The notes beneath the pieces were generated by a model. The model did not search any database and was not told where the DNA came from. It was given only the letters and a program-made list of their open reading frames with translations. The translations under genes and the position numbers were made by a program. A stretch of 64,000 nt of DNA from Pontibacillus chungwhensis (GTDB lineage: Bacteria; Bacillota; Bacilli; Bacillales; BH030062). Shown in pieces: positions 1-64,000 of the stretch; within the stretch, counting starts at the first letter, position 1, and each line of letters starts with the position of its first letter. Where the stretch lies: assembly GCF_030166655.1 (NCBI RefSeq), contig NZ_CP126446.1:3348001-3412000 (forward strand). The letters are read 5' to 3'.

Positions 1-77
1 TCTCTGCAGAAACGATTCAGGACCTCATGACATTTATTAAGCAGGAATTAGACGCCCTGGAAACTTCACAATCCTAG
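1..77 (+). CDS. C-terminal tail of an unidentified protein (5' end outside window)
   Basis: An open frame enters from the left edge and stops at TAG 75-77, leaving about 24 residues that end LDALETSQS. The peptide looks helical and amphipathic, but it is too short to assign to a family. The mosaic repeat follows about 100 bp downstream. It is called a gene end only because the frame is open from the edge with ordinary codon use. Confidence 0.45.
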   Translation, partial: SAETIQDLMTFIKQELDALETSQS

Positions 78-175
78 AAAACGAAAAGCCCCTCTTAAAT
101 GAAGGCTCTGCTAAAGTTGGTTGTTGATTTTTTACACGTTATATATAAGTCCCTAATATGGAGTACCGGAAAGTG

Positions 176-772
176 AGAATGTTTCTAGCGTTAGTCTGCG
201 CGTAAGGTGGTTCGGGAAATCACTCGCTTTCCGCGGCCCCACACGAGGTGGGGTCGTTCGACGTTGGCGATTGACGTGACGGTCTTAGTCGAACTTCATT
301 ATTCCCTTAAAAGCCTCCTCGTTCGCTTGCGCTCTCTGTGGGGTCTCCCCTAGATAGAAATGTGCAAGCGTGGTGCCTAGGACCGTACGGACAAGACAGC
401 TTTTTGGAAAAGGCGATAAGCCTTTGGAAAAAAGATGACTTGTCTCGCTAGGTCCTCCACGCTGGAACTGGACTGGCTCCTTCTGCCGCAGGAGTCTCGC
501 AATTTCCCGAACCACCTTTGCCATATTTAGAAGAACGGAAAACATGCCATATTAGAAAATAGAGTTGAATCTACGCGACCACCCACAGCTGGAGGGCCGT
601 CTCATCAAACTTAGATAAGGGGTGTCTGGGGAACGGGGAGACTCCTGCGGGAGAAAGAGGTCGACGAGACCCCGCAGGGCACGATTTTTGCCCGAGGAGG
701 CTCGACAGCTCGCCCGCGGAAAGCGAGTCGTTCCCCAGACACCCCAAGCACTAGTCAATAAAGACGGCCCCA
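176..772 (-). repeat. Two-module mosaic palindromic repeat, long copy
   Basis: This GC-rich non-coding block reads on the minus strand as module 1 then module 2. Module 1 (619-746) is bounded by the inverted ends GGGTGTCTGGGG and CCCCAGACACCC. Module 2 (204-518) is bounded by AAGGTGGTTCGGGAAAT and its complement. The same order, flanks and linker recur in the opposite orientation at 55809-56140, which lacks most of module 1's interior and about 130 bp of module 2. Short internal motifs (CTCCTGCGGGA, CGAGGAGGCTC, CGCGGAAAGCGAG) resemble palindromic repeats I know to be scattered through Bacillaceae genomes. Small open frames inside (for example 285-545 and 552-773) carry no protein signature. 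Confidence 0.85.
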
Positions 773-835
773 TCTACACTTAAATGTCTCAGCTCTTGGT
801 ATTGAACAAGCCTTTAAAATAATAACACTAAACTA

Positions 836-866
836 TAAAAGAGCCTAATGAAAGAGGGGCTTTTCT
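836..866 (-). terminator. Probable terminator of the VOC gene
   Basis: Read on the minus strand, AAAAGCCCCT and AGGCTCTTTT form an imperfect stem (8 of 10 pairs) followed by a T-rich tail. It starts right at the stop codon of the VOC-family gene. Confidence 0.4.
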
Positions 867-1212
867 ATGTTTGTGACGATACAATGGTAACGGGCATGCC
901 ATTTGGAGCTTGTACCGAATAGATCTTCTCCCCGTTCTCCTCAATTGGTCCATGTATTTCGACACCTTGTTCTTTTGCAAAAGACGCAAAGTCATCTCCT
1001 TCATCAACAACGATCTGGAGCATCGTTAAAGCGTTCATGCATTCATTCTTATGCCAGAATTCAAGCCAGCTCTCGCCAGCCTTAAAGATCCCGCCCCGGT
1101 AGTCTTCTGTATCCTCCCAGGAATTCTTCAAGCCAAGCTTATTCTGCAGAAAATCCACCATTGCCTCGCTGTGTTCCGATACTTCCCCATAGCGATACCC
1201 TAACACCTTCAT
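865..1212 (-). CDS. VOC (glyoxalase/bleomycin-resistance fold) family protein
   Basis: The protein has about 115 residues, the size of a single VOC domain built from two beta-alpha-beta-beta-beta halves. A first half ending in WLEFWHKNE and a second half ending in VQAPNGMPVTIV match the usual pattern in which the metal-binding or acidic residue lies near the end of each half. Two ATGs compete; the second (1212) sits 8 nt from AGGAGG and is preferred. Its ribosome site overlaps the end of the upstream membrane-protein gene, so the two are probably co-transcribed. Substrate cannot be predicted, because VOC proteins range from isomerases and dioxygenases to drug-binding proteins. Confidence 0.75.
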   Translation of the reverse strand: MKVLGYRYGEVSEHSEAMVDFLQNKLGLKNSWEDTEDYRGGIFKAGESWLEFWHKNECMNALTMLQIVVDEGDDFASFAKEQGVEIHGPIEENGEKIYSVQAPNGMPVTIVSSQT

Positions 1213-1224
1213 CTTCATGTCCTC

Positions 1225-2112
1225 CTAAATAGAATATTCATCTTGCACAGGGTCATAAAAGATCAAATCATAAAACTGATCTCTAAGAGAAGAATCGTCA
1301 CGATCTTCTGAGTTCAACTGCTCCCATTCATTCTCATCTAACATAACAATTGTAAGTTGGATTCCTTCTTGGTCAATCTTCTTTTGCAATTGGAAGCTTT
1401 GTTTCACATCACGCTCATTGTAATAGAAATTATCAAACGTATAGACCTTGCCATTCTTTGTTTGAAAACTAAACTCCCATTTAAATGACTCTTCACTACC
1501 TTCTCCTATCCCACCTGAGACATACGGGTCTAGTTCAGCTTTTTCAACCTCATCCCAACCGATTATTTCTTTATTACCAAATTGGGAGAACACAATCTGC
1601 TCATCGCGAATCGCTCGGTAATCATCCTTGGTGAGAAACATAACAAAAGGATTTAAAACAAATAAGAGAAAGAACAATCCGATTTCATATCCTTTCAGTG
1701 ATTTGAAACCTTTTATATACAGAACGGAGAAAAGGATCGCTAACCCTGAAAGTAGTAGAATCTTCACACTTATGATCCACTGAGCAGAATTGGTGTCAAA
1801 ATGAATATCATTAGATGTTTTAAGGGCGGCTTTATAATCAATGAAACCATATTCAATGATAAACATATAAGCAGGAAAGAGTAATGTAACAAACGTATAC
1901 ACTCTTAAGTACATAAACCACGAATCCTTCAGACGCTCTCGTCCCTTCGCTAAAAGAAACCCTAGCGATACAGGGAGCGCACTAAAGAAAACATATTGGA
2001 TGATCTTCATCCCAATCGTCTGGCCTTCGTTAATCACAATTGTCAGGCCTGTTATGAAAGATAAGATAAGGATGCCCCAACCTGCGATCCGTTTTAACCA
2101 TTGCATAACCTT
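1225..2112 (-). CDS. Hypothetical multi-pass membrane protein
   Basis: About 295 residues. I do not recognise the family. Five or so hydrophobic segments fill the first 165 residues, including stretches around WGILILSFITGL and IGLFFLLFVLNPFVMF. A soluble C-terminal region of about 130 residues follows, rich in D, E, Q and aromatic residues, with an FSQFGNKEIIGWDEVEKAELDP stretch that resembles the PH-like domains of small Bacillus membrane proteins. The open frame extends to a GTG at 2133, but AAGGAGGTGA lies 5 nt before a TTG at 2112, which is the better start. It is probably co-transcribed with the VOC gene downstream. Confidence 0.6.
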   Translation of the reverse strand, partial: KVMQWLKRIAGWGILILSFITGLTIVINEGQTIGMKIIQYVFFSALPVSLGFLLAKGRERLKDSWFMYLRVYTFVTLLFPAYMFIIEYGFIDYKAALKTSNDIHFDTNSAQWIISVKILLLSGLAILFSVLYIKGFKSLKGYEIGLFFLLFVLNPFVMFLTKDDYRAIRDEQIVFSQFGNKEIIGWDEVEKAELDPYVSGGIGEGSEESFKWEFSFQTKNGKVYTFDNFYYNERDVKQSFQLQKKIDQEGIQLTIVMLDENEWEQLNSEDRDDSSLRDQFYDLIFYDPVQDEYSI

Positions 2113-2251
2113 CAAGATTGTCACCTCCTTCACCTCATTGTATACGAAGTGAAGAAGGACTGGTTACAAATAAGGTGTTTTCTCAAAGAGGGATATAAAT
2201 CAATGATTGTCGAATAGACTAATTAGTAAGAAATGGACAAGGTGGGTCTTT

Positions 2252-2884
2252 ATGAATATCTTTGTTAGTTACCTATTACTCGGACTGTCTCTTTCTGCAC
2301 CGATGGGACCAATTAATGCTGCCCAACTCGATAAGGGGATCCGGTTTGGCTTCTGGCATGCATGGCTAATAGGCGTAGGCGGGATGGTTGCAGATGGCGT
2401 GTTTATGCTCCTCATTTATTTCGGAGTAGCTCAGTTTATTGATACCCCTATTCTAAGAGCATTTTTGTGGTCCTTTGGATTCTTTGTCCTTTGTTATACA
2501 GGGGTAGAAAGTATTGCTAAATCTAAAGCTCCTACACTAGAAAGAACAGAAACTAGAGGAGAAACACTGGGAAAATCTTTTCGGACAGGCTTTTTAATGG
2601 CTATCTCAAATCCGTTAAGTATTCTGTTCTGGCTCGGCATCTATGGATCAATACTAGCTCAAACCACAGATCAATATGGTGCTATACAAATCCTGATCTA
2701 CAGTTCAGGTATTTTCCTCGGTATTACCATATGGGATATCACAATGGCTGCTCTTGCAACAGGCACGAGAAGGCTCGTGACACCTACCATTCAACAAATC
2801 ATTTCTATCCTATCTGGTTTGGTTTTAATCGGCTTTGGTCTTTACTTTGGAATACAGGCTTTCAGGCTTATAGTTGGCGGATAG
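2252..2884 (+). CDS. LysE-family amino-acid exporter
   Basis: About 210 residues with six predicted membrane segments. The N-terminal signature LSAPMGPINA is the LysE/RhtB family motif, and SNPLSILFWLGIYGS matches the second conserved block. Family members export basic or other amino acids by proton exchange across the cell membrane. The frame opens at a TTG (2207), but ATG 2252 follows AAGGTGGG at good spacing and starts directly at the first helix. The next gene on the same strand encodes a YqcI/YcgG protein, and an arginine deiminase-family gene lies 2 kb away, so a basic or modified amino acid is a reasonable but unproven substrate. Confidence 0.85.
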   Translation: MNIFVSYLLLGLSLSAPMGPINAAQLDKGIRFGFWHAWLIGVGGMVADGVFMLLIYFGVAQFIDTPILRAFLWSFGFFVLCYTGVESIAKSKAPTLERTETRGETLGKSFRTGFLMAISNPLSILFWLGIYGSILAQTTDQYGAIQILIYSSGIFLGITIWDITMAALATGTRRLVTPTIQQIISILSGLVLIGFGLYFGIQAFRLIVGG

Positions 2885-2954
2885 ACAGACACCCATCTCT
2901 CCTTACTTTAATAGGATAACCGTGTAAATCCTTTAGGAGAGGTTGTTAACAGAA

Positions 2955-3713
2955 GTGAGTTTGTATACCAAGAGTTTGATTGAAGAACAGTTTACAGAAT
3001 TAGAGGAATGGCAACGGGAGGCTTATCATGACTTCACCTCTATGATGCTGAGCACGGAACATCCTTACCCTTGCGTCCCAGGTAAACAAGGGTTTGTTGG
3101 AGACATGCTTCGATTTGGATTTTGTCCTTCTCCAAAAGATGAAGATGCGGCCAGAGTCATTGCGTCACTCCTTAAAGAATACGGAACGATATCACGGGAC
3201 ACAGGGATGTATGCATCTTTAGTGTTACTGTGTGATACAAGGGAACTTCTAGAGACCCATACATCTGTTTATGAGTATGAACAATGTTTCTGGAAGGTGC
3301 TAAGCGTTGTCCATCAGCTTGACGATGCACCTTGGCCAGAACACATTCCACAAGACCCCCATGACCCTTCATGGGAGTTCTGTTTTGATGGCGAGCCCTA
3401 TTTTGCTTTTTGTGCTACACCAGCCCATGTCTCGAGAAAAAGCCGGTACTCCTCAAATTTCTTAATCGCCTTTCAACCTAGGTGGGTCTTTGATGAAATT
3501 AATGCTTCTACTTCTTTAGGACAGAAGCTTAAAAAAGTGATCCGAAAACGTCTTGTGGATTATGATGGAATAAAAGCCCATCCAAGCCTCATGTGGTATG
3601 GGCAGGAAGAGAATTACGAATGGAAACAGTATTTCCTGCATGATGATGATTCAACTCTATCGAAATGTCCCTTTATGAGAATGAAGAGTAAATGGAAAAG
3701 TTTACGTTCTTAA
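2955..3713 (+). CDS. YqcI/YcgG family protein, putative haem-dependent N-oxygenase type
   Basis: About 252 residues. The N-terminal motif EHPYPCVPGKQGFVGDMLRF and the block PSWEFCFDGEPYFAFCATPAH are hallmarks of the YqcI/YcgG family. Some members, such as GntA of guanitoxin biosynthesis, are haem enzymes that hydroxylate guanidino nitrogens of arginine-like substrates, while the Bacillus members are mostly uncharacterised. AGGAGAGG (2935-2942) touches a TTG at 2943, which is too close; GTG 2955, about 12 nt away, fits better. The gene follows the LysE-type exporter by 70 bp and converges on an APC permease. An arginine-derived substrate is only inferred. Confidence 0.75.
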   Translation: MSLYTKSLIEEQFTELEEWQREAYHDFTSMMLSTEHPYPCVPGKQGFVGDMLRFGFCPSPKDEDAARVIASLLKEYGTISRDTGMYASLVLLCDTRELLETHTSVYEYEQCFWKVLSVVHQLDDAPWPEHIPQDPHDPSWEFCFDGEPYFAFCATPAHVSRKSRYSSNFLIAFQPRWVFDEINASTSLGQKLKKVIRKRLVDYDGIKAHPSLMWYGQEENYEWKQYFLHDDDSTLSKCPFMRMKSKWKSLRS

Positions 3714-3732
3714 CCTCCCGAGGGGATGGATC

Positions 3733-5076
3733 TCATTCATCCCCATTTCCGGGTGGAGTAAGACTGTTCTGCCTTTTACCCTTTTTGCTTCTAATCCAAG
3801 TAGCACCGGCGATCACCAAAAGGAATAGTAAGCTTACAAAGAATCCTTTTCGGCTGACATCATCCCAAAAGGTACCGGTTATAGCAAAGAAGATTAAAAG
3901 AAGAGAACCCATAAACAACAAACGATCCTTCCTTCCCTCTCCCATCAGCTTCTTATAAGAAAATAAAATAAATACCCATGTGTAAAGAAGCATTAACCCT
4001 GCTGCTGTTGTGATGTACTCAAACAGCTTCTCCGGTAACAACAAGGCAATAATGATGGATATGACCACAAAGAACGTCACCAAAAGAAAGGCAGGGATTG
4101 GGACACGCCACTTCCCTTCTTTAGCAAAGCGTTTTGGCGCATCACCCTCTTCAGCTAACGTGACAAGCATCGTTGTGACTGCATATAAAGAAGCTACCAT
4201 AGTAGAGAAACCGGCAATGATAAGAACAGCAGTAAACAAATGGGCTACAAAAGGAATGTTGTATTGAGCTAGCGCTGTTAAAAATGGACTTTCATCTCCA
4301 TTTATAGAAGCAAGTGGAGTCAGTTTCAGCACGAGAAAGATTGAAAGGACATATAGAGTCGTTAAGGCAACCAGCATAATCTGTCCTGATTTCGGGGCTT
4401 CTTTCGGCTCCTTCAGCTCTCTTGCCATAAGCCCCATCACCTCTATTCCTCCAAATGCATAGAAGGCATATAACAAAGCGATCCATAGCCCTTTAGGTCC
4501 ATTGGCAAACCATTGAGCCCTCTTTTCTCCCCCATTTATCTCCTCTGTTATATCAATGAAACCAACCAATGCTGCACCAGCTATTAGAATAAACATAATG
4601 ATCGCAGCTGCTTTCATAACACCAAACAGATTCTCCATTTTTTCTACCTTTTCTACTCCAAGAAGAATGACAAAAAGTCCGATCCCAGAAAAGACGGCTG
4701 AAAAAACCCATAGGGGAACCGATGGAAACCAGAATTGAGCAAAGATTCCAAGGGCCGTTAACTGACTCCCCATAATAAGCATTTCAGACGACCAGTAGAC
4801 CCATCCATTACTAAACCCTGCCCAATTTCCATAGGCCTGCTTGGCATATGTACGAAAAGACCCTTTCTCCGGATGATGAGCCGTCATTTTAGCTAAACAA
4901 TTAAACACAATCCATGTCCCCATCCCTGCTAATAAATATGCTATTAAAACAGACCATCCTGCTTTTTGGATACTAATACTCGCTCCAAGGAAATACCCTG
5001 TTCCAATAATACACCCAATACCAATGAGGGACATTTGCCACCACGATAAATGACCTTCTTTATCCTTTTCTGACAT
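3733..5076 (-). CDS. APC-superfamily amino-acid permease
   Basis: 447 residues with about twelve membrane segments. The first helix carries GIGCIIGTGYFLGASISIQKAG, the glycine-rich substrate-binding signature of the APC family, followed by the GTWIVFNCLAKM and YGNWAGFSNGWVYW blocks typical of Bacillus AapA/YbgF-like amino-acid permeases. GGAGGAGG lies at normal distance upstream of ATG 5076. The gene is transcribed away from the arginine deiminase-family gene across a 126-bp shared promoter region. It probably imports an amino acid by proton symport; the substrate is not visible from sequence. Confidence 0.85.
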   Translation of the reverse strand: MSEKDKEGHLSWWQMSLIGIGCIIGTGYFLGASISIQKAGWSVLIAYLLAGMGTWIVFNCLAKMTAHHPEKGSFRTYAKQAYGNWAGFSNGWVYWSSEMLIMGSQLTALGIFAQFWFPSVPLWVFSAVFSGIGLFVILLGVEKVEKMENLFGVMKAAAIIMFILIAGAALVGFIDITEEINGGEKRAQWFANGPKGLWIALLYAFYAFGGIEVMGLMARELKEPKEAPKSGQIMLVALTTLYVLSIFLVLKLTPLASINGDESPFLTALAQYNIPFVAHLFTAVLIIAGFSTMVASLYAVTTMLVTLAEEGDAPKRFAKEGKWRVPIPAFLLVTFFVVISIIIALLLPEKLFEYITTAAGLMLLYTWVFILFSYKKLMGEGRKDRLLFMGSLLLIFFAITGTFWDDVSRKGFFVSLLFLLVIAGATWIRSKKGKRQNSLTPPGNGDE

Positions 5077-5202
5077 CTGCCTCCTCCTCCCAAACCGTTA
5101 GTCGTATTAGTGTTTGATAAACCATTGGGATTATGTAACGAAGGAATGGATTCGCTAATTCGGGCAATAGTAAGGAGCAAAATCAACATTTGGAGGTTTA
5201 TT

Positions 5203-6147
5203 ATGAACATATCACTCAACTGTTGGAATGAGTACGATCAACTGAAGTCTGTACTCGTTTGTTCCCCGTCAACCTTAGATGTCCCTGACGCTCAAACGGC
5301 TACTGACGTGCAGTGGGAGAAACCCGTAAGTCAAAAGAAAGCTCAAGAACACTTTCATAACATGGTGGATGCTATGAAGGAACACGGGATTCACGTTATT
5401 GACTATTCCAAACATTTATCAAGACAAGATGCACACCTAAGCCACCAATTAATTAATCGTGTCTTTACTCGTGATTTGGCCTGTGTCTTTGGGAATACAC
5501 TTGTCCCAGGCGAACCGGGGACCTCCATGCGTCGCCCTGAATATATACAATCTCACTTTCTATTTCTCGATTGGTTTGGGCCTGAGCGCTTTAAAGTCAC
5601 AGCAAATAATAACGGAAATGCATTAGAGTTTGGTGATGTTATGGTCCTAAACAAAGATGCGGTCTTTTTGAATACCGGTCTTCGATCAAGTTATGAAGCA
5701 GTGGAAAGAATGAAAGACCAGATCTTTCAAGCTGGATTCTCTGAAATTGGTGTGATTGACTTACCACGCCGCCCTGACACATTGCACATGGATATGAATG
5801 CAAATGTAGCCGCAGCAGATGTATTGATTGCCAAAAGTTATATGAGATATTTACCGGTTCGCATCCTTACAGAAACACATGACCGTTATCTAATGATGGA
5901 AGAATTCTTATTCAGACATGGATTTGAGGTGGAATGGACGAATGACATTAAGCACACCGTAGCTGATATTAATTTCTTAAACCTAGACCCTGAAACACTT
6001 TTAATCAGTACGAAGGCCAATAAAAAGATCATTCGTAATCATCCAAAATTAAAGAAGAAAAAGCTCATTGAGGTAGAAGTTGACGAACTCGAAAAAGGAG
6101 GAGGCGGGATACGCTGCATGACTCTCCCGTTAGAAAGACAATCATAA
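5203..6147 (+). CDS. Arginine deiminase/amidinotransferase-family hydrolase
   Basis: 314 residues of the guanidino-group-modifying superfamily. Visible active-site elements are FTRDLACVFG near the N-terminus, LHMDMNANV with the catalytic His about residue 190, and GGGGIRCMTLPL with the catalytic Cys about 10 residues from the C-terminus. All key residues look intact. It is shorter than true ArcA (about 410 residues) and closer to dimethylarginine hydrolase-like members, so arginine, methylated arginine or a hydroxyarginine could be the substrate. TGGAGG precedes ATG 5203 at the right distance; the longer open frame from 5110 lacks a ribosome site. A perfect bidirectional terminator follows immediately. 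Confidence 0.8.
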   Translation: MNISLNCWNEYDQLKSVLVCSPSTLDVPDAQTATDVQWEKPVSQKKAQEHFHNMVDAMKEHGIHVIDYSKHLSRQDAHLSHQLINRVFTRDLACVFGNTLVPGEPGTSMRRPEYIQSHFLFLDWFGPERFKVTANNNGNALEFGDVMVLNKDAVFLNTGLRSSYEAVERMKDQIFQAGFSEIGVIDLPRRPDTLHMDMNANVAAADVLIAKSYMRYLPVRILTETHDRYLMMEEFLFRHGFEVEWTNDIKHTVADINFLNLDPETLLISTKANKKIIRNHPKLKKKKLIEVEVDELEKGGGGIRCMTLPLERQS

Positions 6148-6185
6148 AAAAACGAGGCTCTCGATATCGAGAGCCTCGTTTTTTC
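6146..6185. terminator. Bidirectional intrinsic terminator
   Basis: A 15-bp perfect palindrome (AACGAGGCTCTCGAT and its complement) is flanked by A and T runs on both sides. It serves the converging arginine deiminase-family and symporter genes. Confidence 0.93.
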
Positions 6186-6187
6186 TT

Positions 6188-7420
6188 TTACGCAGATGCT
6201 TCGGTTTGATGCTTTTTCTCTGATTGGTTAACAATGGATGTTCCAACTAAGTCGCCAGTTACGTTCAGTGCAGTCGCACCCATTCCAACAAGAACATCAA
6301 TAGACGTTAGAACCGCAACAGCTTCCATTGGTAACCCAACTTGAGTAAATACTGTAGCGATCATGACGATGCCGGCGCCAGGCACACCTGCTGTGCCGAT
6401 TGAAGCCAATGTACCAACAATTACAATCATAAGCATTCCTGTAAAACCAAGAGTCGTATCTGTGTAGTTTGCCGCAAACACGGCGGATACAGCAATACGA
6501 ATCGCTGCTCCGTCCATGTTCATCGTTGCTCCAAGTGGCAGACTAAATCCGTACAGACTCTTTGATAACCCTAAGCGATTCGCTGCATTTAGCGTCACAG
6601 GTAATGTTCCTGAGCTACTCTGTGTAACAAACGCCGTAATCATAGGCGTTCTCGCTTGGGAGAAGAATTCCCGTGGACTCATTTTAAACGTAATCATCAG
6701 AATCGTATAAAGCACAATCTGAACAAGAATAGCCACATAAAGGACAAGCACCATGTTTCCAAGTTCAAGAATCGTGTTTATTCCTTGATTTCCAACGGTT
6801 TGAGCAATAATAGCAAAGATCCCTATTGGAATAATTTGAAGAATCACGTTCATCACTTTAAAGGTAGCTTCATTTAATCCGTTAAAGAGCTTATAAACAT
6901 GCTCCCCTAGTTCTCCATGTTCATCAGAATTCCGAATAGCAGAAATCGCAATACCAAATACTAAAGAGGTAAAGATAATACCTAATAAATTCATCTCAGA
7001 AAAGGCTGTTACGATATTACTTGGAATAATGTTTAAGAGCACGCTGGCCACACCAGGATAATCATTTGCTTCCACCGTTTCTGATGTCTCAACAGTAATA
7101 CCAGAACCCGGTTCAAATAGATTAGCTACCAGAAGCCCAACCACGATCGCCAAAGCAGAGGTAACAGCATAGTAAAGGAACATCTTCCCTCCCATGCGCC
7201 CAAGGTTACCTAACTTGGTCTGGTTAACACCCACAATTAATGTAAAGAAAATAAGCGGGATGATGATGAATTGTAATAAACGCATTAATAAGTCGCCTAA
7301 TGGAGAAAGAACAGACGTACCCTCTCCAAAGACAAGGCCGGTAATAATACCTAATATAAGTGCAATCGTAATCTTCACAATGAGTGAAGTATTAATATAA
7401 CCACGAAATAAACGACCCAT
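6188..7420 (-). CDS. Dicarboxylate/amino acid:cation symporter (DAACS family)
   Basis: About 410 residues with eight membrane segments and two re-entrant loops. Family signatures are TQSSSGTLPVTLNAA (serine-rich re-entrant loop), GATMNMDGAAI (the NMDG sodium and substrate site) and GTAGVPGAGIVM. These place it with GltP/GltT/DctA-type importers of glutamate, aspartate or C4-dicarboxylates. The frame opens further upstream, but ATG 7420 has an AAGGAGG site and begins at the conserved MGRLFRGYINTSLI. The sequence cannot separate a glutamate from a dicarboxylate carrier. Confidence 0.88.
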   Translation of the reverse strand: MGRLFRGYINTSLIVKITIALILGIITGLVFGEGTSVLSPLGDLLMRLLQFIIIPLIFFTLIVGVNQTKLGNLGRMGGKMFLYYAVTSALAIVVGLLVANLFEPGSGITVETSETVEANDYPGVASVLLNIIPSNIVTAFSEMNLLGIIFTSLVFGIAISAIRNSDEHGELGEHVYKLFNGLNEATFKVMNVILQIIPIGIFAIIAQTVGNQGINTILELGNMVLVLYVAILVQIVLYTILMITFKMSPREFFSQARTPMITAFVTQSSSGTLPVTLNAANRLGLSKSLYGFSLPLGATMNMDGAAIRIAVSAVFAANYTDTTLGFTGMLMIVIVGTLASIGTAGVPGAGIVMIATVFTQVGLPMEAVAVLTSIDVLVGMGATALNVTGDLVGTSIVNQSEKKHQTEASA

Positions 7421-7671
7421 TTGTATGCCTCCTTTTTTATTTATAATTATTCCTATCATTTTAATCGGCTTTGATGTTTATAACTTATAAGATTTTATTC
7501 TCTATGTCAAAGACTTGTTTTTTCCAAATCTCTTTCTAGAGCATTAGTTAGTGTACCAACTCCGATCGGAAAGATAAATCTAAATGCTTAGAAATAAAAG
7601 TTCTTCATTTCAAAAGGTTTGCTTTCTTATCATACCCTCGTTAAACAGAAACACTCCTTTTTCCGATCCAC

Positions 7672-7810
7672 GGGGCCTTGATGAGTGCTTGAGGGTTGCT
7701 CGGGGGTTACCCCATTTCCTTGTCAGGAAGGGTTAAACAGTTTCTAGAGTCCAGATATGTCAGGTTTCCGCTCCACCTTGCACTCAGCCTAAAGCTACAG
7801 AAACATTCAC
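7672..7810 (+). repeat. Degenerate copy of the mosaic palindromic repeat
   Basis: This lies in a 450-bp gene-free stretch. GGGGCC, then AGTGCTTGAGGGTTGCTCGG, align with the module-1 edge seen at 55809. TTTCCGCTCCACCTTGCACT and CTACAGAAACATTCA align with the module-2 right edge that ends at 56140. The interior is heavily shortened and diverged. Nothing else was seen in 7421-7838. Confidence 0.55.
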
Positions 7811-7838
7811 TCTTCTTCGAGTACTGAATAAATCCATA

Positions 7839-7872
7839 AAAAGCACAAGTCCTTTAAAGGACTTGTGCTTTT
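7839..7872. terminator. Bidirectional intrinsic terminator
   Basis: AAAGCACAAGTCCTTT pairs perfectly with AAAGGACTTGTGCTTT and is followed by a T run. It ends at the stop codon of the MMPL transporter gene. Confidence 0.92.
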
Positions 7873-7873
7873 T

Positions 7874-10027
7874 TTACCCTGAATGGGAATTATCTTTTAC
7901 CTTCGACCGTTGCTTTTTCTGAAAGGGAAACCACCAGTTTAAATCACCCAATAGCTTCATCAGACTCGGCACAAGGAGTAGCCGGATGATGGTCGCATCA
8001 ATAAAGATGGCTATGGCAATTCCTATACCGATTTGTTTCACTGGCATTACGTTTGTAAACGCGAAGGCTCCTGTGATCACAATCATAATGAGGGCAGCTG
8101 AGGTAATAATCTTACTCGTATTAGCGAGCCCTTCCACTGTGGAATGATGATTGTCTTTTGTCTCTTGGTAAAATTCATGAATTCGCGAAATAAGAAAGAC
8201 TTCGTAATCCATGCTTAATCCAAACACAAGACTAAAGACAAGGACAGGCAGGACGAGCGCAATATCAGTTTCCTCTAATCCAAACAAACCATTTTGGAAC
8301 AGGAGAACGAGAATTCCAAATGTAGACGTCAGCCCGACAATATTCATTAAAATCGCCTTAAGTGGAATCAAAATGGACTTAAAGGCAAGCATTAATATCG
8401 TAAAGGTAGAGATAAGAATAATCGCAATACTGATTCCTACTTTGTCGTAAATCTCGTCATAAATTTCCTGGTTGAACTTCGGTTGACCTCCTATACTAAC
8501 ATCGACCGCCCAATCTTGATCAATCCAATCTCTCATTAACGCTTGAGCTTTGTCAGCATCAGCTTTAGCATCGATTGTTACCGGAAGTAAGAGTTGATCC
8601 CCTTTCACAAAACGATCAATAGCAGGCTGAAGCTGCTCTTTTGTTTGTTCTTGTTGAAGAGCTTGATATAACTCCTCACTTGAATCTATTTCACTTACTT
8701 TAAATAAAGTAGCTACAGAATCTACAAGATCTTCCCCACTAGCCTCTTCCTCTAGAGTCTTCCAGTCTTCTAATCCTTCTTGACTTAGCCAATCCCCGTC
8801 GCGTTCAGCCACTATATAAACTTGACTTTGATCAGGCGACAGGAAAGTATCTTCAATATCTTCATAGGCTGCTCTTGATTCATAGCTTTCAGGTAGGGAC
8901 TCAATCGTCGGGATCGAAAGGTTCATATTCTTTAATGGAACGATCCCTACGATAAGAATGGCCAAAGCAACAAGTGTAATAAGAATTGGTCTCTTCATCA
9001 CCCAACGAGCAAACGTACGCCAACGCCCTACAGAAGACTGATCCACCCGAATCACTTTCCACTTATTTATATGGTGCCCTAATAAGAATAAGATGGAGGG
9101 CAACAGCGTAAGGGCCGTCAACACAGCAATCAGCACAACGACCATTCCACCAAGAGCAATCGTTTGAAAGATATCAATCTGGATAACCATCATCGCACCA
9201 AGTCCAATGAACACACACATCGCTGAGAAGAGAATCGATCGTCCTGCTGTCAGAATTGTTGTGCGTATAGCGGCAGCAGGCTCGTTATCTAGTAGTTCTT
9301 CACGGTAGCGGTTAATAAATAACAACGCAAAATCTATACTTAAAGCTAGACCGATCATGGGCACAACATTGAGAAGGAAGACAGATAAATTCACACTATC
9401 TCCAAGCACAGTTAGAACACCAAATGCTATTACGACCGTCATACCACCTACGATAACCGGTACAATGGAAGCTACTACACTACCAAACGCCAAAAGTAAA
9501 ACAAGTAAAGCCACTGGAAGACCAATTAGTTCAGCTGTTTTTAAATCTTCCTGACTCGCTTTATTAATGTCTTCAGATATAACTGGCGCTCCAGTAACAG
9601 AAACACCCTTGTATTCATCTGCAATAGAACGTACGTCTTCAATGACCTTCTTCATATCTTCAGGATCTTCATCCATATTTAAAGAGGCATAGGCAGTATC
9701 CTCTTCCATCATGGTCTCATCCTTTAATGGAGAAGTGACGGACGAAATAGCAGGGATATCCTGCGCCTCATCAAGAACACCTTGGATTGTTTCCTGAAAC
9801 GCACTTCCTTCTTCCTCAAATAAGAGAAGAATAGAAGATTTCGGGAAGCCAAACTGTTCATTCAGCGTCTCCTCCACCTCTTCATACTCCCCAGCCGTAC
9901 GGAAGCCATCCCCCTCAAGCTTTGATGGAAGGTCTAATGCAAAATAACCAAACACAATAACAATAGCTAACCAAAAGAAAAGCAAACCTTTATTTGCTTT
10001 CACAATGGCAGAGGCAATTGAGTTCAT
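7874..10027 (-). CDS. MMPL/RND-superfamily transporter
   Basis: 717 residues in two homologous halves. Each half has one membrane helix, a large extracellular loop, then a bundle of five helices (about residues 165-320 and 520-690). The helix bundles carry the RND-type motifs SIDFALLFINRYRE and SMDYEVFLISRIHE, where the acidic residue is the proton relay. It resembles Bacillus YdfJ and actinobacterial MMPL proteins, which export lipids or hydrophobic compounds by proton antiport. AAGGAGCAG precedes ATG 10027. It stands alone between two terminators, with no accessory protein beside it. Confidence 0.85.
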   Translation of the reverse strand: MNSIASAIVKANKGLLFFWLAIVIVFGYFALDLPSKLEGDGFRTAGEYEEVEETLNEQFGFPKSSILLLFEEEGSAFQETIQGVLDEAQDIPAISSVTSPLKDETMMEEDTAYASLNMDEDPEDMKKVIEDVRSIADEYKGVSVTGAPVISEDINKASQEDLKTAELIGLPVALLVLLLAFGSVVASIVPVIVGGMTVVIAFGVLTVLGDSVNLSVFLLNVVPMIGLALSIDFALLFINRYREELLDNEPAAAIRTTILTAGRSILFSAMCVFIGLGAMMVIQIDIFQTIALGGMVVVLIAVLTALTLLPSILFLLGHHINKWKVIRVDQSSVGRWRTFARWVMKRPILITLVALAILIVGIVPLKNMNLSIPTIESLPESYESRAAYEDIEDTFLSPDQSQVYIVAERDGDWLSQEGLEDWKTLEEEASGEDLVDSVATLFKVSEIDSSEELYQALQQEQTKEQLQPAIDRFVKGDQLLLPVTIDAKADADKAQALMRDWIDQDWAVDVSIGGQPKFNQEIYDEIYDKVGISIAIILISTFTILMLAFKSILIPLKAILMNIVGLTSTFGILVLLFQNGLFGLEETDIALVLPVLVFSLVFGLSMDYEVFLISRIHEFYQETKDNHHSTVEGLANTSKIITSAALIMIVITGAFAFTNVMPVKQIGIGIAIAIFIDATIIRLLLVPSLMKLLGDLNWWFPFQKKQRSKVKDNSHSG

Positions 10028-10143
10028 ACTATCTGCTCCTTTGTCGTTCGTATATAAAATATGCTCCTTTCTTCATTGTAAACTTTTTAAACTTTAATGA
10101 GAATTCTTAAGGTTTTCCAATAAGCTAACTTACCGTGAATATA

Positions 10144-10177
10144 AAAAAGCACTCATCCTTTGAGGTATGAGTGCTTT
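10144..10177 (-). terminator. Terminator of the tct operon
   Basis: AAAAGCACTCAT pairs with ATGAGTGCTTTT around a short loop, with a T run on the minus strand. It lies just after the stop of the TctB-type gene. Confidence 0.85.
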
Positions 10178-10182
10178 TCGTA

Positions 10183-10647
10183 TTATATTCCAAATAAATT
10201 ATAAAAAATTTGTCCATTAGGCAAAGGTACCAAAAACACAAAGCGAAAGAGCAAATAAAACCCTCCACATATAAGTGTTGAACTAGTCCCTGCCTTTACC
10301 CACTTTTGTTTCTTTGACCCCTCATCTTGCAATAGAAAGACTAGCATTGTCACAATAAACAGGCTGGTAATAAGGAAGCCTACATACCATAATCCAATCC
10401 CGTAGAGGACCATTCCGCCTATGACTGCATAGATCTTCTCCTTATCCACCCCTTCAAATGGTCGATTTGTCACTGGTATCCAGAAACTCTTAACAAGGTA
10501 TAAAATACTTAGTATTAAGGAGATCAAACTTATCACTTCAGGAAAGATACCACTCATTTCACTTAGCTGCCTTGCTTCATAATAAGCATATGAAAAGATG
10601 AACACCAGTACAGAGGCTATAACTGTCTCTTTATTAAATCGCCTCAT
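10183..10647 (-). CDS. Tripartite tricarboxylate-type transporter, small membrane subunit (TctB family)
   Basis: About 154 residues with four membrane segments, low sequence conservation and the size expected of TctB. It is recognised mainly by position directly after TctA. AAGGAG stands 7-8 nt before ATG 10647, giving a 14-bp overlap with the tctA end, which implies translational coupling; the upstream in-frame start at 10677 is less likely. With TctA and TctC it would form a secondary importer driven by an ion gradient. In sulfolactate degraders the equivalent system (SlcHFG in Chromohalobacter salexigens) takes up sulfolactate, and the neighbouring genes suggest that role here. Confidence 0.82.
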   Translation of the reverse strand: MRRFNKETVIASVLVFIFSYAYYEARQLSEMSGIFPEVISLISLILSILYLVKSFWIPVTNRPFEGVDKEKIYAVIGGMVLYGIGLWYVGFLITSLFIVTMLVFLLQDEGSKKQKWVKAGTSSTLICGGFYLLFRFVFLVPLPNGQIFYNLFGI

Positions 10648-12175
10648 TTCGACTCTCCTTCCTGCTATCAGATTCATTTTGGTCCTTTGTTCCTTTAAAA
10701 TAGCTATATAAAGGAGATAATAACGAAATTATACACATAATGATTAAGATTAAGGAAATCGGACGTCCAAAGAACATCCCCCAAATGTTTCCTTGCGCAC
10801 CACCAATCATGATTGATTGGGCTAGCCCCTCTTCAGCAATAGGCCCCAAAATTAAACCAAGTACAATTGGAGCAGGGTTAAAACCAACCTTCTTTAAATA
10901 GTAAGCGAGTATACCAAAGCCAAGCATAAAAAATACATCTAGTACGTTATTTCGTATAGCATATGCTCCAATAATTGTTAGAAACAGAATGCTTGGTGCA
11001 AGATAAAATGTAGGCAAATTTAATACCTTCCCAATATAGCGCGCTCCAATAATTCCAGAAAATAACATAACAACGTTAGCAATGATAAAAGATATTAAAA
11101 AAGTGTAAATAAGAGCTCCGTGTTCTACAAAAAGATTAGGCCCAGGTCTAATACCTTGGATCATAAGCGCCCCCAACATAATAGCCGCAGGGGGAGCTCC
11201 GGGAATCCCTAGAGCGAGCAGAGGTACAAGAGATCCGCCAACTTCTGAATTATTGGAGGATTCAGAAGCCACTACCCCATCTACGTTTCCTTTCCCAAAC
11301 TCATTTTTGTTCTTTGAGAAACGAACAGCAGAATCATAAGAAAGGAGAGCTGCTACATTCCCTCCTGCACCGGGGATAATCCCAGTAAAAAAACCGATAA
11401 TAGAAGAACGTAAAACTAGAATGGGGCGCTTTATAATATATAGAAACATAGATTTCATACTAGATTGGTGATTTTCATTTCCTTCACTCGCTTTTTTTGA
11501 GACCGCCTTTTCAACCATTCCGATTACTTCAGGCAAACAAAAAAAGGCGATAAGCACTACAATCAGTTCCAAACCTGCTTGTAGTGGGGCAAACCCAAAT
11601 GAATATCGTGCCTCTCCTCCAACTGGTGCAAGACCAATTGTACTAAGCATCAACCCTATTCCACCCCCTATTAAGCCTTTTAATAGGGAGCCACTTGAAA
11701 GGGTAGCTATCATAGTAAGACCCAAAATAGCGATCCAAAAGTACTCCGGAGGGCCAAAACGTAATGCCAAAGTTGCAAGAGGGCCTGTCAGAAATAATAA
11801 AGCGATACCACCAAGCACCCCGCCGATCCCCGAACTAATGGCTGCTGTTTTGAGGGCTTTTTCCGCCATACCCTTCTTGGTTAACGGATACCCATCAAAG
11901 GTTGTTGCTATAGCAGAAGGTGTACCTGGCGTGTTGATTAAGATAGCTGATATACATCCTCCATAAATCCCCCCTATATACAATCCCCCTAATGTAATTA
12001 ACGCTGTTTCTGCAGACATTGTGAATGTAAAAGGTAACAATAAAGCTAATGCCATCGTAGTCGTTAGTCCAGGCAAAGCTCCAACAACGATTCCCCCTAC
12101 TACACCTGCAATCATAAGCAGGATATTAATTGGTTGAAGCAAAGCATTTATGATTTGCGGAAGAAATTCGAACAT
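10634..12175 (-). CDS. Tripartite tricarboxylate-type transporter, large membrane subunit (TctA family)
   Basis: 513 residues with about eleven membrane segments. The opening GVVGGIVVGALPGLTTTMAL and the repeated GIIPGAGGNVAALLSY are the TctA family signatures, as are NTPGTPSAIATTFDG and ALGIPGAPPAAIMLGALMI. It forms the transport channel of a three-part, binding-protein-dependent secondary importer for carboxylates. A G-rich ribosome site lies before ATG 12175. It sits between tctC and tctB in one minus-strand operon next to sulfolactate catabolic genes. Confidence 0.92.
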   Translation of the reverse strand: MFEFLPQIINALLQPINILLMIAGVVGGIVVGALPGLTTTMALALLLPFTFTMSAETALITLGGLYIGGIYGGCISAILINTPGTPSAIATTFDGYPLTKKGMAEKALKTAAISSGIGGVLGGIALLFLTGPLATLALRFGPPEYFWIAILGLTMIATLSSGSLLKGLIGGGIGLMLSTIGLAPVGGEARYSFGFAPLQAGLELIVVLIAFFCLPEVIGMVEKAVSKKASEGNENHQSSMKSMFLYIIKRPILVLRSSIIGFFTGIIPGAGGNVAALLSYDSAVRFSKNKNEFGKGNVDGVVASESSNNSEVGGSLVPLLALGIPGAPPAAIMLGALMIQGIRPGPNLFVEHGALIYTFLISFIIANVVMLFSGIIGARYIGKVLNLPTFYLAPSILFLTIIGAYAIRNNVLDVFFMLGFGILAYYLKKVGFNPAPIVLGLILGPIAEEGLAQSIMIGGAQGNIWGMFFGRPISLILIIMCIISLLSPLYSYFKGTKDQNESDSRKESRNEAI

Positions 12176-12199
12176 TCATGCCCCCCCTTTCTCTTATGA

Positions 12200-13162
12200 T
12201 TATTCACTATATTTCTCTACTAAAGGTTTCATTTCTTCTACTTTTTGATTGATATACTCTTGAGATTCATCAGCACCCATGGATTTTGGGATAAATCCTT
12301 CTTTAATCATTTCTTTCTTCACCTTTTCATCATTGGCAATTTCGAGAAATGCATCTTCTAATTTTTTAATGATCTCCTCATCCGTCTTTGGTGGAACCGC
12401 TACTCCACGATCAATCGAAGCAGTCATGTTATAGCCAAGGTCTTTAAATGTAGGGATATCTGGCATTGGTTCAAATGTACCTTCAGATCCAATCCCTAAC
12501 ACTTTCATGTCATCTTGGTATTTCACTAAATCACTTGAATTAACTAAGACAGCATCCGTATTCCCACCTAAAAATGCTTGAATGGATGGTGCAGCCCCGC
12601 TGAAAGGAACATATTCAGCTTTAAAATCAGCCAAGTCCTGCAATTGCATAAGAGTGATATGATGCCCCGAATACGTTCCGGAACCTGCCACCGTTAGCCC
12701 TCCAGGATTTTTTTTCGCTTGATCTATAAAGTCACTTAAGCTTTCAATACTACTATCTTTTGAAACGGCGAGCGCGATTGGTGTGGCTTGGAAAATCGCT
12801 ACAGGATTAATTTCCTCAGTTTCGTAACCAGCACTATCCCTTGCTAGAGGTTGTAACACGATATGAGGTATGTTAATCCCTGTTATGAAATAACCATCTG
12901 GACGCTTCCCGACTAGTTCTGACCATCCAATAGCACCTCCGCCCCCATCCTTATACGTAATAACTACTTTTTGATCTAATATCTCCTCAAGCATTGGCTG
13001 TTGTCTTCTTGCTTCAATGTCTGATTGTCCACCAGGATTGAAAGGAATACTATAGGTAATTTGTTTAGATGGATACTTAGAAACCGCGGAACCTGCACTG
13101 CACCCTGTAATCAAAATAGTTACCATTAAAACCATCATTAAACTCAGTACGTTGACTTTCAT
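12200..13162 (-). CDS. Tripartite tricarboxylate-type transporter, substrate-binding lipoprotein (TctC/Bug family)
   Basis: 320 residues. The N-terminus is a lipoprotein signal with lipobox LITGC, placing Cys21 as the membrane anchor, which suits a Gram-positive cell. The mature part is a Bug-type binding protein, with PFNPGGQSDIEAR and the GGGGAIGWSELVGKRPDGY loop that contacts the ligand carboxylate. GGGGAGG precedes ATG 13162. It is the first gene of the tct operon, with a cre site and a candidate regulator site upstream. By context the ligand is probably 3-sulfolactate or a related sulfonate. Confidence 0.9.
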   Translation of the reverse strand: MKVNVLSLMMVLMVTILITGCSAGSAVSKYPSKQITYSIPFNPGGQSDIEARRQQPMLEEILDQKVVITYKDGGGGAIGWSELVGKRPDGYFITGINIPHIVLQPLARDSAGYETEEINPVAIFQATPIALAVSKDSSIESLSDFIDQAKKNPGGLTVAGSGTYSGHHITLMQLQDLADFKAEYVPFSGAAPSIQAFLGGNTDAVLVNSSDLVKYQDDMKVLGIGSEGTFEPMPDIPTFKDLGYNMTASIDRGVAVPPKTDEEIIKKLEDAFLEIANDEKVKKEMIKEGFIPKSMGADESQEYINQKVEEMKPLVEKYSE

Positions 13163-13243
13163 TTATATTACCTCCCCTTTTTAAATCCCCTTCGACTATT
13201 GCATCTGAATACTTACTACAAGACCAAACGATGAGCGGTGCGA

Positions 13244-13257
13244 TGTAATCGCTTACA
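13244..13257. promoter_or_regulatory. Candidate cre (CcpA) site before tctC
   Basis: TGTAATCGCTTACA is a palindrome with one mismatched pair, and it matches the cre consensus closely. It lies 82 bp upstream of the tctC start, within the region between tctC and suyA. Carbon catabolite repression of sulfolactate use is the natural reading. Confidence 0.7.
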
Positions 13258-13261
13258 AATT

Positions 13262-13325
13262 ACTTTTCAGTGGCTCAACCATTCATTAACGTTTATTAAA
13301 CCACTAGTTGTTAGATTATTCAATA
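13262..13325 (-). promoter_or_regulatory. Candidate regulator-binding region before tctC
   Basis: The block GTGGCTCAACC, then TTATTAAACCA and ATTATTCAATA, recurs in the same order at 17954-18005, upstream of the slcC start. The better-aligned 35 bp (13291-13325 against 17971-18005) match at 27 positions. Both blocks lie upstream of minus-strand operons of the same island, so they are probably shared regulator sites or a duplicated promoter region. Other DNA in 13163-13578 is A/T-rich promoter sequence. Confidence 0.5.
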
Positions 13326-13513
13326 TTATCTAACAATTATCTGTATACATTTTTGTAATACAAGTTATTAAAAAACTATATATATGAGGAAATGTAATGA
13401 CTATTAATGAAGAAAAAAATCAGTCTTTAGTTAAAAATGTTGAATTTTAAAAAAAATCAGATAACTTATTGATTTTTCATAGTATTGGTGGTTTAATTTA
13501 ATTGAATCATAAA

Positions 13514-13534
13514 TTGGTTGGGTCACCTAACCAA
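13514..13534. promoter_or_regulatory. Candidate GntR operator before suyAB
   Basis: A 21-bp palindrome begins TTGGTTGGG and ends CCTAACCAA, with 9 of 10 pairs matching around a central C. Eighteen of its 21 positions recur, inverted, at 17946-17966 before the slcC-gntR-comC operon. It lies 45 bp before the suyA start, consistent with an operator for the FCD-type GntR protein encoded in the island. Confidence 0.6.
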
Positions 13535-13578
13535 CAATAAGGATATTTCCTTTTACTTACTTTTAAGGAGCTGAAATC

Positions 13579-13923
13579 ATGGGGAAAAGTTATAATTCTG
13601 GAGTTGCAACGAGCGAAAAAGAATCATCCAGTCAACATGTACAAACTCACAAATTTCTAATCCACCATAAAGGGGATCACGTAGGTGTAGCCACAAACGA
13701 AATCCAAGAAGGGGAAAAAGTAATCGGCGTTTACATGGAGGATGACTCAACAGTAGAAGTCACTTCAAAAGGTACCATCCCTTTAGGGCACAAAATAGCC
13801 CTACAACCATTATCTACTGGAGAAGAAGTCGTCAAATATGGAGTGCCCATCGGTCTTACAACTACTGATTGGCAAGTAGGCGATTATGTACACACTCATA
13901 ATATGAAAACGGCGAGGTGGTAA
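13579..13923 (+). CDS. suyA: (2R)-3-sulfolactate sulfo-lyase small subunit, SAF domain
   Basis: 114 residues, mostly one SAF domain (about 24-110) of the altronate-dehydratase small-subunit type: [16 protein letters not shown], then [15 protein letters not shown], then [22 protein letters not shown]. The N-terminal 20 residues are a polar extension. AAGGAG precedes ATG 13579, and the gene ends 1 nt before suyB. With SuyB it would form the lyase splitting (R)-sulfolactate into pyruvate and sulfite in the cytoplasm. The SAF domain alone does not separate SuyA from UxaA-N; the partner gene and neighbours decide it. A candidate GntR operator lies upstream. Confidence 0.82.
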
Positions 13924-13924
13924 G

Positions 13925-15082
13925 ATGAATCAACCCTTATACGGTTACAGAAGAGAAAACGGGAAAGTCGGAATTAGAAATCATGTCATTCTTTTACCTG
14001 TGGATGATATCTCAAACGCAGCTTGCGAAGCCGTTGCGAATAATGTCAAAGGTACGTTAGCCCTTCCGCACGCATATGGAAGACTTCAATACGGTGAAGA
14101 TCTAGATCTTCATTTCCGTACAATGATTGGGGTTGGGGCAAATCCGAATGTAGCTGCTGTTGTCGTGATTGGTATTGAAGAAAATTGGTCAAAAAAGATT
14201 GCCGAAGGAATAGCTGAGACAGGGAAGCCAGTTTCTTACTTCTCTATCGAAGGAAATGGCGATCTCGAAACGGTGAAGAACGCTTCTTGGAAAGCGAAAG
14301 AATACGTGCAGTGGGCATCCGAATTGCAACGTGAACCAATCGAGCTAAGTGATTTAACGGTAAGTATTAAATGTGGTGAATCTGATACAACAACAGGGAT
14401 GGGATCATGCCCAACTGTATCCCAAGCCGTTGATCGACTTGTGGACGCAGGAGCGACCGTATTCTTCGGAGAGACATCAGAGTTAACAGGTGGAGAGCAT
14501 TTAATAGCAGATCGCATGGCAACTCCTGAACTTAAAGAGAAATTTATGGCGGTTTACAATGACTATGTGGGAGAAATTGAATCAAAAGGTGTTGACCTTC
14601 TTGGTTCTCAACCCACTCAAGGGAATATTGCTGGTGGTCTATCAACCATCGAGGAAAAAGCGCTTGGGAACATTGCCAAAACCGGTACAAAAGAAGTAGT
14701 TGGCGTCTTAGACCCTGCAGAAGCGCCATCTAATGGGGCTGGCCTTTACTTTATGGATACATCTTCAGCCGCTGCGGAGTGTATCACCCTTATGGCTGCA
14801 GCTGGTGCAGTCGTTCATTTCTTCCCAACTGGACAAGGGAATATTATTGGGAATCCCATTGAGCCGGTCATTAAAGTAACAGCCAACCCTTATACAGCGG
14901 GGACTATGAGTGAACATATTGACGTCGACGTTAAAGGACTATTAACTAGAGAGCTGTCTTTAACCGACGCAGGTGATAGCCTAATGGACTATCTTTATCG
15001 TACTGTAAACGGCCGACTCACAAGTGCTGAAGCGCTCGGTCATCGTGAATTTGTTATGACGAAATTATACAGAAGTGCTTAA
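13925..15082 (+). CDS. suyB: (2R)-3-sulfolactate sulfo-lyase large subunit (UxaA family)
   Basis: 385 residues, the length of SuyB. The motifs [81 protein letters not shown] and [14 protein letters not shown] are those of the UxaA-C/SuyB family, with the conserved Cys of KCGESD as a probable metal ligand. The DDISNA and PHAYGRLQ blocks are the ones I associate with sulfolactate lyases rather than altronate dehydratase. The product pair would be pyruvate and sulfite. Neighbours (TctABC uptake, ComC and SlcC dehydrogenases, YeiH exporter) match known sulfolactate clusters, which supports the call strongly. Confidence 0.85.
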
Positions 15083-15087
15083 AAACA

Positions 15088-15133
15088 CAGAAAAAAGCTG
15101 TCTTCTCCCATAAGAGAAGGCAGCTTTTTTCTG
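15088..15133 (+). terminator. Terminator after suyAB
   Basis: CAGAAAAAAGCTG, with CTTCTC, pairs with GAGAAG and CAGCTTTTTTCTG around a short loop, forming a near-complete long hairpin with a T run. It separates suyAB from the converging comC gene. Confidence 0.88.
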
Positions 15134-15172
15134 TTGGCATATACGAAACTAAAAAAGGAGCTAATGCTCCTT

Positions 15173-16237
15173 TTATTGAATACACTTAAGTTCATCCGGA
15201 AAAGAAACCCCAAATTCCTTTCCAAGACTCGTTAACTCTTCGATTACATCCTCAGATAAGGGGATTCCTTCCAGAGACCTTTTTAAGTACTCTTTTCTCC
15301 TTCTTTCTCCAGGGTATCGAATATCCTCTACCCCCGGGGCCTTCGGTGTAGCTTTCATTTCTAGAAGCAATTCATTAATCGTTTCTTCAAATGTTTCAAG
15401 AGTCATAAATTTTTCTATGTCCATCAAGATAAAGAAGTGTCCGATATTAGAGGGTTGCTCATTTGAGTTATTATACATACTGTTTACGTTCGGTCCAAAG
15501 GCTGCTCCGGAAAGAACACCCGTTAAAACTTCAACAGCAAGAGCCAAAGCAGACCCCTTAGCTCCACCGAGGGGTAAGACCGCTCCTTTTAGCGCTTCTG
15601 CAGGGTCCGTGGTATTCTCACCCAACTCATTAACCGCCCATCCCTCAGGAATTTCCTCATGCTCCTTGTTTGCCAAGATAATCTTCCCTCGAGCTACCAC
15701 ACTAGTAGATAAATCGATCACAATAGGGGATTCATTCCCTGTCGGAAATCCAAAACCAATTGGATTTGTCCCAAAAAAAGCGGCCCTACCTCCCCAAGGT
15801 GCAATCCCAGGAGGAGAATTTGTAAAGGCAATGGCTGCTAGCCCCTCTTCAATTGCTTTCTGGCAATAGAAGGAGGCCGTTCCGAAATGGTTACTATTTT
15901 TAATAGCAACACCGGCTAGCCCAGTTTCTTTCGCCATCTCCATTCCTCTGTGAAGCCCTTCATAACTCACCACATGACCAAGTCCATTGTCACCGTCCAC
16001 CATCAAGACAGAAGCACCGCTCTGATCAGCTCTTATGGATGGTGAAGCTTTAATCCGTCCATCCTTGAGACGTTTACAATAAACAGACAAGCGACTAACA
16101 CCATGACTATCCACGCCCTCTAAATTTGCTCGAACGAGTGCCTCAGCTACGACATCGCCGTGATCTTCTCTTACGCCAAGTTCTGATAATACTTGTCTCG
16201 AGAACATGTGAAGCCTTTCAGAAGAAAATATTCGCAT
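15173..16237 (-). CDS. comC: (R)-sulfolactate dehydrogenase-type malate/L-lactate dehydrogenase family protein
   Basis: 354 residues of the Ldh_2 family, NAD(P)H-dependent 2-hydroxyacid dehydrogenases unrelated to classical Rossmann LDH. Signatures are NLEGVDSHGVSRL, with the catalytic His, NSNHFGTASFYC and FFGTNPIGFGFPT. ComC proteins interconvert sulfopyruvate and (R)-sulfolactate, in coenzyme M biosynthesis and, with SlcC, in sulfolactate racemisation. The start is 1 nt past the gntR stop, with GAGGAGAGG as ribosome site, so it is the last gene of slcC-gntR-comC. Malate or ureidoglycolate dehydrogenase would be alternatives by sequence alone; the context favours ComC. Confidence 0.8.
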   Translation of the reverse strand: MRIFSSERLHMFSRQVLSELGVREDHGDVVAEALVRANLEGVDSHGVSRLSVYCKRLKDGRIKASPSIRADQSGASVLMVDGDNGLGHVVSYEGLHRGMEMAKETGLAGVAIKNSNHFGTASFYCQKAIEEGLAAIAFTNSPPGIAPWGGRAAFFGTNPIGFGFPTGNESPIVIDLSTSVVARGKIILANKEHEEIPEGWAVNELGENTTDPAEALKGAVLPLGGAKGSALALAVEVLTGVLSGAAFGPNVNSMYNNSNEQPSNIGHFFILMDIEKFMTLETFEETINELLLEMKATPKAPGVEDIRYPGERRRKEYLKRSLEGIPLSEDVIEELTSLGKEFGVSFPDELKCIQ

Positions 16238-16238
16238 C

Positions 16239-16949
16239 TTACCTCTCCTCTTCGGTTAAATGACTTGTAATTGAGTTCTCCACACTTTCTAAATGGTATT
16301 TCATCTTGTCCCGAGCCTTTGATGGATCCTTATCTTTCATCGCTTGAACGATTTCCCGATGCTCTTTAACTGACTTACGGGCGCGGCCTTCAATCTTATT
16401 CGACTGAAAACGAGTCTCATGCAACAGATCTATTAAGTTGTGCATGACCCTTACCAAAACGATATTATCTGAAATAGTAGCTAAATTTAAATGAAATTCA
16501 TGATCAAGATTAGACAGCTCATCATAGTCTGTCTCTTCCGTTATAACTGATTCCGCCCTTTCTACTATTCTCTCCAGTTGACTCATTTGCTCTTCACTAG
16601 CACGGTTAACAGCCCATTCGACCGCATTGATTTCTAAAATATTGCGAATAGCAAACAAGTCTTTTATATGGTCTTCTGACACAAAGAAAAAAGAAGTCAT
16701 CTTTCTAATTTGTTCGTCTTCTGCTGCAATAAATATTCCTGTACCGTGTTTAATGACCAAGTATCCATAAGCTTCTAATATCTTATACGCTTCCCGTACT
16801 GTATTTCTACTTACTTCTAATTGGGTAGCCATTTCTCTCTCCCCTGGAATTTTATCGCCAGGTTGATATTCTTTATTCATAATCCTTTTTTTTATATGGT
16901 CTGCTACTTGTTCGGAAATTCCTTTTCTCTTAAACTCCACTGGTTCCAT
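16239..16949 (-). CDS. GntR-family regulator, FadR subfamily (FCD domain)
   Basis: 236 residues. A winged helix occupies about 8-75 (QVADHIKKRIMNKEYQPGDK, EVSRNTVREAYKILEAYGYL), and an all-helical FCD ligand domain follows, with DHEFHLNLATIS and HREIVQAMKDKD as likely metal-binding His/Asp elements. FCD regulators usually bind a small carboxylate and act as repressors. It lies in the middle of slcC-gntR-comC, and a palindrome occurs before both this operon and suyAB, so it is the likely controller of sulfolactate use. GGGAGAG precedes ATG 16949. Confidence 0.88.
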   Translation of the reverse strand: MEPVEFKRKGISEQVADHIKKRIMNKEYQPGDKIPGEREMATQLEVSRNTVREAYKILEAYGYLVIKHGTGIFIAAEDEQIRKMTSFFFVSEDHIKDLFAIRNILEINAVEWAVNRASEEQMSQLERIVERAESVITEETDYDELSNLDHEFHLNLATISDNIVLVRVMHNLIDLLHETRFQSNKIEGRARKSVKEHREIVQAMKDKDPSKARDKMKYHLESVENSITSHLTEEER

Positions 16950-16970
16950 GTGTATCTCTCCCTATTTAAA

Positions 16971-17921
16971 TTATACGACACACAAGGAAGGACTACCCTT
17001 TAATATTTTAGATACTTCTTTAGCAACTAACACTGATGTCCTAACTTGTGATTCATTCGTGAGGCCTGCAATATGCGGGGTAATGATGGCATCTGGCTGT
17101 AACAATAAAGGATGCTCTGAATCAATGGGCTCTTTTTCAAGCACATCCAAAAAAGCCCCTCCGATATGCTTTTCCCGTAAGGCTTTTGCTAAAGCTTCTT
17201 CATCGACTATACCACCCCTTGACGTATTAATAAGGAAAGCATTCGGTTTCATTTCTTTTAGGGTTTTTGAATTTAAAAGATAGGTAGTCGACGGATTTAA
17301 TGGAACATGAATAGAAACAAAATCAGAAATAGCAAGAACTTCTTCTAAGGAATTCTTAACATTGACTCCGGTCTCGGCAACAATATGTTCATACTCTGTA
17401 ATGAAAGGGTCATACCCCACTACATCCATACCAAATACTTTCGCCCTTTTAGCCACACGGTGGGCTATTTCACCAAGACCGATCAGCCCTATTGTTTTCT
17501 CATATATTTCTCCACCTGTATGCCTTCTTCTATCCCATGTACCTTTTAAAACATCCTGCGAGGCTGTAAAAAGGGATCGGTTAGAACTAAGTATTGCACT
17601 CATCACATATTCGGCCACTGATGTTGCATTGGCGTTTTTAGCGAATACCACATCTATGCCCTTTTCTTTCGCTGCTTTTATATTTATATTATCAAGCCCG
17701 ACTCCCAGTCTTCCGATTACCTTCAACTTCTCTCCTGACTGAAGTAATTCTTCATCTACTTTCGTTTGGTTTCGAACAATTAAACCATCAAATTCTTTAA
17801 CAGACCTTACCAAGCGTTCCCGATCAGTCCAAAGCTCCTCATCGTACACAACCTCAAACCCCTGGTCCTTTAATTCATCTATTCCCTCCTGCCAAATTAC
17901 TTCACTAACTAAAACCCTCAT
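16971..17921 (-). CDS. slcC: (S)-sulfolactate dehydrogenase-type D-isomer 2-hydroxyacid dehydrogenase
   Basis: About 316 residues of the D-isomer-specific 2-hydroxyacid dehydrogenase family. The NAD fold is marked by GLIGLGEIAHRVAKRAK. The catalytic residues are visible as Arg in NTSRGGIVDEEAL, Glu in DVLEKEPI and His in ITPHIAGLT. SlcC of Chromohalobacter oxidises (S)-sulfolactate to sulfopyruvate, and ComC then reduces it to the (R) form cleaved by SuyAB. A phosphoglycerate dehydrogenase role is possible by sequence, but there is no ACT domain. GAGGGGG sits 6 nt before ATG 17921; starts at 17927 and 17966 are less likely. Confidence 0.8.
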   Translation of the reverse strand: MRVLVSEVIWQEGIDELKDQGFEVVYDEELWTDRERLVRSVKEFDGLIVRNQTKVDEELLQSGEKLKVIGRLGVGLDNINIKAAKEKGIDVVFAKNANATSVAEYVMSAILSSNRSLFTASQDVLKGTWDRRRHTGGEIYEKTIGLIGLGEIAHRVAKRAKVFGMDVVGYDPFITEYEHIVAETGVNVKNSLEEVLAISDFVSIHVPLNPSTTYLLNSKTLKEMKPNAFLINTSRGGIVDEEALAKALREKHIGGAFLDVLEKEPIDSEHPLLLQPDAIITPHIAGLTNESQVRTSVLVAKEVSKILKGSPSLCVV

Positions 17922-17945
17922 ACCCATCCCCCTCTTATATTCATA

Positions 17946-17966
17946 ATGGTTTAGTGACCCAACCAA
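17946..17966. promoter_or_regulatory. Candidate GntR operator before slcC-gntR-comC
   Basis: Read on the minus strand, TTGGTTGGGTCAC followed by AAACCA matches the suyA operator at 18 of 21 positions. It lies 25 bp from the slcC start, a position suited to repression. A further A/T-rich block (17971-18005) resembles the sequence before tctC. Confidence 0.6.
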
Positions 17967-18074
17967 TTACACTTATTAAACCATTAATTTTCTAATTATT
18001 CAATAGTTTCTGATTTTGTTTCTTTGTCACCTGATCAAACGGGTGTATTTGAGTGTACGGTTATCATTCTCCTC

Positions 18075-18118
18075 TATAAGTGACATATAGAATCTGTATA
18101 AGTGACAGCTAAATTCTA
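18075..18118 (+). promoter_or_regulatory. Candidate LysR-type binding region before the YeiH-type exporter
   Basis: TATAAGTGACA occurs twice (18075-18085 and 18097-18107), exactly 22 bp apart, and ATAGAAT (from 18087) pairs with ATTCTAT at the right end. Paired sites two helical turns apart are common for LysR proteins, and the next gene but one encodes such a protein. Confidence 0.4.
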
Positions 18119-18130
18119 TGCTAATGTAAT

Positions 18131-18144
18131 TGTAAGCGCTTAAA
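18131..18144. promoter_or_regulatory. Candidate cre (CcpA) site before the YeiH-type exporter
   Basis: TGTAAGCGCTTAAA matches the ideal cre palindrome at all but one or two end positions. It lies 24 bp upstream of ATG 18168, overlapping or just following the promoter. Confidence 0.7.
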
Positions 18145-18167
18145 ATATTATAAGGAGGAACTCATTA

Positions 18168-19211
18168 ATGGAACACGCCACACAAAAGACTACGGCCGTT
18201 CATGCACTACCTAAAAAAGGCTTATTTTCAACATCAATGCTTGGAGGGGTTCTGTTTACGTTCTTTATCGCCGTCCTGGGTTATGGTTTATCCGAACTAC
18301 GAGGGTTCTCTCTTGTTGGCCCCCTCGCTTGCTCAATTCTTATAGCTATAGCATGTAGGCAAATATGGGATTACCCCGAACATTTACGAGTTGGGATTGA
18401 ATTTTCAGCTAAGAAACTCCTAAGGCTAGCAATCATTTTATACGGATTAAAGTTGAATATTGGCGTCATCATGAGCGAAGGCTTGCCTTTATTGTTAAGA
18501 GGAACAGCTACCATTGTATTTGCCATTGCACTTACCTTGCTTATTGCGAAATGGATAAAAGCAGACATGACTGTCGCTTTATTATTAGGAGTAGGTACAG
18601 GGGTTTGTGGAGCAGCTGCCATTGCTGCTGTTTCGCCCATTATAAAATCCAAAGAGGAAGATACTGCGATTGGAGTTGGGATGATCGCCCTTGCAGGAAC
18701 GATCTTCGCTATTCTTTACACACTCGTCCGCCCCTTGTTGCCTATCAGCATGACAGACTACGGGGTATGGGCAGGGATCAGTCTTCATGAAATCGCCCAC
18801 GTTGCATTGGCAGGAGCTCCTGCCGGTGAAGAAGGATTAGCTATGGCCTTATTATCTAAACTAGGGAGAGTTTTTCTTCTTGTCCCTTTATGCTTCTTAC
18901 TAATGTTTTGGATGAAGAAAAAGGGTTCAAGTCAATCTAGCGAAGACTCAAACGTTCCCTTCCCGTGGTTTTTAATCGGTTTTATTGGAATGAGTTTGTT
19001 TGGGAGCTTTATTGTAGGAGAATATATCACTCTTAGTGAAAAAGTGATTGCATTCATCGGCAACGCTACTACTTTTATTTTGACAATGGCCATGGTTGGT
19101 TTAGGACTTAATGTAAGTTTCAAATCTATTAGAACGAGAGCTTTACGCCCTTTGATAGCTATGCTCATAACTTCTGTCCTCTTATCCATCCTTACTTATT
19201 TCACTTTGTAA
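18168..19211 (+). CDS. YeiH-family putative sulfate/sulfite exporter
   Basis: 347 residues with about ten membrane segments. GVGTGVCGAAAIAAVSPIIK and GISLHEIAHVALAGAPAG are the signature blocks of the YeiH family (conserved hypothetical 698, putative sulfate exporters). Members often sit beside sulfonate-degrading enzymes, where export of sulfite is proposed. Here it is 0.2 kb from slcC in a sulfolactate cluster, so sulfite produced by SuyAB is the likely cargo. AAGGAGG precedes ATG 18168. A cre site and paired repeats lie upstream, and a LysR gene follows on the same strand. Transport direction and substrate are inferred. Confidence 0.8.
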   Translation: MEHATQKTTAVHALPKKGLFSTSMLGGVLFTFFIAVLGYGLSELRGFSLVGPLACSILIAIACRQIWDYPEHLRVGIEFSAKKLLRLAIILYGLKLNIGVIMSEGLPLLLRGTATIVFAIALTLLIAKWIKADMTVALLLGVGTGVCGAAAIAAVSPIIKSKEEDTAIGVGMIALAGTIFAILYTLVRPLLPISMTDYGVWAGISLHEIAHVALAGAPAGEEGLAMALLSKLGRVFLLVPLCFLLMFWMKKKGSSQSSEDSNVPFPWFLIGFIGMSLFGSFIVGEYITLSEKVIAFIGNATTFILTMAMVGLGLNVSFKSIRTRALRPLIAMLITSVLLSILTYFTL

Positions 19212-19281
19212 TTTTAAGGAGGTTTTTTTAAGGTAAGAGCGAATGGTTATGGAAACAGGTTCTAGAAGGGGGAGGGTCTTA

Positions 19282-20196
19282 TTGAATTTTTCGCATTTAA
19301 AAGTTTTTTACACCGCCGCTTTAAAAAAGAACTTTTCTGAAACGGCAAAAAGCCTTCATATGTCACAACCTAGCGTAAGTTTGCATGTGCGCCAATTAGA
19401 GGATTCTCTTGAAACCGAATTATTCAAGCGGACGACCAAACAAGTCTACTTAACTCCGGCGGGAGAGTTGTTATTCAAATCCGCTGAGAGCATCTTAAAT
19501 CAAGTGAATGACATCAAACGGGACATTCAGCACCTTTCAGGAAGCGTACATGGAAATCTGGTTATAGGAGCTAGTTTAACTATTGGTGAGCATATCCTCC
19601 CCTACATGTTTGGGGCCTTTCAACAAGCCTATCCTCAAATTAACATAACCCTTAAGATCTATAATTCAGAGCAAATCATAGACAAATTAAATGGCGGGGA
19701 ATTGCACATCGGTTTCATCGAATCAATGATTGCTTATCCTGAATTTCTGCAAAAGGCTTTTCAAAGCGATGAATTAATCGTCATTTCAAAACCCAATTAT
19801 TATTCTGGTTCTTCTCTTTCAACGAATGAGCTGTTCTCCCTCCCTTTTATTTCAAGAGAGGTGGGGTCTGGGACAAGGCAAGTTATAGAAGAATCGCTAC
19901 GCCAGAACCAACTTAATCCCTCAAAACTACAAGTTGTGATGGAACTCGAATCAACAGAATCCATTAAATCTGCGGTCGAATCCGGCATGGGGATATCCAT
20001 TATTTCAAAAGCAGCTGTTGAGAAAGAACTAAGACTTGGTACACTTGAACAACTATATCTCCCAGAACTTAATCTGAAACGCTCCTTGTACGCTATTTAC
20101 AAGAAACATCATTTTACATTAGCAGCTGAAGCGTTTTTGGAGTTTGTGACACATCGCCCTCCTGAAGCCAAACGATCGAAAAATGCTTTGAATTAG
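19282..20196 (+). CDS. LysR-family transcriptional regulator
   Basis: About 304 residues. The N-terminal winged helix shows FYTAALKKNFSETAKSLHMS, QPSVSLHVRQLED and ELFKRTTKQVYLTPAGE. The effector domain (about 90-295) has the GNLVIGASLTIGEHILPYMF start typical of the CysL/YeiE group. The frame opens at 19243, but GGGGGAGG lies 5 nt before TTG 19282, and the conserved domain begins there. YeiE-type regulators are commonly linked to YeiH exporters, and CysL-type ones respond to sulfur signals. It probably controls the exporter gene just upstream. Confidence 0.87.
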   Translation: MNFSHLKVFYTAALKKNFSETAKSLHMSQPSVSLHVRQLEDSLETELFKRTTKQVYLTPAGELLFKSAESILNQVNDIKRDIQHLSGSVHGNLVIGASLTIGEHILPYMFGAFQQAYPQINITLKIYNSEQIIDKLNGGELHIGFIESMIAYPEFLQKAFQSDELIVISKPNYYSGSSLSTNELFSLPFISREVGSGTRQVIEESLRQNQLNPSKLQVVMELESTESIKSAVESGMGISIISKAAVEKELRLGTLEQLYLPELNLKRSLYAIYKKHHFTLAAEAFLEFVTHRPPEAKRSKNALN

Positions 20197-20211
20197 TCCT
20201 ATTGAGCAGTT

Positions 20212-20251
20212 AATAAAATCCTCATCCTGCGATAGGGTTGAGGATTTTATT
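20212..20251 (+). terminator. Terminator after the LysR gene
   Basis: AATAAAATCCTCA pairs with TGAGGATTTTATT around a 14-nt loop, with T-rich sequence after it. It marks the right end of the sulfolactate island. Confidence 0.85.
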
Positions 20252-20359
20252 TTGGATATCTAAAAGCTCTTCCTTTTTCAGAGCCCATTGTATGTAACTT
20301 TTCTTCTGTCAAACGGGTAGACTATACTATATAACCTTCTCACGAAAGGAGAAACTTTC

Positions 20360-21985
20360 ATGACTTCTATTACGCATACAGATGTTCTGATCATCGGAGC
20401 TGGACCAGCGGGACTAATGGCAGCAAACGCGTTAGAGAAAGAAGGCGTGGATTGGATCTGTTTAGAGAAAAGGTCTGAGCCTTCAACTCTTTCAAAAGCT
20501 TTAGGTATCCAAGCTCGCACACTTGAAATGTTCGAACTATTAAACGTCCACAAACCTTTCTTAGAACGAGGGTACCCTGGCCCTGGGACGAAGCTACATC
20601 TTGGAGATACAACTCCCTCCGTGGAAGAACTCTATCATATACAAAGCCGCTACCCTTACATTCTGATTATCCCTCAAAGTGAAACCGAAGAAATTCTGGA
20701 AAAGCACCTAAACCGGTCAGGGAAGTCAATTAAGAGAGAACATGAGGTCATTGAAGTCACCCAACATTCAGATGGCGTTTATGTGAAAGCAGAACATAAT
20801 GGAGAAACTCGCGAATACCACGCAAAGTACCTCATGGCTTGCGACGGGGCACATAGTAAAGTTCGTGAAGTGCTCGATGTTGAGTTCGAAGGACAAGACG
20901 ACGGCTTCACCTTCTTCCTCGGGGATGTAGATGTTCCTGCCTTTAACGATATCTATATAAATGTATTCTTAAATGACAGGGGCGCAGCTGCTTTCTTTCC
21001 CTATAAAGACGGTAGTTACAGGGTGGTAGGACTGGACCGCTCCAAACAGGGTGAGCCCCGGCAAGACCACCTTTCATTACATGACCTCCAAGAGAGCCTG
21101 GACACGATCTTACCTGAACCGCTACAAGTCGAAAATCCAAAATGGCTCACCTATTTCGGGACAGCTCATAGACAAGTCACTACTTATCGAAAGGAAAGAA
21201 TCTTCTTTGTTGGAGATGCCGCTCATATCCACAACCCTATCGGAGGGCAAGGAATGAACCTAGGCCTTCAGGACGCGGTAAATTTGGGTTGGAAAATTAG
21301 AGCAGTCCTTGAGGGGCATGCCCATGACTCCTTTTTAAATAGTTATCATCACGAACGGTATCCTATAGGAAAGGATGTTCTGTGGGAAACGTCCGCTATG
21401 CTTAGAGTTGTCTTATTAGAAGGAACGATAGGCAAGATTCGAAATTGGGCCGGAAAATGGGCGTTAACCCAAAACTGGGTCCAACAAAGAGTAGCGAATC
21501 ACATGTCTCATGTTTATAACGATTATGATAAAACTACGCAAAATCGTTCCTTAAGAGACCCTTCTCTTTCTAAAAAGGCCCTGCAAGCTGGGGACCGGGT
21601 CCCGGACTATTTACTCTTCTTTGATGGAACAACAGATGAACGATTGTATCCTTTCATACGAAGACATGGTCATCTGTGCCTAATCTACATTGACGACGCG
21701 CAAGACGAAGCCGTTATTGATTATGCCTATGACTTCGCTTCAAAGGTCAAAGAAACGTATCAAGATCTAGTCACCGTTTATCTAGTAGCAAGGGGAGGGA
21801 CGGTTTCATCAAATCCTGACCATGAACTTCCTATTATTTATGATGTTCATCATGATCTCCAAAAGCACGTAGGCATGCGCAAAGGTCATACGCTTTTCAT
21901 CCGTCCAGATGGCCACGTTGCTTTCCATGAAACCAGCACTTCATCAGGGAATACTTTGGCTAAGATGAAGCGTTTTTTCAGTTAA
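20360..21985 (+). CDS. FAD-dependent aromatic-ring hydroxylase-type monooxygenase
   Basis: 541 residues of the group A flavoprotein monooxygenases (PheA/TfdB/MhpA-like). Motifs in order are GxGxxG in LIIGAGPAGLMAAN (about 11), the GIQARTLEMFE block, the DG motif in MACDGAHSKVRE (about 165) and the GD motif in FVGDAAHIHNPIGGQGMN (about 290). A thioredoxin-like C-terminal domain (about 400-541) follows, as in phenol hydroxylase. AAAGGAG precedes ATG 20360. It stands alone between terminators, and no ring-cleavage genes lie nearby. The substrate may be a phenol or polyketide-like aromatic compound. A role with the sulfolactate genes is not supported. Confidence 0.85.
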   Translation: MTSITHTDVLIIGAGPAGLMAANALEKEGVDWICLEKRSEPSTLSKALGIQARTLEMFELLNVHKPFLERGYPGPGTKLHLGDTTPSVEELYHIQSRYPYILIIPQSETEEILEKHLNRSGKSIKREHEVIEVTQHSDGVYVKAEHNGETREYHAKYLMACDGAHSKVREVLDVEFEGQDDGFTFFLGDVDVPAFNDIYINVFLNDRGAAAFFPYKDGSYRVVGLDRSKQGEPRQDHLSLHDLQESLDTILPEPLQVENPKWLTYFGTAHRQVTTYRKERIFFVGDAAHIHNPIGGQGMNLGLQDAVNLGWKIRAVLEGHAHDSFLNSYHHERYPIGKDVLWETSAMLRVVLLEGTIGKIRNWAGKWALTQNWVQQRVANHMSHVYNDYDKTTQNRSLRDPSLSKKALQAGDRVPDYLLFFDGTTDERLYPFIRRHGHLCLIYIDDAQDEAVIDYAYDFASKVKETYQDLVTVYLVARGGTVSSNPDHELPIIYDVHHDLQKHVGMRKGHTLFIRPDGHVAFHETSTSSGNTLAKMKRFFS

Positions 21986-21990
21986 ATGGA

Positions 21991-22024
21991 AAAGACCCTC
22001 TCCTAACAAAAGGAGAGGGTCTTT
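21991..22024. terminator. Bidirectional intrinsic terminator
   Basis: AAAGACCCTCTCCT pairs perfectly with AGGAGAGGGTCTTT. It separates the converging monooxygenase and ileS genes. Confidence 0.92.
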
Positions 22025-22039
22025 ATTATGGAAACCGTA

Positions 22040-25000
22040 TTACTTCTCTAGTGCCAGTTTAAGCTGATGATCTCCAAGAGTAACCTCTTTCATCTCATCA
22101 ACTTCTCCAAGCGTTAAGTTCTTTACAAGTACATTTTCACGAATTAACTCTTCGTTTTCCTTAATGGCTTTCTGCACATCTTCGTCCCCATTAAGAGAAA
22201 GATTCACTCGCAGCTCAATAGGAAGATCAAGTTGCTTCCGCTCATCCTGAATCGCGCGAATGACTTCTCGAGCAAGTCCTTCAAGTCGAAGCTCTTCAGT
22301 GATTGCCGTATCTAATAAGACGTGGAAATCTTGATTAGATGCCATAGAAAGTCCTGCATCAGCTACGCGCTCAACGTTAAGAAGGTCAATAGGTACCTCA
22401 ACCTCTTCCTCACCTACAGGCACAAGGACTTTACCGTCTTCAACGACCTTAGCTGCTTGTTCATCCGTAAGGGATTCGAGGTATTTCTTCACGCTTCCGA
22501 CGTTTTTCCCTAGTACAGGACCTGCTTGACGGAAGTTCAACTTCACTTCATAACGAACAAATTCCATAGACGATTGTTTAATGACAACTTCTTTCACATT
22601 AATCTCGTCACGAATGATATCACTGTATTTGTCTAAAGCTTCTCCCTGGTCTGGATTAACAGGAATCACCACAAGTTCAGCTAAAGGTTGTTTCGTCTTA
22701 ATGGCTTCCGTGTTCCGAACTCCCCTTGCCAGTTCAACGACCTGAAGAACAGAGGCCATATCCTCTTCAAGCTTAGGGTTACGTAAGGCCGTATCCACTT
22801 CAGGGAAATCGGATAAGTGAACACTCTCACCCGTTAGGTTCTCATAAATATCCTCAGCCAAGAATGGTATAAACGGCGCCATTAACTGACTTAACTGGCT
22901 CAGTACTTTATGAAGCGTATGGTAAGCTGCCTTTTTAGATTCTGACATCCCTTCTTCCCAGAAACGATCTCTGGAACGACGGATATACCAGTTACTTACT
23001 TCATCCACATACTTCTCCAATTGCTTAGCTGCTTTCGTAAAGTCATAGTCCTCAAGAGCTTCCTCAACAGCCTTCGTGACCGTTTGTAACCTTGAAAGCA
23101 CCCAGTGATCTAAAAGAGTAGCCTCTCCTTGATCATTCTTATCATAGGTGTAGTGATCGATCGTCGCATAAAGCGTGTAGAACCCATGGATGTTAACTAG
23201 GGTGTCAATAACCTTAGACTTTGCCTCAAGCACAACTCGTTCTGAGAAACGTTTGTTATTCCATGGCGCACTATCTGCAAGTAATGCCCACCTAAACGAG
23301 TCAGCTCCAAACTTATGGACGACGTCAGTAGGATTCAGTGCGTTACCTTTACTCTTGGACATTTTACGTCCCTCTTCATCCAAGATATGACCAGTTGAGA
23401 GAACACGCTTATACGGAGCCCTTCCTGTAAACAACGTTGATACAGCAAGAAGACTATAGAACCATCCACGCGTCTGGTCAATTCCTTCACAAATCACATC
23501 TGCCGGGAATTGTTTCTCAAATTGCTCCTCATTTTCAAATGGATAATGTTGCTGAGCAAATGGCATGGAACCTGAATCAAACCACACATCAATCACTTCA
23601 GGAACACGCTTCATCGTTCCCTCACACTTCTCACATTTCACCTCTACACGGTCGACATAAGGTTTATGAAGCTCAACATCCCCAATATCACCAATGGCTT
23701 TATCCTGCAGATCTTTCTTACTGCTTGGAGCATACTGATGATCACAGTCTTGACACATCCAAATCGGGAGAGGAGTTCCCCAGAAACGGTTACGTCCAAT
23801 ATTCCAGTCCACCATATTCTCAAGGAAATTACCAAATCGTCCATCCTTAATGTGATTTGGGTACCACTCAACCGTTTGATTGTTCTCTAGGAATTTATCT
23901 TTCAATTCCGTTGTTTTAATGAACCAACTCTCGATTGCGTAGTACAGCAACGGAGAATCACAACGCCAACAATGAGGATAGCTGTGCTCATATTTCTCCT
24001 TATGGAAAAGAAGCCCTTCTCCAGCCAGGTATTTCACAATATCAACATCACAATCTTTCACAAAACGTCCTTCGAATGGAGGAATATCGGAGGTATAACG
24101 CCCCTGACCATCTACAACATTAAAGAACGAAAGGTTATGTTCTTTAACGAGATTATAGTCATCTTCACCATAAGCAGGAGCGATGTGAACAATTCCCGTT
24201 CCGCTTTCGGCATTAACGAAATCAGCTTCCACTACAAAATGACCACGCTCAGGTTTCACGAATGGGAAAGGAGCTATGTATTCCATTCCATTAAATTCGC
24301 TACCTTTATGGGTAGAAACTACTTCATAATCTTCACCAAAATGTTTCTCAGCTAGCGCTTCTGCCACAATATAAATTTCTTCTCCGCTTCGGACTTTTAC
24401 ATAATCCAAATCTTTAGAGACGGCTAAAGCTACATTGGCTGGTAATGTCCAAGGAGTGGTAGTCCATCCAAGGAAGAATTCATGATCAGTTCCTTTTATT
24501 TTGAACTTAGCGGTAGCAGATAAATCTTTCACATCTTCATACCCTTGAGCCACTTCGTGAGAACTTAACGTAGTTTGGCAACTCGGACAATACGGAGTCA
24601 CCCTATGGCCCTTCGAAAGCAAGTTCCGCTTATGAAGGTCACTCAAAATGTACCAAACGCTCTCAATATAACGGTCCTGTAGCGTGACATACGGATCATC
24701 CATATCGAGCCAGTACCCAATGGATTCTGTAAACTCCCGCCACTCTTTCTCATAGTTGAAGACACTTTCCTTACATTTCTCAATAAATTTCTCTACACCA
24801 TATTCTTCGATCTCTTGTTTACCTGAGATCCCAAGCTGCTTCTCCACTTCGAGTTCAACTGGAAGTCCATGTGTGTCCCATCCCCCTTTACGGAGAACCT
24901 GATAGCCCTGCATCGTTTTATAGCGTCCCACAAAGTCCTTAATCACACGACCTAGAACGTGTCCCGCATGAGGCAATCCATTCGCAGTAGGCGGCCCTTC

Positions 25001-25129
25001 ATAAAAGACAAACGTCTCAGCGCCAGCTCGTTCTTCCATAGATCGTCTGAACACATTTTTTGTGTTCCAATAATGCTTCACGCGATTCTCGCGCTCAACT
25101 GCCACTTCCTTCGTGTTTACACTCCGCAT
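22040..25129 (-). CDS. ileS: Isoleucine--tRNA ligase, type 2
   Basis: 1029 residues. The class I signatures are present: a HIGH-type motif in [11 protein letters not shown] (about 53) and KMSKSKGN (about 595). The editing domain lies between them ([29 protein letters not shown]), and an anticodon-binding domain follows. Length, the [13 protein letters not shown] start and the absence of the C-terminal Cys-rich zinc motif place it with the eukaryote-like type-2 enzymes, some of which tolerate mupirocin. GAAAGAGGTG precedes ATG 25129. A T-box leader lies upstream, so expression responds to uncharged tRNA-Ile. Whether the genome also has a type-1 copy cannot be seen. Confidence 0.95.
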
Positions 25130-25174
25130 ATCTACACCTCTTTCAATTTATGACTACCTGATTTTTTACCTAAA

Positions 25175-25425
25175 CAAAAAAATCCGCCCCTGTCATAAAC
25201 AGGGACGGATCTATCCGTGGTACCACCCAAATTTCACGCCAAAAAAGCGTGACACTTTGTTTCAACATAACGGCTTGTAACCGATTCTGCCTACTCTTAC
25301 GTTTCAGCAGAATTTCTCAGAGATGATCTTCAACTATTATTCGTCATCACTTTCCACCACCCAGTGACTCTCTAAAGACGAAATCAACAGCCTACTCTTC
25401 TCTTCCATGAATGTATCCTTATTAT
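25175..25425 (-). ncRNA. T-box riboswitch (isoleucine) of ileS
   Basis: Read on the minus strand, the leader has the T-box sequence GGGTGGTACCACGG (25215-25228). It is followed by a terminator stem, ATCCGTCCCTG with CAGGGGCGGAT, and a T run. Upstream is a long Stem I region with GAAGATCATCTCTGAG, in which ATC is the likely isoleucine specifier codon. The terminator ends about 45 bp before the ileS start. Uncharged tRNA-Ile pairs with the T-box bulge and releases the terminator. Confidence 0.92.
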
Positions 25426-25491
25426 GTTAGTATCTTATAGAAGAATGACCATGGTGTCAATGTTTCGTTTTAAAATAGACTCTATTTAAGC

Positions 25492-26064
25492 TTAAACCTT
25501 TACTACTCCCCTGAAGCCCCTAGAAGCATAATAAGACTCAGCTCCGTTATGGTAAACGAACACATGCCCATAACGAAAATCACAAAATAACGCGCCACCG
25601 CGGTCTCTTATATCATCAGGTGTTCTAATCCAGCTTGAAGTCTTCTTGTCAAAATCTCCAAGCTCCTGTAAGGCCCGATATTGTTCTTCGTCTAAAATTT
25701 CAATCCCTATAGAAGCTGCCAATTCCATCGCACTGGTTTCAGGCTTATGTTTCTTTCTCGATTCCAATGCTTGACGATCATAACAAACACTTCTTCGACC
25801 CTTAGGACTCTCCAGTGAACAATCAAAGAAAACGTACACTTGTTGGTCATGATCATAGCCGACAACATCTGGTTCACCGCCCGTCCTCTCCATCTCATGG
25901 ATCACCCATAACTTGTCATGATGAGCTTCAAGTTTTGCTTGAACTTCACTCCAGCTCAGTTCACTATGGCGGTTCATATTCTTTTCGAAGCGTTCTTGCA
26001 ATACACCGAGTAGTTGCTCTCTTTGTTCTGTTGATAATGTTCCCTTATCGCTGACGTTCGTCAT
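25492..26064 (-). CDS. DUF4256 family protein
   Basis: 190 residues of a soluble family of unknown function found in many bacteria. Conserved family blocks are visible: LQERFEKNMNRHSELSWSEV, LWVIHEMERTGGEPDVVGYD, ECSL-like FFDCSLESPKGRRSVCYDRQ, then GIEILDEEQYRALQELGDFD and the C-terminal GALFCDFRYGHVFVYHNGAE with YYASRGFRG. The C-terminal block is the most conserved and is rich in aromatics, His and Arg, suggesting a binding or catalytic site, but no activity is established. It is monocistronic between the ileS leader and tmRNA. Confidence 0.85.
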   Translation of the reverse strand: MTNVSDKGTLSTEQREQLLGVLQERFEKNMNRHSELSWSEVQAKLEAHHDKLWVIHEMERTGGEPDVVGYDHDQQVYVFFDCSLESPKGRRSVCYDRQALESRKKHKPETSAMELAASIGIEILDEEQYRALQELGDFDKKTSSWIRTPDDIRDRGGALFCDFRYGHVFVYHNGAESYYASRGFRGVVKV

Positions 26065-26263
26065 GTTTAGCCTCCCTTTGGAAGATACCTATAGGATATA
26101 AGTATAAAATCCCGATTTTTTTCCTACCTCCATTTTAAAGGAATATATTGAGACTTTCACCTTTGCGCGCTTTCCGGGAAGAGGACTGTCCCTAAATTGA
26201 TCGTTCCCCTTTTCGATAAATCCCTTATTGGTAGTAAAAGAGATGTTCTTACAAACACAAAAA

Positions 26264-26295
26264 AGCACAAGCTTCCTAAATGGAAAACTTGTGCT
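26264..26295 (-). terminator. Minus-strand terminator downstream of tmRNA
   Basis: AGCACAAG with TTCC pairs with GGAA and CTTGTGCT, followed by a T run when read on the minus strand. It lies about 90 bp beyond the tmRNA 3' end and may be a second stop for ssrA transcription. The rest of 26065-26386 shows no gene; the 72-codon minus frame at 26089-26307 has no family signature. Confidence 0.7.
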
Positions 26296-26386
26296 GGACC
26301 TTAACATTTATTCGATTGCGAAGAATTTCATTCCAATAAACGACATAACCAAATTATAAGACATAAAAAAACCACCAATTATGTAT

Positions 26387-26745
26387 TGGTGGAGACGGTG
26401 GGAGTCGAACCCACGTCCAGAGATATCGTTACAATAGCTTCTACGAGCGTAGTCAGCATATTATATTTCGCTAACAATTCGACCTACTGACAGGCTTCCT
26501 TGCAGCTAACCTTATTGGTCTCTTCGTTCATCCTAAGGTGGCGAATGAACGCGTAGCCCACTTAAGTTTGAGACCCTTCAATCTACCACATGGGCGATGG
26601 CAGGAAGGATCCTCTAGATCAGCTTATGCAGCTGCTAGAGAGAAATTGTTTTCTTTGCCAGTTATTATTGGCATGGCGCTTTACGAGTCGCCAATCGGCC
26701 CGCTACTAGAGCACGACCTATCCCTGTCGAATCCGTAACGTCCCC
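26387..26745 (-). ncRNA. ssrA: Transfer-messenger RNA (tmRNA)
   Basis: About 359 nt. The 5' end GGGGACGTTACGGATTCGAC and the 3' end GGTTCGACTCCCACCGTCTC plus CACCA are the tRNA-like halves. The tag frame (26624-26659) starts at a GGC resume codon and reads GKENNFSLAAA then stop, so the full tag is Ala plus eleven residues. A terminator hairpin (CCACCAAT with ATTGGTGG and a T run, 26366-26393) overlaps the CCA end. tmRNA rescues stalled ribosomes with SmpB, whose gene lies 135 bp upstream on the same strand. The open frame on the plus strand at 26538-26738 is a shadow. Confidence 0.96.
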
Positions 26746-26880
26746 ATGTAAATGGTTCCTTTAACGGAAGATGAGCTCTGAATGGCTCACCATTTATATG
26801 CCGTATCGTTTCAACGACAATACTTAGTATAACATAAAATGCGATTTTAGCAACGGATATGAATTGGTATCTTTTGTAAG

Positions 26881-27345
26881 TTAATATCCGCTATTTTTTA
26901 TCGCGCGGTCAATATCGCGTTTTGCTTGTTTACGTTTCAAGTCTTCACGCTTATCATATTTCTTCTTACCCTTACCAAGACCAAGCAAAACTTTTGCAAC
27001 TCCATTTTTTATATACATTTTTAATGGAACTAAGGAATACCCTTGCTGTTGTGTTTCACCAATTAAGCGGTTGATCTCTTTACGATGAAGAAGAAGCTTC
27101 CGCATTCTTGTAGGTTCGTGGTTAAACTGATTTCCCTGTTCATAAGGAGAGATATGCATATTATGAAGGAACACTTCCCCCTTATTCACACGTGCGAAGC
27201 TGTCTTTCATATTCACTCTGCCAGCTCGAATAGACTTAATCTCCGTCCCTTTCAGAACAATGCCGGCTTCGAATGTATCCTCTATAAAGAAATCATGACT
27301 GGCTTTTTTATTTTGTGCGATTGCATTTCCTTTACCTTTAGGCAT
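26881..27345 (-). CDS. smpB: SsrA-binding protein SmpB
   Basis: 154 residues, the normal length. The conserved start [29 protein letters not shown], the middle [13 protein letters not shown] and the C-terminal basic tail [23 protein letters not shown] (which folds as a helix in the mRNA channel) are all present. It binds the tRNA-like part of tmRNA and delivers it to stalled ribosomes. GGAGGATA precedes ATG 27345. It lies in the usual secG-est-rnr-smpB-ssrA order, interrupted here by one GNAT gene on the opposite strand. Confidence 0.97.
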
Positions 27346-27503
27346 AAGCGTATATCCTCCTCATTTTGCGTAAACAATATTGTATCAAAAAATGGCCTCA
27401 ATTCCAATTATAATGGGCGCATCAGACTTTCTAATAGACAAATAAGTTGTCATTGTGCGACTATTTAAATTGGGAAAAATGAACATCGGAAGTGGGTGAC
27501 CCT

Positions 27504-28385
27504 ATGGAAACAGAATTAGTAACGCTTCGAAAGTTAACAGCAGACGACTATAACGCTCTACAAAACATGCAGACTGGCATGGAAGATGACTATGTTGTAC
27601 GCATCTTCCATAACCTCCTTGAACGTGAAAATAACGTTATGTATGGACTTTTTGATCAGGATCAAATGATTGCCATATCAGGTTACACGATCTTTTCTAA
27701 TAAATTTGCCATGCTCGGACGCTTACGAACCGACATCCGATATCGGGGCAAAGGATACGGAACCGAAATTCTACGGGCGATAATTGAAGAGCTGAGAACG
27801 ATTCCTTCAATTGAATTTATCAGCGCCAATACTCAGCTCCATAACTTCTCTGCGCGGAAGGCCTTAACGAAACTTGATCTGCCCCACATCACGACTCTTC
27901 ACCCTTTCATCCTTAAAGATCCTTCACTCGTAAAAGGGACTAAGGGGAAGGTATGGGACACGATTGAGTCCGTTCAAGAAAAGCGACAATTTCTTCAATC
28001 ATTAAAAGAGAATGCGCTAGGGGCATTCCCTTACGAAGCCTATTATCCTCTGCCATTTGATGATTCATTGTTAACAGATGAATACCTTCAAGATGGCACG
28101 TTTTACGTAAATGAAGATCAAACCCGTTTCCTTTTCTGTAAAATAGATCAAAAAGGAAACCTCTACCTTAATACAAAGTATTTCTGGAATGATCACTTCC
28201 AGCAACCAGGACTCTTTGAAACGATTCTTCATGAATGGTCAAAACACGAAGAGATTTACGGAGCTTGGATAGATGTTTCGAAAGAAGCTGCAGATACGTT
28301 TTCAATCGATGCTTTTGAAACACAAGACCCTTGGCTCTTATATGGGTTTAAGCTTCATGAACATAAGACAGGTAACTGCCAATAG
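27504..28385 (+). CDS. GNAT-family N-acetyltransferase
   Basis: About 293 residues. The N-terminal 150 residues are a GNAT domain, with the acetyl-CoA loop in RLRTDIRYRGKGYGTEILRAI (the R/Q-x-x-G-x-G/A type) and FISANTQLHNFSARKALTKL. The C-terminal half (about 155-293) has the aromatic-rich pattern of a second, degenerate domain. ATG 27504 is preferred over GTG 27492, though neither has a strong ribosome site. It is the only plus-strand gene between smpB and rnr, so it looks inserted into the conserved ssrA region. The acceptor substrate is unknown. Confidence 0.75.
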   Translation: METELVTLRKLTADDYNALQNMQTGMEDDYVVRIFHNLLERENNVMYGLFDQDQMIAISGYTIFSNKFAMLGRLRTDIRYRGKGYGTEILRAIIEELRTIPSIEFISANTQLHNFSARKALTKLDLPHITTLHPFILKDPSLVKGTKGKVWDTIESVQEKRQFLQSLKENALGAFPYEAYYPLPFDDSLLTDEYLQDGTFYVNEDQTRFLFCKIDQKGNLYLNTKYFWNDHFQQPGLFETILHEWSKHEEIYGAWIDVSKEAADTFSIDAFETQDPWLLYGFKLHEHKTGNCQ

Positions 28386-28400
28386 AGCAGTTACCTGTCT
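28366..28400. terminator. Bidirectional intrinsic terminator
   Basis: AGACAGGTAACTGC pairs perfectly with GCAGTTACCTGTCT. The left arm lies inside the last codons of the GNAT gene and the hairpin serves the converging rnr transcript too. Confidence 0.9.
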
Positions 28401-28405
28401 TTTTG

Positions 28406-30751
28406 TTATTTTTTCTTGCCTTTTTTCTTACCTTTAGGGACCCCTTTATTCTGGTAGAATGGCTTACTGCCTTTCTTCCCTTTTGAGCCCTTCTGATCTT
28501 TTTGGCCACGACCTTCACCCTGGCGCTTATCCTTTTTAGGACCGTTCGGTTTGTCTTTACGTTTTGCATGAATAACTTTCGGACGATCGGGTCTTGAAGA
28601 TCGATTCTTTTCTGGCGGAGCCATACCAACCAGTTCAAAGTCAACGACCCGTTCTTCAAGGTCTACTTTCTCAACACGAACGGTTACTTCATCACCAATT
28701 CGGAAGACCTTACCGGTTTTCTCTCCGATCATTGCATAAGAGCGTTCATCAAAATGATAATAATCATCCGTCAGATAACTAACGTGCACAAGTCCTTCTA
28801 CGGTATTTGGCAATTCAACAAATAACCCAAACCCAGTTACAGAACTTACAACACCTTCAAATTCCTGACCAATCTTATCTTGCATGAACTCTGCTTTCTT
28901 AAGATCATCCGTTTCCCGTTCTGCATCTACGGAACGACGCTCACGATCAGATGAATGACGAGCGATTTCCGGAATTTCTTCCTTCCAATGCTTTCTCGTC
29001 TGCTGATCGAGCTTTCCTTCAATAATGTACGTGCGAATTAAGCGGTGTACAATTAAGTCAGGATAGCGTCGAATCGGTGATGTGAAGTGAGTGTAGAATG
29101 GTGAAGAAAGACCAAAGTGGCCAAGGTTGTTCTCATCATAACGAGCTTGCTGCATGGAGCGAAGCATCAGTTTAGAGATCACCATATCTTCATGCGTGCC
29201 TTTCACCGCTTCAAGTAGTTCCTGCAATGCTTTCGGATGAACATCATTGGAAACCCCTTTAACGGAGTAACCGAAGTTTGTAATAAACTCAAAGAAATGC
29301 TGTAGCTTTGATTCATCCGGCTCTTCGTGAACACGGTGAATAAACGGAACATCCATCCAGTGGAAGTGCTCATCAACCGTTTCGTTTGCCGCTAGCATAA
29401 ATTCTTCAATTAAACGTTCAGCTACAGAACGCTCACGTAAAATAACATCTTGTGCTGTGCCTTCATCATCAACCAGAACTTTCGCTTCTTTGAAATCGAA
29501 GTCAATCGCGCCGCGCTCCATACGCTTTTTACGTAGGATCGACGCTAGGTTCTCCATATCTTTAAACATCGGCACAAGGGTTTCATAACGCTCTTTCAGT
29601 TCTTCATCGTCATCCACTAAGATGCTTTTTACATCAGCATACGTCATACGTTCGTTCGTTTTAATCACACTCTGAAAGATCTCGTGATTAACAACCTCAC
29701 CATTTGAGTCGATCTCCATCTCACAAGAAAGGGTAAGGCGATCAACTTGTGGGTTTAAAGAACAAATGCCGTTTGATAAACGATGAGGAATCATCGGAAT
29801 CACTCGGTCCACAAGGTACGTACTTGTCCCTCTGTCACGAGCCTCTTTATCAATCGGTGAACCTTCTTCTACATAGTAACTTACGTCTGCGATGTGAACA
29901 CCAAGGTGATAGTTACCGTTATCCAGCTTACGGCAAGAAATCGCGTCATCTAAGTCTTTCGCATCCGCGCCGTCTATCGTTACAATTTGTTCATCACGTA
30001 AGTCACGGCGATTTTTGATCTCTGAAGGATCAATTTCATCAGGGGTATTCGTTGCCTGCTCCAGAACTTCTTGAGGGAAATCTGACTGAATCCCGTGTTT
30101 ATGAATAATCGCCAGGATATCAATCCCTGGGTCATTCTTATGGCCAAGAATCTGGATCACTTCTCCTTCGGCGCTCATTCGACCTTCTGGATACTTCGTT
30201 AAACGAACAATAACCTTATGCCCATCAACCGCTCCATTTGTGGCTGTCTTCGGAATAAAGATATCATTCGGAATACGTTTGTCATCTGCAATTACGAATC
30301 CGAAATAACCATTGTCATCATACGTACCCACGATTTCTTGTGTGCTTCGTTCTAAAATACGAATCACAATTCCTTCAGGGCGTTTTCCTTCGTCACCTTT
30401 TGAATCCACGCGCACAAGAACCCGGTCATTATTCATCGCAGATTGAAGATCAGAATGGTGTATGTACACATCATCCTTATCATCTTCATCAGGTATTAAA
30501 AACGCGAATCCTTTTGCATGCATCTGAATCTTACCGCGAACTAAATTCATCTTTTCAGGAAGCCCATAACGATTCTTACGTGTTCGTACAAGCTCTCCTT
30601 CTTCTTCTAATTGATTTAAAGCCTTCATTAATGTTGTAAAATCTTCTGCACTTCCATGCTCGACCAACTCTTCAATCTCCTGTACGGATAGAGGCTTAGA
30701 GTCATGTTCATGGAAGTATTCGAGTACCTGTTTCTTTAACTGGTCACTCAC
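28406..30751 (-). CDS. rnr: Ribonuclease R
   Basis: About 781 residues. In order: an N-terminal helix-turn-helix-like region, two cold-shock domains ([35 protein letters not shown]), the RNB catalytic domain with the metal-binding Asp cluster in [16 protein letters not shown], an S1 domain ([25 protein letters not shown]) and a lysine-rich tail. It is a processive 3'-5' exonuclease that degrades structured RNA and works with SmpB-tmRNA. AAGGA lies 9 nt before GTG 30751, which is the likely start although the frame is open to 30814. It is co-transcribed with the carboxylesterase gene. Confidence 0.95.
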
Positions 30752-30798
30752 TATATCCACCGTCCTTCTAGGAATCCTTATTCTTATAGTGTTATCTA

Positions 30799-31548
30799 TT
30801 ATTCCACTGTCCAATCAAGTGATTCTAAGAAGTTGTAAATATCTTCGTGAAGTTGATCACGCTCTTTGTCCAGCGTAATAGCATGTCCAGATTCTTTATA
30901 CCATTTAATATCCTTATGATCCGTTTCCACTTGATCATAAATATAGTTGGCACTATCTGTGTTAATCACTTCGTCTTGTTCAGCCTGAATGACTAATGTC
31001 GGAGCGTAAATCGTGTCCACTTCATCGTGAACTTCTTTAATCAACTTGCCTAACTCTTTAAAAGTTTGTGTGGAATCATCTAATAACTCATTCATTTCCT
31101 GTTCAATTGTTTCTTCTGATTTCTTCTCTAACTGTTTAAATTCTCTTACGAACTGCTTGAAGCTCTTCGTTAGTTGTTCTTCATTGTCAAAGAACATCGG
31201 TGTACACATCGTGGTAATCCCCTTCACCTGATTCGTATACGTCAGTTTAAGACCGAGGGCTCCACCGAGAGATAATCCAGCAATTGCAATTTCTTCATAT
31301 CCCAGGTCACGAAGGTGCTCAAAACCTTCTTTAGCACTTTTCCACCAGTCTTCAGGAGTCGTTTTCACCAACTCCTCCGGAGGCTGGCCATGACCTTTAT
31401 AAATAGGTGCATGGGTGGTATACCCTTTCTTCTCCAAATAACGGCCAAGCATGCGTACATCCGCAGAATGACCCGTAAATCCATGTAATAATAATACCGC
31501 GCGATTTCCCGCTTCAAACGTGAATGGTTCTGGTAGTTTGATTTGCAT
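30799..31548 (-). CDS. est: Carboxylesterase (Est30/YvaK type)
   Basis: About 249 residues of the alpha/beta-hydrolase fold. The oxyanion region [16 protein letters not shown], the nucleophile elbow GLSLGGALG (Ser about 94), the Asp in [13 protein letters not shown] and the His in [13 protein letters not shown] give a complete catalytic triad, close to Geobacillus Est30. It hydrolyses short-chain esters in the cytoplasm. The frame is open to 31746, but AAGGAG before ATG 31548 and the family start MQIKLPEPF show the true start. It lies between secG and rnr as in Bacillus, with an 870-bp array-containing gap upstream. Confidence 0.9.
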
Positions 31549-31789
31549 CTTAAAGACAGCTCCTTCTGGCTCATGTTGTAGTCTGTTTAGTTTTACCCGT
31601 TGTTCTGATTCAACAGAGGAAATAGTTAGTGGGAATGAGAATGATTTCATGGTACCACGAAATGAATCATTTAGCATAAACAAAGTCCACATGTCAGGAA
31701 CCCTAAAACTCAATTCCCTTAAATTTTTTCGTGAAAACCATTCCATTTCATTTAAGTGAGGTGCGATCTTTGAGAAGTGAGACTGGATC

Positions 31790-32385
31790 TATTCGACACT
31801 CCGGTGTCTGTTTATTCACTGCGATCACTCTTTCTACAAAGCTTGTGGTTCTTTCTCCAGTGAGAGCAGCTTTTTCTTCACTGCGGACTGTGGTTTCTAC
31901 ATTCCGATTCTCCTTTAGACAGTGCTCGGGCTCTTTCTTCAGTGCGAACCACTTTTCTTCATTGCAATTACACCTTTCTACAGTGCGTCTTCGCTTTAGA
32001 CAGTGCTCGGGCTCTTTCTTCAGTGCGCCCTCTCTTTAGACAGTGCGCACCGTCTTTCTTCAGTCCGCCCTCTCTTTAGACAGTCCAAACCCTCTTTCTA
32101 CAGTTCTATCTACTTTTTCTTCACTGCCTCCACGCCTTTCTAGAGACCGATCTCTCTTTAAACAGTGCTCCTGCTCTTTCTTCAATCCACCTTCTCTTTA
32201 GACAGTGCGCACCCTCTTTCTTCAGTTCTATCTACTTTTTCTTCACTGCCTCCACGCCTTTCTACAGACCGATCTCTCTTTAGACAGTGCGTCCGCTCTT
32301 CAGACAGTGCAAACCCTCTTTCTACAGCCCGCCATCTCTTTAGACAGTGCACACCCTCTTTCCACAGTCCATCTTCCCAAAACCA
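31790..32385. repeat. Degenerate 20-bp tandem array between secG and est
   Basis: About 28-30 imperfect units of 19-21 bp fill this gap. On the minus strand two core types interleave, CACTGTCTAAAGAG and CACTGAAGAAAGAG (also ACTGTAGAAAGAG), each followed by six or so variable bases. The cores keep register although the spacers differ. Open frames across the array (31731-32039 and 32165-32587 on plus, 32182-32400 on minus) are low-complexity by-products. The secG terminator lies just to the right. No known element of this form is recognised. 31549-31789 holds only est promoter sequence. Confidence 0.85.
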
Positions 32386-32391
32386 TAAAAA

Positions 32392-32420
32392 AATAAGCAA
32401 CGGGAAGCCCGTTGCTTATT
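32392..32420 (-). terminator. Terminator of secG
   Basis: AATAAGCAACGGG pairs with CCCGTTGCTTATT, followed on the minus strand by a T run. The secG stop codon lies inside one arm. Confidence 0.9.
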
Positions 32421-32652
32421 GGTTAAGAATATACCCAAGTAAAAATGTAAGGACAAAAAACAGAACAGCCGTTACAATTGTTGCTTTATGCATAAAAGCA
32501 TCGATACCGCGTGCTTTTTGCTTACCAAATAATTGTTCAGCTCCCCCAGAGATCGCCCCTGAAAGACCAGCGCTTTTACCTGATTGAAGAAGAACTAACA
32601 CGATCATTGCGAGTGCATCAATCGCAAGTAATACCAACGTTACCATGTACAT
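32416..32652 (-). CDS. secG: Protein translocase subunit SecG
   Basis: About 78 residues with two membrane helices ([18 protein letters not shown] and [20 protein letters not shown]). They are joined by a loop with the conserved [21 protein letters not shown] motif. SecG is the small subunit of the SecYEG channel and assists SecA-driven secretion. AGGAGG is 8 nt before ATG 32652; a GTG three codons upstream overlaps that site. Gene order secG then carboxylesterase then rnr matches Bacillus. Confidence 0.95.
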
Positions 32653-32736
32653 CTGATCCACCTCCTAAAACGCTCTAATACCTAAGGATAATGTAGCATA
32701 AAACCCTACCCACAGCAACCTTTTATTAACAGAAAC

Positions 32737-32783
32737 ACTTTAGGGGAGTAAAGGGTGCCAGACACCCTTTACTCCCCTAAAGT
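32737..32783. repeat. Perfect hairpin of the GTGTCTGGCAC palindrome family
   Basis: Two 21-bp arms (ACTTTAGGGGAGTAAAGGGTG and complement) pair perfectly around a 5-nt loop. The core GGTGTCTGGCACC recurs at 56627-56647 and, with changes, at 53764-53812. It has no T tail, so it is not a standard terminator. It lies between divergent secG and fruR. Confidence 0.8.
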
Positions 32784-32842
32784 ATCTCGTTTTGAAGATT
32801 TTTCGGAGATTCCATAACTTTTCCATTGAAGGTTCTGATCGT

Positions 32843-32880
32843 TTTTGATATATTTTGATTGATTTTGAATGTTTTTGATT
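32843..32880 (+). promoter_or_regulatory. Candidate FruR operator with four 10-bp-phased repeats
   Basis: TTTTGA starts at 32843, 32853, 32863 and 32873, an exact 10-bp spacing, with TTTTGAT in three of the four. It lies 70-110 bp before the fruR start. DeoR-type sugar regulators commonly bind direct repeats one helical turn apart, so autoregulation by FruR is likely. Confidence 0.6.
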
Positions 32881-32950
32881 GCGTTTATGAAAGGGCTTCC
32901 TTTATATTAATAGTAAGAACTCATTTTACATTCGTTTCGGAGGTCACACC

Positions 32951-33703
32951 ATGCTTACACCAACACGTCATGAAATCATATTAGAACAGCTTGAGCGTTA
33001 TCAGACAGTAAAGATCCAAGACCTGGTTCACGAAACAGGTGCTTCTGAGTCAACCATTCGGCGTGACTTAAGTCAGCTAGAGAATGCGAACAAGCTCAAA
33101 AGGGTTCACGGCGGTGCCTCTTGCCTGAATCAAGCAAGTGAGGAGTTAAGCATACGCGAAAAGGCAGCTCAAAATCTAGATGAAAAGGTGGCGATCGCTC
33201 AGGAAGCAGCTTCTCTCATAAGAGACGGTGATTGTATTTTTCTAGATGCCGGTACAACAACATACCAAATGATTCCCTTTTTAAAAGGGCGTAAACTCAC
33301 CGTTGTGACAAACGGTGTTACCTTACTAGAAGAACTAACGGAAAATCAGGTCCTCACGTATTTAACTGGCGGATTTGTAAAACATAAAACGAGAGCATTG
33401 ATCGGACGAGGCGCGACGCATAGCCTTCAACAATACAGGTTTGATAAGTGCTTTCTAGGCGTAAACGGGGTTCATCCTTCTCACGGGTATACAACTCCTG
33501 ACCCAGAAGAAGCACTCGTTAAGCAAACCGTATTAACGTTGTCTCAAGAAAGATTTGTTCTAGGCGATGCTTCTAAATTAAATGAACTATCATTTGCAAG
33601 CATTGCTTCACTCCAAGAAGCAACCCTGATCACAGATGAGAAAGACCCAGAACGATTATCACCTTATCAAGCGAAAACAAACGTAAAGGTTGTGTCATCA
33701 TGA
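32951..33703 (+). CDS. fruR: DeoR-family regulator of the fructose operon
   Basis: 250 residues. The N-terminal helix-turn-helix shows RHEIILEQLERYQTVKIQDL, GASESTIRRDLSQLE and KRVHGGA. The C-terminal sugar-phosphate sensor (DeoRC) shows IFLDAGTTTYQMIPFL, VVTNGVTLL and FLGVNGVHPSHGYTTPD. FruR repressors of this type sense fructose 1-phosphate. CGGAGG precedes ATG 32951. It is the first gene of fruR-fruK-fruA and overlaps fruK by 4 bp. Confidence 0.93.
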   Translation: MLTPTRHEIILEQLERYQTVKIQDLVHETGASESTIRRDLSQLENANKLKRVHGGASCLNQASEELSIREKAAQNLDEKVAIAQEAASLIRDGDCIFLDAGTTTYQMIPFLKGRKLTVVTNGVTLLEELTENQVLTYLTGGFVKHKTRALIGRGATHSLQQYRFDKCFLGVNGVHPSHGYTTPDPEEALVKQTVLTLSQERFVLGDASKLNELSFASIASLQEATLITDEKDPERLSPYQAKTNVKVVSS

Positions 33704-34614
33704 TTTATACCGTCACCTTAAACCCTTCTATAGATTACATCATGCACGTTGATGAATTTAATGAAGGTGATTTGAACCGTGCGACAACGACGTACTACTA
33801 CCCTGGTGGAAAAGGCATCAATGTTTCCCGTGTACTAAAACGACTGGACATCACGAACACGGCACTTGGATTTATCGGTGGTTTCACAGGGCAATTCATT
33901 CAGAATTTCCTTGAATCAGAAGAGGTTAAACACCAGTTCATTGATACGGATCAATATACACGTATTAACGTGAAACTAAAATCCAACCAAGAATCTGAAA
34001 TCAATGGCCCAGGACCTTCTATTACAGAAGCACAGCAACAGCAACTGCTAGACCAGGTCAACAGATTAGAGAAAGATGACTATCTAGTTGTTGCAGGTAG
34101 CATTCCAAAAACAATACCAGCTAACTTCTACAATGAAATGGCTAAGAGATGTGCTGATAAAGGAGCTCATTTCATCGCTGATACTTCTGGAAAAGCTCTA
34201 GAAGAACTAGTTGGCACACCTACCTTCTTGCTGAAGCCAAACCATCATGAACTAGGTGAATTATTTGATACAACCATTGATTCTCCACTAAAAGCTATCA
34301 CCTTCGCTAAACAACTAGTAGCTGAGGGAGCTACGAACGTCATTGTTTCAATGGGCGGAGATGGTGCAATCTTAGTAAATAAAGACCATGCTTATTACGC
34401 AAACGTTCCAAAAGGAGAAGTGAAAAACTCTGTTGGAGCAGGTGACTCGGTTGTATCAGGATTTTTAGCCGAATATGTCAAAACAAACAGCTTAACAGAA
34501 GCTTTTGCCAATGGCGTAGCTTGTGGAAGCGCAACAGCATTTAGTGACGACTTAGCCACACGTGAATTTGTGGAACAACTTAGAAAAGAGATTACGATTG
34601 AGGATTTAAACTAG
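33700..34614 (+). CDS. fruK: 1-Phosphofructokinase
   Basis: 304 residues of the PfkB ribokinase-like family. MIYTVTLNPSIDYIMHVD and the YYPGGKGINVSRVLKRL block bind the sugar phosphate. SVGAGDSVVSGFLAE near residue 245 carries the catalytic Asp and the anion hole. It phosphorylates fructose 1-phosphate to fructose 1,6-bisphosphate in the cytoplasm. The start overlaps the fruR stop (ATGA), showing translational coupling, and fruA follows after 15 bp. Confidence 0.95.
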   Translation: MIYTVTLNPSIDYIMHVDEFNEGDLNRATTTYYYPGGKGINVSRVLKRLDITNTALGFIGGFTGQFIQNFLESEEVKHQFIDTDQYTRINVKLKSNQESEINGPGPSITEAQQQQLLDQVNRLEKDDYLVVAGSIPKTIPANFYNEMAKRCADKGAHFIADTSGKALEELVGTPTFLLKPNHHELGELFDTTIDSPLKAITFAKQLVAEGATNVIVSMGGDGAILVNKDHAYYANVPKGEVKNSVGAGDSVVSGFLAEYVKTNSLTEAFANGVACGSATAFSDDLATREFVEQLRKEITIEDLN

Positions 34615-34629
34615 AGGGAGGGCATCAAC

Positions 34630-36585
34630 GTGAAAATTACAGACTTGTTAAAACAAGACACGATGATTTTAGAGCTTGAATCAAGTTCAAAAGCTGATGT
34701 CATTGACGAGCTGGTTTCGAAACTAGATGAAGCTGGCCGGTTAAATGATAAGGAAGAATTTAAGCAAGCTATCTTAGCTCGTGAAGAGCAAAGTACGACA
34801 GGAATCGGGGAAGGCGTTGCCATTCCTCACGCTAAAACAGCAGCCGTTAAAGAGCCAGCGATCGCATTCGCACGCTCACAAGAAGGCGCGGACTATGAGT
34901 CTCTAGACGGTCAACCAACGCACTTATTCTTTATGATTGCAGCTTCTGAAGGAGCGAACCAGGCTCACTTAGAAACGCTTTCAAGCCTATCATCATTATT
35001 AATGGATACTGAGTTCCGTCAAAAGCTTTTAAACGCAGAATCAAGAGACGAAATTGTTGAGCTTATTGATGCGAAAGAAAAAGCAAACAGCGACGAAGAA
35101 GAAGCGGAAGCAGAAGAAGCAGCAAATGAAAGCCAGAATCAAGATGCTTCATCTGATGAAGAGCCTTATGTTATTGCTGTTACCGCTTGTCCTACTGGTA
35201 TCGCTCATACCTATATGGCCGCTGATAAGCTAAAAGAAACGGCTAAAGAAATGGGCGTCAAAATCAAAGTTGAAACGAACGGCTCTAGCGGTGTGAAGAA
35301 TGCTCTAACATCACAAGATATCGAGCGTGCTAGCGGAGTCATTGTTGCAGCAGACATCGAGGTGCAAACGGACCGCTTTAAAGGAAAACCTGTTGTCATG
35401 GTTCCCGTTGCAAAAGGAATTCACGAACCGAAAGAATTAATCACCAAAGCAAAAGAAGGCGACGCTCCAACGTATCAAGGAAGCGGCCAGTCATCAAGTG
35501 AAGATGGCGAAGGAAGCGGAGAGAAAACAGGGATTTATAAGCACTTAATGAACGGTGTTTCGAATATGCTTCCATTCGTTGTTGGTGGCGGTATCTTAAT
35601 TGCCTTATCGTTCTTATTCGGTATTAACGCAGCTGATCCAGAGAGTGATCAGTACAATCGCTTTGCAGAAATGCTAAGCATCATTGGTGGCGGGAAAGCC
35701 TTCTACCTACTTGTTCCTGTCCTAGCTGGTTTCATCGCTCAAAGCATTGCTGGACGTCCTGGACTTGCTCCTGGTATGGTTGGTGGTTTAATTGCCACAA
35801 CTACAGGCGCTGCTGATGGTGGTTCTGGTTTCTTAGGCGGTTTACTTGCTGGTTTCTTAGCTGGTTATTTAATGCTACTGATTCAAAAAGGTTTAAAAGT
35901 ATTACCAGATGTATTAGACGGATTAAAACCTGTACTTCTCTATCCTGTACTTGGTCTATTCTCAACTGGTATCCTTATGCTTCTAGTCAATCCATTCCTT
36001 GTATCCATTTATACGGCATTAAGAGATGGATTAGATAGTCTTGGTTCATTCGGAATTGTTGTCGGATTAATTATTGGTGGTATGATGGCTGTTGATATGG
36101 GTGGCCCTGTAAACAAAGCGGCTTACACATTCGGTATCGCCATGCTTGACGCTGGAAACACAATGCCAATTGCAGCTGCTATGGCTGGCGGTATGGTTCC
36201 TCCGTTAGGTCTTGCTCTAGCTACAACGTTCTTTAGAAATAAATTCTCTGCACAAGAAAGAGAAACAGGTAAAACAGCTTACGCAATGGGCGCAACGTTC
36301 ATTACAGAAGGCGTAATCCCATTCGCAGCAGCTGACCCTGGACGTGTTATCCCAGCTTCTGTTGTTGGTTCGACCATTACAGGTGGACTTGTGTACTTGT
36401 TCAACCTGCACCTTCTTGCCCCTCACGGCGGTATTATCGTAATTCTTACGGGAGCGGTTAAGACTGGTGGCGAAGCCGGAAATGCTCTTCTAGGCGGTGC
36501 GTTATACATCGCAGCTGTATTAATTGGTTCAATTGTTACAGCAATTCTTGCAGGTGTCTTGAAAAAACCTGTGCAAAAAGGGTAA
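34630..36585 (+). CDS. fruA: PTS fructose transporter, EIIABC
   Basis: 651 residues in the order EIIA, EIIB, EIIC. EIIA (1-150) has the phosphorylated His in GVAIPHAKTAAVKE. An acidic linker (DEEEAEAEEAANE) leads to EIIB (about 175-275), with Cys in TACPTGIAHTYMAADKL. EIIC (about 300-640) contains the membrane channel, with GGPVNKAAYTFG and FITEGVIPFAAADP. It imports fructose as fructose 1-phosphate. The GTG start at 34630 is supported by GAGGGAGGG upstream. ptsH begins 55 bp downstream, so the whole fru-pts group is probably one transcript. Confidence 0.95.
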   Translation: MKITDLLKQDTMILELESSSKADVIDELVSKLDEAGRLNDKEEFKQAILAREEQSTTGIGEGVAIPHAKTAAVKEPAIAFARSQEGADYESLDGQPTHLFFMIAASEGANQAHLETLSSLSSLLMDTEFRQKLLNAESRDEIVELIDAKEKANSDEEEAEAEEAANESQNQDASSDEEPYVIAVTACPTGIAHTYMAADKLKETAKEMGVKIKVETNGSSGVKNALTSQDIERASGVIVAADIEVQTDRFKGKPVVMVPVAKGIHEPKELITKAKEGDAPTYQGSGQSSSEDGEGSGEKTGIYKHLMNGVSNMLPFVVGGGILIALSFLFGINAADPESDQYNRFAEMLSIIGGGKAFYLLVPVLAGFIAQSIAGRPGLAPGMVGGLIATTTGAADGGSGFLGGLLAGFLAGYLMLLIQKGLKVLPDVLDGLKPVLLYPVLGLFSTGILMLLVNPFLVSIYTALRDGLDSLGSFGIVVGLIIGGMMAVDMGGPVNKAAYTFGIAMLDAGNTMPIAAAMAGGMVPPLGLALATTFFRNKFSAQERETGKTAYAMGATFITEGVIPFAAADPGRVIPASVVGSTITGGLVYLFNLHLLAPHGGIIVILTGAVKTGGEAGNALLGGALYIAAVLIGSIVTAILAGVLKKPVQKG

Positions 36586-36640
36586 AGTAGAGTAATGTGT
36601 TCATATTAAAATTTATAGAAAAAGATCAGGAGGTATCTGT

Positions 36641-36907
36641 ATGGTAGAACAAACTATGACGATCACATCAGAGGATGGCGTTCACGCACGCCCTGCCACT
36701 GTTCTAGTCCAGACGGCTGGTCAATATAAAGCTGACGTTAACTTAGAGTACAATGGTAAATCCGTTAACCTTAAATCCATTATGGGCATTATGTCTTTAG
36801 GAATCCCATCTGGCGCTGAAGTAAAAGTGACAGCAGAAGGTTCTGACGAAGAAGAAGCTCTTAATGGCGTTGCTGACGCAATGAAAAAAGAAAACCTGGG
36901 GGAATAA
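36641..36907 (+). CDS. ptsH: Phosphocarrier protein HPr
   Basis: 88 residues. The EI-phosphorylated His is in GVHARPATVLVQTA (His16), and the HPr-kinase site is the Ser in KSVNLKSIMGIMSLG (about 46-47). HPr passes phosphate from EI to all sugar EIIs and, when Ser-phosphorylated, is the CcpA co-repressor. This fits with the cre sites elsewhere in the window. AGGAGG lies upstream of ATG 36641. It follows fruA instead of the ptsG gene seen in B. subtilis. Confidence 0.97.
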   Translation: MVEQTMTITSEDGVHARPATVLVQTAGQYKADVNLEYNGKSVNLKSIMGIMSLGIPSGAEVKVTAEGSDEEEALNGVADAMKKENLGE

Positions 36908-36910
36908 TTC

Positions 36911-38632
36911 ATGAGCAGCATTAAAGGTATTGCCGCTTCTAACGGTATCGCGATTGCGAAAGCCTATCGTATGGAAGCACCGGACCTTTCTTTTGAGAAG
37001 AAAGACATTGAAAGCCCTGAACAAGAAGTGGAACGTTTCCAGTCCGCTCTTGCTACATCCAAAAACGAATTAGAGAAAATCAAGGATCACGCCTTCAAAA
37101 CATTAGGTGAAGAAAAAGCAGAGATCTTCTCCGCTCACCTTCTTGTCCTTAGCGATCCTGAGCTCATTCAACCAATCGAAGATAAAATTAAAACAGAAAA
37201 CGTGAATGCTGAGGCGGCTCTAAACGAGACAGCTAACATGTTCATTGACCTGTTTAAAAATATGGACAACGAATACATGCGCGAACGCGCAGCAGACATC
37301 CAGGACGTAACGAAGCGTGTTATGGCGCACTTATTAAACGTAACGTTCCCTGATCCTGCACTAATTGACGAAGAAGTTGTTATTATCGCTGAAGATTTAA
37401 CACCTTCTGATACAGCTCAATTAAACAAGCAATTCGTTAAAGGTTTTACAACAGATATTGGTGGACGTACATCTCACTCAGCCATCATGGCACGTTCTCT
37501 TGAGATCCCTGCTGTTGTAGGAACAAAAGAAGTAACCGCAACAATCAACAAAGATGACATGGTCATCGTTGATGGTATCGCAGGCGAAGTAATTGTTCAT
37601 CCAACAGATGAGCAAATTGAAGCTTACAAGCAAAAACAAGCTCAATTCGAAGAAAAGAAAGCGGAATGGGCAAAACTTAAAGACGAACCGACTGTAACGG
37701 CTGATAATCAGCACGTTGAACTTGTTGCAAACATCGGTACGCCTGATGATGTAAATGGCGTTGTGAATAACGGCGGAGAAGGCGTTGGCCTTTATCGTAC
37801 GGAGTTCTTATACATGGGCAAAAACCAACTTCCGACAGAAGAAGAACAGTTTGATGCTTACAAAGCCGTTCTTGAAGGTGTAGGTTCTGACAAGCCTGTG
37901 GTGGTTCGTACATTAGATATCGGTGGAGATAAAGAGTTAGACTATTTAGATCTTCCTGATGAAATGAACCCATTCCTTGGCTTCCGTGCCATTCGTTTAT
38001 GCTTAGAGCGTGACGATATCTTCCGTACACAGTTACGCGCCCTTCTTCGCGCTAGCGTATACGGCAACCTTAAGATCATGTTCCCTATGATCGCTACTCT
38101 AGGTGAGTTCCGTCAGGCGAAAGCGATTCTTCTTGAAGAGAAAGAAAAACTTCAAAATGAAGGCACAGAAGTTTCCGAGAACATTGAAGTAGGTATGATG
38201 GTTGAGATCCCTGCCACTGCTGTAATTGCTAAGCAATTCGCAAAAGAAGTTGACTTCTTCAGTATTGGAACAAACGACTTGATCCAATACACAATGGCAG
38301 CGGACCGTATGAACGAACGCGTTTCATACCTTTACCAACCATACAACCCTGCAATCCTTAACCTAATTAACAACGTAATTGAAGCAGCTCACGCTGAAGG
38401 CAAATGGGCCGGTATGTGTGGCGAAATGGCAGGAGACGAGATTGCAATCCCAATCCTTCTTGGCTTAGGATTAGATGAGTTCTCTATGAGTGCAACATCC
38501 ATCCTTCCAGCCCGCACACAGATCTTAACCCTATCTAAAGAAGAAATGGCTTCTTACAAAGAAGACATTCTTGCTATGGACACAGCTGAAGATGTTGTAG
38601 AATTCGTTAAAGAGAAAACAGGCCAAAACTAA
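36911..38632 (+). CDS. ptsI: PTS enzyme I (phosphoenolpyruvate--protein phosphotransferase)
   Basis: 573 residues, full length. The phospho-His is in [20 protein letters not shown] (about 190), the PEP-binding domain shows [23 protein letters not shown] and [11 protein letters not shown], and the C-terminal active Cys is in [11 protein letters not shown] (about 502). It starts the PTS phosphate chain by transferring phosphate from PEP to HPr. It begins 3 bp after ptsH and ends at a strong terminator. Confidence 0.97.
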
Positions 38633-38643
38633 TTTCTATACAC

Positions 38644-38677
38644 TAAAAAGGACCCTTTGAAAAGGGTCCTTTTCTTT
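38644..38677 (+). terminator. Terminator of the fru-pts operon
   Basis: AAAAAGGACCCTTT pairs with AAAGGGTCCTTTT around a short loop, followed by T-rich sequence, 12 bp after the ptsI stop. Confidence 0.93.
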
Positions 38678-38700
38678 ATTTTCTTCCATTGTAAAACCTA

Positions 38701-38748
38701 TGTAATCTCCTTGTTAGAATTGCAATCATATTGTTGTCATTCTGTTGT
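38701..38748 (+). promoter_or_regulatory. WalR-like boxes before the first YocH-like gene
   Basis: TGTAAT-CTCCT-TGTTAG (38701-38717) and TGTTGT-CATTC-TGTTGT (38732-38748) have the two-hexamer, 5-nt-spacer layout of WalR boxes (TGTWAH-N5-TGTWAH), with one or two deviations. B. subtilis yocH is a known WalR target. A TATAGT (-10) follows at about 38771. Confidence 0.5.
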
Positions 38749-38783
38749 TGGGCTTTTCCTCAAAGGTTGTTATAGTAGTCCAT

Positions 38784-38852
38784 AGAGTTAATTCGTTACT
38801 CAAAAATATCGCGAATTTCAACAGCATAAGGCTATTGTAATTCCTAGGAGGA
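38784..38852 (+). promoter_or_regulatory. Conserved structured 5' leader, copy 1
   Basis: This probably begins near the transcription start. AGAGTTAATTCGTTACTC can fold at the very 5' end (GAGT with ACTC), and a second hairpin pairs ATTCG with CGAAT. The leader recurs almost unchanged at 39903-39968 before the paralogous gene. A transcript-stabilising or regulatory role is inferred. Confidence 0.5.
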
Positions 38853-38859
38853 TAACAAC

Positions 38860-39624
38860 ATGAAAAAACTAGTACTTTCCCTAGCTGCCGTAGCAACGAT
38901 TTCTGCAACAACAACCATCACAGCAAGTGCGGAAGAAGTAGTTGTCAACAGTGGTGACACGTTATGGGGAATCTCTCAGGATTACGATGTCTCCGTTGAA
39001 CAGCTTAAAGAACTAAACAACTTAACAACAAATACAATTTATCCAGCACAAAGCTTACTCATAAACCGCAACAATGAAACACAAGAAGCACAACAGACAT
39101 CAACTCAATCTAGTGATGTATACACGATCAAACCAGGTGACTCTCTTTGGAGAATTGGTCAGAAATTCAACGTGAGCGTCAATGAGTTAAAACAATGGAA
39201 TAACTTAAGCTCGAATACGATTTATTCAGGTAATACCCTTAAAGTAGACGGAGTAAACGTAGCAACAAAAGAAGAAGCAACTGTCGCGAGCACCCAACCA
39301 TCTGAACCTAAAACACAAACAGAACAAAAAGAAGCTAAAACTATCACAGTAGAATCTACAGCCTATACAGCAAACTGCGCAGGATGCTCAGGAATTACAA
39401 GCACAGGAATTAACCTTCTTGCAAACCCAGATCGCAAAGTCATTGCGGTTGATCCTGACGTAATCCCACTCGGTACAGAAGTATACGTTGAAGGGTACGG
39501 AAAAGCAGTAGCTGGTGACATCGGTAGCGCAATCCAAGGAAACAAAATTGACGTATTCATTCCAAATCGTTCTGATGCTCTAAACTGGGGCCGCAGAACA
39601 GTAGAAGTAACAATCTTAGACTAA
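38860..39624 (+). CDS. Secreted LysM and 3D-domain cell-wall protein (YocH-like), copy 1
   Basis: 254 residues. A signal peptide ends near ASA-EE (about residue 25). Two LysM peptidoglycan-binding domains follow, at about 28-68 ([20 protein letters not shown]) and 87-130 ([20 protein letters not shown]). After a T/Q/E-rich linker comes a C-terminal 3D domain (about 165-254) with [17 protein letters not shown], the Asp-bearing [16 protein letters not shown] and GDIGSAIQGNKIDVFIP. YocH-type proteins remodel the wall under WalRK control. AGGAGG precedes ATG 38860. The next gene is a close paralog. Confidence 0.9.
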   Translation: MKKLVLSLAAVATISATTTITASAEEVVVNSGDTLWGISQDYDVSVEQLKELNNLTTNTIYPAQSLLINRNNETQEAQQTSTQSSDVYTIKPGDSLWRIGQKFNVSVNELKQWNNLSSNTIYSGNTLKVDGVNVATKEEATVASTQPSEPKTQTEQKEAKTITVESTAYTANCAGCSGITSTGINLLANPDRKVIAVDPDVIPLGTEVYVEGYGKAVAGDIGSAIQGNKIDVFIPNRSDALNWGRRTVEVTILD

Positions 39625-39647
39625 ACACCCTATAAATAAATGATACA

Positions 39648-39682
39648 AGCCCAAAGCTAAATGTAGCTTTGGGCTTTTTTAT
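39648..39682 (+). terminator. Terminator after YocH-like copy 1
   Basis: AGCCCAAAGCTA pairs with TAGCTTTGGGCT, followed by a T run. The same stem sequence is used after copy 2. Confidence 0.93.
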
Positions 39683-39819
39683 GTAGTCTAACAGTTTTAT
39701 TTAACTTTTAGGCCAAGCCCTCTATATACTCTATACAGAACAGATCAAGCCTTGTCTAAACCAATATAAGTGTCGATTAAAAGAGTCTTTAATTATAAAA
39801 ATTTCCATTATAACAAAAA

Positions 39820-39867
39820 TGTAACATTTTTGTTATCACTGAAATCACATTGTTGTCATTCTGTTAT
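39820..39867 (+). promoter_or_regulatory. WalR boxes before the second YocH-like gene
   Basis: TGTAAC-ATTTT-TGTTAT (39820-39836) is a perfect match to TGTWAH-N5-TGTWAH. TGTTGT-CATTC-TGTTAT (39851-39867) is a near match in the same position as the copy-1 box. Confidence 0.65.
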
Positions 39868-39902
39868 TGGACTCTCCCCGTTCGCTTGTTATCGTGGGGC
39901 GT

Positions 39903-39968
39903 AGAGTTAATTCGTTACTCAATAAAGCGCGAATTTCAACAGCTTAAGGCTATTGTTATTCCTAGGAG
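39903..39968 (+). promoter_or_regulatory. Conserved structured 5' leader, copy 2
   Basis: AGAGTTAATTCGTTACTCAA and GCGAATTTCAACAGC, then AAGGCTATTGT and CCTAGGAGG, match copy 1 at 38784-38852 with few changes, while the DNA just upstream (39870-39900) differs more. This suggests selection on the transcribed leader. Confidence 0.5.
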
Positions 39969-39977
39969 GTTAACCAA

Positions 39978-40739
39978 ATGAAAAAATTATTTTTATCACT
40001 AGCTGCCGTAGCAACGATCTCAACCACAACAACAATTACAGCAAATGCTGAAGAAGTAGTGGTTAATGACGGCGACACATTATGGGGAATCTCTCAGGAT
40101 TACGATGTCTCCGTTGATCAGCTTAAAGATTTAAATGATTTATCATCAACTACCATTTATCCAAGCCAAAGCTTGCTTATAAATCGCAACAATGAAGCAC
40201 AACAAACATCCACTCAAACGAGTGATGAATATACGGTTAAATCAGGTGACTCTCTTTGGGGAATCGCAGAGAAATTTAACGTAAGTGTGAATGAATTAAA
40301 ACAATGGAATAACGTAAGCTCAATTACCATTCATTCTGGAGATACCCTTAAAGTAGACGGAGCAAACGTAGCAACGAAAGAAAAATCAACTGTCGCTAGC
40401 ACACAGCCTTCAGAACCAACAACACAAGAAAAACAAGTTCAAGAGGAACAAAAGACCATTACGATGGAATCAACGGCTTATACAGCGAATTGCGCAGGCT
40501 GCTCTGGAATTACGAGCACAGGAATTAACCTTCTGGCAAACCCAGATCAGAAAGTTATAGCCGTCGACCCAAACATCATTCCACTAGGTACTGAAGTCTA
40601 TGTAGAAGGATATGGAAAAGCAGTAGCTGGTGACATCGGTGGCGACATTCAAGGAAACAGAATTGATGTATTCATCCCATCTCAATCTGGCGCTCTAAAC
40701 TGGGGCCGCAAAACAGTAGACGTAACCATCTTAGATTAA
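39978..40739 (+). CDS. Secreted LysM and 3D-domain cell-wall protein (YocH-like), copy 2
   Basis: 253 residues with the same layout as copy 1: a signal peptide ending near ANA-EE, two LysM domains ([39 protein letters not shown]), a T/S/Q-rich linker and a 3D domain with all conserved Asp residues ([27 protein letters not shown]). The proteins are near-identical in the domains and differ mainly in the linker, so this is a recent tandem duplication that includes the promoter and leader. AGGAGG precedes ATG 39978. Copy 2 has a better WalR box, so the two may differ in strength. Confidence 0.9.
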
Positions 40740-40763
40740 TTCCTTTTCTCCTAAATAATAGTG

Positions 40764-40798
40764 AAAGCCCAAAGCTGAAAGCAGCTTTGGGCTTTTTT
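40764..40798 (+). terminator. Terminator after YocH-like copy 2
   Basis: AAAGCCCAAAGCTG pairs with CAGCTTTGGGCTTT, with a T run. It is a near duplicate of the hairpin at 39648. Confidence 0.93.
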
Positions 40799-40878
40799 AT
40801 GTGGGGTCTTTCGACTCTACATGGATCTATTACCTTCGAGGGTTAGGGCCCCTCCTACCTATGAATTTACATTTGAAA

Positions 40879-40913
40879 AAGGTGTAAAATCATTAAAACG
40901 ATTTTACACCTTC
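40879..40913 (-). terminator. Terminator of coaA
   Basis: AAGGTGTAAAATC pairs perfectly with GATTTTACACCTT, just after the coaA stop on the minus strand. The A run to its left is read as U on the coaA transcript. Confidence 0.88.
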
Positions 40914-40919
40914 TATTCG

Positions 40920-41855
40920 TTAGGCTTTCCGTAACATGATGGAGTCAATTAAATGATCACGATCTTTATGTAAAATAAGATCTGCACGGTTACGGGTCGG
41001 TTGAATATTTTCATGAAGATTCTTTAAGTTAATTCGGCGCCAAATATCCTCAGCCATTCCGATCGCTTCCTCATTAGATAGCCCTGAGTACTTGTGAAAG
41101 TAAGAACGCTCATCCTGAAAGGCCGTATCCCGAAGTTTCATAAAACGCTCTGTATACCACTTCAAAAGATCGTCCTCGTTTGCATCCACATAAATACTGA
41201 AATCAAAGAAATCAGAAACGTACGTCCCAGGGTCTGCTCCTCTTGTTTTAGGCGTTTGTAATACGTTCACACCTTCAACAATGACGATATCAGGCTGATC
41301 TAAAACCTGAACCTCATCAGGCAAAATGTTATACGTTAAGTGGGAATAGACAGGCGCTTCTACATCAGGTCGCCCTGATTTTAAGTCTGCTAGAACATCT
41401 ATTAATTTCTTAATATCATAACTTTCAGGGAATCCTTTTCTGTTCATAATCCCCTTCTCTTCTAAAACCTCGTTTGGGTATAAAAATCCATCTGTCGTTA
41501 AGATATCAACGCTCGGATGTTCATCCCATTCTGAAAGCAGTTCACGCATTATTCTTGAAATCGTACTCTTACCAACAGCCACACTGCCTGCGACCCCAAT
41601 AATAAATGGAACCTGCTTAGTTTGTTGCCCCATGAAGCGATCTGTAACGGAATGAAGTTCATGGGAAGCTTTCGTATATAAATTGAGTAACCGACTCAAA
41701 GGAAGATAAACATTTGAAACTTCCTCAATGTCGAGTTTCTCGTTAATTCCTTTAACGTTTTCGATCTGTATGGGAGACAGGGTCATCGGTACATTAGCAC
41801 GAAGCTTCGCCCATTCGTTTTTCTGGAACATCCAATACGGTGAATAACTACTCAT
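40920..41855 (-). CDS. coaA: Pantothenate kinase, type I
   Basis: 311 residues, the normal CoaA length. The P-loop is GVAGSVAVGKSTISR (about 95), and TTDGFLYPNEVLEEKGIMNRKGFPESYD holds the conserved catalytic Asp and pantothenate-binding region. Further family blocks are SHLTYNILPDEV, IVIVEGVNVLQTP and the C-terminal NLHENIQPTRNRADLILHK. It phosphorylates pantothenate as the first, CoA-inhibited step of coenzyme A synthesis. It is monocistronic. Confidence 0.96.
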   Translation of the reverse strand: MSSYSPYWMFQKNEWAKLRANVPMTLSPIQIENVKGINEKLDIEEVSNVYLPLSRLLNLYTKASHELHSVTDRFMGQQTKQVPFIIGVAGSVAVGKSTISRIMRELLSEWDEHPSVDILTTDGFLYPNEVLEEKGIMNRKGFPESYDIKKLIDVLADLKSGRPDVEAPVYSHLTYNILPDEVQVLDQPDIVIVEGVNVLQTPKTRGADPGTYVSDFFDFSIYVDANEDDLLKWYTERFMKLRDTAFQDERSYFHKYSGLSNEEAIGMAEDIWRRINLKNLHENIQPTRNRADLILHKDRDHLIDSIMLRKA

Positions 41856-42017
41856 ACTATTTCACATACCTTTGTCTACATATTAAGAACTGCAATATTC
41901 ATAATTTACCACAGCGTCACTATTTGTACCACCACATCGAATGACGTCTGATGACTATTCCCCTCCCCCTATAACCTATCAACCCTTGATATAACAGCTT
42001 TCTACTCTCTATAAAAT

Positions 42018-42923
42018 TTATTGCATAAGATTTGATAGCGCTTTCCTTATAGTAGGGTATTGAAAAGAAAAAGAAGAATGTAATAGCTTTGATGGAAGCA
42101 CACAGCTCCCTTTCGTTACGAGCACACTCTTTTCTCCAAAAGTGCGGCGAATCATCCATTCTGAGAACGGAAACCAGTATGGTCGTCTCATAATAGAAGC
42201 TAGCGTATGGCCTAATTCATCCATTGTAACAGGGTGAGGGGCTGTTAGATTAACTGGCCCATGCATGGATTTCTCATAAATAAGGTAATCTATAATTCGC
42301 ACCACATCTTCTAAATGGATCCAAGAGACAAATTGATTTCCGGTAGCAATTTTCCCACCGGCCCAAAATCGATATGGTAGGAGAGCCTTAGCTAGAAAGC
42401 CTTCTTTAGAATGAAGTACTGTGCCAATACGAGCAATAACCTTCCGAATATCAGGGTGGTTTAAGTAATGGAGTGTGTTCTCCCAGATATCACAAACTTC
42501 GCTTGGGAAACTATTAAGCAGCGAAAGACTTCGATCTGTAAACCTATCGTTCTCGGAATACCCATAATAGCCAATTGCCGAGCCTTGAATGAAGACCACT
42601 GGCTTCTCCTTTAAATGCTTTACAATTTCAATAATGCGTTTAGTCGATTCAATCCGGCTATGTAAAATGCGCTCCTTTTTCTCAGGGGTCCACCTTCCCC
42701 TTCCAATCGGCTCCCCTGCCAGGTTAATGACTACATCTATCTTTCTATGAGAGAGGTAATCGATTTCATCTCCATCCTCCGACAACCAATGGATATACTC
42801 TCTAAGTCCCTCTACTCGCGATTGCCCTCTTGTAAGGATGTAGAGGGTGTGGCCTTGCTTTTCGAAATGGTCGACCAATGCCCGTCCTATAAACCCTGTT
42901 CCCCCGCTCATTAATATGTTCAA
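42018..42923 (-). CDS. TIGR01777-family NAD-dependent epimerase-like protein
   Basis: 301 residues of the atypical extended SDR family that includes Bacillus YfhF and SulA-type proteins. The nucleotide-binding motif is MSGGTGFIGRALVDHFEKQG. Family blocks are VVINLAGEPIGRGRWTPEKK, IESTKRIIE, FIQGSAIGYYG, FRTGTVL-like ARIGTVLHSKEG and FVSWIHLEDVVRIIDYLI. The start is TTG 42923, with an AGGGGG ribosome site about 8 nt away. Substrate is unknown. It is divergent from the YndJ-like gene across 55 bp. Confidence 0.85.
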   Translation of the reverse strand: MNILMSGGTGFIGRALVDHFEKQGHTLYILTRGQSRVEGLREYIHWLSEDGDEIDYLSHRKIDVVINLAGEPIGRGRWTPEKKERILHSRIESTKRIIEIVKHLKEKPVVFIQGSAIGYYGYSENDRFTDRSLSLLNSFPSEVCDIWENTLHYLNHPDIRKVIARIGTVLHSKEGFLAKALLPYRFWAGGKIATGNQFVSWIHLEDVVRIIDYLIYEKSMHGPVNLTAPHPVTMDELGHTLASIMRRPYWFPFSEWMIRRTFGEKSVLVTKGSCVLPSKLLHSSFSFQYPTIRKALSNLMQ

Positions 42924-42978
42924 CCCCTATCCCCCTCTTCTTTCGCAATCATCACTTTTACTATAGAATCGATATGAG

Positions 42979-43923
42979 GTGATTCCTATTCTTGAGAAAA
43001 AACGCTCTATCTTTGGCGCCACGACTTTCGTGATCTTCGTCATCTTACAGCTTCTATTTAAAGAAATTCACACCGAACAATATGTACAAATGCTTCTTGT
43101 ATTCGCTTATGGCACACTGATCCCCTTAACGCTCTCTCTAGCCAAAACGGAGTATACAAAACTTTATCAGACGTTACTGACAGTCCATCCAATCAGTTTC
43201 ATTCTGGCGTGCATTAGTTTCTGGATCGATCGGGGCATTGTCTCTTTTATCCTATCACTTCCGTGGTTTGGATTCACAGCATTGATTGCTCTTTACGGAC
43301 TCTCATCCCTTGTAAAAACCAGAGCTTGGGAGACGATGCCTAAAATGTTAGTCCATGCAGGTCTATTATATATTGTTATAGGTGGAGGTTGGCTTTCCTT
43401 ACATCGATTAAATGTAGACGTGTTACATTTTCAGGACATCTTAATTTTGTTAACGTCGATTCATTTTCATTATGCTGCTTTTGTTACGATTATAGCGTTT
43501 GGGTTAATGGGAAACTTTATCCGCCCCTCGCAATCCATTGTGAGAAGGATTTACAACGGTCTTGGCGCGTTTTTATTAGTAGGGCCGATCTTTGTAGCGA
43601 TCGGGATAACTTTTTCGCCTGTGTCGCCTCTAATTGAATTTTTGTCTGTTGTAGAATTCGTGGTACCGATTGCTTTATTTGCTATTCTTAGCTTAGTTTT
43701 TATCGTACCAAACGTAAAGAGTTCGAAAGCCAGGACGTTCATGACCGTCGCTTTCTTCTCCCTTTTTGTATCCATGAGTTTTGCTTTCTTGTATGGATAC
43801 GGTCATATCAGCGAAATATCGGTATTAGATATCCCTTTAATGGTATTCGTGCACGGATTCGTGAATAGTTTTGGATTTTCATTATGTATGATTCTTGCCT
43901 TGTGGCATGAAAATCAGGTATAA
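42979..43923 (+). CDS. YndJ-like membrane protein
   Basis: 314 residues with about nine membrane segments. It resembles the Bacillus YndJ family in overall pattern and in blocks such as LVHAGLLYIVIGGGWLSLHRL, HFHYAAFVTIIAFGLMGN and HGFVNSFGFSLCMILAL, with intramembrane His residues. Function is unknown. The start is unclear: GTG 42979 overlaps the only ribosome-site-like sequence GAGGTGAT, which is ideally placed for an ATT at 42988. GTG is kept for want of proof. The epimerase-like gene lies on the other side of a short shared promoter region. Confidence 0.7.
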   Translation: MIPILEKKRSIFGATTFVIFVILQLLFKEIHTEQYVQMLLVFAYGTLIPLTLSLAKTEYTKLYQTLLTVHPISFILACISFWIDRGIVSFILSLPWFGFTALIALYGLSSLVKTRAWETMPKMLVHAGLLYIVIGGGWLSLHRLNVDVLHFQDILILLTSIHFHYAAFVTIIAFGLMGNFIRPSQSIVRRIYNGLGAFLLVGPIFVAIGITFSPVSPLIEFLSVVEFVVPIALFAILSLVFIVPNVKSSKARTFMTVAFFSLFVSMSFAFLYGYGHISEISVLDIPLMVFVHGFVNSFGFSLCMILALWHENQV

Positions 43924-43954
43924 AAAATAACCTGCCTTGTGGCAGGTTATTTTT
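43922..43954. terminator. Bidirectional intrinsic terminator
   Basis: AAAAATAACCTGCC pairs perfectly with GGCAGGTTATTTTT between the converging YndJ-like and symporter genes. Confidence 0.93.
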
Positions 43955-43994
43955 GTATGCTTACGAGTTTCCTAGATTTCTGATCCATGTTTCG

Positions 43995-45410
43995 TCAGCT
44001 GGCTTTTCGGTAAGCATTCCGATTCTTATGCAAGTAATCATTAAAGTACGAATTGGTTTCTCGCACAATAACTTTATATAGAAGCAATAATGCGATTAAG
44101 TTCGGTATCATCATAAGCGCATTCGCCATATTTGCAAATGCCCATACAAGATCAAGTTGCATGACAGCCCCCATAAAGGTAGCGCCAATATAAATGAAAC
44201 GGTATGGAATGATGTAGCGAAGACCTAATAGGTATTCGAAACATTTCTCTCCGTACATGTACCAGCCCACAATGGTAGAGAAGCCGAAGAAGATAACGGA
44301 GAAGGCTACAATATATTCCCCTACTGTCCCAAGAGCATGTCCAAAGGCTGCACTTGTTAAAGCTCCTCCATCAAGATCAGCAGCGTGCTGCACTCCTGAT
44401 ATCGCACCACCTGACGGGTCCCAGAACCCTGTCATAATAAGAACAAGTCCTGTCATCGTACATACGATAATGGTTACAATAAACGTTCCTGTCATGGCTA
44501 CAAGCGCTTGTTTAACAGGGTGATCCGTTTTCGCATTTCCTGCGATTAAAGCGGCTGTACCAAGACCTGCTTCATTAGAGAAGATACCTCGTGATACACC
44601 ACTACGGACCGCTTCCATTACGACTACCCCGGCAAAACCACCTGCTGCTGATACAGGACTAAATGCATAATTGAAGATCATTTCAAACGCAGGTAAGACC
44701 GCATCATAATTCATAATAATAATAAGTAAAGAACCGCCAATATAAAGAAAGGCCATAACAGGCACGAAGAATCCGGCCACTGTACTAATTCTCTGAATGC
44801 CTCCGAAAATAATAAGACCAGTTAGTACAGCAAGCACCGCTCCTGTCACCCAACCGTTAATATGAAAGCTTTCATCCATCACATCAGAAATGGTATTCGA
44901 TTGAACACTGTTCCCAATCCCTAGTGCAGCAAAGGCACCAAAGAAAGCAAAGGCAATAGCAAGCCCTTTCCATTTCTTACCTAGCCCTCGTTCTACATAA
45001 TACATAGGCCCGCCGGAGTATTCTCCGTTCTCATTTTTAACCCGGTATTTCATAGCAAGCAAGGCTTCCGCATATTTTGTTGCCATTCCTAGTAATCCTA
45101 CAATCCACATCCAAAAGATAGCACCTGGTCCCCCAAGTGTTAACGCAGTGGCTACACCGGCGATATTCCCGTTCCCAATTGTAGCCGACAACGCCGTCAT
45201 CAGTGTTTTAAAGTTGCTGATATCTCCTTCAGCATCGGATGAAGATTCCGACTTTTCTTCTTTCGTAAAAGCCAGTTTAAATGCATACATTAGCTTCCTA
45301 AACTGTAATCCTCTTAACATAATGGTTAAGAATAACCCTGTCCCAAATAAGAGAATTAAGCTAGGTGTTCCCCATAGTACATCGTTGATTCGATTTAATA
45401 CGTCTAACAT
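43995..45410 (-). CDS. Alanine/glycine:sodium symporter (AGCS family)
   Basis: 471 residues with about eleven membrane segments. Signatures are TALSATIGNGNIAGVATALTLGGPGAIFWMW near residue 70, the family consensus GGPMYYVERGLG, and SRGIFSNEAGLGTAALI near 285. It imports alanine or glycine with sodium, as AlsT does in B. subtilis, and suits a halophile. A cre-like site lies 110 bp upstream. The alanine genes adeR, ald and alr begin 0.6 kb away in the other direction, so alanine is the likely substrate. Confidence 0.92.
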   Translation of the reverse strand: MLDVLNRINDVLWGTPSLILLFGTGLFLTIMLRGLQFRKLMYAFKLAFTKEEKSESSSDAEGDISNFKTLMTALSATIGNGNIAGVATALTLGGPGAIFWMWIVGLLGMATKYAEALLAMKYRVKNENGEYSGGPMYYVERGLGKKWKGLAIAFAFFGAFAALGIGNSVQSNTISDVMDESFHINGWVTGAVLAVLTGLIIFGGIQRISTVAGFFVPVMAFLYIGGSLLIIIMNYDAVLPAFEMIFNYAFSPVSAAGGFAGVVVMEAVRSGVSRGIFSNEAGLGTAALIAGNAKTDHPVKQALVAMTGTFIVTIIVCTMTGLVLIMTGFWDPSGGAISGVQHAADLDGGALTSAAFGHALGTVGEYIVAFSVIFFGFSTIVGWYMYGEKCFEYLLGLRYIIPYRFIYIGATFMGAVMQLDLVWAFANMANALMMIPNLIALLLLYKVIVRETNSYFNDYLHKNRNAYRKAS

Positions 45411-45520
45411 GATTTACCCCCTGCTCTCGATGTATCTTGTTGTGAGTTTTGGGTTTTAACATTCTCCCATTATATACTTTATCACTCATTTTTGAAGAGA
45501 TATTTGTGAAATCGTAAAAT

Positions 45521-45534
45521 TTTAAGCGCTTTCA
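45521..45534. promoter_or_regulatory. Candidate cre (CcpA) site before the alanine symporter
   Basis: On the minus strand TGAAAGCGCTTAAA matches the cre consensus except near one end. It lies about 110 bp upstream of the symporter start. The rest of 45411-45730 is A/T-rich with no gene. Confidence 0.6.
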
Positions 45535-45731
45535 ATTGTTGAAAACAACAAACGGATTGAGTAAGCTTTAGGAAATACCACAAATTCTTATAGATTTTCC
45601 TCACTGGTGTGCCTTAAAATGTACCAGGGAGACTTTCGTATTTATTAAAACACCACCGAAAATCAGAAGAAAGAAAACATGCTAAATCAACACTCTTCTG
45701 AGTTGTGGATTCTCTGCTATGCTCAAGTAAT

Positions 45732-45967
45732 GGGGCCGTTATACTAATTTAGCCAGGGGTGTCTGGGGAACGGGGAGACTCCTGCGGGAGAAAGAGGTAG
45801 ACGAGACCCCGGAGCGAACAAAGTGAGCGAGGAGGCTCGACAAGAGGAGGTTCGACTAAAATCGTCACATCCTGTGACAACGTCGAACGACCCCACGTCG
45901 TGTGGGGCCCCGCGGAAAGCGAGTCGTTCCCCAGACACCCCAAGCGCCTAACAAACATTACAGCCCC
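45732..45967 (+). repeat. Mosaic palindromic repeat, chimeric module-1 copy
   Basis: Outer arms GGGGCCGT and ACAGCCCC enclose the module-1 ends GGGGTGTCTGGGG and CCCCAGACACCCC, as at 619-746. The interior, however, contains GAGGTTCGACTAA with CGTCGAACGACCCCAC, sequence otherwise found in module 2 (204-518 and 55931-56108). It therefore looks like a recombinant of the two modules. It ends 60 bp before the adeR start and may overlap its promoter. Confidence 0.8.
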
Positions 45968-46028
45968 CTCCTCAAAAAGCATCGCAAGACCAGATACAGA
46001 GCTTAAACAGAAAGAAGGTGAGGTTGCC

Positions 46029-47267
46029 ATGGGAACATATACCGGGAGCCAAGATCCATTTAAAGGACCATTCCGCTCGTTAGAAGAACTGGCCGATCGT
46101 ATTAGCGATCTATTGCACTGCCCAGTTACGATAGAAGATTCGAATCATCGCATTTTGGCATACAGCACTCACGATGAGAACGTCGATCCTGCCAGAATCG
46201 CAACCATTATGAGGAGAAAAGTTCCGGAGAACGTCATCAAGACATTATGGAAGAACGGGGTCATCCCTCAGCTATTTGAAAGCGAAGAACCGGTTATTAT
46301 TCCAGCTATTGAAGAAGTCGGTTTAGGGAAGCGTGTAGCCATATCCGTACGTAAAAACAACGAAATTCTCGGCTTTATTTGGGCTCAAGTTCACTGGGAC
46401 GTAACGGATGAAGAACTCGACCTTTTTAAGAGGGCAGCCAAAGTCGTTAAAAATCAAATGTTACAACTTCAAATCAAAAAACGTAAATCAGAAGAAGATC
46501 ATAAAGAGTTCTTCTGGCAATTACTGACCGACCACCTGACGGATCTTGAAACGATTCAGAGCCAGGCAAGGAAATATCATATTCAGTTAGAAGGACCTTT
46601 GGCTATTGTCGTCTTTGAATTTGAGGAGGATATCCATCAATCATTGGAACGACATATCCATTACTATATCGAAGCTTCAAGACAAGTAGGAATCGTATGC
46701 AGCGCGATCGATTCGAACCAACTCATCTTACTTGTTCGCCCACACTCTAGTGAGGCACCTGGGAAAGAAATCAATGATTTTGTTAGCGCCTTTGTAGAGA
46801 AAATACAAGACAGGGTTAACGTTGAGTTCTTAAAAGGAGCAGCGGGCACGTTGTACAAGAACCCCGTCCGTATACAAGATAGTTATAAAGAAGCCTTACA
46901 CGTCTTATCCATTAAAGATCGTTTCTCTCATGAAGTTGAAGGAATCTATAGTTACCAGGATCTAGGGATCTATCAGTTTATTGATTCTTTATATGAGAAG
47001 CGCATTCGTGATCATTACACAAATCAATACATCGAAACCCTTCGCGCCTATGACGAGAAACACCGGACAGAATTACTGGAGACCGTAAGTGAATTTTTGC
47101 GATGTGATAGTAACGTAAACGAAGCAGCAAAGGCTTTGCATATTCATTCCAACACGTTGAATTATCGTTTAAAACGAATTGCTAACTTAACAGGATTTAA
47201 TTTTAAAGATCCAAACCAAAAAATAACATTGTACCTGGATTTGATGATTGAACGCCTGAAACAATAA
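46029..47267 (+). CDS. adeR: PucR/CdaR-family regulator, AdeR-type activator of ald
   Basis: About 412 residues. A GAF-like sensor (about 10-150) begins FRSLEELADRISDLLHCPVTIED. A central region of about 160 residues follows, and a PucR C-terminal helix-turn-helix (LLETVSEFLRCDSNVNEAAK, then LHIHSNTLNYRLKRIANLTG) closes the protein. It lies directly upstream of ald, as AdeR does in B. subtilis, where it activates ald in response to alanine. The frame runs back into the repeat, but ATG 46029 after GAAGGTGAGG is the clear start. Confidence 0.87.
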   Translation: MGTYTGSQDPFKGPFRSLEELADRISDLLHCPVTIEDSNHRILAYSTHDENVDPARIATIMRRKVPENVIKTLWKNGVIPQLFESEEPVIIPAIEEVGLGKRVAISVRKNNEILGFIWAQVHWDVTDEELDLFKRAAKVVKNQMLQLQIKKRKSEEDHKEFFWQLLTDHLTDLETIQSQARKYHIQLEGPLAIVVFEFEEDIHQSLERHIHYYIEASRQVGIVCSAIDSNQLILLVRPHSSEAPGKEINDFVSAFVEKIQDRVNVEFLKGAAGTLYKNPVRIQDSYKEALHVLSIKDRFSHEVEGIYSYQDLGIYQFIDSLYEKRIRDHYTNQYIETLRAYDEKHRTELLETVSEFLRCDSNVNEAAKALHIHSNTLNYRLKRIANLTGFNFKDPNQKITLYLDLMIERLKQ

Positions 47268-47389
47268 GGGCCTTGTTGATTTCTACAAAAGATGATTCTG
47301 ACTTTCTCTCTTTTACACAATGCAATCCGTTCATTCCCCATCTATAATCGGAATTACAAAATCGATTACAAACAAAGGGGATGAGGGAA

Positions 47390-48517
47390 TTGTTCATCGG
47401 AATTCCAAAAGAGATAAAAAACAATGAAAATCGTGTAGCGATCACACCAGCAGGGGTACTAAACTTGGTGAAAGCAGGCCATAGCGTATTCGTTGAAACA
47501 ACTGCCGGTATTGGAAGCGGTTTCGAAGATCAGGATTACAGAGACGCAGGAGCCACCATTGTCAATTCAGCAGCAGAAGCATGGGAAAAAGAAATGGTGA
47601 TGAAAGTAAAAGAACCACTACCATCTGAATACGGCTATTTCCGTGAAGGCTTAATTCTATTCACATACCTGCACCTTGCAGCTGAGCCAGAACTAGCGAA
47701 AGCCCTAACAGAAAAAGGCGTTATTTCTCTTGCGTATGAAACAGTTGAAACCAACCGTACGCTTCCACTTCTAACACCAATGAGTGAAGTAGCGGGTCGC
47801 ATGTCAGCGCAAATCGGTGCTCAGTTCCTTGAAAAACCAAAAGGCGGACTTGGCATTCTTCTAGGTGGAGTACCTGGAGTGAAACGCGGTAAAGTTACGA
47901 TCATCGGTGGTGGTGTAGTCGGTACAAACGCAGCTAAAATTGCCATTGGACTTGGCGCAGATGTAACCATGATCGACCTTAGCCCAGAGCGACTTCGCCA
48001 GCTGGATGATATCTTCGGAAACGAAATCAACACATTAATGTCCAATCCTTTAAATATCGCAGAAGCGGTAAAAGAATCTGACCTTGTCATTGGCGCTGTT
48101 CTTATTCCTGGAGCGAAAGCACCAAAACTTGTCACAGAAGACATGGTCAAAGAAATGAAACAAGGTTCTGTTCTAGTAGATGTTGCGATTGACCAGGGCG
48201 GTATTATTGAAACAGTTGATCATATTACAACACACGATGATCCTACGTATGTGAAACACGGCGTCGTTCATTATGCAGTTGCGAATATGCCAGGTGCTGT
48301 CCCTCGTACATCGACAATTGCTTTAACGAATGTTACGATTCCTTATGCATTACAAATCGCAAATAAAGGCGTTTCAAAAGCAATTGAAGACAATCCGGCG
48401 CTAGAAAAAGGATTAAACACAGCAAATGGTCATGTCACATATGAAGCTGTAGCCAGAGACCTTGGCTATGCGTTTACTCCTTCTCATGATGCATTAAACG
48501 CTGTATACTCAAACTAA
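47390..48517 (+). CDS. ald: Alanine dehydrogenase
   Basis: About 375 residues. Family blocks are [22 protein letters not shown], with the substrate-binding Arg, [27 protein letters not shown], with Lys and His of the active site, the NAD loop [24 protein letters not shown] and [16 protein letters not shown]. It interconverts L-alanine with pyruvate and ammonia and has a role in sporulation. An ATG at 47381 touches AAAGGGG directly; TTG 47390 lies about 8 nt from it and matches the usual protein start, so it is preferred. adeR lies upstream and alr downstream. Confidence 0.94.
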
Positions 48518-48531
48518 TCAACTTACCTATC

Positions 48532-48558
48532 AGGTGCCTTTCGGTGAAGGGCACCTTT
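48532..48558 (+). terminator. Terminator after ald
   Basis: AGGTGCC, then CTTT, pairs with AGGGCACCTT and a T run follows. A second hairpin, GGATGCC with GGCATCC at 48578-48597 plus TCTTTTTA, lies right behind it. Confidence 0.8.
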
Positions 48559-48651
48559 TCCATGATAAAAAGCAGTGGATGCCACTCTAAGGCATCCTCT
48601 TTTTATGGCCTTTAGTCCATTTATCTTTATTAAAGAAAGGTTGGTGTTCTC

Positions 48652-49815
48652 ATGATCCATCCACATAGCTACCGAGACACTTGGGCAGATATCTCACTAG
48701 ACGCCCTTTCACACAATGTGAACGCTTTTAAACATTACACCAATCCAGCTTGCCGATTAATGGCCGTTGTTAAAGCAGATGGTTATGGACACGGAGCAGT
48801 AGAAATCGCTCAAACCGCAATTGATGCAGGTGCAGATTGGCTAGGCGTCGCTTTCGTCGATGAAGGAATCGAGCTTCGTAAAGCCGGAGTTCAAAAGCCA
48901 ATATTGCTCCTAGGGTATACACCTCCAAGGTCGATTGAAGCAGCAGTGATTCATGATTTAACGATTACCGTCTTTACCCGTGATCTATTGGACCAAATCG
49001 AAGCGGCCGCTAAACGAATGAACAAAACACCTAAGGTTCACATGAAAGTGAATACAGGTATGAACCGGATAGGGGTTTCAACATCAACAGAAGCCATCCA
49101 TCTCGCACGTGCCATTCAAGAGTCTTCTTTTATTGAACTCGAAGGGATTTTTACCCACTTTGCAGAGGCCGACAATGAAGATTCCACTTATACATATAAG
49201 CAGTTTGAGACCTTTCAAACCATAACTGAATCCATTGAAGCTGAAGGGATATACATTCCCATTAAGCACTGCGCAAATAGCGCTGCAACCATAGGCTATC
49301 GAAACATGCATTTAAACATGGTACGTGTAGGGGTGAGCCTTTATGGGTTTTATCCATCCCCTCATCTTAGAAAAATGATTGATCTGACACCTGTCATGAC
49401 CCTGAAAACAAAAGTAGCTGCCGTGAACAAACTAGAAGCCGGTACCCCAATCAGTTATGGACGCACCTTCGAGACCGAACAACCGTCTTCCATCGCGACG
49501 CTGCCCATCGGGTATGCAGACGGTCTTCCAAGACTTCTGTCTAATCAAGGCACGATGGCCATTCACCGCCACATCGTACCGATTGTCGGAAGTATATGTA
49601 TGGATCAATGCATGATAGACGTATCGGGCATCGGAAAAATCTCACCAGATGATGAGGTAACGGTATTTGGTGACGGTGATAAAGGAGTCCCCACTGCCGA
49701 CGAGATCGCTTCTCTAACAGGAACCATTCATTATGAAGTTACCTGTTCCATCGGAAAAAGAGTGCCTCGTATTTACCAAGCCGCCCAAACCAAAGTCCGC
49801 TATAGCATGTTATAA
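48652..49815 (+). CDS. alr: Alanine racemase
   Basis: 387 residues. The PLP lysine is in LMAVVKADGYGHGAVEIA (about 40), followed by the barrel motifs NTGMNRIGVS, GIFTHFAEAD, CANSAATIGY and MVRVGVSLYG. The second domain has the catalytic Tyr region SYGRTFETEQPSSIATLPIGYADG and IVGSICMDQCMIDVS. It makes D-alanine for the cell wall from L-alanine. AAAGAAAGG precedes ATG 48652. It follows ald but has its own upstream terminators, so separate transcription is likely. Confidence 0.95.
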   Translation: MIHPHSYRDTWADISLDALSHNVNAFKHYTNPACRLMAVVKADGYGHGAVEIAQTAIDAGADWLGVAFVDEGIELRKAGVQKPILLLGYTPPRSIEAAVIHDLTITVFTRDLLDQIEAAAKRMNKTPKVHMKVNTGMNRIGVSTSTEAIHLARAIQESSFIELEGIFTHFAEADNEDSTYTYKQFETFQTITESIEAEGIYIPIKHCANSAATIGYRNMHLNMVRVGVSLYGFYPSPHLRKMIDLTPVMTLKTKVAAVNKLEAGTPISYGRTFETEQPSSIATLPIGYADGLPRLLSNQGTMAIHRHIVPIVGSICMDQCMIDVSGIGKISPDDEVTVFGDGDKGVPTADEIASLTGTIHYEVTCSIGKRVPRIYQAAQTKVRYSML

Positions 49816-49846
49816 AAAGACGAGCCAGTACTGGCTCGTCTTTTTA
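49815..49846. terminator. Bidirectional intrinsic terminator after alr
   Basis: A perfect palindrome (AAAAAGACGAGCCAGT and complement) begins at the last base of the alr stop codon and is followed by a T run. Confidence 0.94.
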
Positions 49847-49898
49847 TATGGAGAGAGATTTCAGTTTTTGGCGGTAGAGCCAGGCGTGTAAAGGGGAG

Positions 49899-50339
49899 TT
49901 CTCGACGTCAGGGCTGGGATTCTCGATGTCGCCAGCATCTTTCTTGACGTCAGAGCGGTATTTCTCGTCGTCAGGAGCCAGATTCTCGACTTCACGAGCA
50001 ACTTTTTCGTCATCAAACCAGAGATTCTCGACTTCACGAGCAACTTTCTCGTCATCAGTCCAGAGATTCTCGACTTCACGAGCGACTTTCTCGTCATCAG
50101 ACCTGAGATTCTCGACTTCACGAGCAACTTTTTCGTCATCAAACCAGAGATTCTCGACTTCACGAGCAACTTTCTCGTCATCAGTCCAGAGATTCTCGAC
50201 TTCACGAGCGACTTTCTCGTCATCAGACCTGAGATTCTCGACTTCACGAGCAACTTTTTCGTCATCAAACCAGAGATTCTCGACTTCACGAGCAACTTTC
50301 TCGTCATCAGTCCAGAGATTCTCGACTTCATCCAACGCT
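49899..50339. repeat. 21-bp tandem array with 42- and 126-bp higher-order structure
   Basis: Exactly 21 units of 21 bp, each beginning TTCTCG(A/T)C(N)TCA on the plus strand (one unit TTCTTG, three TTTTCG). Units 1-4 are diverged. From unit 5 on, two types alternate (42-bp period), and units 5-10 repeat unchanged as 11-16 and again as 17-20 (126-bp period). Because 21 is divisible by 3 and the units lack stops, several frames stay open, giving 7-residue repeats such as EVENLWF-DDEKVAR or KSRISGL-MTRKLLV. AGGGGGAG sits 6 nt before ATG 50331 of the basic frame. No known family matches, so it is listed as a repeat. Confidence 0.9.
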
Positions 50340-50348
50340 CCCCCCTAA

Positions 50349-50380
50349 CAAAAAAAGCCCGGGGTTATTTCCCCCGGACT
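50349..50380 (-). terminator. Terminator of the thioredoxin-like gene
   Basis: AGTCCGGGGG and CCCCGGGCTT pair with a short loop, followed by a T run read on the minus strand. Confidence 0.88.
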
Positions 50381-50391
50381 TCTCAAATACA

Positions 50392-50961
50392 CTATTTCGT
50401 TTTGATCTCTAATGCTGAAAGGGTTTCTTTCAGACTGGCATAGACCTCTTGCCAAAATTCTTCGTTTTCACTGTATGCCTTTGTTAAGAAAAGAATCATT
50501 TCTTTCTGCTTTTCTTCAAAGCTTGGGTGGTCTTTATCGGGCAGGTTCGCACGAGCATCATCAACGACCTGTTGAATTTTCGGTGCCCTTGGCCCCCAGA
50601 CCGCTTCTTCCTCTCCATCTTCATTGATAAAAATGAAAATTGGTATTGAACGGGAGGTACCGTTTGTGAGGTATTGATCCATGAGTTCTGTATGTTCATC
50701 CCTTTTTAAGAAGCGAACATCCATACGAGCTGCCTCTGACAACTTTAACAATACCGGTATATTCATCATTGCGTCCCCGCACCAATCCTCGGTGAGGACG
50801 ATGACGCGTAGCTGTTTCACTTTAAGATCATCGAAGAATTGTTGATCCTCTGGTAATTGAAACGATTGATATACATTCATTAGATTATCTTGATGTTTTT
50901 CCATGCCTGTTACGTATTCTTGAGGACGGATCCCCTTCTCAAACCATTCTTCTAACTGCAC
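50392..50961 (-). CDS. Thioredoxin-family protein with single-Cys WCGDA motif
   Basis: 189 residues. A thioredoxin-like fold is shown by LRVIVLTEDWCGDAMMNIPVLLKL (about 50-73) and the cis-Pro region SRSIPIFIFINEDGEEEAVWGPRAP. The active-site motif is WCGDA, with one Cys only, so it is not a classical disulfide oxidoreductase; peroxidase- or chaperone-like roles are possible. Bacillus relatives of this size are annotated simply as thioredoxin family. It lies 15 bp after the YueD-like reductase gene and is probably co-transcribed with it. Confidence 0.82.
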   Translation of the reverse strand: MQLEEWFEKGIRPQEYVTGMEKHQDNLMNVYQSFQLPEDQQFFDDLKVKQLRVIVLTEDWCGDAMMNIPVLLKLSEAARMDVRFLKRDEHTELMDQYLTNGTSRSIPIFIFINEDGEEEAVWGPRAPKIQQVVDDARANLPDKDHPSFEEKQKEMILFLTKAYSENEEFWQEVYASLKETLSALEIKTK

Positions 50962-50976
50962 AATCCTTCACCTCAT

Positions 50977-51726
50977 TTAGTCTATTAACTGGTCTACGCG
51001 ATAAACCGCTCCACTTTCGAACCCTTCATCAAGAAGCTTCATAAGTCCATCCGCCACAACAGAAGGGGAGCGAAGCTTTCCTTCTTCTTTCAGCGCTTTA
51101 AACTTTTCGACATCGGCAAAAGCTTCTTCTGAAGAGGAGCGAATATCCGCTTGCATATCTGTATCCATTACTCCAGGGCTAAAAGCCACTGTTCTATGTT
51201 TTCCACCTCGTTGCTTCTGTTCAAACGCAGTTGTTTCAGTGAAGTAATTTAACCCTGCTTTTGTACCACCATATGTGCTCCATCCATAGACCGGACGGTT
51301 TGCAGCCCCTGAGGTTACATTGATGATATCCACATCAATGTCCGCTAATTGCTCGACTACCATATTCGTCACTAACATCGGTGCAATCAAATTAATATGA
51401 ACATGTTTAACAACCTGATTTGCGTCTAGAGCGCCCACGCGATCAATTGGTTCTACTACACCAGCGTTGTTCACCACATATACTTTCTGTGGCGACTGTT
51501 CTTTTACGTGTTGGTTAATTCGGGAGAAGACAGACTCAAGCTCCTCCTGTGATGAAAGATCGCAAGGATAATGAGTGTAAGAGACACCATTTTCTTCTGC
51601 TTTCTGATTTAACTTTTCATTATCAGAACGGGATACACCGATAATATGTACCCCTCTTCCCATCATACTCTCGGCAACAGATTCGCCGAGCCCTTTTGAA
51701 ACACCTGTAATTACAGCAATTTTCAT
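50977..51726 (-). CDS. yueD: Short-chain reductase, (S)-benzoin-forming benzil reductase type
   Basis: About 249 residues of the classical SDR fold. TGVSKGLGESVAESM binds NADP, NNAGVVEP follows, and the catalytic Ser-Tyr-Lys are in NVTSGAANRPVYGWSTYGGTKAG. The block FSPGVMDTDMQADIRSSSEEAF closely matches B. subtilis YueD, which reduces benzil to (S)-benzoin. GGAGGG precedes ATG 51726, while the frame is open to 51840. The physiological substrate is unknown. Confidence 0.87.
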   Translation of the reverse strand: MKIAVITGVSKGLGESVAESMMGRGVHIIGVSRSDNEKLNQKAEENGVSYTHYPCDLSSQEELESVFSRINQHVKEQSPQKVYVVNNAGVVEPIDRVGALDANQVVKHVHINLIAPMLVTNMVVEQLADIDVDIINVTSGAANRPVYGWSTYGGTKAGLNYFTETTAFEQKQRGGKHRTVAFSPGVMDTDMQADIRSSSEEAFADVEKFKALKEEGKLRSPSVVADGLMKLLDEGFESGAVYRVDQLID

Positions 51727-51817
51727 CAAGATCCCTCCAACTAGCTTTTCCATTTCTACTTTTAGTATAGCGGACCCCTTAAACCATTCACAAAAGAAAC
51801 GGTCCATAAACCTGAAA

Positions 51818-53746
51818 TCAGGATTCATCCTCTTCTTCAAGTGTTAGACCATCGACGTGTTTCCGGTCTAACTGCTTCCTTATCTTCCGGTAATCTTTTG
51901 ATTTAAAAATAATATCAAAGTCATAATCAGCAGGATACAATTCTTCCGCCGGAATGTGTAGAGCAATTCTCTTATGGTTAATGGTTTGTTTCTCACCTTT
52001 GACCTGGATGACGTAATTCCCTTTTGCATCCGGCCCTGTGTAAACAATCCCCGTTTCTTCAGTAGCGAGAACGGTTACGTTATCACCCTTGTTATAACGA
52101 GGAACCTTTTCTTCCTTATGATTCTTCTTTTTAGAAGACTTCCTCGCATATGCGTTCGTCTTAATCTGCTTTTCCATCAATTTAGGATCAGCATCCTCTC
52201 GCATTTCATACGTTTTCTCTTCCTTATAAGAAATCTCGTGAGCTTTCTCAATAATCGCTGGATGCATCCCTAATTTCAGGGCAATCTCAAAAGCCTGACT
52301 TTTACCGGTCGTACCGAGACGCAAGCGGTAGGTTGGACGAAGGGTTTCAAGATCGAACTCCATTGATCCATTCAGGAAACCGTTCCGGGATTCGGCAAAG
52401 TCTTTCATTTCGTTGTAATGAGTTGTTGCCAGAAGCATAGCTCCTTTGTCATAGAGTTGGTCGAGTATAGCTGTAGCAAGACCCATCCCTTCTGCCGGAT
52501 CCGTACCAGAACCAAGTTCATCGAGTAATACAAGGGTATGGTCATTGGACTGTTCTAGAATTTCTATTATATTCACAAGACGAGAGCTAAACGTGCTTAA
52601 GTTTTCTGTAATGCTTTGCCCATCGCCTATGTCGACGAACAGCTGCTGGAAGATATGAAGATTCGTTCCTTGATGAGCAGGGATGTGCAAGCCTGATTGT
52701 GCCATTAACGTGAGCAGTCCAACGGTTTTTAACGTGACGGTCTTACCACCTGTGTTCGGACCTGTAATAACGAGAGCATGATAGTCCTCTCCAAGCGAGA
52801 TCGTAAGAGGTACAGGGTTATGAATTAAAGGATGTTTAGCCTCTATAAGATCGATTTTATAATCTGTGTTTAAGGTGGCGGCTCTTCCCTCTATGCTCAT
52901 GCTGTACTTCGCTTTTGCAAAGATCACATCATATTGATGCATGGTTTCCATCGCTATCTGAAGAGGACGCTCTTGTTCCAATACGAGGGCAGTTAAATAA
53001 TACAAGATCTGCTCGACTTCCCGCTCTTCAGCAAGACGCGTCATTTCTAACTCTTCTTGCAACCTGGTGACTTCTTCAGGCTCAATAAAAACGGTCGCTC
53101 CAGAAGATGAAGAATCAAGCACCGTTCCTTTTACTTTATTGCGATACGTTGCCTTTATGGGCAGCACAAACCGGCCATTTTTCTCTGCAACGACGTGCTC
53201 CTGCATATACGTTGCTAACTTTTTAGATTTAGCCAAACGTCCGATTCGATCCTTAATCTCTGCAAGCTGATTATGCTTTTGCCTTCTAATCTTCAGCAGT
53301 TCCTTAGAAGCATAATCATCTACCTGACCGTGACGTAAAGAGGACTGAATCTCTGTTTCGAGGTCACTTAGATCCTCAATGGACTCAGCGTATAATGCAA
53401 CAGTGGGAGCCACATACTGTTTGTCTTTCATAAATCGCTTCAACTTCCCACAATGATCGAGAAACGATTGAAGTTGGGAGAACTGATCAGGCCTTAGAAA
53501 CATCCCTTTCCTAGCCTGCTCCATCATCTGACTCACATCATCCAAGCTATGAACCGGTACACTGCTGCTGATCTTCAGTACTTCCTTCGCCTCATCAATC
53601 TCTTCTAACCATCTTTCAATTTGTTTCTTATTAAAGGAGGGCTCTAAAGAAAGCACCGTTTCTTTCCCTCGCTCCGTAAACGCAAATCGCGCTACATGTT
53701 CTAAAATTGTATAAAAATCCAACACTTCAAATGTCTTCTGATTCAA
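51818..53746 (-). CDS. MutS2-like DNA-binding ATPase lacking the Smr domain
   Basis: About 642 residues against about 785 for full MutS2. Domains in order: a core/lever region (1-290) with KGTVLDSSSSGATVFIEPEEV, a clamp region, and an ABC-type ATPase with Walker A in VITGPNTGGKTVTLKT (about 325), QSITENLSTFSSRL, Walker B in VLLDELGSGTDPAEGMG and the switch His in LLATTHYNEMKDFA. It then has a basic linker and a KOW-like segment, but ends at RKHVDGLTLEEEDES just where Smr would begin. AGGAGG lies 9 nt before TTG 53746. It is probably a second, Smr-less MutS2 paralog acting on branched DNA or collided ribosomes. Confidence 0.85.
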   Translation of the reverse strand: MNQKTFEVLDFYTILEHVARFAFTERGKETVLSLEPSFNKKQIERWLEEIDEAKEVLKISSSVPVHSLDDVSQMMEQARKGMFLRPDQFSQLQSFLDHCGKLKRFMKDKQYVAPTVALYAESIEDLSDLETEIQSSLRHGQVDDYASKELLKIRRQKHNQLAEIKDRIGRLAKSKKLATYMQEHVVAEKNGRFVLPIKATYRNKVKGTVLDSSSSGATVFIEPEEVTRLQEELEMTRLAEEREVEQILYYLTALVLEQERPLQIAMETMHQYDVIFAKAKYSMSIEGRAATLNTDYKIDLIEAKHPLIHNPVPLTISLGEDYHALVITGPNTGGKTVTLKTVGLLTLMAQSGLHIPAHQGTNLHIFQQLFVDIGDGQSITENLSTFSSRLVNIIEILEQSNDHTLVLLDELGSGTDPAEGMGLATAILDQLYDKGAMLLATTHYNEMKDFAESRNGFLNGSMEFDLETLRPTYRLRLGTTGKSQAFEIALKLGMHPAIIEKAHEISYKEEKTYEMREDADPKLMEKQIKTNAYARKSSKKKNHKEEKVPRYNKGDNVTVLATEETGIVYTGPDAKGNYVIQVKGEKQTINHKRIALHIPAEELYPADYDFDIIFKSKDYRKIRKQLDRKHVDGLTLEEEDES

Positions 53747-53763
53747 TTCCGATATCCTCCTCA

Positions 53764-53812
53764 CACTTTATCAGAGTAAAGCGCGTCTGACACACTTTAC
53801 TCCAGTAAAGTG
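53764..53812. repeat. Imperfect palindrome with GTGTCTGACAC-like core
   Basis: CACTTTA, AGAGTAAAG, GTCTGACAC, CTTTACTC and TAAAGTG read as an imperfect hairpin. It resembles the perfect hairpin at 32737-32783 (TTTAGGGGAGTAAAGG type) and overlaps the region just before the MutS2-like start. Confidence 0.6.
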
Positions 53813-53827
53813 ATTTCTATTAAAAAA

Positions 53828-53854
53828 AGCTGCAATGATTGCATCATTGCAGCT
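53828..53854 (-). terminator. Orphan minus-strand terminator
   Basis: AGCTGCAATGAT pairs perfectly with ATCATTGCAGCT, with a run of seven T only on the minus strand. No minus-strand gene is seen upstream of it (53855-54536), so it implies a short unannotated transcript or a stray terminator. Confidence 0.75.
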
Positions 53855-53867
53855 AACATTCGATTCC

Positions 53868-54120
53868 ATCATTCAATCGATTAGAAAGGTGTCTAAAGAA
53901 AATAGAACAGGGCTATGACACATGTGTCATAGCCCTTTCCTACACCTTGCTTGTTATGCTATGATTCATTGTTCTTAACTGCCCAAAATTGTATAGTTAA
54001 ATAAACTTGCCTGTATGCAAGCTTTTTTAACCCTTTTGGGTCCGTATGAAGTTAACGGTTAGTTAAGAACAACGACCTTCATAAAACATACTCCTTCAAG
54101 AGTGATTTCGATTGAATGAT
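53868..54120. repeat. Nested-hairpin element with 13-bp inverted ends
   Basis: ATCATTCAATCGA (53868-53880) and its exact complement (54108-54120) enclose two hairpins. One is AGGGCTATGACAC with GTGTCATAGCCCT (53911-53938). The other is a longer nested structure at 53969-54072, with outer arms TTGTTCTTAACT/AGTTAAGAACAA, then CCCAAAA/TTTTGGG, then GTTAAA/TTTAAC and CTTGC/GCAAG. No open frame fits. It resembles a small non-autonomous element or a structured RNA gene. Confidence 0.6.
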
Positions 54121-54275
54121 TTCTTCGATACTAAATTTAATGTAAACGATTCACCTAGCTTTGTCAAACACGGCACGGATTCGTCATTCTATTCTCTATA
54201 TTTAGATATCTTAAAAATCTATTGTTTCCTTTACAAGTGTTTGCTATATTACACGTATTCAACTTCATACAAACA

Positions 54276-54446
54276 CCTTATATATCTATGGAAATAGGGT
54301 CCATAAGTCTCTACCTGGCAACCATAAATTGCCGGACTATAAGGAAAGTCTGCATATAAAAGCCGAATGATCTTCATTTGGTTTCGTCTACGTACATGAC
54401 ATGCATCCACTTTCTTTGTAGGACAAAGACCGTGGGTGCATTTTTT
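54276..54446 (+). ncRNA. Guanine-class purine riboswitch with terminator
   Basis: The aptamer (54276-54344) has P1 CCTTAT with ATAAGG, P2 TATGG with CCATA, the core AAGTCTCTACCTGGCAACC and P3 GGCA with TGCC. The junction reads GACTATAAGG, with C at the base that pairs with ligand, so guanine or hypoxanthine is sensed, not adenine. The expression platform is a terminator at 54401-54446 (TGCATCCAC with GTGGGTGCA and a T run). It lies 90 bp before the nucleoside transporter start. Confidence 0.92.
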
Positions 54447-54536
54447 GTATCTTTCGAGAGGTCTGACGTCCTACACCTAAAAACGTATAAGGTTTTGAAT
54501 GTTTGGACACCACTCAAGTTTACAGGAGGAAAAAGA

Positions 54537-55730
54537 ATGGACATTTTATTCGGAATCGGTTCGTTAGCAGGAATTATCTTTTTATCTTGGTTATTAAGCA
54601 GTCATAAAAGCATGGTGAAGTGGCGCACCGTTGCAATTGGATTAGTGCTAGAGGGATTATTCGTTTATTTCATGCTTAAAGTTCCTTTTGGCCAAAGCAT
54701 GCTCAATGTAGCAGCTAAAGGGGTCCAGCATGTCATTGACTTCAGCAGCGAGGGCATCAACTTTGTGTTTGGAGGATTATTTGGAGAAGGTACGAATATT
54801 CAGTTCGTTTTCGCCATCAATGTATTAGCCGTAATCATCTTTATATCTTCTCTTATCGCTGCTCTTTATTATTTACGTATCATCCCTTTTATTGTGCGCG
54901 GAATCGGATTTATAGTAGGTAAAATACTCGGAACGAGCAAAGTAGAATCATTCAGTGCTGTCGGGAACACAGTGCTAGGCGTTGTAGAAGCCCCATTACT
55001 TGTTAAACCCTATTTAAGTAAAATGACGCGCTCGGAGACTTTTGCCATTATGGTAGGGGGTACTGCTTCAGCCAGTGGAGCAATCTTCGTAGCCTATGCC
55101 GGTATGGGGATCGACGTGAAATACCTGCTCATTTCCATTTTCAGCGTTCCTTTCGTATCTCTTACAATTGCTAAGATCTTAGAACCTGAGAGTGAGACTT
55201 CTCAATTGAATGAAGACATCATTATGGAAAAGCCTGAACAAGTGAATGTGCTTGAAGCCATTTCAGACGGCGCAGTGAACGGGGTAAAGCTTGCTTTGAA
55301 TATCGGAGGACTCCTCATTGCATTTATTAGTATACTGGCCTTAGTTAATGGGATCTTAGGCATCGTTGACCTTGATCTAGCCACAATCTTTGGTTACGTT
55401 CTCTATCCTTTTGCCCTGCTAATCGGAATCCCAGTAAGCGATGCTTTCCAAGCAGCATCCATTATCGGGACGAAAATTGCTGCCAACGAATTAATTGCCT
55501 TTAACATGGTACTTGATGGACAAGAAACGTTGAAACCAGAAACAATGGCGATCCTCACTGTAGCTTTATGTAACTTTGCGAATCTTTCTTCGATCGGCCA
55601 ATTGATTGTAGGACTCGGATCCATTGCCCCTTCTAAGAAAAGCCAGGTTGCTCAATTGGGCGTTAAGGCCATTATCGGCGGAACGCTCGCAAGCTTTATC
55701 ACAGCAGTATTTGTGGGAATGTTCATATAA
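54537..55730 (+). CDS. Concentrative nucleoside transporter (CNT/NupG family)
   Basis: 397 residues with about ten membrane segments. Family blocks are VESFSAVGNTVLGVVEAPLLVKPYL, with the conserved nucleoside-binding Gln/Glu region, MTRSETFAIMVGGTASASGAI, and NEXXAF-like ANELIAFNM followed by CNFANLSSIG. It imports nucleosides with sodium or protons. The guanine riboswitch upstream indicates purine nucleosides, as for B. subtilis NupG. AGGAGG precedes ATG 54537. The longer frame from 54378 runs through the riboswitch terminator and is rejected. Confidence 0.93.
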   Translation: MDILFGIGSLAGIIFLSWLLSSHKSMVKWRTVAIGLVLEGLFVYFMLKVPFGQSMLNVAAKGVQHVIDFSSEGINFVFGGLFGEGTNIQFVFAINVLAVIIFISSLIAALYYLRIIPFIVRGIGFIVGKILGTSKVESFSAVGNTVLGVVEAPLLVKPYLSKMTRSETFAIMVGGTASASGAIFVAYAGMGIDVKYLLISIFSVPFVSLTIAKILEPESETSQLNEDIIMEKPEQVNVLEAISDGAVNGVKLALNIGGLLIAFISILALVNGILGIVDLDLATIFGYVLYPFALLIGIPVSDAFQAASIIGTKIAANELIAFNMVLDGQETLKPETMAILTVALCNFANLSSIGQLIVGLGSIAPSKKSQVAQLGVKAIIGGTLASFITAVFVGMFI

Positions 55731-55808
55731 CGAAGGACTCTGTTATAATCTAGTGTTGTTATTTATAGACTTGTTCAAAATCAGAAGTTGTATCCTTTAA
55801 TTGTAGAT

Positions 55809-56140
55809 GGGGCCGTCTTTTATCGGCTAGTGCTTGGAGTGTCCAGGGACCGGTTCTCTTATCTAAGTTTGATGAGCCGGTCCTCCAGCTGGACCGTCGC
55901 TTAGATTCAGCTCTACTTCCTAATATAGCAAAGGTGGTTCTGGAAATTGCGAGACACCTGCGGCAGAAGGAGCCAGTCTAGTTCCAGCGTGGAGGAGGCT
56001 TTTAAGGGAATAATGAAGTTCGACTAAGACCGTCAAGTCAATCGCCAACGTCGAACGACCCCACCTCGTGTGGGGCCGCGGAAAGCGAGTAATTTCCCGA
56101 ACCACCTTACGCACAGTTTAACGCTAACGGAAACATTCAT
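55809..56140 (+). repeat. Two-module mosaic palindromic repeat, short copy
   Basis: This is the inverted counterpart of 176-772. GGGGCCGTCTTT, AGTGCTTGG, TTATCTAAGTTTGATGAG and TTAGATTCA match its module 1 flanks and linker, but the interior of module 1 is missing. Module 2 (55931-56108) has ends AAGGTGGTTCTGGAAAT and ATTTCCCGAACCACCTT and lacks about 130 bp present in the long copy. The right edge GGAAACATTCA matches 176-190 inverted. There is no gene in 55731-56176. Confidence 0.88.
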
Positions 56141-56147
56141 AATGTAA

Positions 56148-56178
56148 AGAAAGCACATGCATCTGCATGTGCTTTCTT
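56148..56178. terminator. Intrinsic terminator of the Spo0E-like gene
   Basis: AAGAAAGCACATGCA pairs with TGCATGTGCTTTCTT, flanked by A and T runs. It overlaps the stop of the minus-strand Spo0E-like gene. Confidence 0.9.
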
Positions 56179-56356
56179 AATTAGAGCTTAGTTCGTGTAT
56201 GGCATTCCACTGATTAATTAATTGATCCAATTCCTGACTTAGTCGCAACGTCCGTTCATGATTAAACCCACGTTGCATAGCGCTATCCACCATTTCTTTA
56301 CGCTTCTTCTCAATTTCAATACCAACTAATTTAGGGGTCGATAAAGTTGCATTCAA
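56177..56356 (-). CDS. Spo0E-family aspartyl-phosphate phosphatase
   Basis: About 59 residues. GIEIEKKRKEMVDSAMQRGF followed by LRLSQELDQLINQW gives the two-helix hairpin and the SQELD signature that places the key Asp against Spo0A~P. Members dephosphorylate Spo0A and delay sporulation. The frame is open to an ATG at 56434, but TTAGGAG lies 8 nt before TTG 56356, giving the usual family length. It is a sign that the host forms spores. Confidence 0.85.
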   Translation of the reverse strand: MNATLSTPKLVGIEIEKKRKEMVDSAMQRGFNHERTLRLSQELDQLINQWNAIHELSSN

Positions 56357-56591
56357 GTTGTCCACTCCTAATGAAGGATTGAGTAGCATGTCTCGTCTAT
56401 GATGTATAAAATCCCTTGTTGTGAATACTCTCACAAAAGATTCATATTTTGTACTTGTTTAACCTATATTTTAATGCCACACCTTAAAAAAGTAAATAGT
56501 CTGATGTCTAAATATGACAAGTGAACATGTATTCACTTCTATAGACCCATACCCCAACAGAAGGATGCCTCATTATGCTTTAGAGTAATAA

Positions 56592-56647
56592 AGTGTGTCT
56601 GACACCATACTTCGCTTTAGAGCGCTGAAGGGTGTCTGGCACCCTTC
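56592..56647. repeat. Double GTGTCTG(A/G)CAC palindrome downstream of the YdcF-like gene
   Basis: AAGTGTGTCTGACACCATACTT (22 bp; cores GTGTCTGACAC) is followed by the perfect hairpin GAAGGGTG-TCTGG-CACCCTTC at 56627-56647. The latter overlaps the YdcF-like stop codon and shares its core with 32737-32783. It may end transcription, though no T run is obvious. Confidence 0.6.
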
Positions 56648-57266
56648 AACGGTTTACCGGGACCCAGTCATCAGGTTTCAGACTGTCTGGCACAATAAGG
56701 CTTCCTTTATATAGGAAGTAGAAAGCCCATTCTCTTAAGAAGAACGGAACTCTCGTTTCTAATGATTGATAGGCTGAGGTTTCCGTCGGTGAGGCTACTG
56801 CGTCGAGGTTAATTTGGTTAGCAATCGCCATTGAACGCTTCATATGAAGAGGGTCACTGACAAGGGTGTAGTCCTTAAACCCTTGCTCTTCTCCAATAAG
56901 CTTCGCATTGATGATGTTCCCTTCTGTAATCTTAGAAGTCAGATCAACGAAAGTATCCTCTTTCGGAACCCCTTTTTCTACTGCATAGTCACGAGCTACT
57001 TCCGACTCTGCAAAAGGAGCCCCCTCTCCCTTCCCACCAGTGAGGATGACATGATCAACCTTGCCGTCTTTGTATAGTTTCACCGCGTGATTCACACGCT
57101 CTTTTAAGACAGGAGAAGGCTTATCATAATAAGCTGCAGCTCCTAATACTACAGCTGCATCAGTAGATTCAAGTGGCCGATCTCCTTCAAATGTCCAAAT
57201 CGAATACCCTATGTATCCCACATATAGAATTCCAACCCAAAACAGCAATGTAAGTAATCTCTTCAA
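56646..57266 (-). CDS. YdcF/SanA-family (DUF218) membrane-anchored protein
   Basis: About 206 residues. One N-terminal membrane helix (LLTLLFWVGILYVGYIGYSI) precedes a DUF218 domain: DAAVVLGAAAYYDKPSPVLKERV, VDHVILTGGKGEG, SEVARDYAVEKGVPKEDTFVD, TEGNIINAKL and VSDPLHMKRSMAIA. The family is linked to envelope barrier function and vancomycin sensitivity (SanA) in other bacteria; its activity is not established. The frame is open to 57338, but GAGAAGGGG is 7 nt before TTG 57266. Confidence 0.83.
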   Translation of the reverse strand: MKRLLTLLFWVGILYVGYIGYSIWTFEGDRPLESTDAAVVLGAAAYYDKPSPVLKERVNHAVKLYKDGKVDHVILTGGKGEGAPFAESEVARDYAVEKGVPKEDTFVDLTSKITEGNIINAKLIGEEQGFKDYTLVSDPLHMKRSMAIANQINLDAVASPTETSAYQSLETRVPFFLREWAFYFLYKGSLIVPDSLKPDDWVPVNR

Positions 57267-57530
57267 TGTTGTTCCCCTTCTCACTAGCATTCTAGCACTT
57301 TTTAAGGGTATAACAGGTTTCTTCTTCTCCGCAACCATTTAATGGTCACAAATCAGGCGCGCTGTCGAACCTGACACGATCTCAGTATCTTAAACACTTA
57401 GCAAGCGTCTTGGAAACTCCATTTCTTATAAAAAACATGAAAAAAACCCTTTATGCATATTGTATATAAATTAACTTTAATGTATATTTATTAATATAAA
57501 CTATTGAACGTACTAACGGAGGGAACAACG

Positions 57531-58841
57531 ATGACATGGACGCACTTACTCGAATCAATACATGACAGATTAGCCCCAACAATGGCAAAAGACTTTCCTA
57601 ACTTGCCTGTCGAGAAAGAAGAGGGCTGTTACTATTACGGAACAGATGGCAAAGAATACCTTGATTTCTCCTCTGGTATAGCTGTAACAAATGTCGGACA
57701 CAGACACCCAAAAGTTGCGCAAGCGATAAAAGACGGAGCTGATCAGCTCACACACGGTCCATCCGGCGTGATTATGTATGAACCGCTTCTTACATTAGCC
57801 GACCGGTTAGCCGCTATTATGCCTGGAAACCTGGAGTGCTTTTTCTTCTCAAATAGTGGAACAGAAGCAGTAGAAGGTGCACTTAAACTAGCCAAATACA
57901 CAACAGAACGTCCTTATGTAATCTCCTTCACGGGCGGCTTTCACGGAAGAACAATGGGTTCATTAGGGGTAAGCACCTCTAAGAGCAAATATCGTAAATT
58001 CATGCAGCCAAATGGATTAACCTATCAAATCCCTTATGCCAATCCAAAAGCTTGTCCTGAAGGAGAAGACCCGGGTGATTTCTGCGTCAAACAACTAGAA
58101 AAGGATATTCAATCCTTATTTGAACATCAGGTTACTCCAGATGAAGTAGCCTGCATGATTCTAGAGCCCATTTTAGGTGAGGGAGGGTATATCGTTCCCC
58201 CACAAGCTTGGCTTCAAAAGGTACGGGAAATTTGCGATCAACATGGCATACTTCTTATCTTCGATGAAGTTCAAACTGGATTCGGTAGAACAGGAGAAAT
58301 GTTCGCAGCCAGTCACTTCGGTGTGACCCCAGACATTATGGCCGTAGCGAAAGCGATGGCATCCGGGCTCCCATTAAGTGCGACAGTCGCTTCTAAAGAA
58401 TTAATGCAAAAGTGGCCTGTTGGCTCTCATGCGACAACTTATGGAGGAAACCCAATTGCCTGCAATGCCGCACTAGCAGTTCTTGATGTCATCCAGGAAG
58501 AAAACTTGCTCGAAAATACAAAAGATGTAGGCGCCTATGCTCATAAGAAACTCACGGACTTAGCGGCCAAACACGATGTGATAGGAGATGTCCGTGGAGT
58601 GGGTCTGATGCTTGCAATTGACATCGTCGATCCTGTTACAGGCGAAGGAGATAGTAAAGGGCTGATGACCATTTTAGAATCTGCCTTAGAGAAAGGAGCG
58701 CTCTTCTACTTCTGCGGAAACAAAACAGAAGTCATCCGCGTGATCCCGCCTCTTACGATCTCTAAAGAACAGATCGATCAAGGGTTAGAAATCTTAGACA
58801 GCGCTTTGTGTGAATACGAGGCATCCATCCGTGTCTCCTAA
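57531..58841 (+). CDS. Class-III PLP-dependent aminotransferase
   Basis: 436 residues. Motifs are [57 protein letters not shown], the PLP-phosphate block [19 protein letters not shown] (Asp about 245) and the Schiff-base Lys in [17 protein letters not shown] (about 275), then [19 protein letters not shown]. It belongs with GabT/ornithine-type omega-aminotransferases; substrate (GABA, ornithine, diaminobutyrate or other) cannot be fixed. GGAGGG precedes ATG 57531. The 190-bp A/T-rich region upstream probably holds its promoter. Confidence 0.88.
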
Positions 58842-58988
58842 GTAATAAAACCTCCCTTTATCGACCGACCGCTCCTACATGACCACACCCCTGTAGACCG
58901 GAAGCATCGATAAAAATCAAAACAGACCATGACGAATAACAGCCGTTGCTTATAATAAAGAAGTTCATCCTATCAGCCTCTATAGCAA

Positions 58989-59030
58989 AAAAACCGAGCA
59001 TGAAATCCACTGATTTCATGCTCGGTTTAT
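58989..59030. terminator. Bidirectional intrinsic terminator
   Basis: AAACCGAGCATGAAATC pairs perfectly with GATTTCATGCTCGGTTT between the converging aminotransferase and treR genes. Confidence 0.94.
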
Positions 59031-59045
59031 ATTAATTAGGCGAGA

Positions 59046-59756
59046 TTAACGCCGGGCAAAGTCTACAAAGCGAAACTTGTCTGGTCTGTGTCTAGATTCT
59101 GTATATTGAAAAAGAGTCGCATCATCGAGATAAACATAGTTTTTGATTACCACGATGTTGGCAAAGCCTTCAAAATCCAGGAGTCTGCGATCTTCAGCTG
59201 TGGGTTCTTCTACTGTGATTTCTTTCTTCGCGAAACTAATCGTTAGCCCTACTTCCCCTTCTAGATATGAGTAAATAGAATCCTCACAAATCTCCCGGGT
59301 CAAACGAGGCACACTCCCATAATAAAGGTAATCTTTATCCAAAATAATTCGCTCCCCGCTAAATTCACGAGACCGACTCACATACCATACGAGCGCCTCT
59401 TCGTCTAGCTGCATCGCTTCTTGAATAGACGGATCTGCATGAATTAAGGAAAGCTCATTTACGTGCGTGCGCGTCTTCTCCCCCATATGCTTTGATACTT
59501 CTTTGAAACTCACAAGTCCAGAAACCGGAAAATTAAACTTCCCCACGTCAAGTACGACTGACCCCTTGCCCCTGACCTTTTGAATAAACCCATTTTGCGA
59601 TAACAGATTTAATGCTTTACGAATCGTTTCTCTTGAGGTTTGAAATGTTTCAGCTAACTCATTTTCTGACGGAAGGGTCTCTCCTTCCTTATACACACTC
59701 GTCTTAATCGATTCCACAAGCTCTTCATAAATGCCCATAAACTTATTCTGTTTCAC
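59046..59756 (-). CDS. treR: Trehalose operon repressor (GntR, HutC subfamily)
   Basis: 236 residues. The winged helix shows LPSENELAETFQTSRETIRKALNLL with GFIQKVRGKGSVV, and the UTRA sensor domain (about 85-230) starts GLVSFKEVSKHMGEKTRTHV. TreR binds trehalose 6-phosphate and represses the tre operon. It is the last gene of treP-treA-treR, 14 bp after treA. Two matching operators lie before treP. Confidence 0.93.
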   Translation of the reverse strand: MKQNKFMGIYEELVESIKTSVYKEGETLPSENELAETFQTSRETIRKALNLLSQNGFIQKVRGKGSVVLDVGKFNFPVSGLVSFKEVSKHMGEKTRTHVNELSLIHADPSIQEAMQLDEEALVWYVSRSREFSGERIILDKDYLYYGSVPRLTREICEDSIYSYLEGEVGLTISFAKKEITVEEPTAEDRRLLDFEGFANIVVIKNYVYLDDATLFQYTESRHRPDKFRFVDFARR

Positions 59757-59770
59757 ATAGCACCACTCAT

Positions 59771-61441
59771 TTATTTCGTTAAATGATACACTACGGACTC
59801 ATAAGGACGTAATTCAATCGCGCGATTTACATTTGGTGACGCTTCGTAATTAGATAGAATGCGTTCGCCCTCGTATGCTTCAAGATCAATCGATTCTGGC
59901 ACCTCGAACGTCGTATGATCCCCATAAAAATTGTTCACGACAAGCAATTTCTCAGATTCTCCATGACGAGCGTAAGCAAACACACGATCATCCTCATAGC
60001 TTAAGAGTTCGTAGTCTCCTGATGTAATGATATCATACTGTTTCCGAAGCTCAATCAACTTCTTATAATGATAGAATGCAGAATGCTCATCGTTTACAGC
60101 CGCTTCAGCATTTACTTCCTGATAATTCTTCGCAACAGGAATCCACGGTGTGTTCTCGGTGAATCCTGCTTGCTCCGAAGCGTTCCATTGCATAGGTGTA
60201 CGAGAATTATCACGGGACTTTTGCGCAAGAATAGCAAGGATTTCATTGTCCGTCTTCCCTTGCTCTTTTAAGATTTCATACATATTTAAAGATTCAACGT
60301 CTCGATAGTCCTCAATGGTATCGAACTTAGGATTAGTCATTCCAAATTCCTCACCTTGATAAATGTAAGGCGTACCGCGCATCAGATGAATAGTCGTCGC
60401 TAGCATTTTCGCAGACTCCCGGTGATAGACAGTATCATTCCCGAAACGAGAGACGACACGAGGCTGGTCATGGTTACACCAGAAGAGCGCGTTCCAGCCT
60501 CCACCTTGTTGCATCCCCACTTGCCAATCAGACAAGACCTTCTTTAACTCTTTAAAGTCGAAGTTCGCAACCGTCCACTTCTCTCCATTTGGGTAGTCTA
60601 CTTTGAGATGATGGAAGCTAAAGGTCATATCAAGCTCCTGCCGATCAGGATGCGTGTATTTCACACAGTCATCGATCGTAGTAGAAGACATCTCGCCTAC
60701 TGTCATCATTTCATATTTAGAAAAGACCTCTTGGTTCATTTCATGCATATACTCATGAACACGTGGTCCATCTGTGTAAAACCGGCGTCCGTCTCCCTCA
60801 TAATCATTTGGGAAGGCTTGATTTTTCGAGATCAGGTTAATTACATCTAAACGGAAACCGTCGACCCCTTTTTGAAGCCAAAAGTGCATCATATCATACA
60901 CACTTTTACGAACAGCTTCGTTCTCCCAGTTAAGGTCAGCCTGCGTTACATCGAAAAGGTGCAGGTAGTGCTGCCCCGTCTCTGCATCAAAGGCCCATGC
61001 ATTGCCCCCGAATTTCGACTCCCAGTTCGTCGGAGCACCGCCGTCAACGGGGTCTTTCCAGAAGTAATAGTCACGATATGGATTGTCTATCGATTGCTTC
61101 GACTGCTGAAACCACTCATGTTCCGTTGAAGTGTGATTGACCACAATGTCCATTATGATCTTAATACCACGATCATGAGCTTCCTGTAAGAGACGCTCAA
61201 AGTCTTCCATCGTGCCGTATTCTTCATAGATATTAAAATAATCACTGATATCATATCCATTATCTTTCTGAGGCGATGTGTAAATCGGAGTTAACCAAAT
61301 GACATCAACCCCGAGATGATTGAGGTAGTCCAGTTTCTCAATAATCCCTTGAATATCTCCCGTTCCGTTTCCTGTCGTGTCGTTAAAGCTCTTCGGATAG
61401 ATTTGATAAACGACTGATTGCTTCCACCATGGCTGTGTCAT
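59771..61441 (-). CDS. treA: alpha,alpha-Phosphotrehalase (GH13)
   Basis: 556 residues of the GH13 trehalose-6-phosphate hydrolase group (TreA/TreC). In order: WWKQSVVYQIYPKSFNDTTG, MDIVVNHTSTEHEWF, the nucleophile Asp in GVDGFRLDVINLISK (about 198), the acid/base Glu in MTVGEMSSTT, the transition-state Asp in WCNHDQPRVVSRFG, and SRDNSRTPMQWN. It splits trehalose 6-phosphate delivered by TreP into glucose and glucose 6-phosphate. AAGGTG-type sequence precedes ATG 61441. Confidence 0.95.
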   Translation of the reverse strand: MTQPWWKQSVVYQIYPKSFNDTTGNGTGDIQGIIEKLDYLNHLGVDVIWLTPIYTSPQKDNGYDISDYFNIYEEYGTMEDFERLLQEAHDRGIKIIMDIVVNHTSTEHEWFQQSKQSIDNPYRDYYFWKDPVDGGAPTNWESKFGGNAWAFDAETGQHYLHLFDVTQADLNWENEAVRKSVYDMMHFWLQKGVDGFRLDVINLISKNQAFPNDYEGDGRRFYTDGPRVHEYMHEMNQEVFSKYEMMTVGEMSSTTIDDCVKYTHPDRQELDMTFSFHHLKVDYPNGEKWTVANFDFKELKKVLSDWQVGMQQGGGWNALFWCNHDQPRVVSRFGNDTVYHRESAKMLATTIHLMRGTPYIYQGEEFGMTNPKFDTIEDYRDVESLNMYEILKEQGKTDNEILAILAQKSRDNSRTPMQWNASEQAGFTENTPWIPVAKNYQEVNAEAAVNDEHSAFYHYKKLIELRKQYDIITSGDYELLSYEDDRVFAYARHGESEKLLVVNNFYGDHTTFEVPESIDLEAYEGERILSNYEASPNVNRAIELRPYESVVYHLTK

Positions 61442-61525
61442 ATGAGCACCTTCCTTATCTTGTTGTATAAACGTATTAGAAAAACCAATAGCAACCGGGT
61501 GTGGTCGGCTGCTAACTGGTCTGTT

Positions 61526-62929
61526 TTATATTTTTTTGCGTTTGGCCATTACATAGGTTACTACAAATGGGATAACGATCACAATAACCATTCCAATGAT
61601 AAACGATATCCAGCCACTGTTCTGGATGGAAACAATCCCCGGTACACCGCCTACCCCAATGGAATTGGCTCGTACACTTTGAATGGTGATATACATTCCG
61701 GCAATAGCGGAAGATACAAGCGCTGCGATGAATGGGAATTTATAGCGAAGGTTAACCCCAAACAGTGCAGGTTCTGTAATACCTAACCAAGCCGAAACAC
61801 CAGATGATACGGATAATCCTTTTAAATTCTCGTTCTTTGTAGCTAACCATACACCAAATGCTGCTGAACCTTGTGAAATGTTTGATAATGCAAGTATCGG
61901 CCATAAGAATGTCGACCCTGTGCTACCAATTAATTGAACGTCGACAGCAAGGAACGTGTGGTGCATTCCTGTTACAACGAGCAATGGATAAAGTGCACCA
62001 TATAGTAAGCCACCAATTGCAGAGAATTGATCAAATACCCAGACCAAACCATCTGTAATCGTGTTACCAAGACCAAACATTAACGGTCCGATTGCAATAA
62101 AGGTTAAGAATCCTGTTACAAGTAAAGCGACAGGACCTACAACAAGTAACTGTACGGAATCCGGTATCCGGTTACGTAGGAACACTTCAATCTTCGCTAA
62201 TACGTAAGAAGCTAATAACACCGGAAGAACCTGACCTTGATACCCGATCTTCTCGACTTCAAGTCCGAATAAATTCCACGTTGGCACTCGGCCTTCTTTC
62301 ACAGCATTTCCGTAGTCCCATGCGTTCAAAAGCTCTGGATGGACAAGGATTAAACCAAGTACGATACCAAGTAGCGGATTCCCGCCAAATTTCTTAACCG
62401 CTGACCAACCGATCAGTCCGGGCAAGAAGGCAAAGGCCGTGTTCGCAATTAAATTAATAATGCCAGCTAGGTCTGCCCACTGCGGGTGCACGGCAATAAG
62501 AGATTGCCCATCATAAAAGATATCCTCTTGAGCGAGGATGTTGTGAATCCCCATTAGAAGTCCGGCGGTAACAATGGCCGGTAGAATTGGGATGAAAATA
62601 TCCGCAAGTGTCTTAATGGCTTTTTGAAGCGGATTCATTTTTTCAGAAGATGCTTGTTTCACATCATCTTTACTTGCTTCTCCAACGCCTAACTCCACCA
62701 TCTCTTTGTAAACCTTATCTACAGTCCCTTGACCAATTACGACTTGGAACTGTCCATTTGTTGAGAACGATCCCTTAACCGCTTCCAATTTTTCTAATTC
62801 TTCTTGATTCACTTTACTTTCATCATGCAAAGATAACCGTAAACGAGTCACACAGTGTGTAGCAGCTTGTATATTTTCTTTGCCACCAACTTGCTCGATA
62901 ATTTGTTGAGCTTGTTTTTTTAAGTTCAT
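61526..62929 (-). CDS. treP: PTS trehalose transporter, EIIBC
   Basis: About 467 residues. EIIB (1-90) carries the phosphorylated Cys in NIQAATHCVTRLRLSLHDE. EIIC (about 105-465) has the glucose-superfamily channel, with GIHNILAQEDIFYDG, TGMHHTFLAVDVQLIG and WLGITEPALFGVNLRYKFPF. It imports trehalose as trehalose 6-phosphate using phosphate from HPr. No EIIA is present, so an EIIA-Glc from elsewhere is needed. GAGAGGGG precedes ATG 62929; an in-frame start six codons upstream is weaker. Confidence 0.94.
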   Translation of the reverse strand: MNLKKQAQQIIEQVGGKENIQAATHCVTRLRLSLHDESKVNQEELEKLEAVKGSFSTNGQFQVVIGQGTVDKVYKEMVELGVGEASKDDVKQASSEKMNPLQKAIKTLADIFIPILPAIVTAGLLMGIHNILAQEDIFYDGQSLIAVHPQWADLAGIINLIANTAFAFLPGLIGWSAVKKFGGNPLLGIVLGLILVHPELLNAWDYGNAVKEGRVPTWNLFGLEVEKIGYQGQVLPVLLASYVLAKIEVFLRNRIPDSVQLLVVGPVALLVTGFLTFIAIGPLMFGLGNTITDGLVWVFDQFSAIGGLLYGALYPLLVVTGMHHTFLAVDVQLIGSTGSTFLWPILALSNISQGSAAFGVWLATKNENLKGLSVSSGVSAWLGITEPALFGVNLRYKFPFIAALVSSAIAGMYITIQSVRANSIGVGGVPGIVSIQNSGWISFIIGMVIVIVIPFVVTYVMAKRKKI

Positions 62930-62964
62930 AGTGATCCCCTCTCCCACTATAATCTGATTCTATA

Positions 62965-63029
62965 TAAAAACGCTTTCTTAATAACTTGTATATACATGAT
63001 AGCGCATCCAATTTAATTTGTATATACAT
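62965..63029 (-). promoter_or_regulatory. Two TreR operators and a cre-like site before treP
   Basis: TTGTATATACAT occurs at 62986-62997 and 63018-63029, exactly 32 bp apart (three helical turns). Each has the perfect palindrome TGTATATACA, the core of the known Bacillus tre operator. TAAAAACGCTTTCT at 62965-62978 is a weaker cre match. Confidence 0.85.
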
Positions 63030-63145
63030 CTATTTAATTTCAGAATATTTTATTTTTTTTGAGCGCATAACTCCTCTGAAAACCCAGTCTAACTAGGTTT
63101 AATTCCAAGAGCAGGGGTGTAAAGTATACAAAAGGAGATGATCGT

Positions 63146-63523
63146 ATGAAAAAGAAGCATTTGGTGTTCTATGACGCTCAGTGTCCATTCTGTTATCACG
63201 TAAAACTTGTCCTTAGGAAATTGGATTGGTTTAACAAAGTAGATTGGGTATCCGTCCAAGAAGTAGATGAAGCGCCTGTCGAGTACCCATACTTACAATA
63301 CCGCGACATTTATGATGAAATTCATATGCTGACTTCTTCAGGCAGTTTAAAAGAAGGGTACTACGCAATTCGTAAACTCCTAAGCTCCCTTCCGCTAACC
63401 GTGCCTATTAGTCTTCTGCTCTACATTCCCTTTGCAGATCGTGTCGGGTCGCCCCTTTACAAATGGTTCTCCCGCCACCGCTATCAATGGTTTGGTCAGT
63501 ACAATGAGCCTCGCTATGCATAA
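63146..63523 (+). CDS. DCC-family thiol-disulfide oxidoreductase-like protein (DUF393)
   Basis: 125 residues. The family signature is VFYDAQCPFCYHVKLVLRKL at the N-terminus, with a CxxC pair in the place of a thioredoxin active site. TSSGSLKEGYYAIRKLLSSLP and the hydrophobic LLLYIPFADRVGSPLYKWFSRHRY complete the DUF393 pattern. Role is unknown; redox or membrane-associated functions are suggested for relatives. AAAGGAG precedes ATG 63146. It is monocistronic. Confidence 0.87.
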   Translation: MKKKHLVFYDAQCPFCYHVKLVLRKLDWFNKVDWVSVQEVDEAPVEYPYLQYRDIYDEIHMLTSSGSLKEGYYAIRKLLSSLPLTVPISLLLYIPFADRVGSPLYKWFSRHRYQWFGQYNEPRYA

Positions 63524-63545
63524 GGGTTCAGTAAAGAGATAACGG

Positions 63546-63580
63546 AAAGGCCAAGGAACCAGAGTTCCTTGGCCTTTTTA
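63546..63580 (+). terminator. Terminator after the DCC-family gene
   Basis: AAAGGCCAAGGAA pairs with TTCCTTGGCCTTT, followed by a T run. Confidence 0.92.
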
Positions 63581-63716
63581 TATCGTTTTATATGCTCCAT
63601 TTCACACCTAACAGTTCCATATTTTTGAATAAAACAAAGAGGAATAGCTCGTTTTTTGTCGAATATGTTAAATAGATCCAGTAAATGAGCTCTTGGAATT
63701 TGAAGGAGGATAAATA

Positions 63717-64000
63717 ATGGACTATAAACAGATTACGATTGCGGGCGGTGGGGTTTTAGGAAGTCAAATCGCCTTTCAATCCGCCTTTTATGGATTTGAA
63801 GTTACCGTTTACGACATTACCGAAGAGGCTTTAGAAGAAACGGATAACCGATTCAAAAAGTATATGGGAATTTACCAGAACGCTCTCGAGGCAACAGAAG
63901 AACAAGTGGACGCTACATATAAACGTATAAGTATGTCTACAGACCTCAAAGAAGCGGTAAAACAAGCAGATTTGGTTGTAGAAGCGATACCGGAAGTGGT
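63717..64000 (+). CDS. 3-Hydroxyacyl-CoA dehydrogenase-type protein (3' end outside window)
   Basis: The first 94 residues are visible. ITIAGGGVLGSQIAFQSAFYG is the NAD-binding glycine motif, followed by VTVYDITEEALEE (with the Asp that selects NAD) and KQADLVVEAIPE, the usual end of the second Rossmann strand group in 3-hydroxyacyl-CoA dehydrogenases. It oxidises 3-hydroxyacyl substrates, perhaps in fatty-acid breakdown or butyrate metabolism. GAAGGAGG precedes ATG 63717. The C-terminal domain lies beyond the window. Confidence 0.85.
   Translation, partial: MDYKQITIAGGGVLGSQIAFQSAFYGFEVTVYDITEEALEETDNRFKKYMGIYQNALEATEEQVDATYKRISMSTDLKEAVKQADLVVEAIPEV

Follow-up and report, generated by a model that had tools for sequence, protein, structure and literature searches.

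A putative sulfolactate-catabolic island with its own 19-bp operator in a Bacillus-like bacterium

Results

Gene content and regulatory sites

The window, i.e. the whole analyzed stretch of 64,000 nucleotides, harbors an island of ten genes between positions 10183 and 20196. All genes named for it by the initial annotation were recovered at their places as intact open reading frames. Pfam families above the gathering score are TctB, TctA, TctC, GD_AH_second/GD_AH_C (SuyB), Ldh_2, 2-Hacid_dh, FCD together with GntR, Cons_hypoth698 (YeiH) and LysR. On the minus strand, a tripartite tricarboxylate-type importer is encoded, comprising the small membrane subunit TctB (10183..10677, Pfam TctB 55.5 bits), the large membrane subunit TctA (10634..12175, Pfam TctA 484 bits) and the solute-binding lipoprotein TctC (12200..13162, Pfam TctC 130 bits), whose translation contains the lipobox-like motif LITGC. 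Upstream of tctC lies the cre-like palindrome TGTAATCGCTTACA (13244..13257, no mismatch), a putative CcpA site. On the plus strand, the operator TGGTTGGGTCACCTAACCA (13515..13533) is located 45 nt upstream of suyA (13579..13923), which directly precedes suyB (13925..15082), as in the reference loci; the two genes are candidates for the small and large subunits of (R)-3-sulfolactate sulfo-lyase.

The following three genes are again on the minus strand and encode an Ldh_2-family dehydrogenase with a proposed ComC-like role (15173..16237), an FCD-domain GntR regulator of the FadR subfamily, which is the proposed island repressor (16239..16949), and a SerA-like D-isomer-type 2-hydroxyacid dehydrogenase proposed to act as SlcC (16971..17927). 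The slcC-like gene most likely starts with the ATG at 17927 rather than with the TTG at 17966 of the raw reading frame, and a second operator, TGGTTGGGTCACTAAACCA (17947..17965, minus strand), is situated about 20 nt upstream of this start. On the plus strand, the cre-like site TGTAAGCGCTTAAA (18131..18144, one mismatch) lies just upstream of yeiH. The YeiH/SuyZ-family protein (PF03601; 18168..19211), a proposed sulfite exporter, shares 32% identity with E. coli YeiH across 266 aa, and the YeiE-like LysR protein (19243..20196), proposed as sulfite sensor for yeiH, shares 31% with E. coli YeiE across 291 aa. Judged by its order, the host is Bacillus-like. The window proteins (46 open reading frames) have a median pI of 5.6, a value that does not decide on halophily.

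SuyA and SuyB

The initial annotation had called the large subunit SuyB-like. In a quick tree it groups with SuyB and not with sugar-acid dehydratases, falling within a SuyB clade of 93 rows (SH-aLRT 100) that is separated from UxaA/GarD by a branch of 2.78. This clade includes the proteins of the C. pinatubonensis hps cluster (L114), P. versutus (L113) and S. mexicanum (L112), while E. coli GarD and UxaA lie outside on very long branches of their own. The protein is 64% identical to its counterpart in the C. pinatubonensis hpsNO-suyAB cluster and at most 43% identical to other UxaA-family proteins of the host's order. Of 43 SuyB-diagnostic residues, which were defined without Bacillota rows, 38 are present. 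A further pair (L133/L135, 39-40% identity), sister to SuyB, was rejected as SuyB, having only 8 of the 43 residues. SuyA has no Pfam match and a partial, weak one to a galactarate dehydratase model (27.5 bits); it shows 35-69% identity to the reading frame preceding suyB in SuyB loci. In NCBIfam, SuyB remained below every cut-off, its sole match being galactarate dehydratase (143 vs 731 bits), and no SuyB model came up in the search. The NCBIfam names for SuyB, SlcC and ComC were not regarded as decisive since the equivalog models listed have cut-offs above the scores obtained. Tree, diagnostic residues and reference loci support the identity of SuyAB, which very probably is an (R)-3-sulfolactate sulfo-lyase releasing pyruvate and sulfite.

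The two dehydrogenases

SlcC-like proteins of Bacillota form a clade that joins the proteobacterial SlcC-like clade with modest support (82), leaving acidobacterial and actinobacterial SlcC-like rows outside. The island protein is 41% identical to the host's own SerA, and its best NCBIfam score is for phosphoglycerate dehydrogenase (335, cut-off 454). For Ldh_2, a Bacillota clade (21 rows, support 100) stands apart from a proteobacterial/actinobacterial ComC-like clade (48 rows, 96), and orthology to proteobacterial ComC was rejected as the proteins do not group. Both trees comprise sequences from the fetched loci, a set to which the characterized C. salexigens proteins do not belong. The racemization by SlcC and ComC that had been assumed at the outset is therefore no more than plausible; a ComC-like role is proposed for Ldh_2 because of its gene neighborhood. 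It is conceivable, if rather unlikely, that Ldh_2 is no sulfolactate dehydrogenase at all, so that the SlcC-like enzyme and SuyAB serve a single enantiomer or Ldh_2 handles another 2-hydroxyacid. This would match the separate Bacillota clade and the occurrence of Ldh_2 without an SlcC-like gene in L035 (strain FJAT-29937) and L038 (Bacillus sp. T33-2) as well as in 15 of 70 SuyB loci from other phyla, from which it also follows that the pair is not obligatory. It contrasts, however, with the presence of Ldh_2 near suyAB in all 19 Bacillota loci and with its top NCBIfam match, NF040650 (L-sulfolactate dehydrogenase), even though the score of 286 bits does not reach the cut-off of 500 and is barely ahead of ureidoglycolate dehydrogenase (279 bits).

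The 19-bp operator and cre-like sites

The operator occurs at two exact places in the window (none in 100 shuffles) and exactly twice in the 4.17-Mb host genome, nowhere else there with up to one mismatch. It was found in none of three genus-mates, and a reversed control sequence in none of 12 genomes. All 14 loci with an island-type GntR gene possess it, compared to 0 of 90 other loci (0/8, 0/12 and 0/70). Because of this co-occurrence the operator was assigned to the island GntR protein, which we infer to be its binder. The site is a palindrome with an inner GT-AC spacing of 1 and outer TGGT/ACCA boxes 11 nt apart. According to the consulted part of PMC4494728, sites of the FadR subfamily are usually TKGT/ACMA palindromes with a 3-nt GT-AC spacing, from which the 19-bp site departs by its spacing of 1 nt. 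Upstream of tctC, only a site with five mismatches was detected, at a distance of 100 nt, and a third operator is not claimed. The two cre-like sites were identified by the cre consensus. With up to two mismatches there are six strand-matches (three places) in the window against 1.19 expected, which suggests regulation by CcpA, as would befit a carbon source. Consensus promoters (16 found, shuffle mean 25) were not used.

Fate of sulfite

The YeiH-family protein carries a Cons_hypoth698/PF03601 domain scoring over the cut-off and adjoins the YeiE-like regulator; both are below the more specific models, TIGR00698 for the former (146.8 vs 232.6 bits) and NF040889 for the latter (189.5 vs 480). 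According to PMC12880088, YeiE and YeiH confer sulfite resistance in Salmonella, whereas the transporter function of YeiH itself is given as unproven. The pair is likely the exit for sulfite, and the products of three TauE-family genes of the host could be alternative exporters. Profile searches of the host genome (4.17 Mb, estimated 100% complete) revealed no Oxidored_molyb, NIR_SIR or MoaE (Moco) match; the NIR_SIR search was positive in 11 of 14 control genomes. Hence, a sulfite oxidase gene is lacking in the window, as noted initially, and for the Oxidored_molyb family this extends to the whole genome, while lack of a NIR_SIR domain means that no siroheme sulfite reductase is expected. Since genes of the sulfite-oxidase, sulfite-reductase and MoaE types are absent, sulfite must leave, which backs the earlier view that it does so as sulfite and makes sulfolactate very probably a carbon source for the host. 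Also supported is the view of the block as a catabolic unit equipped with an importer and an exporter. This dead end for sulfite is not general because an Oxidored_molyb match was obtained in three other SuyB carriers (G179, G220 and, weakly, G106).

Distribution and acquisition

Among 19 Bacillota SuyB loci, all have Ldh_2 and GntR genes, 17 an SlcC-like gene and 14 a YeiH gene. TctA and TctC reach at least 60% identity in only four of the 19, which makes the importer the least certain part, and a YeiE-like LysR protein reaches at least 50% in only four. Within the order, SuyB was detected in 10 of 299 genomes, one of them being the host. The island had been deemed notable in a spore-former. 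SuyB had been reported from 12 Firmicutes genomes by 2018 (PMC6278857), the named Firmicutes examples being sulfate/sulfite reducers. Two genus-mates (L154, L155) show the corresponding empty site without the island, for which horizontal acquisition is the best explanation. The GC contents (island 40.4%, flanks 41.7 and 42.3%) differ too little to serve as an argument for transfer. Spore sulfolactate, which had been brought up as a possible substrate, is weakened as the host's own product: ComA (phosphosulfolactate synthase) is absent from the host and the nine other SuyB carriers of the order sample. It was detected in 50 of the 299 genomes at E<=0.001, 49 of them above the cut-off. With about 1.7 SuyB-ComA overlaps expected and none observed (chance of none 0.16), the missing overlap is no evidence of exclusion.

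Discussion

The data point, with a probability of roughly 0.86, to a horizontally acquired sulfolactate-catabolic island under control of GntR and its 19-bp operator, whose sulfite is discarded via YeiH. TctABC would import 3-sulfolactate, and the NAD-type SlcC-like enzyme and Ldh_2 would interconvert (S)-sulfolactate, sulfopyruvate and (R)-sulfolactate. SuyAB would then cleave (R)-sulfolactate into pyruvate, destined for central metabolism, and sulfite, which, apparently neither oxidized nor reduced by the host, may exit via the YeiH-family protein after the YeiE-like regulator has turned on yeiH in response to rising sulfite. The FCD GntR protein is predicted to repress suyAB and the slcC-gntR-ldh_2 unit from the operators upstream of suyA and slcC and to release them when sulfolactate (or sulfopyruvate) is present, and CcpA may act via the cre-like sites.

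Sulfolactate might instead be only an internal intermediate, the imported compound being cysteate, DHPS or 3-sulfopropionate converted by genes located elsewhere. Other SuyAB loci carry hpsNO (L114), an aldehyde dehydrogenase gene (L115) or a succinate-dehydrogenase-like/fumarase cassette, and the SlcC-like enzyme could also use sulfopyruvate from cysteate. This scenario is nevertheless improbable, because none of these genes was recognized in the island, the operator has no further site in the host genome with up to one mismatch, a search of the host for the succinate-dehydrogenase-like flavoprotein gave no hit at E<=1e-150, and two hydroxyacid dehydrogenases together fit racemic sulfolactate itself. 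A uronate or aldarate pathway with an altronate/galactarate-type dehydratase is hardly credible: Pfam and NCBIfam know the SuyB domains only as galactarate/altronate dehydratase domains, GarD is the sole relative with a solved structure that was found, and TctABC and Ldh_2 occur in other acid pathways too, but tree and diagnostic residues place the protein in SuyB, identities drop from 61.5% to 38.9% among the 60 plasmid records listed, and none of the ten genes was recognized as encoding a hexuronate isomerase, an aldolase or a kinase. Desulfonation modules are sulfur sources in other bacteria, yet a role of the island in sulfur rather than carbon supply, with assimilation of sulfite, is very remote given the missing NIR_SIR domain in a genome estimated 100% complete and the cre-like sites.

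In relatives, the operator also precedes TRAP importers and, in all three loci having both an island-type GntR gene and the cassette, the succinate-dehydrogenase-like/fumarase cassette, which occurs in L121, L035, L038, L043 and others. It may mark a C3-sulfonate regulon of Bacillota that, in an extended form, would allow growth on 3-sulfopropionate by way of cassette and SuyAB, a tentative proposal with chances slightly below even. The succinate-dehydrogenase-like complex would convert 3-sulfopropionate to 3-sulfoacrylate, the class-I fumarase would hydrate the latter to 3-sulfolactate, and SuyAB would release pyruvate and sulfite, copying the succinate-fumarate-malate sequence. For this route, the consulted passages of PMC11489063 (2024) cite nothing but a thesis about Roseovarius nubinhibens, and they describe degradation of 3-sulfopropionate as otherwise not previously reported; genes for this step were not found in the literature searched. 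If the proposal is correct, the cassette represents the first genes for the route from 3-sulfopropionate to sulfolactate. The operator makes the pathway traceable, links it to other importers (of the TRAP type and perhaps a dicarboxylate symporter) and leads, in some relatives, to genes that may carry out the initial steps of 3-sulfopropionate use.

Comparison with known systems

The slcC-comC-suyAB sulfolactate pathway of Chromohalobacter salexigens was reportedly described by Denger and Cook in 2010, and a tripartite importer presumably belongs to its gene set, as in the island. Parts of PMC9594981 and PMC12421959 cite this pathway. The island shares with it SuyAB and two dehydrogenases with proposed SlcC-type and ComC-type roles and differs by its Bacillota host, its own operator and GntR protein and the sulfite oxidation that is not expected. 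Its dehydrogenases have diverged, as measured against counterparts in the SuyB loci fetched from other phyla (best copies: SlcC-like 37-49%, Ldh_2 31-43%). A suyAB-exporter cluster is said to have been described for P. pantotrophus NKNCYSA by Rein in 2005, and the PF03601-type exporter of the Paracoccus cluster goes by the name SuyZ. In P. versutus (L113), genes for GntR, SuyA, SuyB (65%) and a PF03601-type 'sulfate exporter' lie side by side; unlike in the island, transhydrogenase and sulfite oxidase genes are nearby and SlcC and Ldh_2 are missing in the stretch, whereas the island's host, devoid of a sulfite-oxidase-type gene, would export sulfite. The Cupriavidus pinatubonensis locus (L114, plasmid of strain HN-2) unites hpsN, hpsO and suyAB (SuyB 64%) but serves DHPS degradation and, within the stretch, is devoid of genes for SlcC-like, Ldh_2 and YeiH-family proteins. 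The plasmid cluster of Rhodococcus koreensis (L115) is likewise Gram-positive, with SuyB at 71% identity and hydroxyacid and Ldh-family dehydrogenases; it belongs to an actinomycete, encodes an aldehyde dehydrogenase and an MFS transporter and lacks TctABC and YeiH in the stretch. Adjacent genes for a PF03601 protein and a YeiE-like LysR regulator are known from Salmonella and E. coli (PMC12880088); in E. coli they are divergent, in the island they share one strand and neighbor a pathway that produces sulfite.

With a route that is complete, self-contained and probably exports sulfite, Bacillus-type bacteria would be an additional group of degraders of sulfolactate, which arises when sulfoquinovose and DHPS are broken down, and they would release sulfite to their neighbors. 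Compared to the systems above, the enzymes of the island are of known kind; what is new is the 19-bp operator and its lead to candidate genes for 3-sulfopropionate use.

Identity and distribution of SuyB

The island (10183-20196) comprises ten intact open reading frames, in the order tctB, tctA, tctC (minus strand), suyA-suyB (plus), ldh_2, gntR, slcC (minus) and yeiH-lysR (plus). Pfam domains fit the assigned names for nine of the ten proteins; SuyA gave no Pfam match, and the NCBIfam galactarate dehydratase model matched it weakly. In a tree of SuyB and UxaA-family dehydratases (118 rows, quick mode, SH-aLRT support only, four outgroup loci entered twice), the comparison that the initial annotation had proposed for its SuyB assignment, the window's SuyB lies inside a 93-row clade (support 100, branch 2.78), and the assignment held. 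This clade includes loci of S. mexicanum (L112), P. versutus (L113; GntR, suyAB, exporter, sulfite oxidase) and a C. pinatubonensis plasmid (L114; hpsN, hpsO, suyAB). Outside are 23 other rows of the order and E. coli UxaA and GarD, whose very long branches make their exact place unsure. Diagnostic residues were defined as at least 97% fixed across 66 SuyB rows from other phyla and lacking in 23 UxaA/GarD rows; the window's protein has 38 of these 43. PMC12421959 names S. mexicanum among the carriers of SlcC, ComC and SuyAB.

SuyB matches at E<=0.001 occur in 90 of 299 genomes of the order, but at 73% identity or more in just ten, the host counted, the next proteins reaching at most 43%. Plasmids gave 314 matching records, 13 of them at 60-80%, and within the 60 plasmid records listed identity drops from 61.5% to 38.9%. 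The best 80 of 590 confirmed matches, from which the named-record loci (genome_contigs) were taken, include proteins of 83-89% in Cytobacillus oceanisediminis, Rossellomorea aquimaris, Sporosarcina globispora, Paenibacillus piri and P. thalictri.

Gene neighborhood and origin

The ten proteins were compared with 104 loci, i.e. 84 SuyB loci from named records and plasmids (L032-L115), eight from genomes of the order (L120-L127) and 12 with other UxaA proteins (L128-L139). Bacillota SuyB loci contained Ldh_2 and GntR in 19/19 cases, the SlcC-like protein in 17/19 and YeiH in 14/19, the last count taking in matches down to 30%. Four of the 19 (L041, L124, L125, L126) had TctA and TctC with at least 60% identity. 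Both dehydrogenases were present in one of three near loci (L042, L043, L048) and in 41 of 70 SuyB loci from other phyla; 56 of these 70 had at least one, and the 14 with neither are partly short contigs, yet also include L113 and L114. In the controls without SuyB, other window genes were not found (L128-L132, L134) or the sole further match was a weak 2-hydroxyacid dehydrogenase of 33-36% (L136-L139). One relative (L123:7266-13684, genome G220) has a single island with two SuyAB copies, each SuyB 86% identical to the window's, and a TRAP importer behind the second copy.

Two loci, L133 (9200-19900) and L135 (200-12500), contain a UxaA-family pair branching as the sister of SuyB, with 39-40% identity and 8 of the 43 diagnostic residues. 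Their neighbors are SlcC-like, Ldh_2, TauE and a cassette of succinate-dehydrogenase-like and fumarase genes. This pair may represent a second type of C3-sulfonate lyase.

In two genus-mates (L154, L155), MmpL (83-84%) adjoins the FAD-monooxygenase (90%) with a gap of 0.4-0.7 kb, in which none of the ten island proteins had a match; of the flanking genes, a third genus-mate stretch (L156) has only MmpL (62%). This difference reflects either gain or loss of the island at the site, and gain is favored since SuyB is absent from all seven other genus members in the 299-genome sample. The window also encodes a second-type isoleucyl-tRNA synthetase (22040-25129), not found in three 20-kb stretches around MmpL in genus-mates. 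It scored highest against the mupirocin-resistant MupA/MupB models, with 1309 and 1282 bits below their cut-offs of 1900, and passed the ileS cut-off.

Operator and regulon

The 19-bp palindrome TGGTTGGGTCACYWAACCA occurs without mismatches before suyA (13515-13533) and slcC (17947-17965), compared to no exact place in 100 shuffles of the window. With one mismatch allowed, a looser pattern matched the host genome at these two places alone. It was not found in three genus-mates nor in G106, a genome of the order whose GntR is merely 36% identical, while G179 had one match (contig C8) off its island contig; a reversed control pattern matched none of 12 genomes. With up to two mismatches, all 14 SuyB loci encoding a GntR of 53-59% identity to the window's protein had the operator, at 39 sites in 284 kb; these loci are partly non-independent as L034 and L120 are near-identical. 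No site was found in eight other Bacillota or near loci, five of which have a GntR of 36-42%, in the order's 12 UxaA loci or, over 1.22 Mb, in the 70 SuyB loci from other phyla. In 13 of the 14 loci, the estimated start of suyA is preceded by a site at a distance of 16-36 nt; the estimate for L126 falls beyond the site, and in L123 the first of its two suyA copies lacks a site. Sites, some with 3-4 mismatches from the strict pattern, also precede slcC and yeiH in relatives, and they precede the DctPQM (TRAP) importer operon in seven of the eight loci having one. A sodium:dicarboxylate symporter (L035:1082-2389) with an operator-like site upstream (2436, two mismatches) is a possible alternative sulfonate importer. 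Two cre-like sites at the island suggest that it may be subject to catabolite repression. Because the operator departs in form from the usual FadR-subfamily site (PMC4494728), its link to the GntR protein is one of co-occurrence.

Dehydrogenases

SerA of the host itself shares 41% identity with the SlcC-like protein, and PMC6303947 places the characterised SlcC in or beside the SerA clade. In our tree, the Bacillota clade joins a proteobacterial SlcC-like clade (support 82), with acidobacterial and actinobacterial rows outside. The window's Ldh_2 protein belongs to a 21-row clade (support 100) of 20 Bacillota SuyB-locus rows and L133, separate from 48 proteobacterial and actinobacterial rows (support 96). 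Thus, support for the proposed racemisation by SlcC and ComC comes from context and family rather than from orthology to characterised enzymes. At the end of its Rossmann stretch (GLGEIA...GYDP), the SlcC-like protein has an aspartate, a residue that favors NAD at this position.

Fate of sulfite

The lack of a sulfite oxidase gene, noted initially for the window, extends to the whole host genome (4.17 Mb, two contigs, estimated completeness 100%), where no Oxidored_molyb domain was found (present in 5/17 genomes and 9/14 controls). MoaE (8/11 genomes, 11/14 controls) and NIR_SIR (11/14 controls) were likewise not detected in the host. Hence, the host is expected to lack both the molybdenum-dependent oxidation and the siroheme-dependent reduction of sulfite. 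The host may, in the absence of an NIR_SIR match, need reduced sulfur. MoaE was also not found in G008 and G278, but Oxidored_molyb matches exist in G179 and G220 and, weakly, in G106; the lack of sulfite-consuming genes is not general among SuyB carriers.

The YeiH-family and LysR proteins are 32% and 31% identical to E. coli YeiH and YeiE, respectively. With 259 bits, the island's LysR protein also narrowly passes the 250-bit threshold of NF040786, 'selenium metabolism-associated'. According to PMC12880088, Salmonella YeiE activates yeiH upon sulfite, and sulfite resistance depends mainly on yeiH, the transport activity of YeiH being putative so far. Three TauE-family genes of the host outside the island are alternative candidates for sulfite export. 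Upstream of yeiH, a direct repeat with TATAAGTGACA (18072-18115, spacing 22 nt) is a possible binding site of the YeiE-like LysR protein.

A candidate module for 3-sulfopropionate

The cassette lies beside SuyAB in L121 (11224-15767), L038 (4246-8733), L035 (3513-9253) and L043 (7078-10693), in the first three with an operator copy before it. In L121 (genome G179), whose gene order from suyA to lysR is that of the window, the operon encodes iron-sulfur, membrane cytochrome and flavoprotein subunits of the succinate dehydrogenase/fumarate reductase type and both class-I fumarase halves; its operator copy has 2-3 mismatches. An SdhA-like protein (51-82%, coverage at least 0.9) occurs in 11 of 92 SuyB loci, L121 and ten others, spanning Bacillota, Chloroflexota (L043, with suyA, suyB, fumarase, sdhA and sdhB consecutive), Actinomycetota (L054) and Alphaproteobacteria. 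A fumarase-like pair accompanies it in ten of the 11, L054 having no fumarase; four loci from Alphaproteobacteria differ in that their fumarase-like protein reaches just 34-37% identity and clusters with E. coli TtdA, apart from the Bacillota rows. At E<=1e-150, the SdhA-like protein was detected in three of the 299 genomes, adjoining SuyB (G179) or its sister protein (G107 and G212, i.e. L133 and L135, where the operator is absent). As SuyB or the sister protein occurs in 12 genomes, the chance of this 3/3 overlap is 5e-5. Thirteen SdhA-like rows separate from E. coli SdhA and FrdA, the only two outgroups, with 100/100 support; they keep the compared active-site stretches, and after the GGN motif Gly-Val replaces Ser-Leu.

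As sulfonates, 3-sulfopropionate, 3-sulfoacrylate and 3-sulfolactate correspond to succinate, fumarate and malate, respectively. The cassette is a candidate module converting 3-sulfopropionate to sulfolactate, and the window's island yields a good lead for 3-sulfopropionate use. The cassette may, however, act on the true dicarboxylates, since its fumarase-like alpha part scores above the cut-off of an ordinary fumarate hydratase model (340 vs 276 bits). No paper naming genes for the sulfopropionate or sulfoacrylate step was found in sources that covered subscription journals and bioRxiv thinly. According to PMC11489063, degradation of 3-sulfopropionate is unreported save for a thesis on R. nubinhibens, where it proceeds via sulfoacrylate and sulfolactate.

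A literature search, mostly of titles and passages, retrieved no report of a sulfolactate island in aerobic Bacillota. Its sharply defined regulon and the sulfite dead end make the island easy to test. We conclude that it is a sulfolactate-catabolic island of a known kind, here in a Bacillus-type host.
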